Positions 1 through 43,541 of a DNA stretch of 43,541 nucleotides are shown piece by piece. Position 1 is the stretch's first letter; each line of letters begins with the position of its first letter. Both the position numbers and the translations under genes were made by a program. Origin of the DNA: an uncultured Bacilli bacterium (lineage in GTDB: Bacteria; Bacillota_I; Bacilli_A; RF39; UBA660); contig CALVID010000006.1 in NCBI GenBank assembly GCA_944329355.1, positions 1 through 43,541 of the forward strand, read 5' to 3'. The notes under the pieces are model-generated. The model was not told the DNA's origin. It worked only from the letters and a program-made list of their open reading frames with translations, and did not search any database.

Positions 1-13
1 TTTACAAGTAATG

Positions 14-40
14 AAAAGCCTTAAAAATAAAGGCTTTTTT
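14..40 (+). terminator. Rho-independent terminator at the left edge
   Basis: A 9-bp perfect stem (AAAAGCCTT at 14-22 with AAGGCTTTT at 30-38, 7-nt loop) runs into a T tract. It would end a plus-strand gene lying left of the window; the hairpin is symmetric enough to work on either strand. Confidence 0.7.
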
Positions 41-82
41 GATATTTTGCACTATATCACTAATTAGAGCTTTTTTTTCATA

Positions 83-121
83 CCCGTAGGGTCGAGGGTT
101 CGAATCCCCCTCTCGCTACCA
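83..121 (+). tRNA. tRNA 3' fragment (variable arm, T arm, acceptor 3' strand, CCA), probable attachment-site remnant
   Basis: CCCGTAGGG at 83-91 looks like a class II variable arm. It is followed by a T arm (GAGGG 94-98, loop TTCGAAT 99-105, CCCCC 106-110 with one A-C mismatch), seven acceptor bases (111-117), discriminator A118 and an encoded CCA (119-121). No D arm, anticodon arm or 5' acceptor strand lies upstream; instead there is a T run at 71-78. It is therefore a truncated tRNA end, not a working gene. A long variable arm with A73 would suggest Leu or Tyr rather than Ser, but the identity is not secure. The orientation predicts the intact tRNA gene to the left, beyond the window, with an integrated element between. 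Confidence 0.6.
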
Positions 122-131
122 ATATGTATTT

Positions 132-158
132 AACTAGATAGCAATATCTAGTTTTTGT
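132..158 (+). terminator. Terminator after the tRNA fragment
   Basis: AACTAGATA (132-140) pairs perfectly with TATCTAGTT (145-153) around a GCAA tetraloop, followed by a T-rich tail. This is probably the original terminator of the tRNA transcription unit whose 3' end is copied at 83-121. Confidence 0.65.
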
Positions 159-180
159 TTTAATCTTTTTAATAAACAAA

Positions 181-226
181 AAAAAGAACTATAAAAAATC
201 ATTATCTAATTACAGTTCCTTTTTAA
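181..226 (-). terminator. Terminator of fhs
   Basis: Read on the minus strand, a GGAACTGTAA-type arm just past the fhs stop pairs, with one bulge, with TTATAGTTC, and runs into eight T residues. Confidence 0.55.
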
Positions 227-1881
227 AATAATCCATCTATAATACCAGCATCATCAATATGCATCTTTTCATAAGCTGGGGTTTTTGAAAGTCCAGGCAT
301 TGTCATGATTTTACCCATATAAACAACAATAAAACCAGCTCCACTATTTACTTTAACATCCCTAACAGTTATTTCATAATCTTCAGGATAACCTAGTTTT
401 TTAGGATCATCACTAATAGAATATTGAGTTTTAGCAACACAAATTGGTAATTTGTCTAAATTCATTTTTTCAATCATTTCAATACTATCTAAAGCCTCGT
501 CTAAATACTTAATGCTAGAAGCATGGTAAATTTCTTTAGAAACTTTTTCAATTTTATTTTTTATACTTTCATTCTCATCATATAAAAGCTGAAATTCTTT
601 TTCATTATCACATAATCTAATAATCTTGTTAGCCAAATCTATAGCTCCTACGCCTCCATCTTGGTGAGAAGAAGAAACAGCAAACTCACAGTTCAATTTC
701 TTACAATAATCTTTTACAAATTCAATTTCCTCCTCATCATCAGAAACAAACTTATTTAAACAAACAACAAGATTATCTACATATTTTTTCATATTTTGAA
801 TGTGAACCTTTAAATTACAAATTCCCTTTTCCAAATAATTCATATTTTTATCATTTAGATCTTCTTTACTCATGCCACCATTGTATTTTAAACTTCTTAT
901 AGTAGCATTTACCACAATAACATTAGGCTTTAAATTACCTTTTCTACATTTAATATCTAAAAATTTCTCGGCTCCTAAATCTGCTCCAAAACCTGCCTCA
1001 GTTACCACATAATCTGCAAGCTTTAAACCTAACTTAGTAGCAATTAAACTATTACAACCATGTGCGATATTAGCAAAAGGTCCACCATGAATAATTACTG
1101 GATTATTCTCTAAAGTCTGAACCAAATTAGGTTTTATTGCATCTTTAAGTAAAATTGTCATAGCCTCTTCTACATGTAAATCTTTAACAAATAAAGGATC
1201 ACCATTTAAATCATAAGCAAACAAAATATTACTGATTTTTTCCTTTAAATCTTCTAAATCTTTAGCTAAACATAAAATAGCCATAATCTCAGTAGCCACG
1301 GTAATACAAAAATGATTTTCATGGCTTACATCTTTACCTAAATCTAAACCCACGCTAACCGTTCTAAGAGCCCTATCATTCATATCAACACATCTATTAA
1401 ATAAAATTTTATCCTTATCAATATTTAAACTATTACCTTGAAACAAATGATTATCAATCGCCGCACAAAGCAAATTATTTGCTGCTCCTATCGCATGCAT
1501 ATCACCAGTAAAATGCAAATTAATATCCTCCATAGGAACTACTTGTGAATATCCTCCACCAGCTGCTCCACCTTTTATTCCAAATACAGGCCCCAAAGAT
1601 GGTTCTCTTAGAACCGCTAAACTATTATATCCAAGCTTTCTCATAGCATCATGAATCCCAATACTCATAGTTGTCTTTCCTTCTCCAAAAGGTGTCGGAT
1701 TAATTGAAGTAACCAAAATCAGTTTACCATTTTCTTTTTTCGTTTTTTTTAAAATATCTAAATTAATCTTGGCTTTATATTTCCCATAACATTCTAAATA
1801 TTCATCAGAAATATGCAATTTTTCAGCTATTTTCTCTATCTCTTGCATATCACACTTTCTTGCTATCTCAATATCTGTCAT
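223..1881 (-). CDS. fhs: Formate--tetrahydrofolate ligase
   Basis: Formyl-THF synthetase: ATP-dependent joining of formate to tetrahydrofolate, a cytosolic entry point to one-carbon metabolism. At 552 residues it has the usual family length. Visible signatures are the P-loop TPFGEGKTT at about 63-71, the glycine-rich GGAAGGGYSQVVPMEDIN, and HFTGDMHAIGAANNL, all diagnostic of FTHFS. The start is supported by AAGGAGTG eight bases before the ATG. A TATAAT box at 1901-1906, overlapping the intergene with the SDR gene, suggests its own promoter. A hairpin terminator follows. In an organism that also encodes PFOR this fits an anaerobic folate economy, but no other acetogenesis genes are visible here. 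Confidence 0.97.
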   Translation of the reverse strand: MTDIEIARKCDMQEIEKIAEKLHISDEYLECYGKYKAKINLDILKKTKKENGKLILVTSINPTPFGEGKTTMSIGIHDAMRKLGYNSLAVLREPSLGPVFGIKGGAAGGGYSQVVPMEDINLHFTGDMHAIGAANNLLCAAIDNHLFQGNSLNIDKDKILFNRCVDMNDRALRTVSVGLDLGKDVSHENHFCITVATEIMAILCLAKDLEDLKEKISNILFAYDLNGDPLFVKDLHVEEAMTILLKDAIKPNLVQTLENNPVIIHGGPFANIAHGCNSLIATKLGLKLADYVVTEAGFGADLGAEKFLDIKCRKGNLKPNVIVVNATIRSLKYNGGMSKEDLNDKNMNYLEKGICNLKVHIQNMKKYVDNLVVCLNKFVSDDEEEIEFVKDYCKKLNCEFAVSSSHQDGGVGAIDLANKIIRLCDNEKEFQLLYDENESIKNKIEKVSKEIYHASSIKYLDEALDSIEMIEKMNLDKLPICVAKTQYSISDDPKKLGYPEDYEITVRDVKVNSGAGFIVVYMGKIMTMPGLSKTPAYEKMHIDDAGIIDGLF

Positions 1882-1912
1882 AAAATCACTCCTTACAGAT
1901 ATTATACAACAT

Positions 1913-2686
1913 TTAATAAAATAAATTAATTATTTTTGCAAATAAATCATGAGATAAAGGTGCTGAATAACGAAAATGGGGTTTTTTTACAGTAATAGCT
2001 TTATATATTTTATTACAAATACTAGTTAAATTTCTTCGTTCAAATAACCATAAATAAACATTTTCGCTTTTTCTAATCAACTCCATTTGACTAGCAAAGA
2101 AAGAATTATAATTCATAAACTCATACTTTTTATCAAAGGCTAATTTATTAAAACCTGTCCTATATAAACCAGGTTCAACCAAAACAATATCGATATTAGC
2201 TGAAAGTAACATACTTTCATAATGCATAATAAGACTCATCATTGAAAGAGCTGCTTTAGTACCAGAATAACTTCCTAAAAAAGGTATTGGCATTTTACTA
2301 GTTAAAGAAGAAATAATAACAATTCTCCCTGATCCTTTCTCAATCATTTTTTTCGAAACTTTTTGTATAAGTTCAAAATTAGAAAATACATTTACCTCAA
2401 AATTTTCTCTTACTTTTTCAATAGGAATCTCAAACATTGACCCACTTTCTGCCATACCAGCATTACAAACTAAAATATCAATATCCAAACTTTCAATTTT
2501 TTTCAAATCATTCGTAATATCCAATTTAAAACATTTAACATTATCAAATTTTTCATACAATTTTCGCACTCTTTTTAATTCGCTATCAGTATGAACAGTT
2601 ATATATAAAAAATATTTACCTTTTAATCTCTGAATAACCGGATAAATTATACCACTTCTAGCTCCGGTAATTAATATCTTTTTCAT
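1913..2686 (-). CDS. Short-chain dehydrogenase/reductase (SDR) family protein
   Basis: A 257-residue NAD(P)-dependent oxidoreductase of the classical SDR fold; the substrate is unknown. The N-terminal nucleotide-binding motif is TGARSGI, where the usual TGxxxGxG has lost its third glycine (I in place of G). DITN, the structural NAG motif (CNAGMAES), catalytic Ser in ISSLTS and the YSGTK active-site pair (YxxxK) are all present. The C-terminus has aromatic-rich segments, as in membrane-associated SDRs. A very strong ribosome site (GAAGGAGGAAATTAA) precedes the ATG. It lies 31 bp upstream of fhs and divergent from the gene at 2796, sharing a 110-bp regulatory gap. Confidence 0.88.
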   Translation of the reverse strand: MKKILITGARSGIIYPVIQRLKGKYFLYITVHTDSELKRVRKLYEKFDNVKCFKLDITNDLKKIESLDIDILVCNAGMAESGSMFEIPIEKVRENFEVNVFSNFELIQKVSKKMIEKGSGRIVIISSLTSKMPIPFLGSYSGTKAALSMMSLIMHYESMLLSANIDIVLVEPGLYRTGFNKLAFDKKYEFMNYNSFFASQMELIRKSENVYLWLFERRNLTSICNKIYKAITVKKPHFRYSAPLSHDLFAKIINLFY

Positions 2687-2721
2687 TTAATTTCCTCCTT
2701 CACTATTAATATAAACTTAAT

Positions 2722-2765
2722 AACGTATGTTATACATTGACAGTCATAAAAATAGCGAGTATAAT
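2722..2765 (+). promoter_or_regulatory. Consensus sigma-A promoter with adjacent dyad
   Basis: A perfect TTGACA (2737-2742), 17-bp spacer and perfect TATAAT (2760-2765) drive the plus-strand gene at 2796. Immediately upstream, ATAAC-GTAT-GTTAT (about 2722-2734) forms a small dyad. Its GTATGTTATA core is also found in the palindrome at 3596-3614. The dyad lies between the divergent SDR and plus-strand genes and could serve both. Confidence 0.75.
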
Positions 2766-2795
2766 ACATTTTACGTAACCTTAAAGGAGGAAAAA

Positions 2796-3380
2796 ATGGA
2801 CAATTCAGAATTTTACCAATATATAAAACTAATTAATAATCATCAAAACACAGTTGCACTAATAGACATAAAAGAATTTAGAAGATTAATAAGGTTTAAA
2901 GGTGAATATAAATGGATACCATTTAAAATAGGAGCATTACCAGCTATTCCTGTTAAAACCAGTAAATTTCAAGAAAATTTCAGAAATACCAATGAATTTG
3001 TCAGCATAAGAATAACTCCTGTATGGAGTTTTCTTACCAACGGAGAAAAAATTATAACTCCAAATATCGAAATGTTTGAATTTAAAGAACACAGCAATTA
3101 TAATCCACGCTATACAATCACTAGAAAAATAGGTCCAAATCAGCATTATTTTTCAAATACTAATTGGCAAAATATTCCAAGTCATATTTTAGTACAGCCT
3201 AATAATGCAATTGAATGGATCAAAAAAAGTAATGCTACATTACTAACTCCTACAGATCCACAAATATTAGATAAATTTTTACAAATATACCAACCAGAAT
3301 TACAACAATTCAATGAATTATACCAAGAAAGTGTAGAGACAACAAAAGAATTAAAATCATATCAAAAGAAAATAAAATAG
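2796..3380 (+). CDS. Hypothetical protein, 194 aa
   Basis: No family recognised. The open frame extends upstream to 2727, but a consensus promoter covers 2737-2765 and AAAGGAGGAAAAA sits directly before the ATG at 2796, so that is the start. The product is soluble, rich in Asn, Ile and Lys, with no signal peptide or membrane segment. The C-terminal about 40 residues (LQQFNELYQESVETTKE and on) are predicted helical, perhaps coiled coil. One of only four plus-strand genes in the window, it is a single-gene unit with its own consensus promoter, and its stop codon lies in the terminator stem shared with the convergent small gene at 3404. This suggests an independently regulated accessory gene. 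Confidence 0.75.
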   Translation: MDNSEFYQYIKLINNHQNTVALIDIKEFRRLIRFKGEYKWIPFKIGALPAIPVKTSKFQENFRNTNEFVSIRITPVWSFLTNGEKIITPNIEMFEFKEHSNYNPRYTITRKIGPNQHYFSNTNWQNIPSHILVQPNNAIEWIKKSNATLLTPTDPQILDKFLQIYQPELQQFNELYQESVETTKELKSYQKKIK

Positions 3381-3405
3381 CCCCTATAAAACGGAGCTAT
3401 TTTTT
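3374..3405. terminator. Bidirectional terminator
   Basis: AAAATAGC and GCTATTTTTT form a stem around an AU-rich loop. The TAG stop of the plus-strand gene (3378-3380) is inside the stem, and the minus-strand gene's stop (3404-3406) abuts it, so one hairpin serves both convergent genes. Confidence 0.7.
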
Positions 3406-3565
3406 ACATCATATTATCTAACTGATCCGTCAGCTCTTCAGCTTGATGAGCAGCATTTCCAAAAGCTTTTTTCATAGCTTTCATAACTGGCTTATTATAC
3501 TTCTGATAAGCCAAAGTTACTGCACCACCCATTGCCATTAAAGCAACATTTTTTATCATATTCAT
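3404..3565 (-). CDS. Small hypothetical protein, 53 aa
   Basis: A short gene read on minus from an ATG at 3563-3565 preceded by AGGTGATATA, the same ribosome-site arrangement as the gene at 6457. The protein starts MNMIKNVALMAMGGAVTLAY, a glycine/alanine-rich hydrophobic stretch, then has a basic helix (KKAFGNAAHQ region) and an acidic tail ending in DNMM. It looks like a small membrane-associated or membrane-surface peptide; no family is assigned. A palindrome overlaps its probable -10 box (3596-3614), so it is likely repressor-controlled. A second in-frame ATG two codons later is an alternative start. Confidence 0.65.
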   Translation of the reverse strand: MNMIKNVALMAMGGAVTLAYQKYNKPVMKAMKKAFGNAAHQAEELTDQLDNMM

Positions 3566-3595
3566 TATATCACCTACTTGTCAGAAACATGATGT

Positions 3596-3629
3596 TGTAT
3601 GTTTATAACATACATTTATATTTTAAGAA
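3596..3629 (-). promoter_or_regulatory. Promoter with 8-bp palindromic operator for the 53-aa gene
   Basis: TGTATGTT (3596-3603) and AACATACA (3607-3614) form a perfect inverted repeat with a 3-bp centre. On minus, an extended -10 (TGTTATAAA, box 3602-3607) lies inside the palindrome, with TTCTTA (3624-3629) 16 bp upstream as a weak -35. The overlap of palindrome and -10 is the layout expected for a repressor operator. The core GTATGTTATA matches 2725-2734. Confidence 0.5.
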
Positions 3630-5839
3630 CTTTTTTCAAATCTATACCTAATTTTATCCAAAAATTTTGAATTTCTCATATATTCATTATTATTGTAAAC
3701 ACACGAAGCAAACGCATCAGGCTCACCTATTAAAATAAGTTTTTTCTTAGCCCTCGTTACACCTGTATAAACAAGCTTTTTATAAAGCATACGCTTATAT
3801 GAATGAGCCATTGGCATAATCACCATCTCAAACTCACTACCTTGACTTTTATGAATACTAATAATAAAACCATGTTTTATTTTTGAAAAATCTTTAGGCG
3901 TATACTTTACCAAATTACCATCAAAGTCAACATAAATTTCATCTTTTTTACTTTTACTTGTATTTCCATATTTAATATATCTTATAATTCCAATATCACC
4001 ATTAAACACATTTTCCTCAGGCATATTCACCAGCTGTAAAATTTTATCATGTTCTCTAAAAATAACATTACCGGATTTAATTTCTCTTTTTTCTAATGTC
4101 TTCGGATTAAAAACATCTTGCAGTTCTTTATTTAAAGCATCAATACCATTTTCACCTTTATACATAGGAGCCAAAACTTGTAATCTTTTATAATCATAAC
4201 CTTTACTAATGACTTTTTCACAAAGCCTAATCAAATTACTTTTAATATGATTGGCCGAACATTTTAAAAATGTATAATCATCATACGAATTTAAAAAATT
4301 ATCACTAAGTTGACCATCTTTAATTTCATAAGCTAAAGAAGTAATATAAGAATTTTCATCCTGTCTATATAAATGGTTTAAATGCACAACATCAATCATA
4401 CCACTGCATATTAAATCTTTAAGCAAACACCCAGGACCCACACTAGGTAATTGATCATAATCACCTACCAAAATTATTTTTACATTTCTTTTAAGTCCCT
4501 TTAACAAACTATCGAATAAATTAATATCTATCATACTAACTTCATCAACAATAACTAAATCAACTTTCGATTTATTATTTTCATTAACCATAAAATCCCC
4601 AGTATCTTTATTCCATTTTAAAAATCTATGAATAGTTGATGCTGGCAAGAAAGTAGACTCACTCATCCTTTTACTCGCTCTGCCAGTAGGAGCAAGCAAA
4701 GCTAATCTTTCTGTAAATTTATCATAATCAAGTTTATTAATATGCTGATAAAGTTCTGTAATAGCTTTAATAATCGTTGTTTTACCAGTTCCAGGTCCGC
4801 CAGTAATAATCAATATATTATTTTCTAAAGCTTTAATAATAGCTTTTTTTTGTTCATCATTATAATTTATATTATTGATTTTTTCCAGTTCCATAAGTAA
4901 TTCATCTAATTTTTTATATTTATATAAAGGTTTTACCGCTAAATCATATAACCTTTCTACAATATTTGCTTCTGCGTTCCAAATCTCTTCCAAATAATAA
5001 TCTTCACCATCTATCACCAAATAGCCCAAATCAGCAAGTTCTTTTAAAATCTCATCATAATTATCATAATCAATATTTAAAAATCTATTCACATTTCTAA
5101 TAATAGCACTTTTACTTAAATAACTATCTCCATTTTGATAAACTAATTTTTTTAAAACATATAAAGTACCCGCTTTTATTCTCCTAATATCCACACCATT
5201 TATATCAAGCAAATTAGCTACTTTATCTATTTTTAAAAACGAAATATCTGGCAAATTATAAGAAATTTGATAAATGTTTTCATCAATAATTTTTATCGTA
5301 TTTGATTTATATTCATTATAAATACTAAGTGCTTCTCGCATTGTAAAACCTAAATCTATTAATTTTGCAATAACCTGATGACTTTCTTCATATTTTTTCA
5401 ACACATTAATGATTTTTCTAATCTTACTTTCAGTAAGTTTAGGCACCAAATAAAGCGCACTTTCATCTTCCAAAATCTTATCTAAAGCATTATCGCCTAA
5501 CACATCCACAATATTTTTCGCTAGTTTTTCGCCAACTCCTGGAAATAAATCACTAGATAAAAATTCTACCACGGCTTCCTTACCAGTTGGTCTTAATCTT
5601 TCATATCTATTAGTTTGAAACTGAAAACCATATCTTGGATGATTTATCGCTTCACCATATAAAATATAAGTATCATCCTCATTAAGTTCATGAAAATAAC
5701 CAGTAAAAGTTATAGTATGATTGACGTACTCCTTCAATAGTTCATCATTAGTTTCCCTCACCTTAAAAAGTCCAATAACATAACCTTTATCAGACTTAAA
5801 AATACTACGGCGATAATTTCCTTTAACATAACTTTCCAT
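3623..5839 (-). CDS. recD2: ATP-dependent RecD-like DNA helicase RecD2
   Basis: A 5'-3' superfamily 1B helicase in DNA repair and replication-fork maintenance. The N-terminal half has the OB-like segment and helix-hairpin-helix region (FPGVGEKLAKNIV near 102) typical of RecD2 rather than RecBCD RecD. Walker A is GGPGTGKTT at about 349-357, then VDEVSM (motif II), VGDYDQLPSVGPG (motif III), ISIHKSQGSEF (motif V) and YTGVTRAKK (motif VI). About 738 residues is normal length. AAAGGA is too close to the first ATG (5845), so I chose the second ATG two codons on. The promoter is probably the conserved module at 5905-6025, with a leader of about 95 nt. Confidence 0.95.
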   Translation of the reverse strand: MESYVKGNYRRSIFKSDKGYVIGLFKVRETNDELLKEYVNHTITFTGYFHELNEDDTYILYGEAINHPRYGFQFQTNRYERLRPTGKEAVVEFLSSDLFPGVGEKLAKNIVDVLGDNALDKILEDESALYLVPKLTESKIRKIINVLKKYEESHQVIAKLIDLGFTMREALSIYNEYKSNTIKIIDENIYQISYNLPDISFLKIDKVANLLDINGVDIRRIKAGTLYVLKKLVYQNGDSYLSKSAIIRNVNRFLNIDYDNYDEILKELADLGYLVIDGEDYYLEEIWNAEANIVERLYDLAVKPLYKYKKLDELLMELEKINNINYNDEQKKAIIKALENNILIITGGPGTGKTTIIKAITELYQHINKLDYDKFTERLALLAPTGRASKRMSESTFLPASTIHRFLKWNKDTGDFMVNENNKSKVDLVIVDEVSMIDINLFDSLLKGLKRNVKIILVGDYDQLPSVGPGCLLKDLICSGMIDVVHLNHLYRQDENSYITSLAYEIKDGQLSDNFLNSYDDYTFLKCSANHIKSNLIRLCEKVISKGYDYKRLQVLAPMYKGENGIDALNKELQDVFNPKTLEKREIKSGNVIFREHDKILQLVNMPEENVFNGDIGIIRYIKYGNTSKSKKDEIYVDFDGNLVKYTPKDFSKIKHGFIISIHKSQGSEFEMVIMPMAHSYKRMLYKKLVYTGVTRAKKKLILIGEPDAFASCVYNNNEYMRNSKFLDKIRYRFEKSS

Positions 5840-5904
5840 AGTCATTTTCCTTTCATAAATTATTGTTAGAACACATTAAATAATCTCTTTGAGCATTTTT
5901 AATA

Positions 5905-6025
5905 TTTGTATGCCCTTATATTTTATCCTTATCAAGATCACTATATCACATACATATGTTCCTGTAAATAGGATTTTGTAAATTTTTACCATTTACAAAA
6001 CAAATCCCACTACATAAAAAACTAA
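5905..6025 (-). repeat. Conserved promoter module, copy 1 (upstream of recD2)
   Basis: On minus: a dyad (TTTTGTAAAT / ATTTACAAAA, within about 5969-6006), then TTTACA (-35, 5963-5968), a 17-bp spacer and TATAGT (-10, 5940-5945). The spacer contains GGAACATATGTATG (5949-5962), close to the Bacillus LexA box CGAACRNRYGTTYC (11 of 14 positions by my count). The whole stretch aligns with about 40663-40795: 13 of 17 spacer bases are identical, both core hexamers are identical, and similarity extends on both sides. The module points at recD2. Confidence 0.65.
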
Positions 6026-6051
6026 AGGTTACATCTGTTTCCCTTTAGTTT
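6015..6051 (-). terminator. Terminator of the 142-aa gene
   Basis: AAACTAAAGG pairs with CCTTTAGTTT on the minus strand, followed by TTTTTATG. The gene's final codons and TAA stop (6029-6031) fall in the loop of the hairpin. Confidence 0.7.
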
Positions 6052-6457
6052 GTGCTTCTTCAACATAACTTTTAGCCCAATCCTCTGCTCGCATACCATT
6101 ATATTCGGCTACGTGCTGACCATCAGGAGTTTCAATATAAGAATAAAGAGGGTTTTTCGTTACTTGCAAAGTTGCACCTCCAGGCATTGCTACTTCCTCC
6201 ACCACAGCTGTATTATCCATCATACTTTGATATTGAAGATGACTTTGATAAGCACTAGCACCTAAAGTTGCTGCTACAATAGCACCAGCTATAAGAAGAG
6301 TTTTCAATTTAGTTCCTTTCTGCGTTTTATAAGAACAATCAGTTCTTGGCAAATTAGATATTTGAATATTATATTCATCTTCGTATGATGATAAATTATC
6401 TCTAAATGGAGTAGTATTTACCATATTATTACTTACACTATTTGGATATTCATTCAT
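6029..6457 (-). CDS. Small single-pass membrane protein of unknown function, 142 aa
   Basis: No family recognised. About 50 polar, Asn/Ser-rich residues at the N-terminus are followed by a basic flank (TQKGTKLK) and one hydrophobic segment (LLIAGAIVAATLGASAYQ, about 53-70). The roughly 70 residues beyond it, including NPLYSYIETPDGQHVAEYNG, probably face outside. The topology is therefore N-in/C-out. It has its own promoter at 6476-6504 and terminator, so it is monocistronic. GAGGTGATATC precedes the ATG. Its function is open; cell-envelope association is inference from the topology. Confidence 0.75.
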   Translation of the reverse strand: MNEYPNSVSNNMVNTTPFRDNLSSYEDEYNIQISNLPRTDCSYKTQKGTKLKTLLIAGAIVAATLGASAYQSHLQYQSMMDNTAVVEEVAMPGGATLQVTKNPLYSYIETPDGQHVAEYNGMRAEDWAKSYVEEAQTKGKQM

Positions 6458-6475
6458 GATATCACCTCTATTACT

Positions 6476-6504
6476 ATTATAACAAAATTATTTATTTAAT
6501 ACAA
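6476..6504 (-). promoter_or_regulatory. Promoter of the 142-aa gene
   Basis: TTGTAT (6499-6504), 17-bp spacer, TATAAT (6476-6481) with an extended TGT just before it. The -35 lies inside the 3' end of mtaB. Confidence 0.65.
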
Positions 6505-7762
6505 AATTTTTTATACTTCCATGTAAATATGGATAATCAACTTTACTAATCTTTACTTTAACTTCTTTATTTAATAAAGCTTTTTCTCCTTTAACTTTAA
6601 TCAACAAATAATTTCCTGTATGTCCAATTAAATAACCATTTTCATATACCTCGGGTATAAATATAACCTCTTTTCCAACATGCCTATTCATATAATTAAT
6701 TTCTAAAGCCTCAGACAACTTTATAAGCTTTCTTACCCTCTCTTTTTTTATATTACCAGGAATTTTATTAGACATTTTACTAGCCATAGTTCCTTCTCTA
6801 TCAGAATATGGAAACACATGTAACTTTGAAAATCCAATTTCCTTTATAGTCTCCACGCTTTCTTCAAATAATTCATCACTTTCACTAGGAAAACCGACAA
6901 TTATATCAGTAGTTATATTCATATCAGGTTTAATTTCCTTGATTTTTGCAATTTTTTTAATAAAATATTCCTTATCATATTTTCTATTCATTTTTTTTAA
7001 AATCTCATCACTTCCAGATTGCAAAGGTATATGCATATGATTAACCAGTACATCACTTTTTTCAATAACATCTAAAACATCATTGTTTAATTCGGTAATT
7101 TCAATAGACGAAATTCTAAGCCTTTTAAGACCATCTAACTTCACTAAATCTTTCAATAAATCAGCAAAACTATAATTGCCATCATGATAATGTCCTGTAT
7201 GAATTCCTGTCAAAACAATCTCTTTATGACCATTTTTAATCAAAGTTTTTGCCTCTTCTATTACCTTTTCATGTCCTTTGCTTCTAACATGTCCCCTTAC
7301 ATATGGAATAATACAATAAGAGCAATAATTATCACACCCATCTTCAATTTTGATATAAGCTCTTGTTAAATCAAAATTATTCAGCGTCATATTTTCAAAA
7401 TCCGCATTATTCATATCCTCAACTGCATAAATTCTTTCATTCTTAAACTCATTAATGTAATCGATAATCTTTGTTTTATGTTTATTTCCAATTATAATGT
7501 CCGCCGGTACATCCAGATTGTCTTTTTTATTTTGAATCATACACCCAGCTACAATTAAAATTGCTTTAGGAAATTCTTTCCTAAGCCTTCTAATTATCTT
7601 CTTAGATTTACTATCAGCCGTATTAGTTACAGTGCAAGTATTAACAATACAAATATCTGGATTATCTGACTTAATATATCCCTGATTTTCTAATAAATTA
7701 GCCATTACCTCGCTCTCGTATTCATTAACCTTGCACCCTAAGGTAAAAATTTTATATTTCAT
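6488..7762 (-). CDS. mtaB: tRNA (N6-L-threonylcarbamoyladenosine(37)-C2)-methylthiotransferase
   Basis: A radical-SAM enzyme converting t6A37 to ms2t6A37 in ANN-decoding tRNAs, using two 4Fe-4S clusters. The N-terminal UPF0004 domain starts with YKIFTLGCKVNEYES; the LGCKVN form separates MtaB from MiaB and RimO. Its three cluster cysteines are at about 10, 43 and 74. The radical-SAM CxxxCxxC is CDNYCSYC (143, 147, 150), then a TRAM-like C-terminus. 424 residues is normal. The ribosome site is AGGGGGATAGTAT. It follows the 232-aa gene by 34 bp across a hairpin terminator, with no separate promoter seen, so expression may be by readthrough. Confidence 0.93.
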   Translation of the reverse strand: MKYKIFTLGCKVNEYESEVMANLLENQGYIKSDNPDICIVNTCTVTNTADSKSKKIIRRLRKEFPKAILIVAGCMIQNKKDNLDVPADIIIGNKHKTKIIDYINEFKNERIYAVEDMNNADFENMTLNNFDLTRAYIKIEDGCDNYCSYCIIPYVRGHVRSKGHEKVIEEAKTLIKNGHKEIVLTGIHTGHYHDGNYSFADLLKDLVKLDGLKRLRISSIEITELNNDVLDVIEKSDVLVNHMHIPLQSGSDEILKKMNRKYDKEYFIKKIAKIKEIKPDMNITTDIIVGFPSESDELFEESVETIKEIGFSKLHVFPYSDREGTMASKMSNKIPGNIKKERVRKLIKLSEALEINYMNRHVGKEVIFIPEVYENGYLIGHTGNYLLIKVKGEKALLNKEVKVKISKVDYPYLHGSIKNFVLNK

Positions 7763-7781
7763 ATACTATCCCCCTAAAGAA

Positions 7782-7801
7782 AAAAAGCCATCCGGCTTAT
7801 A
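7782..7801 (-). terminator. Terminator of the 232-aa membrane protein gene
   Basis: AAGCC-GGAT-GGCTT followed by seven T residues on minus. It begins at the gene's TAA stop and lies just before mtaB. Confidence 0.75.
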
Positions 7802-8495
7802 AATTTCTTCTAAATTCTTTAAGTGAATTTAAAAAATCAATGTTGTTTTCTTTTTCACTTTCAGTATTAATTTCTTCATAAGCTCTACCTATTATACCAT
7901 TACTTTGTGATTTTGGGGAGCTTTTTTCTTTAGTATCTTTTTGAATACCATATATTGGTGAAATAATATCAGAATTTTTAAATCCATGATACTCTTCTTT
8001 TTTCATTGGTTTAACACTTTCAACATGAGCATGTTCATTATAAGTATTCATTGCTTCATGTACTTTCATATCCGCTTGGCTTTCAACATGAGCTTCATAT
8101 TGATCAGCTTGTTTTTTTAATTTTTCTGCTTGTGCCATCAATTCTTGATAACTGATAATTGCATTTTCTTCTTGCTCTCTTTCAAACTCATCAATATTAT
8201 CTTTTTGTTCTTCTTGTTTATCTAAATCTGCACTCATCTGCATATAAACGCGTTCCAATTCCTCTTTAGCTTTTTTTTGCTCATCAGTCATATCGTTTAC
8301 TTGAGTATCCACATTTTGTTTCATAGCTTCTTCTAAATTATCCTCATTATCAAAACGCTCATCTTCACTAATTGGCTTTACTCTATCACCTTTAATAGCT
8401 ACCTTAAATATAATTGTAGCCACTACTAAAATAGCCAAAAATATAATCCCTATTATAATTAAATCTCTATCAGCAATCTCAAATAAAATATTCAT
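7797..8495 (-). CDS. Membrane-anchored coiled-coil protein, unknown function, 232 aa
   Basis: No family recognised. From the ATG at 8493-8495 (GGAGTGGATTGT precedes it) the protein has a short leader, one membrane segment (LIIIGIIFLAILVVATIIF) and then a long charged helical region of Glu/Lys/Gln heptads (about 60-140). The tail contains SDIISPIYGIQ, resembling the short SPIYG-type motif found in several cytoplasmic regions of Firmicute cell-envelope or division proteins, and ends in SLKEFRRNL. The longer open frame to 8546 starts inside the presumed leader RNA. The layout recalls EzrA/DivIVA-associated linkers, but that is inference. It is preceded by a promoter whose spacer is a palindrome (8564-8581). 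Confidence 0.75.
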   Translation of the reverse strand: MNILFEIADRDLIIIGIIFLAILVVATIIFKVAIKGDRVKPISEDERFDNEDNLEEAMKQNVDTQVNDMTDEQKKAKEELERVYMQMSADLDKQEEQKDNIDEFEREQEENAIISYQELMAQAEKLKKQADQYEAHVESQADMKVHEAMNTYNEHAHVESVKPMKKEEYHGFKNSDIISPIYGIQKDTKEKSSPKSQSNGIIGRAYEEINTESEKENNIDFLNSLKEFRRNL

Positions 8496-8559
8496 ACAAT
8501 CCACTCCAAATACTAAAAGCCTAAAATGAAATAAAAAACAAAGCAAATTTGTTCCTAGG

Positions 8560-8587
8560 CTTATACACTATATACAGTGTACCACAA
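8560..8587 (-). promoter_or_regulatory. Promoter with palindromic operator in its spacer
   Basis: TACACT-ATATAC-AGTGTA (8564-8581) is a perfect 6-bp-arm inverted repeat. On minus it sits between TTGTGG (-35, 8582-8587) and TATAAG (-10, 8560-8565), a 16-bp spacer. TACA/TGTA half-sites are used by several repressor families (for example BlaI/MecI and CopY), but no regulator can be named. Confidence 0.5.
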
Positions 8588-8674
8588 ACTAAATTTTTTT
8601 CAAAGGCTTTATCGACATTTTTTTACAGATTTTAAAATGCCTATTAATATTATTGTTTTTTTAAACAAATTTAT

Positions 8675-8703
8675 TCAAAAAAAGATAGGATCAAACCTAT
8701 CTT
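8675..8703 (-). terminator. Terminator of the zinc-ribbon operon
   Basis: AAGATAGG (with the TAA stop inside) pairs perfectly with CCTATCTT, then seven T residues, on minus. Confidence 0.8.
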
Positions 8704-9394
8704 ATGAAAATATAAATGATAATATAAATAATAGTACACCATAAAATACTGTCGTAAGTAAATAAATATATCCGTGTTTATTCTCATCTGTAACCCCTAA
8801 ATTTTCAATTCCTTTAAATATATAAACAGTATTTAAAACAGAGCCAAGTAAGAAAATCACTACACCTAAAACCACATTTACAAACATAAAAATTGAAGCT
8901 ACAAGTAAAGATATAGATAAAATAACAGAATTTACTCCATACATAGCAAAGACCTTTTTAAAACTCTTATCACCTTTAAAAATAACAGAATTTACCAAAT
9001 ATAAAAGTCCTGTATAAACAAAGATAAATATAACTGCTACTACTAAACATACAAAGAATATTTTTAAATATGGTATCTGTGTAGCTACAGCACCCATAGT
9101 ATAAAGTGAAATTCCACCCATTGAACTAGTAGCCACATCTGATAAATTTTTTACAAAAGATAAAACAAATAAAGATATCACTACGCTGAATATTCCTAAT
9201 AAAATTAAAGCTAAACTAAAGTGTTTATCATTACTATAAGTTTTAATAGTATCAACAGGTTTAACAAACATACCTTTTATAACATCTACAAAACTCGTTC
9301 CCAAGCTTTCTGATTGCCCTTGCACATTAGCTTGACAACTACATACTTCTCCTTCATTTAATTGTTTACCACAATGAATACAAAATTTTGCCAT
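8702..9394 (-). CDS. Zinc-ribbon polytopic membrane protein (Yip1-like layout)
   Basis: 230 residues with an N-terminal zinc ribbon, KFCIHCGKQLNEGEVCSCQ (two Cys pairs: CxxC and CxC), a 35-residue linker and then about five membrane segments from residue 57 on (ALILLGIFSVVISLFVL, IFFVCLVVAVIFIFVYTG and three more). The layout resembles zinc-ribbon plus Yip1/DUF-type membrane proteins of Firmicutes; function unknown. AAGGAGGAGAATTA precedes the ATG. It follows the gene at 9407 by only 12 bp, shares the promoter at 10636-10664 and is ended by a strong hairpin, so the two zinc-ribbon proteins are made together. Confidence 0.8.
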   Translation of the reverse strand: MAKFCIHCGKQLNEGEVCSCQANVQGQSESLGTSFVDVIKGMFVKPVDTIKTYSNDKHFSLALILLGIFSVVISLFVLSFVKNLSDVATSSMGGISLYTMGAVATQIPYLKIFFVCLVVAVIFIFVYTGLLYLVNSVIFKGDKSFKKVFAMYGVNSVILSISLLVASIFMFVNVVLGVVIFLLGSVLNTVYIFKGIENLGVTDENKHGYIYLLTTVFYGVLLFILSFIFS

Positions 9395-9406
9395 TAATTC
9401 TCCTCC

Positions 9407-10591
9407 TTAAAATCTTGAAAAATAAGTTGCTAAACTTGTAAAATCAACAAGTTTAAATCCATCAGCATAATCAAATGTTAAATATGCTGTATCGTCATCA
9501 CTTTTTGAAATATTTTCTTCAGAAAAATAATCTTTAACTGTATATTTATATTCAACATCAACAGTTATTTCTAAACATCCATCTGCATCTACTGATAATC
9601 TATCAACACTTAAATCAGTTAAAGTATACTCTTTAAGTTCATTATTTTTAATAGATCTAGCAAATGATTCATAAGCATCTTCTAAATCAGATAAATCCGC
9701 ACCATCATAATTGAAATCTCCCTTAATATCATTAAAGTTTTTTCCTTCAATGGCCGCTTTATACAATTTTCCAACATAATCTTTAGCCGCCTCTTCTAAA
9801 GCTTTTTCATTTTTATCTGATAATTTTAAAGTATTAATACTTGAACCATAACCACTAACATCAATTGTACTTTCGGTTGTAAGACCATTTTCCAAAGTTA
9901 CAGTAACATCATACTCTCCTTTAAAAATAGCAGGAATTACATAAGTATCATATCTCGTACTATCACTTTCTTCTTTATATTTTTCAGATACTTCCACACC
10001 TTCCAATTTCAAAGATGCACCTTTGAATGTTGTTATTTCATAATCTTCTTCTACTAAAGAACTACCTTGACTAATTTTCCAATTATCAAAAATAAGCATC
10101 TTATTTTTTTTGTCCTTCACCAAATAAATAATTTCATTTAATGGTGTTTGACGTCCTTCCAAAGTATAACTTATTTTTACTTGTGCAGATAACCCATCCG
10201 CAGATTTTTCTTCACTTACAACTTGATAATTAACTAAATCGTCGTTTTCTTTAGTGTCGATTACTTCATTAAAAATTTTTTTACTAGTAAACTCACTATC
10301 AGGAACATCAATATAATCATAAAGTTTATTAGTATCATCATTCATAAGTGCTACAAAATAATCCTCAGCTACTTTTGAAGGTGTATAATTATTAGATAAA
10401 ATTATACCTCCTCCACCTAATATAATTACCAAAGCTACCACTACAACAATAATAATTTTAGTCTTTTTACTTAATGGTTTTTTAGGTGTTTTTGGTAACA
10501 CCACCTTACTTTCCTCAGCTATTTTAGCTCCACAAAACTCGCAAAACTGAGCTCCATCTTGATTCTTTTTACCACATTCTGGACAAAACAT
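9407..10591 (-). CDS. Zinc-ribbon, single-pass membrane protein with extracellular domains (TcaA/YvbJ-like)
   Basis: The first residues MFCPECGKKNQDGAQFCEFC form a four-Cys zinc ribbon. A basic linker (KKPLSKKTK) and one membrane helix (IIIVVVVALVIILGGGGIIL, about 46-65) follow, then about 325 extracellular residues. They begin with a helical NTF2-like stretch (PSKVAEDYFVALMNDDTNKL) and have a second YVGKLYKAAIEG repeat-like helix later. This matches the TcaA/YvbJ architecture (cell-wall stress and glycopeptide response in staphylococci); the role here is inferred. An in-frame GTG lies three codons upstream (10600), but AAAGGAG spacing favours the ATG at 10591. A TTGATA-17-TATAAT promoter precedes it. 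Confidence 0.82.
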   Translation of the reverse strand: MFCPECGKKNQDGAQFCEFCGAKIAEESKVVLPKTPKKPLSKKTKIIIVVVVALVIILGGGGIILSNNYTPSKVAEDYFVALMNDDTNKLYDYIDVPDSEFTSKKIFNEVIDTKENDDLVNYQVVSEEKSADGLSAQVKISYTLEGRQTPLNEIIYLVKDKKNKMLIFDNWKISQGSSLVEEDYEITTFKGASLKLEGVEVSEKYKEESDSTRYDTYVIPAIFKGEYDVTVTLENGLTTESTIDVSGYGSSINTLKLSDKNEKALEEAAKDYVGKLYKAAIEGKNFNDIKGDFNYDGADLSDLEDAYESFARSIKNNELKEYTLTDLSVDRLSVDADGCLEITVDVEYKYTVKDYFSEENISKSDDDTAYLTFDYADGFKLVDFTSLATYFSRF

Positions 10592-10635
10592 ATACCCCAC
10601 TCCTTTCTAAGATAAAGTATTCTCTATCTGCTTTA

Positions 10636-10664
10636 ATTATATCCCATAAAACTCATTTTATCAA
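10636..10664 (-). promoter_or_regulatory. Promoter of the zinc-ribbon operon
   Basis: TTGATA (10659-10664), 17-bp spacer, TATAAT (10636-10641) on minus. The -35 overlaps the last codons of the ApbE-like gene. Confidence 0.75.
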
Positions 10665-11536
10665 TCATTTTTACAAAATTTATCAAACCCTTCAGTTTTT
10701 ATTATTTTATCACCATCAAGCCATAAAACTTCACTTTTATATTTTTTAGCCAGCTCCCTTCCATCTTTTTCATTCATTAAATATAAACTATTTACAAGCA
10801 TATTGGCAGTTAAATTATCATTAGCAATCACTACTACACTATCATATTTACTTTCTTTCTTTCCAGTTTTGGGATTAACCATATAACTTTTAAACTCACT
10901 AACATTATTTCTTGTAGCAATCGATTTATCTTCTAACTCTACTATTTCTAATATTTCATCAGTATTAGGATTACTAATACTAATCTTGTATTTACCATTA
11001 TCATAATGTTTTCCTACCGTTATATCTCCATTTTCATTTACTATATATTTATATATATCATTTTGTTTAAAATAATATAAAACCTCATTCGTTGCATAAC
11101 TACCAATTATATTATCAAAATTAAAATCAATTTCATTAACTAATTTATCATCTTCAATATTAACCTTTTCTATCTCACTTTTAAATTTATACTCTTTATC
11201 TTCCAAATGTCTAAGTAACTCGCCACTTGTAATATCAATATATCCATCAGTTTTATAATAAATTAATTTGCCATATTCAACTAAAGCTTGTTCGTCTTCA
11301 TCTAATTTTCCACTTAAATTATCAACATTTTTATACTTCTTATATATATTATTTATGTCTTTAGTTAATTTTTTATGATCCACCTTATCATAAACTCTAA
11401 AGGTAATATTTTCCCCATAATAGCTAAAAGTCTCCATATAAGATTCATTCTTATTAAAAAATATAATCCATATAAGCAAAACACAAATTATAAACAAAAT
11501 AATATAATTCCTTTTATCTAATATTTTTTTAAACAT
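10661..11536 (-). CDS. ApbE-family protein, membrane-anchored and degenerate
   Basis: ApbE enzymes attach FMN to extracytoplasmic flavoproteins. Family landmarks are recognisable: an N-terminal membrane segment (YIILFIICVLLIWIIFF), NENGDITVG where the family has NAGGD, YMVNPKTGKK for the HIxxPxTG motif, and SVVVIANDNLTANMLVNSL for the metal-binding TxxDAxATAL segment (Asp and Thr kept). The AKGYAxD substrate motif has become GSYATNE and the HIIDP histidine is absent, so flavin transfer may be lost. About 291 residues, slightly short. The ATG at 11536 has GGTGA five bases upstream; an earlier ATG at 11548 overlaps that site. Possible promoter TTGCTA-18-TATACT at 11553-11582. No flavoprotein target is visible nearby. 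Confidence 0.72.
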   Translation of the reverse strand: MFKKILDKRNYIILFIICVLLIWIIFFNKNESYMETFSYYGENITFRVYDKVDHKKLTKDINNIYKKYKNVDNLSGKLDEDEQALVEYGKLIYYKTDGYIDITSGELLRHLEDKEYKFKSEIEKVNIEDDKLVNEIDFNFDNIIGSYATNEVLYYFKQNDIYKYIVNENGDITVGKHYDNGKYKISISNPNTDEILEIVELEDKSIATRNNVSEFKSYMVNPKTGKKESKYDSVVVIANDNLTANMLVNSLYLMNEKDGRELAKKYKSEVLWLDGDKIIKTEGFDKFCKND

Positions 11537-11559
11537 ACTCTTCACCATCTAAAGTATAA

Positions 11560-11587
11560 CAAAAGACCTCGCTTAATAGCAAGATCT
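11560..11587 (-). terminator. Terminator of the GT4 gene
   Basis: AGATCTTGCT and AGCGAGGTCT form a 10-bp stem with G-U pairs around ATTA, then TTTT on minus. The -35 of the probable ApbE-gene promoter (11577-11582) lies in this hairpin. Confidence 0.65.
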
Positions 11588-11607
11588 ACTCTATAATTCA
11601 AATCACT

Positions 11608-12624
11608 TTACTTATTTACCAAATCTTTTTCTAGCACATATTCATAAACTTTTTTTAATTTATAACCGATCTTCTTAATATCTCTTTCTTTAGCTACTTT
11701 ATACCCTTCTAAAGTCAAATCTGGTAACTCATTATTTAAAATTGATTTTATTTTAATTTCAAAATCATCAATATTTTTAGCTTTATAAACATTAACCCCA
11801 TCTTTAAGCCAATCGTCATAAATAGGAATATCACTAATTAATGTTTTAGTTTTCATAGCCAAAGCTTCTAATAACACAATTCCTTCCGTTTCTTCTTTAG
11901 TTGGAAAAATATATAAATCACACCCAGCATATGCGTCTTTTAAAGAAGCACTATCAACATACCCTGGAAAATAAACATTATCTGTTTTATTTTTTATTGC
12001 TTCACTTATTTTAAGAGGAATAAGTGAAGGCTTAGTATACCCAAACCAAATAAATTTATAATTGGGCATTCTTTTAGCAAGTTCCAAAAATTCTAAAATT
12101 CCTTTTCTTTCAATATAAAGCCCAACTGCCATAATGACTTTATCCTCGTCAGAAAACCCATATTCCTTTCTAAATCTATATCTACTATCTTTATCAGCAC
12201 GAAAAAATTCCAAATCAATACCATTAGAAATAGGAATAATTTCTTTACCTAAATCATACTTTTCTAAAACTTTTTTAGAATACTCTGTTGGTGTAATCAA
12301 TAAATCTGCAGACCCGTAACAGAGCTTTAACCATTGACGAAAAAGTGGTGAAACACCGTTTGAAAGTTTAAATGAATTACGAAAATCCTCTTCTGTAGAA
12401 TGGGCATGAAAAATCACCTTTTTACCCATCTGTTTACATCTTTTAGCTAACATTAGCGATTCTGGAAAAATGGTATTAATATGAACTATATCAAAGTCAT
12501 CATTAGGATCAGTAGTATAAGGCACATGAACTAAATCTAAAGCTTTCATTTGATGAACAATAGCCCTTCCAACTCCACTTTTCTCAACATCTTTAAATTT
12601 CCCGGTATGTAACAGTATCTTCAT
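11608..12624 (-). CDS. GT4 glycosyltransferase, probable glycolipid (diglycosyl-diacylglycerol) synthase
   Basis: A GT-B fold enzyme of family 4, 338 residues. The N-terminus KSGVGRAIVHQMKAL, followed by VPYTTDPNDDFDIVHINT and HAHSTEEDFRNSF, closely resembles what I recall of the enterococcal BgsA and pneumococcal CpoA proteins. These add the second sugar to monoglucosyl-diacylglycerol, giving the membrane anchor of lipoteichoic acid. The C-terminal nucleotide-sugar site is EETEGIVLLEALAMKT (EX7E). No membrane helix; such enzymes bind the inner face peripherally. Donor and acceptor cannot be read from sequence. It follows ylmC by 9 bp, so they are co-transcribed; a terminator follows. Confidence 0.85.
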   Translation of the reverse strand: MKILLHTGKFKDVEKSGVGRAIVHQMKALDLVHVPYTTDPNDDFDIVHINTIFPESLMLAKRCKQMGKKVIFHAHSTEEDFRNSFKLSNGVSPLFRQWLKLCYGSADLLITPTEYSKKVLEKYDLGKEIIPISNGIDLEFFRADKDSRYRFRKEYGFSDEDKVIMAVGLYIERKGILEFLELAKRMPNYKFIWFGYTKPSLIPLKISEAIKNKTDNVYFPGYVDSASLKDAYAGCDLYIFPTKEETEGIVLLEALAMKTKTLISDIPIYDDWLKDGVNVYKAKNIDDFEIKIKSILNNELPDLTLEGYKVAKERDIKKIGYKLKKVYEYVLEKDLVNK

Positions 12625-12633
12625 AAATACCTC

Positions 12634-12855
12634 CTAAGTATTCACATTTACTAGTATAACATCTTTGCCAATCTTGTCAATCTGCGACCATTTAATTTTA
12701 ACAGTAGCACCAATGAAAAAAAACAACCTTCTTCTTTGTACATTCATTTCTATAATCTTACCTTCTTTATCTAAACTAACATCAATTATCGAACCAACTT
12801 TCTTCCCATCAAAAACATTTATAATATCTTTGTTTTGTAAATCAGAAAGCATCAT
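12634..12855 (-). CDS. ylmC: YlmC/YmxH family PRC-barrel sporulation-associated protein
   Basis: A 73-residue PRC-barrel protein: MLSDLQNKDIINVFDGKKVG, then VSLDKEGKIIEMNV and KIKWSQIDKIGKDVILVN, the standard YlmC/YmxH pattern. In Bacillus subtilis ylmC lies close to sigG, and here it sits about 2.4 kb downstream of sigG on the same strand, which supports the assignment. The longer open frame to 12882 is rejected because GGTGG lies four bases before the ATG at 12855. Its molecular function is unknown across the family. It is 9 bp from the GT4 gene and likely co-transcribed with it. Confidence 0.85.
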   Translation of the reverse strand: MMLSDLQNKDIINVFDGKKVGSIIDVSLDKEGKIIEMNVQRRRLFFFIGATVKIKWSQIDKIGKDVILVNVNT

Positions 12856-12885
12856 ACTACCACCCAATAAAATATATTCCAAACA

Positions 12886-12913
12886 AAAAAAGAAAATGTA
12901 TCATTTCCTAATT
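12886..12913 (-). terminator. Terminator of the serine-hydrolase gene
   Basis: GGAAATG-ATA-CATTTTC followed by seven T residues on minus. The TGA stop (12901-12903) is inside the stem. Confidence 0.65.
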
Positions 12914-14367
12914 TTTTCTGTTTCAAAACTTTCAGAAACTGCAGATTTTAAAACTCCACTCTGTTCAATCTCTGCTTTACGCATTAAAACATTTTTAGCA
13001 AGTCTAAGTTTAAGTAAAGTATAAATAGCTTCTTCTTTTAAAGTATTAGTAATTCTTGTAAAAGGCACACTAGAAATAACCTTGTTCTCATCATCTAACA
13101 CTTTAGAAGTTTTACCCGCCACTTTAAACTTAGTTCCATCTTTAAATTTCTTTCCACAATCGACAATATTAAATTTTTTATTATCAATAACAATATCCCT
13201 TTCAGACTCTAAAGAAAGTGGGTTAGCTAAAATATTAGCCGTTAATTCATTTTTTAAATCAAACGTTGCCCAAGTACCTGTAAAACCAGTCATAGCAAAA
13301 GATTCATCACTCATAACATTAGCCATTTCATTTGTTCTAATACCTTCTGGATGTTTATAATAAACAGCCATAGCCCTATTAACATTTTGGACCCCAGTCG
13401 TATATCCATCTTTATTTTTCTTATACATAATCGTACCATCTGGATTTAATAAAATAGGTGTATTTAAAGCTGGAGTTATCATCTTAGTAATAGAATCATT
13501 AGATAAAAAACCTTTATTCAAAGCATCAAACATTTTAACTAGATCCTTAGAAGTACTAAAAATACCGGCATGTCCTGGATTCAAACTATACCTATTCATG
13601 ATTCTAGCTTTTGGATCATTTATTTCTTCATTTTCCCTCATACCAGTCAAAACGCCAAAACTTCTGTCATATCCAGTTTGTAACAAATTCATCTCATCAT
13701 TAAAGTACTTTTTAAAATATTCATCTGATTCAGGTAAAATATCTTTTAAAATAATAAATGGAATATCACTATACACAAAAGTTTTATCTTTAACAACACT
13801 AGTAGCAGCTAATCTTCTTTGAAGTTCCTCTAACGAAACATTTCCATCTCTTTCATCTAATCTACCATCTGTTCTTAAATCATAATAAAATTTAATCATC
13901 TTTGCTACTGGTATATTTAAATTACTATATTTACCATTTTTATATTCTGATACTAACTTATCTAAATCAAATTCCCCTTCTTCAGACCTTTTTAAAGCCT
14001 CTACTGTAGTAAATAATTTAGTTAAACTTGCTAAATCAAATCTAGTATTTTCATCTACATTTTGACCATTTTCTGCAGTCTTACCATCATAAGTATAAAT
14101 AGACACCCCACTTTTAGCATCTTTAATACCTGTAGAAAGTCCAGGTACAAGCATACTAATACCTTTAACCGTCTTCAAATAATCATCTATAATTGCATTA
14201 TAAACATCATTTGGTGTCCTATCCATCATATCTGCAAGTTCACCTTTTTCCTTATCAAACATTTCTACCAAATAACGATACTCTTGTAATTTACCATTCT
14301 TAACAAGCTCACTAATTAACTTATATTCTTCTTCAGTAATAATTCCTAGATATTGTCCTTTTTCCAA
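12901..14367 (-). CDS. Serine hydrolase of the beta-lactamase/class C penicillin-binding fold
   Basis: Motifs of the class C beta-lactamase/DD-peptidase/EstB superfamily are visible: catalytic SxxK as SLTK (in DLASLTKLFTTVEAL, about 110-125), YSD for the YxN motif, and GHAGIFSTSKDLVKMF, seen in many class C-like proteins, then a GFTGTWATFDL segment. There is no signal peptide or membrane anchor, so it appears cytoplasmic, which is unusual for this family. A roughly 95-residue N-terminal helical extension precedes the catalytic domain. No ATG fits: GGAAGAGGTG is followed six bases later by TTG (14367), which I take as the start; another TTG upstream (14385) lies before the ribosome site. A promoter is at 14390-14419. 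Substrate unknown. Confidence 0.82.
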   Translation of the reverse strand: MEKGQYLGIITEEEYKLISELVKNGKLQEYRYLVEMFDKEKGELADMMDRTPNDVYNAIIDDYLKTVKGISMLVPGLSTGIKDAKSGVSIYTYDGKTAENGQNVDENTRFDLASLTKLFTTVEALKRSEEGEFDLDKLVSEYKNGKYSNLNIPVAKMIKFYYDLRTDGRLDERDGNVSLEELQRRLAATSVVKDKTFVYSDIPFIILKDILPESDEYFKKYFNDEMNLLQTGYDRSFGVLTGMRENEEINDPKARIMNRYSLNPGHAGIFSTSKDLVKMFDALNKGFLSNDSITKMITPALNTPILLNPDGTIMYKKNKDGYTTGVQNVNRAMAVYYKHPEGIRTNEMANVMSDESFAMTGFTGTWATFDLKNELTANILANPLSLESERDIVIDNKKFNIVDCGKKFKDGTKFKVAGKTSKVLDDENKVISSVPFTRITNTLKEEAIYTLLKLRLAKNVLMRKAEIEQSGVLKSAVSESFETEKIRK

Positions 14368-14389
14368 CAAACACACCTCTTCCAAAATT

Positions 14390-14419
14390 ATTATAAATCA
14401 TATTATAATACTGCGTCAA
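14390..14419 (-). promoter_or_regulatory. Promoter of the serine-hydrolase gene
   Basis: TTGACG (14414-14419), 18-bp spacer, TATAAT (14390-14395) on minus. Confidence 0.65.
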
Positions 14420-14421
14420 CT

Positions 14422-15147
14422 TTACTCTTTAATACTTTTTCTTACCAATTCTTTAAATAGTTTCAAATTTTCATTTTCTAACTCAGGATGAAATTGTACC
14501 CCAACACACCACCAATCACTTTTACTTTCTAAAACTTCTATAACTCCATCTTCAGAAAAACCCGTAACTTTAAACAAAGCACTTTCTTTGTTTAAAAGTT
14601 CTTCTTTAACCATTGAATTATGAAGTGATGGTACACTCAACACATTTTTTTGATAAATATCATAAATTATAGATTCACTATCTATAAACACCTTATGCTT
14701 AGTCTTGTCAATTTGATCAATAATAAAAGGATCTAAATTATTATGACCTTTTTTATCATATAAATAATATTTTTCATCATTATAATTAAAATTTTCAGCT
14801 ATAATTTTATAATTAATAGTTTTATTATTTTGTCTAAACCATTCATAACCTACCATTGTCTGCATACCCAAACAAACACCTAAAACTGGGATTTTATGAA
14901 TACAAGCATAATGAAGTGCGCATAAATGAGAACTTCCTAAATGAGGACCTCCTTGAATAACTAAACCATCACATAACTTCATTTCCTCTTCATTAAAATT
15001 CTCATCAGGAAAAAGTAACCCAAAAGGAATACCACCTGCTTCTATTATTCTTTTTGGAAAATTATCGACAAATCTAGTTTGACACTCAAAAGGGTCTTTT
15101 TTATCAAATCTCCTAGGAGCTAAAATCCCAATAACTGGTTTTTTCAT
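14422..15147 (-). CDS. Class I glutamine amidotransferase-like hydrolase (peptidase C26 / gamma-Glu hydrolase type)
   Basis: About 241 residues. The catalytic nucleophile elbow is PVLGVCLGMQ and the His-Glu pair is VGVQFHPELE, giving a full Cys-His-Glu triad. GLVIQGGPHLG matches the oxyanion-loop region of the PuuD/gamma-glutamyl-GABA hydrolase family. Members cleave gamma-glutamyl amides; the substrate here is unknown. The start at 15147 follows AGGTTGGTGATGTAT; the longer frame to 15183 begins before this ribosome site. The gene lies between sigG and the serine-hydrolase gene on the same strand, and a peptide or cell-wall role is possible but unproven. Confidence 0.82.
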   Translation of the reverse strand: MKKPVIGILAPRRFDKKDPFECQTRFVDNFPKRIIEAGGIPFGLLFPDENFNEEEMKLCDGLVIQGGPHLGSSHLCALHYACIHKIPVLGVCLGMQTMVGYEWFRQNNKTINYKIIAENFNYNDEKYYLYDKKGHNNLDPFIIDQIDKTKHKVFIDSESIIYDIYQKNVLSVPSLHNSMVKEELLNKESALFKVTGFSEDGVIEVLESKSDWWCVGVQFHPELENENLKLFKELVRKSIKE

Positions 15148-15244
15148 ATACATCACCAACCTTAACCAATAATATTCAAACAAATGGGAAAATATAGCAA
15201 ATCAAATTTTTATTACTTTTATTTTACCATATTAAAAATATATT

Positions 15245-16018
15245 TTATTTAATTAATTTTTTTATTTTAGCTAAACCATTTTTCTCAAGCCTTGATATCT
15301 GAGCTTGGCTTATACCTATCTCTTCAGCTAATTCTGTCTGAGTCCTTCCCATCATATACCTTTCTAAAATAATATATTTTTCTTTATCTTTAATTTTATT
15401 CAAAGCATTTTTCAAAGAAATTTTTGTTTCTAAATCATATACATCATCATCATTTGATAACTGATCAGATAAGTAAATAACATCTCCACCATCATTATAA
15501 ATGGGTTCAAACATACTAACAGTATCTTTAAGTGAATTTAAAGCTTGAATAACTTCCCACTCTGAAATATGCAATCTTTCAGCTATTTCAAAAGTTGTTG
15601 GTTCTTTATTATTTAAAAAAGTTAACTCATCTTTCATTTTCATGGCTTTATAAGCCAAATCCTTAATACTTCTAGATATTCTAAGACTACTATTATCCCT
15701 TAAATATCTTTTAATCTCCCCTATTATCATTGGAACCGCATATGTACTAAAACGTACCTGATGCGTCAAATCAAAATTATCAATGGCTTTAATAAGTCCA
15801 ATTACTCCGACTTGAAACAAATCATCTAAATCCAAAGTTCTTCCTGAAAAACTCTTTAAAACCGATAATACTAATTTTAAATTACCTTTAATAAGTTCCT
15901 CTTTAGCTTGTTCATCACCATTATGATATCTATTAAAAAGTTCTAACATCTCTTCTAAAGATAACACCTTAATACTTGCCGTATTAACGTTTGCTATTTC
16001 AACTTTATGTTTAGCCAT
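15245..16018 (-). CDS. sigG: RNA polymerase sporulation sigma factor SigG
   Basis: The late forespore sigma factor. About 257 residues, matching Bacillus SigG (260). Diagnostic stretches are KHKVEIANVNT at the N-terminus, GNLKLVLSVLKSF, DLDDLFQVGVIGLIKAIDNF (region 2.1/2.2, core binding), VRFSTYAVPMIIGEIKRYLR (2.3/2.4), SLFEPIYNDGGD-like MFEPIYNDGGDVIYLSDQ, and the region 4 helix-turn-helix EIGISQAQISRLEK. The start ATG at 16018 follows AAAGGATTGATATTT; the upstream open frame to 16063 is unsupported. The gene directly before it (stop at 16064) is 45 bp away. In Bacillus it follows spoIIGA-sigE immediately; here three genes intervene. Confidence 0.95.
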   Translation of the reverse strand: MAKHKVEIANVNTASIKVLSLEEMLELFNRYHNGDEQAKEELIKGNLKLVLSVLKSFSGRTLDLDDLFQVGVIGLIKAIDNFDLTHQVRFSTYAVPMIIGEIKRYLRDNSSLRISRSIKDLAYKAMKMKDELTFLNNKEPTTFEIAERLHISEWEVIQALNSLKDTVSMFEPIYNDGGDVIYLSDQLSNDDDVYDLETKISLKNALNKIKDKEKYIILERYMMGRTQTELAEEIGISQAQISRLEKNGLAKIKKLIK

Positions 16019-16063
16019 AAATATCAATCCTTTCACCCTTATAATGGGTAAAAAGAAAATCAT

Positions 16064-16609
16064 TTAAACAAAAAGTTTAAGAACTATTAAAATTATAATA
16101 AAAGGAATCAACAACATAGAAAATAAGATTGCTATTTCCTTATTTGATAAATTGAAAATTTCTTTAAAAACTTTATAAAATAAAAATAAATAAGCAAAAA
16201 TAAATAACCCAATAAAAATATAAACTATAGTTAAAGATAAATTAATAAATAAACAGTTTAACACTAATCCAATTAATAAAACCACATTTAATAAAGACAA
16301 TAAATTAAAAATTAAAGTATACTTTTTTTTCAAAAATTTACTAATGATAAAAGAAATAATAAAGAAAAATAAAATAGAGATTACAAGTCCAATCAAAAAA
16401 TAATTAGTCTCACTAGGTCTACCAGTTGAAGAAGTTATATAGGCTCCTAAAACACCAGTTCCTTCTAAAAAATTATCAGTCGTCAATTCAAACAACTTAT
16501 CTTTATAAAGTGTATAAAAAACACCTATCAAACCACTAGTTAAACCACTAACAATCACTGATACATAAAATAAATTTTTATCCAAATAACTTTTAATTAT
16601 CTTAAACAC
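16064..16609 (-). CDS. Polytopic membrane protein of unknown function upstream of sigG
   Basis: About 181 residues with five or six hydrophobic segments (YVSVIVSGLTSGLIGVFYT, FLIGLVISILFFFIISFII, NLLSLLNVVLLIGLVLNCLF, LSLTIVYIFIGLFIFAYLFL and a C-terminal ILFSMLLIPFIIILIVLKLF). The loop after the first segment contains GAYITSSTGRPSE and probably faces outside. No family recognised. The start is a GTG at 16609, five bases after AGGTGA; there is no suitably placed ATG. It ends 45 bp before sigG with no terminator between, so the pair is likely one transcript and could be forespore-expressed; that is inference. Confidence 0.72.
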   Translation of the reverse strand: MFKIIKSYLDKNLFYVSVIVSGLTSGLIGVFYTLYKDKLFELTTDNFLEGTGVLGAYITSSTGRPSETNYFLIGLVISILFFFIISFIISKFLKKKYTLIFNLLSLLNVVLLIGLVLNCLFINLSLTIVYIFIGLFIFAYLFLFYKVFKEIFNLSNKEIAILFSMLLIPFIIILIVLKLFV

Positions 16610-16674
16610 TAATATCACCTATTAAATATTATATCACTTCTAAATTTAAATCTTTAACTTTCTTCATTATAGTA

Positions 16675-16703
16675 CATAAAAACCGTCATAAAGTTTGACG
16701 ATT
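16675..16703 (-). terminator. Terminator of the YitT-family gene
   Basis: AATCGTCA and TGACGGTT form an 8-bp stem (one G-U) followed by TTTTT on minus. The TGA stop is inside the 3' arm. Confidence 0.7.
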
Positions 16704-17579
16704 TTCTATAATTTTTTCAATAGGTTTATTTTTAATATGATCACCTATTATTTCTGACACATCAAACACCGTAACAAAAGAAGAAGTTGAAGCTTCGTCC
16801 AAAATATCTCTTAAAATAGATACCTCAAATCTAGTAATAACTGTATAAAGAACTTTTTTATCACCATGAGAAACAATTCCTTCTCCAGATAAAACTGTTA
16901 CTGTTCTTCCAAGCTTTTTAAGGATTGCACCAGCAATTTCTTCTCCATCATTAGTGATAATAAAGGCAGCTTTCGCACTATTAAGACCATCAGATACCAT
17001 ATCTATAACTTTATAAGATACAAAATAAGTAAGTAAAGAATATAAAGCTCTTTCCGCTCCTAACACAAAAATTGCAACACCATAAATAACTACATTAAAA
17101 CAAAATACTACTTGACCAACAGAAATACTTTTTTTCCTATTAATTAAAATAGCTATTATTTCCGTACCATCTAGACAGCCACCTTCTTTAATAATAAGGC
17201 CGCATCCAACACCAAGTAAAATGCCTCCATAAACTGTAGCTAACAAAGTATCTTCAATCAAAGGTGTATAACTACCTAAAACCTCTAATAAAACACTAAA
17301 TAATATCATTCCATACCCAGCTTTAAAGACAAATTTCTTACCAAGCTGTTTATAGCCCAAAATCAAAAATGGTAAATTAACCAAAAATATAATTATACCC
17401 AGTGAACCACCGAATAATGTATTTATAATAATTGAAACACCATTCATGCCACCATCTATCATTGAATTGGGAATTAAAATAAGTTCAAGAGCAATAGCTG
17501 ACATAACCGCACCTAGAGTGATCAAAATTAAAGATAGACAAAAATCCCAATTAACTACCTTATAAGCTTTTTTAGCCAT
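16686..17579 (-). CDS. YitT family membrane protein (DUF161 + DUF2179)
   Basis: 297 residues: five or six membrane segments at the N-terminus with IPNSMIDGGMNGVSIIIN and LFGGSLGIIIFLVNLPFLILGY, both typical of YitT_membrane, then a cytoplasmic C-terminal DUF2179 domain (AAFIITNDGEEIAGAIL, then GEGIVSHGDKKVLYTVI and FVTVFDVSEIIGDH). Function of the family is unknown; in Bacillus several paralogues exist and at least some are sporulation-associated. AGGAGGTAAAAGGGT precedes the ATG. It sits in the sporulation block between the GT2-TPR gene and the membrane gene before sigG, and a hairpin separates it from the latter. Confidence 0.9.
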   Translation of the reverse strand: MAKKAYKVVNWDFCLSLILITLGAVMSAIALELILIPNSMIDGGMNGVSIIINTLFGGSLGIIIFLVNLPFLILGYKQLGKKFVFKAGYGMILFSVLLEVLGSYTPLIEDTLLATVYGGILLGVGCGLIIKEGGCLDGTEIIAILINRKKSISVGQVVFCFNVVIYGVAIFVLGAERALYSLLTYFVSYKVIDMVSDGLNSAKAAFIITNDGEEIAGAILKKLGRTVTVLSGEGIVSHGDKKVLYTVITRFEVSILRDILDEASTSSFVTVFDVSEIIGDHIKNKPIEKIIENRQTL

Positions 17580-17642
17580 ACCCTTTTACCTCCTATTAAT
17601 ATTATATAGGATTTTTATAGGCTTTAAAAGTTTTTTTACACA

Positions 17643-18719
17643 CTAAACGTCTTCTTTACATTTTTCTAAAATAATCTCTTTATTTTTTACTATTCGCTCA
17701 TCTTCATTTATTTTTAAAGCTTTATTCACATATTCTAAAGCTTTCTCATAGTCCCCTAAATCAAAATAACATAATGATAAAAAATCATATATACTAAAAT
17801 TTGTACTAAACCATTCTGTAATATATGTCTTATAACCTTTTTTTATTTCTAAAGCTTTATTAAAAAGATTAATCGCTTTACTATATTCTTTATTCTCATA
17901 GTAAAAAATAGCAAGTTCTGTATAAGCTTCTTTTAAATGAGGAGCTTCTAACAAAGCTTTTTGATACCACAGTTCAGCCTCCACTGGCCGATTTAAATGT
18001 TTATAACAACGACCAATAAACCTCATAGAAGCACACCTTTCATCTTTCCAAGTAGCACTTTCCAAATTCAAATGTTTTTCTAATGTATCAATAGCCTCAT
18101 TCCATCTTTCATAATACATATATTCTCTACCTAAATAATGCATATTTCTATCATCTAAAGGATCTTCTTTTACCGATAATTCCAATAAAGGCAAATAACT
18201 TCCTCGAGATTTATTTCTATCAGGATAATGATTTAAAACAATACTCTCATCCAAAACTCTTTTTTCAACTCCATCATAACTTAAAACTTCATGTACCGGT
18301 CTTACCCATTTATAACCATATCTTGAATGAATTTTATCAGAATAAAAACTGACAATCGGATTATTATTTTTATCTAAACTCCAGTTAAAAGTATAACTAG
18401 CTCTAGTTGTTCCCTTAACCCAGATTTTTTCTAATTTATCTCTCCAACCTTTTTCAAAAACTTCATCTATATCGGTACATACACATATATCCGTATCCTC
18501 ATCAACCATATCCAAAGACTTGTTTCTCGCCACATCAAATCGCCAAGGATCAATAACTTCTTTTTTTACTATTACCCCAAGTTTTTTTAAAATCTCATAA
18601 CTATTATCAGTAGATCCTGTATCAAGCACAAACACCTTATCCGCTTCTTTAACTGAATTATACCACCTTTCTATAAAAGCTTCTTCATTCTTACATATCG
18701 CATAAACACATACTTTCAT
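17643..18719 (-). CDS. Family 2 glycosyltransferase fused to TPR repeats
   Basis: 358 residues. The N-terminal about 190 residues are a GT-A domain of family GT2: MKVCVYAICKNEEAFIERWY, VLDTGSTDNSYE (nucleotide site), and CTDIDEVFEKGW, where DID(E) supplies the metal-binding DxD. The C-terminal half is a run of TPR helices: MHYLGREYMYYERWNEAIDT, RFIGRCYKHLNRPVEAELWY, AIFYYENKEYSKAINLFNKA and LCYFDLGDYEKALEYVNKAL. Such GT2-TPR enzymes glycosylate surface polymers or proteins; the target is unknown. It lies between sigE and the YitT gene, 58 bp after sigE, in a sporulation cluster, so a role in spore-surface glycosylation is possible but not shown. TATGGAGGGG provides the ribosome site. Confidence 0.87.
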   Translation of the reverse strand: MKVCVYAICKNEEAFIERWYNSVKEADKVFVLDTGSTDNSYEILKKLGVIVKKEVIDPWRFDVARNKSLDMVDEDTDICVCTDIDEVFEKGWRDKLEKIWVKGTTRASYTFNWSLDKNNNPIVSFYSDKIHSRYGYKWVRPVHEVLSYDGVEKRVLDESIVLNHYPDRNKSRGSYLPLLELSVKEDPLDDRNMHYLGREYMYYERWNEAIDTLEKHLNLESATWKDERCASMRFIGRCYKHLNRPVEAELWYQKALLEAPHLKEAYTELAIFYYENKEYSKAINLFNKALEIKKGYKTYITEWFSTNFSIYDFLSLCYFDLGDYEKALEYVNKALKINEDERIVKNKEIILEKCKEDV

Positions 18720-18777
18720 ATTCTACCCCTCCATAATTAGAATATGATAGTATCCCTTATATAATTATTCATAAACA

Positions 18778-19467
18778 CTAATTTTTATCCAGCAACTTTA
18801 ATTTTCTAATCACTTTCTTCTCTATTCTAGAAATATAAGATTGACTAATTCCCAATAATTCCGCGACATCTTTTTGAGTCATTTCATTACTATTATAAAG
18901 TCCATACCTTAAAACCATTATTTTCTTATCCCTATCGTTGAGTTTTTCAATTTCACCATAAAGCATTTTTTTATTAGTCTCTTCCTCTAATCCTCTAGTT
19001 ACTATATCACTATCGGTTCCCAAAATATCCTCTAAATGTAACTCATTGCCTTCCGAATCAAAACTAAGATTATCTTCAAAGCTGATCTCTCCTCTCCTTC
19101 TTTTATTCTTCCTTAAAAACATTAAAATTTCGTTATCAATACACCTAGAAGCATAAGTAGCCAGCTTTATATTTTTATCCAGTTTATATGTATTAACACC
19201 TTTTATTAAACCAACACTTCCAATACTAACTAAATCTTCTAAATCAACACCTGTATTTTCATATTTTTTAGCCAAAAAAACAACTAATCTTAAATTGTGT
19301 TCTATCAATTTACTTCGAGCTTTTTTATCACCATTCATAGACATTAATACATATTCAACCTCTTCTTCTTTAGAAAGTGGTGCCGGAAGCTTATCCGCAC
19401 TTCCAATAAAAAATATACTATCATTTTCAAAAAATCTCTTAACTAAATAAATTATTTTTTTTATCAT
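18778..19467 (-). CDS. sigE: RNA polymerase sporulation sigma factor SigE (pro-sigma-E)
   Basis: The early mother-cell sigma factor, 229 residues, made as an inactive precursor. The mature part reads FFIGSADKLPAPLSKEEEV, then HNLRLVVFLAKKYENTGVDL and DLVSIGSVGLIKGVNTYKLD (region 2), LATYASRCIDNEILMFLRKN, and region 4 TQKDVAELLGISQSYISRIE. The N-terminal basic, hydrophobic pro-segment (MIKKIIYLVKRFFENDSIF) is about 8 residues shorter than in Bacillus subtilis when FIG is aligned with YIG. The SigK paralogue is excluded by the neighbouring spoIIGA, the processing protease, whose stop lies 3 bp upstream. AAAGGGGAATAAAG gives the ribosome site. Confidence 0.95.
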   Translation of the reverse strand: MIKKIIYLVKRFFENDSIFFIGSADKLPAPLSKEEEVEYVLMSMNGDKKARSKLIEHNLRLVVFLAKKYENTGVDLEDLVSIGSVGLIKGVNTYKLDKNIKLATYASRCIDNEILMFLRKNKRRRGEISFEDNLSFDSEGNELHLEDILGTDSDIVTRGLEEETNKKMLYGEIEKLNDRDKKIMVLRYGLYNSNEMTQKDVAELLGISQSYISRIEKKVIRKLKLLDKN

Positions 19468-19470
19468 TCT

Positions 19471-20241
19471 TTATTCCCCTTTCATCATCCCATTTAAAAG
19501 TACTTCAGCACCTGCCAACTTAAAATCTTTATTAAAACCTAAATAAATATTTTCAAAAACCCCAAGCCCTATCACCTCCACCTTTCTAACCTTAATACAT
19601 TCTAAAAGACCACTACCACCTATGGCAATATATGGAATATATATTTTTTTATTTCTAAAAGTATTATCGATATTAGTTAAAATAACTGGTTTATTTTGAT
19701 AACTCAAAACATTACCACTATCCAAATAACCAGTTAAATTTAAAATTTGCTTCCCAATATAAATATTAGTTTTAAAAGTAAAAGCTATTTTTTCTTTAAA
19801 CATTTTAACTTGTTTAATATATAGATAAAGAATAATCGGTGAAACTATTATCAAAAACAAAACATTCACGCTTAAACCATCATTAAAAAATAAAATTCCA
19901 TTATTTTTGTAAGAAAAAGTAATATTTAAAAAATACAAAAAACCACCAAGTAAAATACTCACAATATAAAGCATTAAAACCTCTGTTAAAAATGTCTTCA
20001 AATTCTTATAACCAAAACATACCAAACACATAATAAAACTCAAATAAACTTTAATAAAAAAAAGTTCCACAGATGATATTTTTAAAAACAAAACTAAAAT
20101 AGTTAAACTTCCAATAAATGCCCCTAAAATAACCCTACAAATTTTAACATTTCGTTTTAAAACAACCACTACAGTAAGCAATAATACAACATCCAAATAA
20201 AAATTTAAAAATAAAAGTCCATCAATATATACTGTCATATC
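19471..20241 (-). CDS. spoIIGA: Sporulation sigma-E factor-processing aspartic peptidase SpoIIGA
   Basis: 256 residues: five or six N-terminal membrane segments starting TVYIDGLLFLNFYLDVVLLL (a family hallmark), then a C-terminal aspartic-protease-like domain. The catalytic Asp-Ser-Gly is in LTGYLDSGNVLSY (Asp about 173), followed by NKPVILTN and IPYIAIGGSGLLECIKV. In the mother-cell septal membrane it cleaves the SigE pro-sequence after SpoIIR signalling. The start is the ATG at 20241 with GGTGGGGAT before it; the frame open to 20286 is not used. It is directly followed by sigE, as in all spore formers. Confidence 0.95.
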   Translation of the reverse strand, partial: DMTVYIDGLLFLNFYLDVVLLLTVVVVLKRNVKICRVILGAFIGSLTILVLFLKISSVELFFIKVYLSFIMCLVCFGYKNLKTFLTEVLMLYIVSILLGGFLYFLNITFSYKNNGILFFNDGLSVNVLFLIIVSPIILYLYIKQVKMFKEKIAFTFKTNIYIGKQILNLTGYLDSGNVLSYQNKPVILTNIDNTFRNKKIYIPYIAIGGSGLLECIKVRKVEVIGLGVFENIYLGFNKDFKLAGAEVLLNGMMKGE

Positions 20242-20299
20242 CCCACCAAAAACAGTATAAAAAAAACGACTTAAATATAATGTCATTTTTTAAAAAATA

Positions 20300-21985
20300 T
20301 TATAAACAACTTTTAATTTCATCAATTATTTTATCCTTTAAAATCTCCATGTTGATATCTCCATTACGAGATTTTAATTCTAAAATACCGTCATTAGCTT
20401 TCTTACCAACTGTAATTCTATAAGGAATACCAATAAGCTCTGCGTCTTTAAATTTAACTCCAGCCCTTTCATCCCTATCATCTAATAAAACTTCAATACC
20501 TTCTTCTTTCAATTCATCATAAAGCTCATCAGCAACATTCATTTGAATTTCATCTTTAACATTGATAACTGTAATACATACTTGAAAAGGAGCTATAGAA
20601 GCTGGCCAAACCAAGCCATACTCATCTGACATCTGTTCAGCAATAGCCGCCATGCATCTAGCAACCCCAATACCATAACATCCCATATAAACTGGCTTTA
20701 ATTGATTTTTTTCATCTAAGTAATTTAAATCCAAAGCCTCAGAATACTTTGTTCCAAGCTTAAATGTATTACCTATTTCAATACCCTTTTTAAAATAAAT
20801 TTTACCAGAACAATGCGGACAACTATCTCCTTCACGAATATTGACAATATCCCCTTGTTTATACACCTTAAAATCATCAACATTAACATTGATATAATGA
20901 TAACCATCCTTATTAGCACCACAAACAAAATTACTCATATTAGCTACTTCATTATCCATAATTATTTTTGCATCAATTTCAATAGGTCCTAAAGAGCCAA
21001 ATCCTGCATCAACAATCTTCTTCAATTCCTCTTCACTAGCTAACTCTAAATTACTAACACCTAATAATTTACTTAATTTTGTATCATTTAACTCTCGATC
21101 CCCTTTAACCAAAGCTAAAATAATTTCTCCATCAGCACTATATACTAAAGTTTTAACAGTTTTATTAATATCGACCTTTAAAAATTTTACAACATCTTCG
21201 ATTGACTTAACCCCTGGTGTTTCCACCAATTCCATTTTCTTCTTCTCTTCTTTTGCAACTTCCATAGCTTTAACCGGAGCCACTTCAATATTAGAGCCAA
21301 ACGAACAACTATCACACATTACTAAAACATCTTCGCCAATATCCGTAACTGCTTGAAACTCCTCAGATAAATCTCCACCCATAACACCAGTATCAGCTCT
21401 AACTATTCTATAATCTATACCCATTCTGTCAAAAGAATTTTTATAAGCTTCTACCATTTTTTGATAACTAATCTCACCAGTTTCTTTATTAGTATCAAAA
21501 CTATAAGCATCTTTCATAGTAAACTCTCTCGTCCTGATAAGTCCAAAACGAGGCCTTGCTTCATCTCTAAATTTATCTTGAATTTGATAAATATTAAATG
21601 GTAAATCTCTATATGATTTAATTTTTTCTTTAGCTGCCATAACAAATAATTCTTCATGAGTAGGTCCTAAACAAAATTCCCTTTCATTTCTATCATTCAA
21701 CTTAAACATATCAGGTCCGAAAGAATCATATCTATTCGACTTTTGAAAAATCTCACTAGGAATTAAAGCCGGCATTAAAACCTCATTAGCACCTGCTTTA
21801 TCCATCTCTTCTCTAATAATATTTTCTATTTTTCGTTTAACTCTAAGTCCCATAGGCATAAACATATAGACTCCACTAGCCTCTTTCTTCACCATACCAC
21901 TTCTGACTAATAAATTACCACTTTTACTATCTTCATCTTTAATATCATCTCTTATAGTATAGAAAAAACAATTACTTAACTTCAT
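20300..21985 (-). CDS. proS: Prolyl-tRNA synthetase (bacterial type with editing domain)
   Basis: Charges tRNA-Pro. 561 residues, the usual length of the prokaryote-type enzyme with the INS editing insertion. Class II motifs: ASGVYMFMPMGLRVKRKIEN (motif 1), REFCLGPTHEELF and FRDEARPRFGLIRTREFTMK (motif 2), and YMGCYGIGVARCMAAIAEQ (motif 3). The insertion between about 225 and 385 includes CGANKDGYHYINV, typical of the YbaK-like editing domain. The C-terminus is an anticodon-binding domain (LDDRDERAGVKFKDAELIGI). The gene has its own T-box leader with a Pro specifier. GTTAGGAGGTTTAT precedes the ATG. Confidence 0.97.
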   Translation of the reverse strand: MKLSNCFFYTIRDDIKDEDSKSGNLLVRSGMVKKEASGVYMFMPMGLRVKRKIENIIREEMDKAGANEVLMPALIPSEIFQKSNRYDSFGPDMFKLNDRNEREFCLGPTHEELFVMAAKEKIKSYRDLPFNIYQIQDKFRDEARPRFGLIRTREFTMKDAYSFDTNKETGEISYQKMVEAYKNSFDRMGIDYRIVRADTGVMGGDLSEEFQAVTDIGEDVLVMCDSCSFGSNIEVAPVKAMEVAKEEKKKMELVETPGVKSIEDVVKFLKVDINKTVKTLVYSADGEIILALVKGDRELNDTKLSKLLGVSNLELASEEELKKIVDAGFGSLGPIEIDAKIIMDNEVANMSNFVCGANKDGYHYINVNVDDFKVYKQGDIVNIREGDSCPHCSGKIYFKKGIEIGNTFKLGTKYSEALDLNYLDEKNQLKPVYMGCYGIGVARCMAAIAEQMSDEYGLVWPASIAPFQVCITVINVKDEIQMNVADELYDELKEEGIEVLLDDRDERAGVKFKDAELIGIPYRITVGKKANDGILELKSRNGDINMEILKDKIIDEIKSCL

Positions 21986-21999
21986 ATAAACCTCCTAAC

Positions 22000-22198
22000 A
22001 AAAAAAGAATGAACCATAGGAGTGCATAAGCACGGTACCATCCTTTTATTAACTTAATTACAAGATAACGGTTTTACCCGGAAATGTTTTCATTTCTCTC
22101 AAAAAGTAGGAATTAAATACTATCATAACTTGCTTCCACCAACCAAGCTCGCTTTATATGAGGAAATATTTAATATTCTTTCTTCAACGATTTACACA
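22000..22198 (-). ncRNA. T-box riboswitch leader of proS (specifier CCU)
   Basis: On minus, Stem I has GCGAGCTTGGTTGGTGGAAGC (AG bulge and apical loop) and TATTTAATTCCTAC on its 3' side, giving specifier CCT (22108-22110) followed by A, a proline codon. The T-box element GGATGGTACCGTG is at about 22031-22043. The competing terminator pairs GGATGGTACC with GGTTCATTC, with an apical GTGC/GCAC helix, and ends in seven T residues at 22000-22006. Uncharged tRNA-Pro should stabilise the antiterminator and switch proS on. Confidence 0.93.
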
Positions 22199-22202
22199 CA
22201 CA

Positions 22203-22231
22203 TATTAACATATTTTTCTTATACTTGTAAA
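22203..22231 (-). promoter_or_regulatory. Promoter of the proS T-box transcript
   Basis: TTTACA (22226-22231), 17-bp spacer, TTAATA (22203-22208) preceded by TG on minus. It is placed correctly for a start just before Stem I, and sits immediately after the AI-2E gene's coding end. Confidence 0.55.
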
Positions 22232-22244
22232 GTATTTTATGTGA

Positions 22245-23318
22245 TTAAATCTTTTTTTGTACCTTATGATGTTTTCTTTTTTTATTCATACTGACTATAT
22301 CTTTTTTAAAATACTTAAAAGTAGCAATCGCAATAATGGCAACTGGAAGTGAAATAATAATACCTAAAACACCAAATAAAATTCCACCAGCAAACACAGA
22401 AATAATAACCACTAATGGATGTACTTTATTACTATTGCCATATACAAACGGATTAATAATATAACCATCAACAGCAGAAAACACTAAAAACACAATACAA
22501 GTTTTAATAAATAATGCGGGACTTATCACAAACGCCGTAATCGCCGCAATAATATTAGTAATAATACCACCAAAATAAGGAATCAAATTACCTAAAGCTG
22601 CTAAAGTTCCAAGCATTAAAGCATTAGGATGCCCTATTAACATATAAACAATTGTATATTCAAAAAATGAAATAATAACAATTTTCATAAATCCTACAAT
22701 ATATTTTCTCATCTCATCATCAATAGTTGCTACATAATTATAAAGCTTCTTTGATCTTTGACTTAAATATTCTTTTACAAAATTTCTAATTTTATCCATA
22801 TCAACTAAAAAGTAAACAAAAGAAGCTAATATAATAAATATCTTAGAAATATAATCAATTGAAACTCCTATAAAACTTAAAGCTCCATTAGAAATATAAG
22901 TTCCCAGTTTTTCCAAAGTCTCATTAAAACCAGCTGACAAAGTATTTTGAACATCTTTAAAATCTATATTATAATCATATGACAATTCTCTTAAAAAAGA
23001 AATAATTCCATTAAACAAACTAGTCATTTGACTCATAATAGTTGGTGTTATTAAAGCTAAAATTAAACAAATAAATCCAAAAGCTCCACCAACTACTATC
23101 AACATAGCTAAAGCCTTAGGTAATCCTTTGTCTATTAATTTTTTAACAATTGGATAAAAAGCATAAGCTATAGCAAAAGCAATTAAAAATGGAAGTATAA
23201 TATTAAAAAGTAAACTTATAGTTCCAAACCAAAAATCTCTAGCTTGATAAACTAAATAAACTGTTAGTACTAACAAAACAACATTTATAAGCTTGAAATC
23301 TAATCTATTTTTAATCAT
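22245..23318 (-). CDS. AI-2E (PerM/YtvI) family transporter
   Basis: 357 residues with seven or eight membrane segments in the AI-2E/PerM pattern: two N-terminal pairs (INVVLLVLTVYLVYQAR; LFNIILPFLIAFAIAYAFYP), a central amphipathic part, then LMLGTLAALGNLIPYFGGII, the most conserved motif of the family, and YIINPFVYGNSNKVHPLVVI with ISVFAGGILFGVLGIIISLP. Members export autoinducer-2 or act in ion/pH or sporulation-linked (YtvI) transport; the substrate cannot be inferred. It overlaps dtd by 8 bp, with AAAGGAGAGGGCAG inside dtd as ribosome site, so it is translationally coupled to the rel-dtd unit. Confidence 0.9.
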   Translation of the reverse strand: MIKNRLDFKLINVVLLVLTVYLVYQARDFWFGTISLLFNIILPFLIAFAIAYAFYPIVKKLIDKGLPKALAMLIVVGGAFGFICLILALITPTIMSQMTSLFNGIISFLRELSYDYNIDFKDVQNTLSAGFNETLEKLGTYISNGALSFIGVSIDYISKIFIILASFVYFLVDMDKIRNFVKEYLSQRSKKLYNYVATIDDEMRKYIVGFMKIVIISFFEYTIVYMLIGHPNALMLGTLAALGNLIPYFGGIITNIIAAITAFVISPALFIKTCIVFLVFSAVDGYIINPFVYGNSNKVHPLVVIISVFAGGILFGVLGIIISLPVAIIAIATFKYFKKDIVSMNKKRKHHKVQKKI

Positions 23319-23760
23319 CTGCCCTCTCCTTTTCCAAAAGAATTGTTACCGGTCCATCATTTTGAATATCCACAAGCATCTCTGCCCCAAATATCCCTGT
23401 TTCCACATGAACATATTGACTTAACCTTTCATTAAATATTTTATATAATTTTGAAGCATTTATACTATCTAAAGCTTTAACATAGCTTGGTCTATTTCCT
23501 TTTTTTGTGTCGGCATAAAGCGTAAATTGAGAAACACTCAAAATTTCACCAGCAATATCTAAAATAGATTTATTCATCACTCCATTTTCATCATCAAAAA
23601 TACGCAAGTGCAACAACTTATTAATTAAATAATCTATTTCCTGTATCGTATCATTATAAGTAAAACCAACAAAAACAACCAATCCTTTAGATATTTTTCC
23701 AGTAACATCATCACCTACAGATACTTTCGAGTTTAAACTTCTTTGAACAAGTATTCTCAT
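23311..23760 (-). CDS. dtd: D-aminoacyl-tRNA deacylase
   Basis: 149 residues, full-length DTD. It hydrolyses D-amino acids from mischarged tRNA. Motifs: MRILVQRSLNSKVSV, the active-site SVSQFTLYAD (family SQFTLY) followed by KKGNRPSY, and NDGPVTILLE carrying the cross-subunit Gly-cisPro (family NxGPVT). Overlaps the end of rel by 4 bp (ATGA) and the AI-2E gene by 8 bp. rel-dtd adjacency is conserved across Firmicutes. Confidence 0.95.
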   Translation of the reverse strand: MRILVQRSLNSKVSVGDDVTGKISKGLVVFVGFTYNDTIQEIDYLINKLLHLRIFDDENGVMNKSILDIAGEILSVSQFTLYADTKKGNRPSYVKALDSINASKLYKIFNERLSQYVHVETGIFGAEMLVDIQNDGPVTILLEKERADD

Positions 23761-25922
23761 TTTATTAATCTCTCCACATCTGTAACCTCACTTATCATCT
23801 TAATATCATTCATTAACTTTATAAGTTGCTCTTTATTATCAACTAAAACCGTCATCTCAATAGCTTCATCTTCTTTTGATTTATGACTATTAAATCTTCT
23901 CACTGGTATATCATTATTAGCTGCTTTTGAAATAATATTGATCAAAGAACTATTATCACTACTTGACCGAACTAAAATATTCGTAGGTAATTTACTACTA
24001 TCAGTATTCCAATTAACCTCAATTAACCTTTCATCTAAACTAGCTACATTTGGACAAACCATCCTATGAACTGTAACCCCATAACCTTTAGTAATATAAC
24101 CTACTATTCTATCACCTGGCACCGGATTACAGCATGAAGCTAAATTAATTTTAATATCATCTATACCAGCTACCCCAACTAAACTATTACTAGCATTTTG
24201 TTTTTGACTGCCTTTGGTAGCTTTTTCTAAAATTTTGTCTTCTTTAGATACTTCTTTTTTTAGATAAGTATCCATTACAGAAGTAATCGAAATTTTACCA
24301 CTACCCAAGTTACCATAAAGTTCATTTAATGAATTAAATTTTAAATCAGCAAATAATTTTTTTAACTTTTCATCAGCAAAAAACTCATCATTACTTATCT
24401 TCTGACGCCTTAATTCTTTACTTAAAATATCTTCACCTTTTTTAATGTTTTCTTCCTTATTAACCCTATTAAAAAACGCTTTAATCTTATTCTTTGCTTG
24501 AGTAGTTTTTACAATATTAAGCCACTCTCTACTAGGACCAACTGAGTTATTATTTGTAATTATCTTAACAATATCATCACTTTTTAACTCATAATCTAAA
24601 GGTACAATTTGTGAATTTACAATAGCCCCTGTAGCCTTATCTCCTACATTAGAATGAACCTTATAAGCAAAATCAATTGGTGTTGACCCACTAGGTAACT
24701 CTATCACATCACCTAAAGGAGTGAAAACATAAATTGTATTTTGAAAAACTTCTTGCTTAACTGTATTAACAAAATCAGCCGGATTGTCTTGCTCCCGTTT
24801 TAAATCCATAATGGCTCTAAAAAACTGTAATTTTTGTTCCATTTCATTTTGCATAACTGCTTTAACAGACCCTTTTTCCTTATAAGACCAGTGCGAAGCA
24901 ATACCATATTCTGCAACTCTATCCATTTCATAAGTTCTAATTTGAATCTCATATAACTGCCCATCTACTCCAAAAACAGTAGTATGTAAAGATTGATACA
25001 TATTTGTTTTAGGCATTGCAATATAATCTTTAAATCTTTTTGGCTTTGGTCTAAATTTAGAATGAATAATTCCTAAAGCTTGATAACAATCTTGCTCCGT
25101 ATCAACTAAAATTCTTAAAGCCAGCAAATCATAAATATCACTAAACCTTTTACCCTTTTCTAATTTTTTATAAATACTATAAATGCTTTTAGACCGACCT
25201 TTAATTTCATGCTTAATATCATGTTTATTTAAAAGATCTGATACATTTTCAATCATCTTAGCTACACTATTATCTCTTTCGGCCTTAGTCGCATTTAACT
25301 TTTCAACTATATCATAATACTCTAAAGGCTTTAAATAGCGTAAACAATATTCTTCTAAATCTTGCTTAATACTATTAATACCCAGCCTATCAGCAATAGG
25401 TGTTAAAATATCCAAAGTTTCTCTAGCAGTAGCTTTTTGTTTTTTCTCGCTATGAACAAATAAAGTCTGCATATTATTAAGTCTATCCGCTAATTTAATA
25501 ATAATGACTCTAACATCTTCAGATAATCCAACCAATATCTTTCTTTGATTATTAATTAAAGCTTCAGTAGTTCCAGATAAATTAAGTTTATTAATTTTTG
25601 TAACTCCATCTACTAAAATAGAAATATTATGACCAAACTTTTCTTCTATTTCCTCTATAGAAACATTACAATCTTCCACCACATCATGTAATAATGCAGC
25701 CGATAAAGTTTCATAATCCGCACTTATTCTTGTTAAAATATATGCGACATTTAAAGGATGAATTATATAATCTTCCCCAGTTAAACGTTTTTGCCCAAAA
25801 TGTTTAATAGAAGCAAAATTATAAGCCTCCTCTATCACATTAAGTTCATCACTATCAGTAATATAAGATTTTATTTTTTTCATAAGTTTTTCTATCGTCA
25901 AATCTTTTTGATGTTTACCCAT
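23757..25922 (-). CDS. rel: Bifunctional (p)ppGpp synthetase/hydrolase Rel
   Basis: The long RelA/SpoT homologue, 721 residues, making and degrading (p)ppGpp in the stringent response. Domain order: HD hydrolase (HPLNVAYIL, LLHDVVEDC, KLADRLNNMQTL), synthetase (IYDLLALRILVDTEQDCYQA, RFKDYIAMPKTNMYQSLHT, YGIASHWSYKEKG), TGS (IYVFTPLGDVIELPSGSTPI), a Cys-containing helical segment (LASCCNPVPGDRIVGYI) and a C-terminal ACT domain (ILVRSSSDNSSLINIISKAA). HD active-site residues appear intact, so it should be bifunctional. AGGTGATTAC precedes the ATG. It is 12 bp after the comN-like gene. Confidence 0.96.
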   Translation of the reverse strand: MGKHQKDLTIEKLMKKIKSYITDSDELNVIEEAYNFASIKHFGQKRLTGEDYIIHPLNVAYILTRISADYETLSAALLHDVVEDCNVSIEEIEEKFGHNISILVDGVTKINKLNLSGTTEALINNQRKILVGLSEDVRVIIIKLADRLNNMQTLFVHSEKKQKATARETLDILTPIADRLGINSIKQDLEEYCLRYLKPLEYYDIVEKLNATKAERDNSVAKMIENVSDLLNKHDIKHEIKGRSKSIYSIYKKLEKGKRFSDIYDLLALRILVDTEQDCYQALGIIHSKFRPKPKRFKDYIAMPKTNMYQSLHTTVFGVDGQLYEIQIRTYEMDRVAEYGIASHWSYKEKGSVKAVMQNEMEQKLQFFRAIMDLKREQDNPADFVNTVKQEVFQNTIYVFTPLGDVIELPSGSTPIDFAYKVHSNVGDKATGAIVNSQIVPLDYELKSDDIVKIITNNNSVGPSREWLNIVKTTQAKNKIKAFFNRVNKEENIKKGEDILSKELRRQKISNDEFFADEKLKKLFADLKFNSLNELYGNLGSGKISITSVMDTYLKKEVSKEDKILEKATKGSQKQNASNSLVGVAGIDDIKINLASCCNPVPGDRIVGYITKGYGVTVHRMVCPNVASLDERLIEVNWNTDSSKLPTNILVRSSSDNSSLINIISKAANNDIPVRRFNSHKSKEDEAIEMTVLVDNKEQLIKLMNDIKMISEVTDVERLIK

Positions 25923-25934
25923 GTAATCACCTTC

Positions 25935-26207
25935 TTAAATATCTAAATATAATTTTCGGTTTTTTTCATTAATTTTTTCTTTAAAATAATCATCTATCAA
26001 TACATTATCAGTATTTAAAATATCACTAACCATATCACTAAGCATTAAATCATGACTATTTTTCCACTTTTTTTCTTTCAAATAATTCCATATATCTTCA
26101 TTTTTTAAATATCCATACCCATTAACTTTAAGTTCACTCATTTTCGCATTAAGTGCAGGTCTTAAGCGATTATAAAGTTCTTCCAAAGAATTAAATTCTA
26201 AATTCAT
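25935..26207 (-). CDS. ComN-like post-transcriptional regulator (Post_transc_reg family)
   Basis: 90 residues. The central EDIWNYLKEKKWKNSHDLML, with an upstream LNAKMSELKVNGYGYLKNE, matches the ComN/YrzD pattern (W-x-x-L-x-x-KKW-K). In Bacillus subtilis ComN binds the comE leader mRNA and is targeted by DivIVA; comN also lies beside spoVB there, and here a spoVB-like gene is the second gene on the divergent side, which supports the call. The target RNA in this organism is unknown. A promoter TTTAAA-17-TATAAT is at 26232-26260, and TAAGGAGCTGAGAGTT precedes the ATG. It heads the rel-dtd-AI-2E unit. Confidence 0.78.
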   Translation of the reverse strand: MNLEFNSLEELYNRLRPALNAKMSELKVNGYGYLKNEDIWNYLKEKKWKNSHDLMLSDMVSDILNTDNVLIDDYFKEKINEKNRKLYLDI

Positions 26208-26231
26208 AACTCTCAGCTCCTTATAAATACC

Positions 26232-26260
26232 ATTATATATTAAATTTTATCATTTTTAAA
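26232..26260 (-). promoter_or_regulatory. Promoter of the comN-rel-dtd unit
   Basis: TTTAAA (26255-26260), 17-bp spacer, TATAAT (26232-26237) on minus. It is divergent from the plus-strand promoter at 26282-26310. Confidence 0.6.
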
Positions 26261-26281
26261 GTAGCCTGTCCAAATTTTCAT

Positions 26282-26310
26282 TTGCATTTTTCTAAAAAAA
26301 GTGTTATTAT
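26282..26310 (+). promoter_or_regulatory. Promoter of the 179-aa gene
   Basis: TTGCAT (26282-26287), 17-bp spacer, TATTAT (26305-26310). Confidence 0.65.
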
Positions 26311-26333
26311 TAAAAACCCAAAGGAGATGACTT

Positions 26334-26873
26334 ATGTTTCAAATAAAAATTAAAAATGAAAACACCGAAAATGAATATTACGTTTTTGGTGAACAAGAAT
26401 TACATATTATTGGGAAAGCAACTTTACCAGTAGTAGCTGTCCCTAATTTTTTCGATTTATCCATTATATCAGGCAATAATACTAATATTACTTCACCCAT
26501 AAGTATTGATATAACAGTTAAAGGTAAAAAAACTAAAGAAGAAAAAGAAGAAGAATATATGTACGGAAGTAGTCATAGTAACAAACCACAAATAATATAT
26601 AAAAATAGTGGACAGTCAATCAACGTTTCTTCTAATTTAACTTTTCTATATACCAATAACTGTCCTGTTATTGTAACTAAAAATGGCATTGAAAATTATG
26701 AAGAGATCAATCTAAATAGTGATATTATTTCGCTTACTTTAGAAGAATATGAAACACTTTATGAATTATATTTACAAACATTAAAAGAAAATCCAACTAT
26801 GGATTATCAAAATAGACAAACCATTAAACAAGATGTTGACAAAGCTAAAAACTTAATCAAAAATAGAGCATAA
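26334..26873 (+). CDS. Hypothetical protein, 179 aa
   Basis: No family recognised. Soluble, no signal or membrane segment. The N-terminal about 125 residues are rich in alternating hydrophobic/polar strands (FQIKIKNENTENEYYVFGEQ, SPISIDITVKG, QSINVSSNLTFLY), suggesting a beta-sandwich, interrupted by a highly charged loop (KGKKTKEEKEEEYMYG). The last 45 residues form helices with an LTLEEYETLYELYL stretch. It has its own promoter, a strong AAAGGAGATGACTT site and its own terminator, and is wedged between comN and spoVB, which adjoin in Bacillus. It is not obviously related to the other plus-strand unknown at 2796. Confidence 0.75.
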   Translation: MFQIKIKNENTENEYYVFGEQELHIIGKATLPVVAVPNFFDLSIISGNNTNITSPISIDITVKGKKTKEEKEEEYMYGSSHSNKPQIIYKNSGQSINVSSNLTFLYTNNCPVIVTKNGIENYEEINLNSDIISLTLEEYETLYELYLQTLKENPTMDYQNRQTIKQDVDKAKNLIKNRA

Positions 26874-26888
26874 CGCTCTATTTTTTAT
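26862..26888 (+). terminator. Terminator of the 179-aa gene
   Basis: AATAGAGC (26862-26869) and GCTCTATT (26875-26882) flank a loop containing the TAA stop, followed by T residues. Confidence 0.8.
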
Positions 26889-26963
26889 ATGCCAAACTCC
26901 ATATTTACTAACACTTATCTTTTACATATGCAATTACTAATATTAAAAAGCATATATTCTAAT

Positions 26964-28259
26964 ATGAAAAAAAATGTTTTTTTAAAATCAGTAATATTAT
27001 TATTAATTGGTGGATTTATCACTAAAATTATTAGTATGTTTATTAAAATTGTTTTAGCTAGACTAATTGGTACTGAAGGCATGGGAATATACATGTTAAT
27101 ATCGCCTACCTTTGTTATGTTAATGGCTCTAGCTAGTTTAGGATTTCCAGTCGCTATAAGTAAATTAGTAGCAGAAGATACAAAAAACAACAAAAATTTA
27201 GTATTTTCGGTCATCCCAATATCACTTGCTTTAAATATTATCATTATTATATTGTTGTTTCTCACCGCTGGATATATATCACATAATTTACTAAATGAAG
27301 ATAGATGTTATTGGGCAATCATCTGTATAGGATTTGTCTTGCCATTTATAAGCATTTCCAGCATTCTAAGAGGATATTTCTTCGGAAAACAAAAAATGTT
27401 ACCACACGTCTTATCCAATGTTACAGAAGACATAGTCAGACTAATAGCTATTATAATTGGCATTCCTATTTTTATAAAATTTGGACTAGAATATGCAGTT
27501 GCCTTCATAGTATTAACCAATGTTATCAGTGAACTCACATCAATCTTCGTTTTATTTTTCTTCGTTCCCAAAAACTTCAAAATAACAAAAAAAGATTTAA
27601 AGCCTAACAAAAACAATATTAAAGATGTTTTTTCTATTGGAATTCCTACTACCATGAGTAGAATAATTGGTTCAATAGGAGCTTTTTTAGAACCTATCAT
27701 ATTGACTTATGGTCTAATCAAAAGTGGTTATTCTAATAATTTTATTGTCAACGAATATGGTATTATTAACGGCTATGTAATGCCATTAATACTATTACCA
27801 TCCTTCTTTACTGGAGCAATTTCTCAAGCCTTAATTCCAAACATATCCAAAGCTCACAGTCAAAAACATTATCAATATGTTTGGAATAAAATAAAATTTG
27901 CTATATTCATTTCTCTATTAATAGGTATACCGGCTACTATTATTTTTGAATTACTTCCTCAAATTCCTATGAAAATAATATATGACACTACCGTAGGTAT
28001 TGATTATATTAAAATTTTAGCACCTATTGCTTTAATGCATTATATTCAAGCTCCTTTAACCGCATCATTACAAGCTATGGGTAAAGCTAAAGAAGCCATG
28101 CATGGAACTTTAATAGGTACTATCATTAGAACAATCGCTTTATTAATACTATGCTTCTCACATATTGGTCTATGGGCACTAGTATGGGCAACTGGTATAA
28201 ATATCATAATTGTAACTATTCACCAATACATCCATGTTAAAAAAGCTTTAAAAATTTAA
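26964..28259 (+). CDS. spoVB: SpoVB/MurJ-type polysaccharide (lipid II-like) flippase
   Basis: A MOP/MATE-like polytopic exporter, 431 residues from the ATG at 26964, with about 14 membrane segments. ITKIISMFIKIVLARLIGTE followed by GMGIYMLISPTFVMLMALAS and GFPVAISKLVAED is the SpoVB/YkvU pattern. SpoVB moves lipid-linked precursors for spore cortex synthesis across the mother-cell-derived membrane. Synteny with comN supports SpoVB over other flippases. The frame is open to 26889, but the family's normal N-terminus corresponds to the Met at 26964 (MKKNVFLKSVILLLIGG). No good ribosome site lies before either ATG, so the start is uncertain. It converges with the PFOR gene. Confidence 0.85.
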   Translation: MKKNVFLKSVILLLIGGFITKIISMFIKIVLARLIGTEGMGIYMLISPTFVMLMALASLGFPVAISKLVAEDTKNNKNLVFSVIPISLALNIIIIILLFLTAGYISHNLLNEDRCYWAIICIGFVLPFISISSILRGYFFGKQKMLPHVLSNVTEDIVRLIAIIIGIPIFIKFGLEYAVAFIVLTNVISELTSIFVLFFFVPKNFKITKKDLKPNKNNIKDVFSIGIPTTMSRIIGSIGAFLEPIILTYGLIKSGYSNNFIVNEYGIINGYVMPLILLPSFFTGAISQALIPNISKAHSQKHYQYVWNKIKFAIFISLLIGIPATIIFELLPQIPMKIIYDTTVGIDYIKILAPIALMHYIQAPLTASLQAMGKAKEAMHGTLIGTIIRTIALLILCFSHIGLWALVWATGINIIIVTIHQYIHVKKALKI

Positions 28260-28284
28260 AATTACTCCTCTACCATTTTATCAA

Positions 28285-28316
28285 AAAACAAGTAATATTT
28301 TTGATAAATCACTTGT
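28285..28316 (-). terminator. Terminator of the PFOR gene
   Basis: ACAAGTGAT and ATTACTTGT pair around an AU-rich loop and are followed by six T residues on minus. The TGA stop is inside the 5' arm. It lies between convergent genes. Confidence 0.7.
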
Positions 28317-31300
28317 CTTTATTAACTAAACTCTTATAATAATCAAACCTTTTTATAGAAGCTTCTTTATTAATTTTAAGCAACTGTTCGGCCATAGAAG
28401 GATTTACTGTTTTAAGCATACTATATCTTGTTTGACTATTTAAAAACTTATCATATAAATCAAAATCTGGATTTGGACTATCTAAATTAAATGTTTCACT
28501 AAATCCATCATACCTAAATATTGGAAAATAACCACATTTAGTTGCTAATGCCTCTTCTTCCACTGAACAGCCCATACCATTCTTATTTCCATGAGAAATA
28601 CAAGGACAATAAGCTATAATAATTGATGGACCTTTATGATTCATAGCTTCATTAAAAGCCCTAATCGTCTGCATCATATTAGCACCTAGAGAAACTTGAG
28701 CTACATACACATTTGGATAAGCCATAGCTATTCTAGCTAAATCTTTTTTATAATTCTTTTTACCAGAAACAGCAAACTCAGCTACCATACCAATTGGTGT
28801 TGCTTTAGAAACTTGTCCACCAGTATTAGAATAAACCTCAGTATCTAAAACTAATATATTGATATTAGCTCCACTAGATAATACATGATCGATTCCACCA
28901 AAACCAATGTCATAAGCCCATCCATCACCACCAATAGCCCATACATTTTTAGCAACAATATAATTTTTAAGTTCTTTTAATCTAGGATGTTTATTATAAT
29001 CTATCTTTTCATAAATTTCTTTGGTAATCTCATAATCATTAGAATTATTAAGCCATTTTTCAAACAAATCATTTTTATGTTTTAGCATATAATTTCTAAC
29101 CATATTCTTACCATTCTCAAATCCCATTAAAATGCCATATCCAAACTCAGCATTATCTTCAAATAAACTATTAACCCATGGCACACTATAAGGGGCATTA
29201 GGTAATTCCCCTCCATAAATAGATGAACAACCTGTCGCATTAGCAATCACTAAATTATCATCAGAAAGCTGAGTCAACAACTTAATATAAGCCGTTTCCC
29301 CACAGCCTGCACATGCCCCATGAAAAGCAAACTTAGGTTTTTGTAATTGACTACCTTTAATTGTCCCTTTTTTAAAATTATCCTTAGGACTAACATTATC
29401 AACCAAATAATCAAAAATCATATCATTACGGCTATTTTTTAAGCTCGCAAAAGCCAATGCCTTATTACCTCTCATACCAGGGCAAGTATTTATACAAACA
29501 CCACAGCCCGTACAATTTTTAGCAGAAATAGCAATAATATAATAATAATCTTTAGCCCCTATTGCTGGCTTACATTTTTCTTTAACATAATCTGGAGCTT
29601 TATCAAACTCTTCTTTGTTAAGTAAAAATGGTCTAATAACTCCATGTGGACAAACTAGCGAACACATTGCACATTGAATACAATTCTCATTAATCCACTT
29701 AGGTACAAAATCTGAAATATTTTGCATCTCAGGCTCTGTATGCTCAAAAGAACCATCTTCAAAACCGATAAAATCAGACACCTTCAAACTATTACCTTTT
29801 CTATGTGCTAAAGACTCATAGATATTATTACTAGGAAATTCTAATTTTTCTTCCATATCATCTAATAAAATAGCTTCCAAACTAACGTCATGTAATGCCT
29901 GGATATTATTAAATGCTATATCTTTACTCTTAATTTCAAATTTTTTAACAATATATTCTTCTAATTTTTTATCAACATCATCAAAACCCAAAAGTTTAAA
30001 AATAGCTTTTTCCATAATCATACTAATTTTACGGCCCAAATGATGGTCTCTAGCTATCTTATCGGCATCTATTTTATAAACCTTAATTTTTTTCTCTTTT
30101 AAAAACCTTTTATAAGGATTTAAAATATCCAGTAAACTATTTTCATCTAAAGATGTATTTATCAAAAGAGTCCCTCCAAAAACAAGGTTTGTTATTGCAT
30201 CAAAAACATTCAAATAAGTGTCTTTAGAAATAACCACTAATTTCGGATTACTAACAAAATAAGTAGAATGAATAGGCTTATCAGAAAAACGTAAATGACT
30301 ACACGTAACACCACCAGATTTTTTAGAATCATACTCAAAATACCCTTGTACATATTTATCTTCGGCAATAATACCAAGCAATGACTTAGAAGCACTAACC
30401 ATGCCATCACTACCATAACCATAAACTAAAACTTCTGTATGATTTGTAACATTAATATTTTCATAAGGCAAAGATAAATGTGTTACATCATCATCTATAC
30501 CAATTGTAAACTCATTTTTAGGATCATCAAGCATGTCATACACAGCTTTTATCATACCAGGAGTAGTATCCTTACTAGATAAACCATAACGGCCATGGCA
30601 TATATAAACATTTTTGTTTTTTAAAGCACTCACCACATCCAAATACAAAGGTTCCCCTTCACTGCCAGCTTCTTTAGTTCTATCCAAAACAGCTATTTTT
30701 TCAGCAGTATGTGGTAACACATCCAATAAATACTTATCACTAAAAGGCCTATACAAATGAACCTCAATTAAACCAATATCGTCATTCAAATAATCGATAA
30801 CTTCTTTTATTGTTTCACAAACTGAGCCCATTGCCACAATTACCTTTTTTGCTTTTAAACTGCCATAATAATTAAAAGGTTTATAATAAGTTGAAGATAA
30901 TTCACCTATTTTTGTCATATAATCCGCCACAATATCTGCAACTTGATCATAAAATTTATTTCTAGATTCCATTTCTTGAAAATAAATATCCCCATTTTGA
31001 TTAGTTCCTCTAGTCATAGGTTCTTCATTATTAAGAGCTCTTTTTCTAAAACTTTCAAGTTTATCATATGGCACTATTTTTTTTATCTCTTCATCATCTA
31101 AAATATTAATTTTATTAAGTTCATGACTAGTTCTAAAACCATCAAAAAAATGTAAAAACGGCAAAGAAGATTCTAAACTAGATAAATGACTTACTAAAGC
31201 TAAATTATAAGCATCTTGAACAGAAGAAGATGCTAACATACAAAAACCAGAAGTGCGAGTTGCATAAATATCTTGATGATCACCAAAAATACTAAGTGCA

Positions 31301-31650
31301 TGCGTTGCTAAAGAACGAGCTGCCACATGCATAACAAAAGGAAACATTTGCCCTGCTATTTTATACATATTAGGGATCATTAAAAGAAGTCCTTGACTAG
31401 CTGTATAAGTTGTTGCTAAAATTCCAGACTGCAAAACTCCATGACATAAACCAATAGCCCCTGCTTCACTTTGCATCTCTATAACCTGAGGTACTTCTCC
31501 AAAGATATTCTTCTTTAAATTCATAGTCCATCTATCGATCAACTCAGGCATTGGACTAGAAGGGGTAATTGGATAAATACCAGCCACCTCAGTAAATAAA
31601 TACGAAGCTCTCACACAAGCTTCATTACCATCACATGTAATTTTTTTCAT
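28309..31650 (-). CDS. nifJ: Pyruvate:ferredoxin (flavodoxin) oxidoreductase
   Basis: Single-chain PFOR, 1113 residues (family usually about 1170-1200, so slightly short), oxidising pyruvate to acetyl-CoA and CO2 with reduction of ferredoxin. Order of parts: pyrimidine-binding domain I (GNEACVRASYLFTEVAGIYP, ITPSSPMPE), CoA-side domain, ferredoxin-like domain with two 4Fe-4S motifs (CIQCAMCSLVCPHG; CTGCGVCINTCPG), and the TPP domain (GACAGCGETAYIKL, GDGWAYDIGFGGIDHVL, TEVYSNTGGQVSKATP). Two further cysteines near GACAGCGE and at GCSS fit the proximal cluster. It marks strictly anaerobic metabolism. It follows the rpe-pilin gene by 14 bp with AGGGGGTAATAAAAG as ribosome site, apparently the last gene of the rlmN-prkC operon. 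Confidence 0.96.
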   Translation of the reverse strand: MKKITCDGNEACVRASYLFTEVAGIYPITPSSPMPELIDRWTMNLKKNIFGEVPQVIEMQSEAGAIGLCHGVLQSGILATTYTASQGLLLMIPNMYKIAGQMFPFVMHVAARSLATHALSIFGDHQDIYATRTSGFCMLASSSVQDAYNLALVSHLSSLESSLPFLHFFDGFRTSHELNKINILDDEEIKKIVPYDKLESFRKRALNNEEPMTRGTNQNGDIYFQEMESRNKFYDQVADIVADYMTKIGELSSTYYKPFNYYGSLKAKKVIVAMGSVCETIKEVIDYLNDDIGLIEVHLYRPFSDKYLLDVLPHTAEKIAVLDRTKEAGSEGEPLYLDVVSALKNKNVYICHGRYGLSSKDTTPGMIKAVYDMLDDPKNEFTIGIDDDVTHLSLPYENINVTNHTEVLVYGYGSDGMVSASKSLLGIIAEDKYVQGYFEYDSKKSGGVTCSHLRFSDKPIHSTYFVSNPKLVVISKDTYLNVFDAITNLVFGGTLLINTSLDENSLLDILNPYKRFLKEKKIKVYKIDADKIARDHHLGRKISMIMEKAIFKLLGFDDVDKKLEEYIVKKFEIKSKDIAFNNIQALHDVSLEAILLDDMEEKLEFPSNNIYESLAHRKGNSLKVSDFIGFEDGSFEHTEPEMQNISDFVPKWINENCIQCAMCSLVCPHGVIRPFLLNKEEFDKAPDYVKEKCKPAIGAKDYYYIIAISAKNCTGCGVCINTCPGMRGNKALAFASLKNSRNDMIFDYLVDNVSPKDNFKKGTIKGSQLQKPKFAFHGACAGCGETAYIKLLTQLSDDNLVIANATGCSSIYGGELPNAPYSVPWVNSLFEDNAEFGYGILMGFENGKNMVRNYMLKHKNDLFEKWLNNSNDYEITKEIYEKIDYNKHPRLKELKNYIVAKNVWAIGGDGWAYDIGFGGIDHVLSSGANINILVLDTEVYSNTGGQVSKATPIGMVAEFAVSGKKNYKKDLARIAMAYPNVYVAQVSLGANMMQTIRAFNEAMNHKGPSIIIAYCPCISHGNKNGMGCSVEEEALATKCGYFPIFRYDGFSETFNLDSPNPDFDLYDKFLNSQTRYSMLKTVNPSMAEQLLKINKEASIKRFDYYKSLVNKDK

Positions 31651-31664
31651 CTTTTATTACCCCC

Positions 31665-32711
31665 TTATCTATGACAAGATTCATCATCATTACCATAAAC
31701 AACAGTATAATCAAAACTACTACCATTAGTTGTTGTGATTTCTACAGATACCCCACCTGTAGAATCTACATAAGGTTTATCAGTCATAGGATTAATCATA
31801 TCATCTTCAATATAACCAGCATCTATTACCTCACCATTAATAGTAGCTCCGTCTTGTAATTGTTCAGCACTAATTGTAACTGAAGATCCAACAGCTGGTA
31901 ACAAATTAGGATGATCAAGCATCACCATCTTAGCCCCTTCAATCAAACTAGTTTGTTGAACTAAACAACTATCATAACGACTTTTTTTAATATTATTATC
32001 AATTGCTGTAATCGCTACCAATCCTAAAATACTAAGTACTACAATAACACCAAGTAATTCCGCCAAAGTAAAACCATTTCTCAAAGCTTTCTTTAATTTA
32101 TAAATTTGACTTTGATAATTTTCACTATCTGTAATAAAAGAACCAGTAACTATAATATCCGCATCTTGAACTAATTTAATAGTAGTATCATCAATACCAC
32201 CATCAACCTCAAGCAAATAATTAAGATCATTTTTCTTACGGTAATCAATTAATTCATGTAATCTATCAGTAATATCGATAAAATGTTGCCCACCAGCTCC
32301 AGCTTTTACACTCATAACTAAAACCATTTCAACACTATCCAAATAAGGATAAATTTTCTCAATATTTGTATCGGGATTAATTGCAATTCCCGCCTTAATA
32401 CCCTTACTATGAATATAATCAATAATTTCCTGAACATTCAAAGTTGATTCTATATGAAAAGTAATAAAATTAGGATTAAACAAAGCTACTTCATCAATAT
32501 ATTTTTTTAAATTTAAAACCATCAAATGGACATCAAACTTATTTTTAATTCCTCTCAAAATCTCTTTCATTTTGACAAGCGGTATAGTAGGTCTTTCAGT
32601 AAATTTGCCATCCATAACATCCACATGAATCACATCACAAACCTTATCCAATTCTCTTATTTTTGTTTCATCATCTTGAATTTTCAAAAAAGATCCAGCT
32701 ATCTTAACCAT
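31665..32711 (-). CDS. rpe: Ribulose-phosphate 3-epimerase fused to a type IV prepilin-like protein
   Basis: From the ATG at 32711 (GAGGTGGATT upstream; an earlier ATG at 32723 overlaps that site) the protein has 348 residues, against about 215-220 for Rpe. Residues about 1-208 are a complete Rpe-like (beta/alpha)8 barrel: VIHVDVMDGKF, KFDVHLMV, a divergent SVKAGAGGQHF (usually SVNPGFGGQ), LEVDGGI and IVTGSF, keeping the catalytic Asp/His set. It then runs without a stop into ALRNG|FTLAELLGVIVVL, a class III signal with the Gly/Phe cleavage site and Glu at +5, and a 135-residue pilin-like domain with two cysteines. An in-frame TTG at 32082-32084 could start a separate MRNGFTLAEL prepilin. The gene is at the usual rpe position after rsgA. 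Confidence 0.88.
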   Translation of the reverse strand: MVKIAGSFLKIQDDETKIRELDKVCDVIHVDVMDGKFTERPTIPLVKMKEILRGIKNKFDVHLMVLNLKKYIDEVALFNPNFITFHIESTLNVQEIIDYIHSKGIKAGIAINPDTNIEKIYPYLDSVEMVLVMSVKAGAGGQHFIDITDRLHELIDYRKKNDLNYLLEVDGGIDDTTIKLVQDADIIVTGSFITDSENYQSQIYKLKKALRNGFTLAELLGVIVVLSILGLVAITAIDNNIKKSRYDSCLVQQTSLIEGAKMVMLDHPNLLPAVGSSVTISAEQLQDGATINGEVIDAGYIEDDMINPMTDKPYVDSTGGVSVEITTTNGSSFDYTVVYGNDDESCHR

Positions 32712-32719
32712 AATCCACC

Positions 32720-33547
32720 TCATTTCAAAAAATTCAAATAATTATCATATCTACTCTTTAAAATTGTTCCATCTAAAACCTTTTCTTTAACTCTACATTT
32801 CTTTTCATGTACATGAAAACAATCTCTAAATTGACACTCATCTCGATACACATTAAATTCAGTAAAATTATCCCTAATATCTTCTTTACTCATCCCCGTA
32901 AACTCCAAAGCTGAAAAACCAGGAGTATCGGCTACTAAACCACCACACAATTCAAACAATTCAGTATGTCTAGTAGTATGTTTTCCCCTATTTAAAGCTA
33001 AAGAAATTTCTCCTGTTTTCAACTTTAAAGTTGAATCCAGTTTGTTTAAAAGAGTACTCTTTCCAGCTCCACTTTGGCCAGTAAAAACACACACTTTATC
33101 TTTAAATATTTTTTTAATTAAATTAATTTCATCATTCATATAAACTTCATATCCGATTTTTTTATAATATTCAATAACCGGTTTTAATTTTAAAAGTTCC
33201 TCTTTCTCTAATAAATCTGCTTTTGTAAAAATAATCACCGGTTTAATCCTATTATACTCACATATTACCAAAAATTTGTCTAAAAGATTGGAAGAAAAAT
33301 CAGGCTTTTTTAAACTTGTAATAATTATTGCCATATCTATATTAGCAATCACTGGTCTAATAAGCTCATTTTTTCTAGGTAATATCTCCGTGATATAAAG
33401 ATTATTCTCATCAAAAATAACTTCATCACCAACCATAGGCGAAAGGCCCATGTTTCTAAATTTTCCACGGGCTTTACACACATATAGTTTATTTAAATTT
33501 TTAACCGTATAATCATTACTAATTGTTTTAATAATTTTTCCTTCCAT
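32720..33547 (-). CDS. rsgA: Ribosome small-subunit-dependent GTPase RsgA
   Basis: A circularly permuted GTPase aiding late 30S maturation, 275 residues. An N-terminal OB fold (GKFRNMGLSPMVGDEVIFDE) is followed by G4 (TKADLL), G1 (GQSGAGKSTLLN) and G3 (DTPGFSALE) in permuted order. The C-terminal zinc site is in YRDECQFRDCFHVHEKKC. Known as CpgA/YloQ in Bacillus, where it lies between prkC and rpe and is a PrkC substrate, exactly as here. Starts 3 bp after the prkC stop; its 3' end is 8 bp from the rpe-pilin start. Confidence 0.96.
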   Translation of the reverse strand: MEGKIIKTISNDYTVKNLNKLYVCKARGKFRNMGLSPMVGDEVIFDENNLYITEILPRKNELIRPVIANIDMAIIITSLKKPDFSSNLLDKFLVICEYNRIKPVIIFTKADLLEKEELLKLKPVIEYYKKIGYEVYMNDEINLIKKIFKDKVCVFTGQSGAGKSTLLNKLDSTLKLKTGEISLALNRGKHTTRHTELFELCGGLVADTPGFSALEFTGMSKEDIRDNFTEFNVYRDECQFRDCFHVHEKKCRVKEKVLDGTILKSRYDNYLNFLK

Positions 33548-33550
33548 TTA

Positions 33551-35269
33551 TTACATATCTCCAGTATCTCGTGTTTCTGTTGCACTCTCAATATCAGGAG
33601 CTTTTTCCGGATTCTTAACAACTTTAATTCTCAAATTAGCACCAGAACTAACTTTACTACCTGCAGCCATATTCTGATAAGTAACTATACCATTTTGTTT
33701 ACTACCATCCTCTACATAAGTAACATTTAAAGTAAGTCCATTTTCATCACAGAATTTTTTAACATCTGCTTCTGTATAAGTACCATCAGTAAAATTAGGA
33801 TAACTAATATAAACATTTGGAATAACTAAAGTAATAGTATCACCTTCGCCTAATTTTACTCCAGGTTCCACATCTTGTTCTAAAATAGTTCCCTCTACTG
33901 GATTTTCTTCTTTAGAAACATCTTTTTTATCAATAATAACATTTATTCCAGCTTCTTCTAATTTTTCTTTTACTTTTTCATAGTTTTCTCCCGTATAATC
34001 TTCAATTTCTATTTTTTCAGAACCAGTTGAAACTATCAAAGTAACCTCTGAACCCTCTTTCAAAGTCTCGCCTATCTCTGGATCAGTACCTATAACTTTA
34101 TCTTCTTCAACTTCATCACTAGCTTCTTTTTTAGTCTTACCTACAACCTCAAAGCCTTTATCCTCTAAAGTACTCCTAGCTTGTTTAACCGTCATTCCTT
34201 GAACATCAGGAATTTCTATATCTGGCTTATCAGAAATTTTTGGCCACAAAATAAATACAAAAAGCATAGCTGCAATTAAAACCCCAACAATTGTTCCTAC
34301 AACAATTAAAGCTTTATTCATTCTCTTATCTTTTTTATTCTCTTCTTTCTCCGCATTCCTAGCTGCTCTACCTTCTCTAGGCATTTCTTTATCCTCAAAA
34401 TTTTTCTCAGGATATTTATAAATAACCTTAGGTTCATTGAATCTATTTTTATCCAAAGCCGTTTCTAAATCATCATGCATATCCCAAGCTGACTCATAAC
34501 GATTTTTAGGATTTTTAGCCGAAGCTCTTAAAATAATATTTTCGATCGATTGTGGCATTTCAGGATCATATTCACAAATACTAGGAATAGGCTCATTCAT
34601 ATGTTTAATAGCCACTTCTACTGGATTTTCTCCTTTAAAAGGTACATGACCTGTAACAAGTTCATACATCAAAATACCTAAAGAATATATATCACTTCTA
34701 GTAGTAGCCGCCCCACCATTAGCCTGCTCAGGTGGGATATAATAAACCGTTCCCATTACACTATTAGTCTGTGTAAACTCTCCAGCATTTAAAGCAACAG
34801 CAATTCCAAAATCCATTATTTTAACTCTACCGTCCTCTAAAATAACTACATTTTGAGGTTTAATATCTCTATGAATAATATAGCTTTCATGAGCATGTGC
34901 TACCGCACTAGTAAGTTGAAGCATAATATCGACAACTTCTGGTAAAGTTAAACTACCTCTTTTTTTAATTAACTGTTTTAAAGTAAGTCCTTGAACGTAC
35001 TCCATAACAATAAAATATTTGCCATCATCTTCTCCTACATCATAAACTTCAACAATGTTAGGATCATTTAAACTGCTAGCTGAAATAGCTTCTCTTTGAA
35101 AACGTCTCACAAATTTTTCGTCTTCAGCTAAATCACCTCTTAAAATCTTAACAGCAACTTTCCTATCTAAAATAGTATCCTTAGCTAAATAAACATTAGC
35201 CATGCCACCTTCACCAATAGCTCTAATAATTTCATAACGATCATTAATAAGTTGTCCCCTTGTTATCAT
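33551..35269 (-). CDS. prkC: Serine/threonine protein kinase PrkC with PASTA repeats
   Basis: 572 residues. The cytoplasmic kinase domain (about 10-270) has GEGGMANVYLAK, Lys at about 41 (VAVKIL), HRDIKPQN (133-140), DFG (153-155) and an activation loop with TQTNSVMGTVYYIPPEQ. A basic juxtamembrane linker is followed by one membrane helix (ALIVVGTIVGVLIAAMLFVF, about 320-339). Outside there are three PASTA repeats: about 349-418 (PDVQGMTVKQARSTLEDKGF), 419-487 and 488-555. PASTA domains sense muropeptides and lipid II; in Bacillus PrkC governs spore germination and wall synthesis. Four-base ATGA overlap with the prpC stop, with AAAGGAGG in prpC as ribosome site. Confidence 0.97.
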   Translation of the reverse strand: MITRGQLINDRYEIIRAIGEGGMANVYLAKDTILDRKVAVKILRGDLAEDEKFVRRFQREAISASSLNDPNIVEVYDVGEDDGKYFIVMEYVQGLTLKQLIKKRGSLTLPEVVDIMLQLTSAVAHAHESYIIHRDIKPQNVVILEDGRVKIMDFGIAVALNAGEFTQTNSVMGTVYYIPPEQANGGAATTRSDIYSLGILMYELVTGHVPFKGENPVEVAIKHMNEPIPSICEYDPEMPQSIENIILRASAKNPKNRYESAWDMHDDLETALDKNRFNEPKVIYKYPEKNFEDKEMPREGRAARNAEKEENKKDKRMNKALIVVGTIVGVLIAAMLFVFILWPKISDKPDIEIPDVQGMTVKQARSTLEDKGFEVVGKTKKEASDEVEEDKVIGTDPEIGETLKEGSEVTLIVSTGSEKIEIEDYTGENYEKVKEKLEEAGINVIIDKKDVSKEENPVEGTILEQDVEPGVKLGEGDTITLVIPNVYISYPNFTDGTYTEADVKKFCDENGLTLNVTYVEDGSKQNGIVTYQNMAAGSKVSSGANLRIKVVKNPEKAPDIESATETRDTGDM

Positions 35270-36006
35270 TCATTTTCCTCCTTTTGTAAATAAGCAACTG
35301 ATATATTATCTGTTCCACCTCTATTATTTGCTTTATTAATCAATTTCTGAACCTTTGCATCTATATCTAAATTACTATCTAAAACTCTTTCAATCTGTTC
35401 TTCGTCTAACATATTAGTCAGTCCATCACTACATAATAATATTGCACTAACATCTCTTTCAACATCAAATATATCCATTTCAACTGAAATATTAGCTCCC
35501 AAAGCTCTCATCAAAACATTTTTTCTAGGATGATCTTTAGCTTCTTCTTCAGTAATTTCTCCAGATTTTACAAGTAAATTAACTAAAGTATGATCATTTG
35601 TAATTTTATATAATTTTTTATTTTTAATTACATAACCAGAAGAATCACCTATATTTCCAAATAGTAAAAATTCCTTAGTCAGTAAAGCTATAACTATTGT
35701 CGTACCCATTCCATTACTTTCTGGATTATCTTCAGTATATTTATATAAAAGCATATTAGCTTCACTGACAATCTCTTTTAGAAAATTAATAGCATCCTCT
35801 TTATTACCAACACTAGATGTATCAATAAACCTCTTACCAATATGAGTTATTGCAATTGATGAAGCAATTTCTCCACCTTTATGACCACCCATACCATCAG
35901 CCACTGCCATTAATATTTCTCCTTGAGCATTTTTCACAATTGTTACACTATCTTCATTATGATCTCTGACCTGTCCGGGATCTGTTAAATAAGCAAACTC
36001 CATCAT
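35266..36006 (-). CDS. prpC: PP2C-family serine/threonine phosphatase PrpC
   Basis: 246 residues, metal-dependent phosphatase that opposes PrkC. PP2C motifs: YLTDPGQVRDHNEDS (metal-binding Asp), VADGMGGHKGGEIAS, NGMGTTIVIALL, GNIGDSSGYV, LLCSDGLTNML and RGGTDNISVAYL. Overlaps rlmN and prkC by 4 bp each, giving tight translational coupling. Two adjacent ATGs start the gene; either is possible. Confidence 0.97.
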   Translation of the reverse strand: MMEFAYLTDPGQVRDHNEDSVTIVKNAQGEILMAVADGMGGHKGGEIASSIAITHIGKRFIDTSSVGNKEDAINFLKEIVSEANMLLYKYTEDNPESNGMGTTIVIALLTKEFLLFGNIGDSSGYVIKNKKLYKITNDHTLVNLLVKSGEITEEEAKDHPRKNVLMRALGANISVEMDIFDVERDVSAILLCSDGLTNMLDEEQIERVLDSNLDIDAKVQKLINKANNRGGTDNISVAYLQKEENE

Positions 36007-37025
36007 TTCCCCTCCTCATAATTCGAACGTAATTGACCACAAGCTGCACTTACTTCACCGCCAAATTCCTTACGTACCGTTACATTGATCTTGTTTTTTT
36101 TAAGTATATCATAAAAATGCATAATTTTATCTTTATCAGTTTTTTTAAACTCTATATGACTTGTTTCATTATAAGGAATTAAATTGACATATGCCAGCAT
36201 TCCTTTAAGCAAATGCGAAAGTTTTAACGCACATTCATCACTATCATTCACATCTTTAAGCATAATATATTCAAAAGTAACTTTTCTATTAGTTACCTTA
36301 ATATAATCTCTAACTGCATCCATCACATCTTTTATTGGATATACTTTGTTTATTTTCATAATTCTATTTCTAATCTCATCATCAGGTGCGTGCAAACTAA
36401 TAGCTAAATTAACTTGCCTTTTTTCTTTCGTAAATTCTCTTATCTTAGGAACAATTCCACAAGTTGACACTGTTATATGTCTAGAACCTATAGCTAGTCC
36501 ATAATCACTATTTATAATATCAATAAACTTCATCACATTATCATAATTATCAAAAGGTTCACCAATCCCCATAAGAACAACCCTCGAAATTTTAAGCTTT
36601 AAATCTTCCTCAATTTGTAATATCTGGCAAACCATTTCATAAACTTCTAAATCTCTTTGCTTTTTAAGCCTTCCACTTTCACAAAAAGCACAACCCATAT
36701 TACAACCAACTTCAGTTGATACACATAAACTGTTACCGTAATCGTGTTTCATCACTACCGCTTCAACCTTTTGTCCATCAAAAAGCTCAAACAAATACTT
36801 ATAAACACCTTTACCTTTTTGAACGTGTAAAATGAAAGGTTTATTTATTTTAAAATCTTCTTTTAATTTGTCTATCACTATTTTTTTAATATTACTCATC
36901 TCATCAAATGAATGAACTCTTTTCTTATAAAGCCAATCATAAACCTGAATAGCTTTAAATTTTTTCTCACCCATTTTTAAAAAATAGTCTTCTAAATCAT
37001 GAATGGTCATACTATATATATTCAT
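36003..37025 (-). CDS. rlmN: Dual-specificity 23S rRNA/tRNA adenine C2-methyltransferase RlmN
   Basis: 340 residues. Radical-SAM enzyme methylating C2 of A2503 in 23S rRNA and A37 in some tRNAs. The cluster motif is CNMGCAFCESGRLKK (Cys 108, 112, 115); the methyl-carrying cysteine pair partner is near the C-terminus in SAACGQLR (about 329). Other family features: MKHDYGNSLCVSTEVGC, GIGEPFDNYDNVMKF, ISLHAPDDEIRNRIMKINK and EYIMLKDVND. First gene of the prpC-prkC-rsgA-rpe operon, with an extended -10 promoter just upstream. Confidence 0.96.
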   Translation of the reverse strand: MNIYSMTIHDLEDYFLKMGEKKFKAIQVYDWLYKKRVHSFDEMSNIKKIVIDKLKEDFKINKPFILHVQKGKGVYKYLFELFDGQKVEAVVMKHDYGNSLCVSTEVGCNMGCAFCESGRLKKQRDLEVYEMVCQILQIEEDLKLKISRVVLMGIGEPFDNYDNVMKFIDIINSDYGLAIGSRHITVSTCGIVPKIREFTKEKRQVNLAISLHAPDDEIRNRIMKINKVYPIKDVMDAVRDYIKVTNRKVTFEYIMLKDVNDSDECALKLSHLLKGMLAYVNLIPYNETSHIEFKKTDKDKIMHFYDILKKNKINVTVRKEFGGEVSAACGQLRSNYEEGK

Positions 37026-37045
37026 GCTTTACCACCCTATATCTA

Positions 37046-37054
37046 ATTATAGCA
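37046..37054 (-). promoter_or_regulatory. Extended -10 promoter of the rlmN-prkC operon
   Basis: TGCTATAAT on minus (TATAAT at 37046-37051) lies about 20 bp before the rlmN ATG; no good -35, as is common with the extended TG motif. It follows directly after the secG terminator. Confidence 0.55.
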
Positions 37055-37060
37055 AAATTC

Positions 37061-37110
37061 AAAAAAAAATAATAGAATTCCTCATGTTTTTTATCATAAG
37101 TTCTATTATT
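37061..37110 (-). terminator. Terminator after secG
   Basis: AATAATAGAA (37101-37110 strand complement) and TTCTATTATT form a 10-bp stem with a long AU-rich loop, followed by nine T residues on minus. Confidence 0.7.
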
Positions 37111-37151
37111 CTTAATTTAAAACATTCTAATTTGACACATATTTACCTATT

Positions 37152-37367
37152 TTAAATAAAATTCATAATAATACATATAACGAAAAAAGCAACCCCAAGC
37201 AAAGCCGTAAGCCTAGTAACGAATAATTCTCCGCCTCTTTCTTTTCTGTTGGCAAAAAGTTCATCATTTCCACCCATAATATTACTATCAGGGCTTACTG
37301 CCTTACCACTTTGTAAAAGAACAATTGCAATTAATAAAATAGACACAATAATTAAAAGTATTTTCAT
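37152..37367 (-). CDS. secG: Preprotein translocase subunit SecG
   Basis: 71 residues from the ATG at 37367 (CCGGAGGGATAAAT upstream). Two membrane helices: LLIIVSILLIAIVLLQSGKA at the N-terminus and LLGVAFFVICIIMNFI at the C-terminus, joined by the conserved polar loop with NIMGG and RKERGGELFVTRLTALLG. It stimulates SecYEG by helping SecA cycling. The open frame to 37418 adds a non-conserved leader and is not used. Confidence 0.92.
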   Translation of the reverse strand: MKILLIIVSILLIAIVLLQSGKAVSPDSNIMGGNDELFANRKERGGELFVTRLTALLGVAFFVICIIMNFI

Positions 37368-37414
37368 ATTTATCCCTCCGGCTTCTAATAATTTACCATA
37401 ATTTAATTGAAAAA

Positions 37415-38206
37415 TCAACCATCACCAAATTTTTTTATAATAAAATGCTTAACCACTCTATCTTTATCTCTGTTTTTTAAATATACAAATCCAAAAACAT
37501 TAAATACTAAAGCACCAACAAAATTGACAACTAAATCTTTCATTGTATCATTAAGCCCTATATCTAAATAACCATTTAACTTAGTAAGTTCTTTACCATC
37601 ATTATCATACAAAATAGTATAACTTATATTCTCGATATTAATTACATTATTATTATTTTCTGGATCCAAACTCACCGTATTAACTTCCTTTATATATTCA
37701 TCTTTCTGCATATCATAGCAAAATACTTTATCCATTCCATATTCAAAAAACTCCCAAACAACGCCAATCGTCATAGAAAAACAAAATGAAAATAAACAAA
37801 GAAATATTGGTGATAAATAAATACTTTTTAAATTCTTATTTAAAATATCAAAAAGTGAAAATCCAACAGCTGCCATCAAAAAACCATTTAATGTGTGCAA
37901 AATAGTGTCCCAAAAAGGAATTATTCCATAAAAGTTATTTATTTCTCCTAAAATCTCCGCTGAAAAAACAAATACCATAATTATAATCTCCATTACGTTA
38001 GGCATATCAATTTTTAAATGATGTTCGATTATAAAAGGCAAAAATAATAACACTAAAGATAACAAACATATACTAACGTTATCAAAATCGCCTCTAATTA
38101 ACTGCACAATTAAACATAAAATAATCAATCCTCTTAAAGAAAAATAAACAAAATACTTTAATTTATTGTTTTTAAGTTCATTTTTTATCTTCTTTATATA
38201 ATTCAT
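37415..38206 (-). CDS. YjdF/DUF2238-like polytopic membrane protein
   Basis: 263 residues, about seven membrane segments. PFWDTILHTLNGFLMAAVGF, VVWEFFEYGMDKVF and GLNDTMKDLVVNFVGALVF match the DUF2238/YjdF pattern of conserved Asp, His, Glu and Asn residues in membrane helices. A polar insertion (about 168-215) separates the last two. Function unknown. The start at 38206 has GGGTGTGGTTT upstream, a modest ribosome site. Lies 47 bp before secG and is likely co-transcribed with it. Confidence 0.7.
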   Translation of the reverse strand: MNYIKKIKNELKNNKLKYFVYFSLRGLIILCLIVQLIRGDFDNVSICLLSLVLLFLPFIIEHHLKIDMPNVMEIIIMVFVFSAEILGEINNFYGIIPFWDTILHTLNGFLMAAVGFSLFDILNKNLKSIYLSPIFLCLFSFCFSMTIGVVWEFFEYGMDKVFCYDMQKDEYIKEVNTVSLDPENNNNVINIENISYTILYDNDGKELTKLNGYLDIGLNDTMKDLVVNFVGALVFNVFGFVYLKNRDKDRVVKHFIIKKFGDG

Positions 38207-38237
38207 AAACCACACCCAAATTCCAAACTAGTATATG

Positions 38238-38258
38238 AAAAAAGAGCAATAGCCCTTC
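38238..38258 (-). terminator. Terminator of rpoZ
   Basis: AAGGGC-TATT-GCTCTT followed by a T run on minus, a few bases past the rpoZ stop. Confidence 0.7.
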
Positions 38259-38260
38259 AA

Positions 38261-38461
38261 CTAATTTTCTTTAATATGAATTAATCCTTTATTAACTTCT
38301 TCCAAAGCTCTACCAATATTTTTGGTTGATTTATATTCATTCTCCTTCATTTGAAAATAACCGGTTTCATCCATTTCTTTTGCTCTTTTAGAAGCTATAT
38401 TAACAAGTAAATACTTAGATTCAATTTTTTGAAGTAAAGCATCTATTGATGGATATATCAT
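38261..38461 (-). CDS. rpoZ: RNA polymerase omega subunit
   Basis: 66 residues. MIYPSIDALLQKIESKYLLV followed by ASKRAKEMDE and ALEEVNKGLI is the omega pattern (helix, then NIASKRA motif that contacts the beta' C-terminus). Normal length for Firmicutes. AGGAGGGGTAATT precedes the ATG. In Bacillus rpoZ sits near gmk and the priA-rlmN-prkC region; here it is about 1.2 kb upstream of rlmN, consistent with that neighbourhood. Confidence 0.9.
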   Translation of the reverse strand: MIYPSIDALLQKIESKYLLVNIASKRAKEMDETGYFQMKENEYKSTKNIGRALEEVNKGLIHIKEN

Positions 38462-38517
38462 AATTACCCCTCCTAATTAAACTATATACCATCTTTTAAT
38501 AAATTACAACAAAAGAG

Positions 38518-40356
38518 TCAAAATTTGACATTATTTAACAACTTATAAAGTCCCTTTAAAACAACAAACATGGCATAAGTATCTTGTTGACAATATTCTA
38601 CTAACTTTTGATATTTATGTTTATAGTCTAAAGACAACAACTTAGGAAAGATTGCATAAGTAACCATAGCCTCTACTCCATTACCGATTTCCATGCCCTT
38701 ATAAGTTAAATCAGAAAACAATGGCAAAACTTTTTTAATAGAAAACGATCCATCCATATCAGGATGATAATAATTAAACATTTTAGACTCTTCGTTAGAA
38801 TATCCCAATTTTTCATACAAAGAGGACTTTGTTTTTACAATATTCATCAAATCAAACACATTATCCCTAATTTTTAATAACTTTTCCCTATATTCTGGAA
38901 AAATATAAGCTAATTCCTTTAACCTCGTTTTTTCAAAAGACTCATTATAAACTAGCACAATACCATCATCTTTAATTAAACTACACATCTCTTTAATCAA
39001 ATCCAACCTATGATCCAAATGATCAGGAGCTAAATAACCATAATGATCATTCTCTTTATCGCACACACCTGGTTTTCTTTCGATATGTAACGAAAACTGA
39101 AAAACAGATTGTGTATAAGGCCTTTCTCCTTTATATCTAGGAAGGGGGCAAGGAAAAGTTTCAAAATCTAAATGATATAATGGATATTTTATTTGTTTAA
39201 TACCATCTTTTATTTTTTTAAAATCTATATAAGGTTTACCACTAATTACACAATCTTTTTGAATTTTATTTTTCCTTCTATTCAGCATTTTATCAGGAAT
39301 ATCTAACATCCCAACCTTACCTTGATTAATCAAATCAAATGTATCGTATTTTGTATTACCATCTTTAAATCCAAAATTATTATTCATATAACAAAGTATT
39401 GAATGCTTTTTAGGTAAAACGTTAAAACAAATATTAGAATATTTACACTTAACTGTTTTTTTATATTCGCAAAATTCCCCCAACGGTACTCTTGAAGCAT
39501 CTAAATTATCGATATAGCATTTTATTTTTTTACTATCTAAATAAATCTTATCCATTAAATTACTAGTAATACTAGTTACATCAATAAAAGAAATAATATC
39601 TTCCCCATCAACAGAATCATAAATAGGTTCGCCATCTTTGTATTTTCCATCAAAGACATAATTACTATTTAAAACTGCTAAATAATATCTTGTTTGTTTG
39701 TTCTCACCATGTTTTTTTAAATCATTTTCTATTATAAATCTTTGTACTGCAATATCATAAATATAATGGCCACATGATGTATATCTATCAAATAACTTAT
39801 TTTTATTTTTTTCATAAACCTTTAATGGCATATAATCTTCAATGTTTAAATTTAAATCTTCAAGTAAATAATAAATTCCATTCTCCCCTTTTTGAAAAAT
39901 AGAATGTTCTTTGCTCCCTAAATTCAAGTATTTTTTAGTAGTAGTCGCTTTAACCTCAATTATATTAATTTCTTTATCACTTTCATTATAAATATCTACA
40001 TAACATAAATATCTTATGTTATCTATAACCGCATCAAAACTTTCTTGATTATAAGTACTCTTGGAAAATTTAAAATTACCTTTAAAATAATTGGAGGCAA
40101 GTTCACCAGCTAAAATTTCAACCTTATTATAATATGGAAGCATGGTCTCTAAGTGTTCATTTTTAATATCAATTAAATCATTACCACTTTCATCAAACAT
40201 ATTACCAAGTAATTCGGTAATATGTTCAAGTTCCTCTTCCTTTTTATAGTCTTCTATTGATACCATACTATTTAATTTTTCTTTTTTCAAATCATCTAAA
40301 GCCACATATCTAGGACATCTAGAATAATTTATAAATTTTGTCTTAGTTATCGCCAT
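38518..40356 (-). CDS. DUF2779 family protein: Cas4-like Fe-S nuclease domain plus DEDD 3'-5' exonuclease domain
   Basis: 612 residues. The N-terminal about 310 residues look like a RecB/Cas4-type PD-(D/E)xK nuclease: TKFINYSRCPRYVALD at the start, CYVDIYNE and INIIEVKATT (the D...ExK core), and CEYKKTVKCKYSNIC, whose three cysteines with Cys of RCPRY would bind a 4Fe-4S cluster. The C-terminal half starts LYHLDFETFPCPLPRYKG (DxE of DnaQ-like exonucleases), then VLVYNESFEKTRLKELAYIF and YCQQDTYAMFVVLKGLY supplying the later Asp residues. DUF2779 is the family I recall for this layout; its role is not established. It is preceded by a decayed gene and a promoter module shared with recD2. Confidence 0.8.
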   Translation of the reverse strand: MAITKTKFINYSRCPRYVALDDLKKEKLNSMVSIEDYKKEEELEHITELLGNMFDESGNDLIDIKNEHLETMLPYYNKVEILAGELASNYFKGNFKFSKSTYNQESFDAVIDNIRYLCYVDIYNESDKEINIIEVKATTTKKYLNLGSKEHSIFQKGENGIYYLLEDLNLNIEDYMPLKVYEKNKNKLFDRYTSCGHYIYDIAVQRFIIENDLKKHGENKQTRYYLAVLNSNYVFDGKYKDGEPIYDSVDGEDIISFIDVTSITSNLMDKIYLDSKKIKCYIDNLDASRVPLGEFCEYKKTVKCKYSNICFNVLPKKHSILCYMNNNFGFKDGNTKYDTFDLINQGKVGMLDIPDKMLNRRKNKIQKDCVISGKPYIDFKKIKDGIKQIKYPLYHLDFETFPCPLPRYKGERPYTQSVFQFSLHIERKPGVCDKENDHYGYLAPDHLDHRLDLIKEMCSLIKDDGIVLVYNESFEKTRLKELAYIFPEYREKLLKIRDNVFDLMNIVKTKSSLYEKLGYSNEESKMFNYYHPDMDGSFSIKKVLPLFSDLTYKGMEIGNGVEAMVTYAIFPKLLSLDYKHKYQKLVEYCQQDTYAMFVVLKGLYKLLNNVKF

Positions 40357-40374
40357 AATACTCCCCTAAATAAA

Positions 40375-40612
40375 TTATACAGAACAAAATACCAAAATAA
40401 ATTTTGAACCAGTGTACTTTATTTCTACATCATAAAAACCTAAGAGTTCTCTGTATAGAGTATCCTACCTTAATATATTTTTGTATGTTAAAATTTACGC
40501 TTAAATACTTTGTTCTAGATTTAACATGTATTTTTCTAAATATATTAGTAGTTGCATCATAATCATGGCCATGTTTTGTATGATATACTGGAAATTCCCA
40601 TATCTGTGTTTA
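40375..40612 (-). pseudogene. Possible decayed gene fragment upstream of the DUF2779 gene
   Basis: After a stop at 40610-40612, the minus strand is open in one frame to 40430 (YHTKHGHDYDATTNIF, then RTKYLSVNFNIQKYIKVG). A second frame, open from 40464 to a TAA at 40375-40377, reads DTLYRELLGFYDVEIKYTGS and on. One frameshift near 40465 would join them into a protein-like sequence of about 75 residues. Further up, a 16-codon frame (MHILKDDMFETYLNEN) sits just after the conserved promoter module. Together these look like the remains of a small gene, but short chance frames in AT-rich DNA are not excluded. No ribosome site fits. Confidence 0.35.
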
Positions 40613-40639
40613 TTAATTAACTTTTTTAATTTTCATTCA

Positions 40640-40658
40640 GATATGTTTCAAACATATC
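40640..40658. repeat. Perfect 9-bp inverted repeat
   Basis: GATATGTTT-C-AAACATATC, about 45-60 bp downstream of the -10 of the second promoter module. Spacing and symmetry suit a repressor site or a short hairpin in the leader. Confidence 0.45.
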
Positions 40659-40662
40659 ATCT

Positions 40663-40795
40663 TTTAATATATGCATACCACCATCTATATTTGTTAAACC
40701 AACTATATCACAAACAAACGTTCTTGTAAATAGCTTTGCATAATTTTTTTAACATTTATAAAGCAAATTACCCTTGCTAAATAAAAAATTAAATT
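40663..40795 (-). repeat. Conserved promoter module, copy 2 (upstream of the DUF2779 nuclease region)
   Basis: On minus: an imperfect dyad (GCTTTATAAAT / ATTATGCAAAGC), TTTACA (-35, 40725-40730), 17-bp spacer, TATAGT (-10, 40702-40707). The spacer contains AGAACGTTTGTTTG, again near the LexA box CGAACRNRYGTTYC (about 11 of 14). Aligned with the recD2 copy, the core hexamers are identical, and in the upstream dyad a T-A pair has become C-G, consistent with a conserved dyad. The start of the 16-codon frame (ATATTAAAA) is also shared between copies. Confidence 0.62.
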
Positions 40796-40803
40796 TTGAA
40801 CCA

Positions 40804-40832
40804 AAGAAAAAAAGTGCTTTTTTCAGCACTTT
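40804..40832 (-). terminator. Terminator of the NPKTS surface-protein gene
   Basis: AAAGTGCT and AGCACTTT form a perfect 8-bp stem followed by seven T residues on minus. The TAA stop (40831-40833) is at the base of the stem. Confidence 0.8.
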
Positions 40833-41742
40833 AAGCTAATTTCTTACGAGCAACAATTACTAATCCTGTACTTACAGCTAAAGCCATAGATACAAGCATA
40901 ATACCATCTGAAGTTTTTGGGTTTTCTACTTCATCTTTTACTTCATTTTCAACTTTTTCTTCATCTTTTACTTCATTTTCAACTTTTTCTTCATCTTTTA
41001 CTTCTTCAGCTGGTTCTTCTACTTCAGTTTTTACAGTAGTATAACCATTTGTAAAAGTTTGTTTTCCAACTACATCAGTAATAGAACTATAAACTTTAGT
41101 TTCTAATGATACAGCTTCAAACCCTTTCACATAAGTTAAATTAGCTGTTACATCTGCATTAGAATATACAGTTCCTTTTTCACCTAAAGTTATTTTAGCA
41201 GTTCCTAAAGGATTTATTTGCCCATAAATAACGAGATTCCCAGTTAGATTATTAACACCTGCACCTGTGTAAGTAGCATCAGCTCTAACTTCTAAACTAC
41301 CGCTAATATTAACTGTACCATTATTTACTAAAGATCCTTTAGTACCAGTAGGTAAAGCCATTCTACCATTAACATTTAAAGTAGACCCTTCATCAACAAC
41401 TAAATCAATTGGTAATGTAGAATTTTGAAGTGGTAATTGCATAATTACTTTAGATCCTTTCACTTCTGCAGTACCTTTTAAAACTATTTCAATTCTACCA
41501 CTTTTGTTTGTTAATGTTGCTGTTCCATCAATAACGTTCATTAAAGCAACTTCAGAGTCACCAACATAAACATCCTCTCCAACTTTGATAATGTCTCCAG
41601 CCTTAATTTCCAAAGATCCACCTTCTACAGCTAATTTAGCTAATGCTTCAAGACCATATTCTTCTGCATTTACTCCCATAAAAGGAACTACCATAAATGC
41701 TCCAACAAATAAACCCAAAATCATTTTTAAAGCTTTTTTCAT
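40831..41742 (-). CDS. Sortase-anchored surface protein with NPKTS sorting signal
   Basis: 303 residues. A signal peptide (MKKALKMILGLFVGAFMVVP, cleavage likely after MGVNA) is followed by about 200 residues of low-complexity beta-strand repeats rich in Gly/Thr/Val (for example TLNVNGRMAL, GSLVNNGTVNISGSLEVRAD). This resembles a small beta-helix with an N/G ladder. An acidic stalk of two 10-residue repeats (KDEEKVENEV) and a C-terminal cell-wall sorting signal follow: NPKTSD, a hydrophobic helix (GIMLVSMALAVSTGLVIVA) and RKK. NPKTS resembles class B sortase motifs (NPQTN-type). AAAGGAGAGAGTGAA precedes the ATG. Divergent from the class B sortase gene 140 bp away. Ligand or function unknown. 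Confidence 0.85.
   Translation of the reverse strand: MKKALKMILGLFVGAFMVVPFMGVNAEEYGLEALAKLAVEGGSLEIKAGDIIKVGEDVYVGDSEVALMNVIDGTATLTNKSGRIEIVLKGTAEVKGSKVIMQLPLQNSTLPIDLVVDEGSTLNVNGRMALPTGTKGSLVNNGTVNISGSLEVRADATYTGAGVNNLTGNLVIYGQINPLGTAKITLGEKGTVYSNADVTANLTYVKGFEAVSLETKVYSSITDVVGKQTFTNGYTTVKTEVEEPAEEVKDEEKVENEVKDEEKVENEVKDEVENPKTSDGIMLVSMALAVSTGLVIVARKKLA
40930..41004 (-). repeat. 30-bp tandem repeat in the stalk
   Basis: Two identical 30-bp units (40930-40959 and 40960-40989) plus a half unit (40990-41004) encode the KDEEKVENEV repeats next to the sorting signal. Copy number could vary between strains by slippage. Confidence 0.8.
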
Positions 41743-41764
41743 TTCACTCTCTCCTTTCAAATTT

Positions 41765-41793
41765 ATTATATCAAATTAAAAAAAATAAAACAA
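41765..41793 (-). promoter_or_regulatory. Promoter of the NPKTS surface-protein gene
   Basis: TTGTTT (41788-41793), 17-bp spacer, TATAAT (41765-41770) on minus. Confidence 0.6.
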
Positions 41794-41831
41794 TAAAAAT
41801 AATGCTATTATGAAAAGTTTATGAAAAGCAA

Positions 41832-41860
41832 TGTCAAGAAATTTCAAATTATGTTATAAT
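41832..41860 (+). promoter_or_regulatory. Promoter of the sortase gene
   Basis: TGTCAA (41832-41837), 17-bp spacer, TATAAT (41855-41860) with TG upstream of the -10. Confidence 0.6.
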
Positions 41861-41882
41861 TATTAAAGTTAGGAGTGTCAAT

Positions 41883-42731
41883 ATGCATAAAAACGGAAGA
41901 ATTACACGAAACGAATATAAAAAAAGAAAAAAGCGAAAAAAACTCATCTGGGGAACAATTTTAATTCTTAGTATCATTATTGCCATTTTATGCATTCTTA
42001 AAATTTTCTTCTGGAATCAAGACAATAAAACTATCGATAAAATCACCGAAGATATAAATAATGACAAAATTGTTCAAGAAACACAAACTGATACTGCAGA
42101 AAATATTAACCCACCAGAAGATAAATCAGATGACTATTGGGATTATATAAAAATGGATATGATGAGTGTTGATTTTAATGAATTAAAAAAGAAAAATGAC
42201 GACACTGTTGGTTTTATAAAAGTTAATGGAACTAATGTCAATTATCCAATAGTCCAAACAAATGACAACTCTTATTATCTTAACCATGCTTTTGATAAAT
42301 CCAAAAATTCTGCTGGATGGGTATTTGCCGATTATCGAAACAATATGGTAAATTTTGATAAAAACACCGTTATCTATGGTCATAGTCGTTCTAACCAAAC
42401 TGTTTTTGGCAGTTTAAAAAAAGTATTAAATAAATCATGGTATAATAATAAAAATAACCACATAATCAAATTATCAACTCCAACAGAAAATACTTTATGG
42501 CAAATTGTCAGCATATACACTATCAAACCAGAAAGCTATTATATCACCACAAAATTTTCCGATAGTCAATTTAATACTTTCATAAACACTATAAAAAAAC
42601 GTAGCGAAATAAACTTTAGCGGAGGTTTAACAGAAAATGATAAAATATTAACCCTATCAACATGTGCAGATGTCGCTGGTACTACTAGATTAGTGATACA
42701 TGCAAAATTAATTAAATTAGATAAAAGATAA
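41883..42731 (+). CDS. srtB: Class B sortase
   Basis: 282 residues: a very basic N-terminus, one membrane anchor (LIWGTILILSIIIAILCILK, about 21-40), a linker, then the sortase beta-barrel. Catalytic residues are visible: His at about 167 in VIYGHSRSNQTVFGSLKK, Cys at about 261 in LTLSTCADV (the TLxTC motif) and Arg at about 269 in GTTRLVIHAKL. VNGTNVNYPIVQTNDNSYYL is the class B N-terminal pattern. Class B enzymes use NPxT-type signals; the divergent neighbour ends in NPKTS, so it is the probable substrate. AGGAGTGTCAAT precedes the ATG. Ends in a hairpin shared with the convergent gene. Confidence 0.94.
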   Translation: MHKNGRITRNEYKKRKKRKKLIWGTILILSIIIAILCILKIFFWNQDNKTIDKITEDINNDKIVQETQTDTAENINPPEDKSDDYWDYIKMDMMSVDFNELKKKNDDTVGFIKVNGTNVNYPIVQTNDNSYYLNHAFDKSKNSAGWVFADYRNNMVNFDKNTVIYGHSRSNQTVFGSLKKVLNKSWYNNKNNHIIKLSTPTENTLWQIVSIYTIKPESYYITTKFSDSQFNTFINTIKKRSEINFSGGLTENDKILTLSTCADVAGTTRLVIHAKLIKLDKR

Positions 42732-42762
42732 ACCCTTTAGGAGTAGATCCCAAAGGGTTTTA
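42730..42762. terminator. Convergent hairpin between the sortase gene and the membrane-protein gene
   Basis: AAACCCTTT (42730-42738) and AAAGGGTTT (42752-42760) form a perfect 9-bp stem with both stop codons at its edges. The following T tract is short on either strand, so termination may be partial. Confidence 0.6.
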
Positions 42763-43389
42763 ACTTTCTTTATAATTAATAATAACCGAAACAGTCTTGC
42801 TTAAAGTTTTATTAACAGTTGCATTACTATTATACAAAACAGAAACTTTCATATTAGTAGATTCACCAGCTTTCAGCTTATCCCCAGCTTTAATTCCATC
42901 AACACTATATATAATAGTATCATTTGGATCATTTTCCGGAACAATATAAATACTATCAACTACCGCATTTATAATCCCGCTATTTTTAATTGTTAAATCA
43001 TAAACAATTTTATCACCAGCAGCCACTAAAGAAACTGAAAAAACAGCTTTTGTACTAGTAAAATCATGCTTGCTTACTTCTTTAGCTTGACCTACTATAT
43101 CAACAACTTTCATATCGGTAAAACCTATGTTCCAAGAACCATCTTGTTCAACTTGACGTACATTAAAAGCCAATGGTTGTGCGAATGTTGCATACCACAT
43201 AACCAAAAATGCACCTAAAGCTACCAAAACTATAACTATTTTGTTGGTTGACTGTTTTGACATTTTAATATGACGATCTTTAGCATCAGTAATTTCATCT
43301 GCATGTGGTTCCCATAATTCTAAAACTTCAATTTCGTTCTCATCTTTTTCAACAATATCTTTTTTATTCAATTTATCTTTATTATCCAT
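42760..43389 (-). CDS. Single-pass membrane protein with extracellular beta-rich domain, unknown function
   Basis: 209 residues. A 45-residue acidic/basic cytoplasmic leader (EIEVLELWEPHADEITDAKD) is followed by a membrane helix (IVIVLVALGAFLVMWYATFA, about 51-70). The outer domain of about 130 residues has an Ig-like strand pattern (AVFSVSLVAAGDKIVYDLTI, NAVVDSIYIVPENDPNDTII, KAGDKLKAGESTNMKVSVLY). The look recalls TasA/camelysin-type beta sandwiches, but no family is claimed. Promoter TTGAAT-17-TATACT at 43422-43450. The ATG at 43389 follows AAGGA by 9 bases; an in-frame ATG at 43398 is too close. It lies beside the sortase gene, in a cell-surface locus. Confidence 0.75.
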   Translation of the reverse strand: MDNKDKLNKKDIVEKDENEIEVLELWEPHADEITDAKDRHIKMSKQSTNKIVIVLVALGAFLVMWYATFAQPLAFNVRQVEQDGSWNIGFTDMKVVDIVGQAKEVSKHDFTSTKAVFSVSLVAAGDKIVYDLTIKNSGIINAVVDSIYIVPENDPNDTIIYSVDGIKAGDKLKAGESTNMKVSVLYNSNATVNKTLSKTVSVIINYKES

Positions 43390-43421
43390 AGATATCATTC
43401 CTTACTGTTTACTCTAAAACT

Positions 43422-43450
43422 AGTATATCATAAACATTTTTTTTATTCAA
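43422..43450 (-). promoter_or_regulatory. Promoter of the membrane-anchored beta-rich protein gene
   Basis: TTGAAT (43445-43450), 17-bp spacer, TATACT (43422-43427) on minus. Confidence 0.7.
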
Positions 43451-43464
43451 CAAATTAATAATAA

Positions 43465-43541
43465 TTAAGAAAATTCGTAAGGACTTCCAGCTGTTCCTTC
43501 GCCATCAAAACTAATACTTTGTTTTAAATAAACTGCTGGCC
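43465..43541 (-). CDS. C-terminal end of a surface/pilin-like protein (partial)
   Basis: Minus strand, open from the window edge to a TAA at 43465-43467. The last residues read PAVYLKQSISFDGEGTAGSP then YEFS. The VYLK...I...GxGTxxxPY pattern is a recurrent C-terminal end of secreted or prepilin-like proteins in gut Firmicutes. Only about 24 codons are visible, so no more can be said; the gene continues to the right of the window and probably ends just before the promoter of the 209-aa gene. Confidence 0.6.
   Translation of the reverse strand, partial: PAVYLKQSISFDGEGTAGSPYEFS

Follow-up and report, generated by a model that had tools for sequence, protein, structure and literature searches.

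An in-frame fusion of ribulose-phosphate epimerase to a type IV prepilin in uncultured Bacilli: a probable two-product precursor

Results and Discussion

A single open reading frame within a 43,541-nucleotide stretch of DNA from an uncultured Bacilli bacterium (the window, i.e., the whole stretch that was analyzed) was found to encode ribulose-phosphate epimerase (Rpe) followed, with no stop codon between them, by a type IV prepilin. The fusion is probably a two-product precursor, from which prepilin peptidase would release the 213-residue Rpe as the leader of the pilin; this cleavage is inferred and was not shown. When 44 genomes of the genus, each a separate species, were surveyed, the two coding regions were fused in 24 and split in 19, and the locus was cut by a contig end in one (G434). 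The states of the locus across the genus were fused, split and INTERMEDIATE. Coordinates of the fusion and its neighbors are listed in Table 1.

Table 1. Features of the rpe-pilin fusion and its neighbors (positions in the window)
Feature	Position	Strand	Basis
Shine-Dalgarno (GAGGTGG) of the fusion frame, overlapping the end of rsgA	32715..32721	-	sequence; duplex energy
Rpe module, residues 1-213, N-terminal 'leader', full barrel with H29, D31, H62 and D170	32073..32711	-	profile and structure matches
Gly213 codon, predicted P1 residue of prepilin-peptidase cleavage (G↓F)	32073..32075	-	motif; conservation
Junction KLKKALRNG↓FTLAELLG, residues 205-221, within the most constrained stretch of the frame	32049..32099	-	pN/pS
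Mature type IV pilin (predicted), 135 aa, helix alpha1 (FTLAELLGVIVVLSILGLVAI...) and small beta head, two cysteines	31668..32072	-	N_methyl; fold model
Stop codon of the fusion	31665..31667	-	open reading frame
In-frame TTG, proposed internal start, rejected	32082..32084	-	Shine-Dalgarno energies; conservation
rsgA (ribosome small subunit GTPase A), upstream, conserved neighbor	32720..33547	-	gene neighborhood comparison
prkC, Ser/Thr kinase with PASTA repeats, upstream operon gene	33551..35269	-	gene neighborhood comparison
nifJ-type pyruvate:ferredoxin oxidoreductase, directly downstream, conserved neighbor	28309..31650	-	gene neighborhood comparison

The fused frame and its Rpe half

The fused frame spans 348 aa without a stop codon from 32711 to 31665 and consists of Rpe (residues 1-213) and the prepilin. 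An earlier examination of the same DNA (the sequence-only reading) gave no strand for this frame, which was established here to be the minus strand. The open reading frame finder prolonged the frame to an upstream ATG at 32723 (352-aa form). Judged from the sequence, the true start is 32711 and the ATG at 32723 is not used, since a strong Shine-Dalgarno is present at 32711 (duplex energy of -13.7 kcal/mol) and, in relatives, a stop codon separates the upstream ATG from MVKIAG.

The Rpe half was matched by PF00834 (E=8.6e-46) and NF004076 (E=3.4e-56, 190 bits against a cut-off of 165), and its TIGR01163 score of 166 bits was under that profile's stricter cut-off of 212.6. The closest solved structure was the Streptococcus pyogenes enzyme (2fli), to which Rpe aligned up to chain residue 218 of 220, almost the C-terminus of that enzyme; the model of Rpe compared to the 2fli chains gave Foldseek TM-scores of 0.88-0.91 on the target. 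The metal and acid/base residues H29, D31, H62 and D170 were invariant in 19/19 fused orthologues. The fusion shares with ordinary Rpe (EC 5.1.3.1) a complete barrel and the catalytic residues, and differs in that its C-terminal helix continues into a prepilin cleavage site and not into a stop.

The fusion was the sole Rpe found in the genome. All 15 clade members searched encode phosphoketolase; no transketolase was found in any of these 15, nor in several split relatives. The genomes are 63-90% complete, such that a single absence is weak evidence, but absence from all 15 is telling. Based on these gene contents, Rpe probably feeds xylulose-5-phosphate to phosphoketolase, although its activity is inferred. 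The possibility that Rpe serves only as a dead leader was considered and is unlikely, given the invariance of its catalytic residues and the presence of phosphoketolase, which can consume what Rpe makes. Phosphoketolase was also found to be nearly universal in the genus genomes, with an apparent phosphoketolase-only pentose route.

The pilin half and the pilus machinery

The class III signal motif begins at G213 (G↓FTLAELLGVIVVLSILGLVAI) and is followed by the 135-aa pilin, in which the cysteines and Glu5 are kept. The N_methyl domain was detected at residues 215-237 of the 352-aa form with 20.0 bits, just below the Pfam cut-off of 21.2, and with 24.8 bits, above the cut-off, in the genome scan. 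In the fold model of the pilin (pLDDT 85), a long helix extends over residues 3-53 and is accompanied by a small sheet, with no confident match to a solved structure; the best match was to C. difficile PilW and was weak (E=0.03). The presence of full-length Rpe with its catalytic Asp/His residues, of a prepilin in the same frame, and of a cleavage motif with Gly(-1), Phe(+1) and Glu(+5) had been claimed by the sequence-only reading, and all three claims were borne out by the open reading frame, the Rpe profiles and 2fli match, the invariant residues, the motif itself and the recurrence of the fusion in relatives.

The sequence-only reading had left it to the rest of the genome to supply a prepilin peptidase and a pilus ATPase, and both are encoded. 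The peptidase (PF06750 and PF01478, with the Asp motifs SDYHYLVIPD and GGGDIKLL) adjoins a PilC-like gene on contig C20, while the PilB-like ATPase is at C3:38539-39915 and the PilC-like platform protein at C20:1679-3436. Thus, of the features that define a type IV prepilin system, the class III signal motif is met, and a peptidase with catalytic aspartates, an ATPase and a platform protein are present. The short hydrophilic leader is not met: a folded Rpe of 213 residues stands before the cut site, with its last ~9 residues leader-like. Stated differently, the fusion shares with type IV prepilins (N_methyl PF07963; PilD-type peptidases PF01478) the Gly(-1), Phe(+1), Glu(+5), hydrophobic helix, basic residues before the cut and matching peptidase; by contrast to them, it carries a whole enzyme and not a short peptide before the cut. 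The other 16 N_methyl pilins of the same genome have short leaders. Both halves of the fusion look functional by these comparisons, with neither enzymatic activity nor a pilus shown.

Other enzyme-prepilin fusions were sought in the genus, and the long-frame pilin matches proved to be short leaders with C-terminal extensions; among those checked, Rpe was the only N-terminal pilin partner observed. The 1.17-Mb genome G000 was found to encode at least 17 N_methyl pilins (on contigs C3, C7, C8, C10, C12, C14, C26, C31, C32 and C39), several of them modular pilins with C-terminal extensions, encoded by frames of 377-598 aa. A second, Tad-like cluster in this genome (L096; G000:C3:25220-30251) encodes a CpaE-like ATPase, a T2SSE ATPase, two T2SSF proteins and TadE-like small proteins.

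Constraint at the junction and proposed processing

In 13 species of the clade that includes the window, the amino acids of KLKKxLRNG↓FTLAELLGVI (x is A, S or V) were unchanged and the codons varied (GGT, GGC or GGA for Gly213 and four codons each for Arg211 and Leu210). Of 334 windows of 15 codons analyzed for pN/pS, the eight lowest all span G213, with a minimum of 0.049, compared to 0.384 for the Rpe body and 0.471 for the pilin past its helix. Pairwise identity in the fused species was 0.926 for the last 8 residues before the Gly versus 0.652 for the Rpe body. By contrast, split species that had diverged to a similar degree showed lower identity in the final 8 Rpe residues (0.522) than in the body (0.635), and the constraint on the Rpe tail is thus a property of the fused form. 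The residue at -1 was Gly in 23 of the 24 fused species and Ala in one (G436), these being the two residues with which a prepilin leader may end (PMC10191384); Phe(+1) and Glu(+5) were present in all. This constraint shows that translation continues across the joint and that the residues flanking the cut are important.

We propose the following processing. One ribosome would make the 348-aa chain, a step supported by the conservation across the joint and the lack of an internal start. Membrane insertion of prepilins is co-translational and leaves the leader on the cytoplasmic side, the face of the membrane at which the peptidase works (PMC10191384). From this biology, the pilin helix of the fusion would be inserted N-inside via SRP/Sec, and the folded Rpe would stay cytoplasmic, held by its last helix. 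Prepilin peptidase would then cut after G213 in a short flexible hinge, an inference from the intact and strongly selected site, and would probably methylate F214. Soluble Rpe ending in KALRNG would be set free and supply xylulose-5-phosphate to phosphoketolase, and the mature pilin would remain for assembly. In the model of the fusion, a low-confidence hinge (pLDDT below 50) lies at 213-216 between helices 199-210 and 216-246 and is predicted to be a suitable place for the cut. Of the two alternatives offered by the sequence-only reading, the first, in which the entire enzyme is the leader and is released by the peptidase, is the one favored by the comparative evidence.

There are limits to this reading, as no proteomics, cleavage assay or observed pilus supports it and tolerance of the peptidase for a folded, perhaps oligomeric, domain of 213 aa is unproven. 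According to the model, no more than about 3-4 residues separate the folded Rpe from the scissile bond, and access could be hindered. A prepilin leader of 18 aa has already been termed much longer than canonical (PMC4832360).

This geometry, in which the folded enzyme might block the peptidase, together with the absence of demonstrated cleavage, is what supports an uncut fusion. In that case, the pilin helix would be a signal anchor that keeps Rpe attached to the membrane's inner face; Rpe would still be active toward the cytoplasm, and the pilin head would be a fixed domain outside. Were the fusion uncut, however, drift would be predicted at Gly/Ala(-1), Phe(+1) and Glu(+5), whereas the junction is instead the most constrained stretch of the frame and these three positions were retained by all of the separate fusions. 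Glu5 is, moreover, thought to be important for assembly of the cleaved pilin. We consider permanent tethering unlikely.

Far less support was found for a second, short prepilin made alongside the fusion from an internal start near the junction. The sequence-only reading had proposed such a start at the in-frame TTG and had positioned this codon correctly (32082-32084). Within the 16-species clade of the window, however, TTG at -3 was found in only four members (G000, G032, G004 and G430), and its Shine-Dalgarno energies were at background (-1.8 to +0.4 kcal/mol). By comparison, the split pilins of the first set had an ATG and a Shine-Dalgarno in 17 of 17 tested (-8.3 to -13.6 kcal/mol). The TTG start was rejected for the clade on both grounds, non-conservation and lack of a Shine-Dalgarno. 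No credible start near the joint, i.e., no nearby ATG with a Shine-Dalgarno, was detected in this clade, nor in G006, G005, G433 or G436; just scattered TTG and GTG codons were seen, and the ATG at -11 in G002 and G004 had weak or no pairing. Three other relatives (G023, G026 and G035) are fused, yet retain an in-frame internal ATG with a true-looking Shine-Dalgarno (-7.5 to -8.1 kcal/mol), and internal initiation may well operate there. In a further fused relative (G001) the internal ATG is present and the Shine-Dalgarno absent (-0.3). As an account of the fusion as a whole, internal initiation is very unlikely.

Recurrence and origin of the fusion

With 23 other fused species, the fusion is conserved in relatives. 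The sequence-only reading would have been refuted by separate rpe and pilin genes in relatives together with an indel error in the window; the first part was observed (19 species), and the second was contradicted by the 23 other fused species. Although several relatives do have separate genes and every genome used is a draft metagenome assembly, an indel from assembly or sequencing is ruled out as a practical matter by 24 fused species in several fusion clades on the tree and by a protein conserved across the joint while synonymous sites vary freely. Since it recurs in 24 of the 44 genomes, the fusion is, on this comparative evidence, neither chance nor indel error. The full protein was also used to search 395 genomes of the class, and none of the matches listed from beyond the genus ran into the pilin in an open frame.

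A species tree was built from RsgA and NifJ with no columns of the fusion itself. On this tree the fusion state changes at least five times; starred branches force five changes in the 36-row tree and four when 43 rows and outgroups are used. The changes may correspond to about three fusions and two re-splittings or to up to six separate fusions. The pilin gene of split species occupies the same operon position and starts at or over the rpe stop (overlapping or abutting), mostly in another frame (e.g., ATGAATAAA).

The fusion probably originated through a small frame change that joined rpe to a pilin gene with which its end was already overlapping. Because the protease would separate the products after translation, undoing the fusion, the redundant start of the pilin would be free to decay, and the fusion would become obligate. 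G023, G026 and G035, which are fused with the start kept, are plausible intermediates and fit those expected by this route. A neutral origin is the likeliest. The coupling of metabolism to a surface appendage, as suggested by the sequence-only reading, was not shown, and neutral fusion of overlapping genes explains the data equally. A benefit, such as 1:1 output or membrane-near Rpe, is possible, with no evidence in its favor.

Precedents and implications

The usual view of prepilin leaders is that they are short peptides to be discarded. Examples of precursors that are cleaved to give two functional proteins are Bradyrhizobium fbcH (cytochrome b/c1) and ubiquitin-ribosomal protein fusions, which have in common with the Rpe-prepilin fusion one gene, one chain and two useful products via a housekeeping protease. 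Here, by contrast, the cut would be made by prepilin peptidase and would yield an enzyme of the cytosol and a subunit of the pilus, whose functions are unrelated. An extra functional domain is likewise carried by modular pilins, among them Streptococcus sanguinis PilB, but on the outer part of the pilin, whereas that of the fusion is N-terminal, cytoplasmic and removable (PMC8179133). Among the open-access papers searched, none was found to describe an enzyme-prepilin fusion, and a literature search for bacterial polyprotein precedents gave unrelated papers only. The parts are known; a whole enzyme as prepilin leader would be new.

We think it likely that prepilin peptidase acts here as a polyprotein processor, with a folded metabolic enzyme as the leader, liberation of that enzyme dependent on pilus maturation, and a repeated ratchet from overlapping genes behind the arrangement. 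If so, a folded cytosolic domain can be cut by the peptidase at its membrane-proximal end, the output of two unrelated proteins is fixed at a 1:1 ratio, and freeing a metabolic enzyme requires pilus maturation. In annotation, such proteins would wrongly be taken for simple epimerases or for frameshift errors. As living relatives display separate genes, a fusion with the start kept and a fusion with the start lost, the origin of an obligate gene fusion is directly testable.

Operon setting and variation among relatives

On the minus strand, the gene order is rlmN-prpC-prkC-rsgA-[rpe-pilin]-nifJ. The nifJ-type gene begins just 14 bases past the fusion stop and may therefore share a transcript with the rlmN-prpC-prkC-rsgA-rpe operon. 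In the 36 genus genomes first examined, rsgA was 5' and nifJ 3' of rpe-pilin wherever the contig reached, with one extra gene interrupting this neighborhood in G003. In the sister genera inspected, prkC-rsgA-rpe was kept, different genes came next and an adjacent pilin was absent. Because the genus keeps rpe-pilin and the sister genera have other genes after rpe, the pilin probably joined the operon in the ancestor of the genus, as judged by gene order.

The pilin itself was found to vary among relatives. Two split relatives, L126 (G431) and L048 (G033), have an rpe-linked pilin with a large C-terminal extension, in frames of about 490 and 811 aa; that of G431 contains repeated units such as SLTSLDLSGYDTSNVT. 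In one fused orthologue, L007 (G014), L086, the pilin head contains an insert of about 10 residues (VQLLQNGSVINSKALTNGG).
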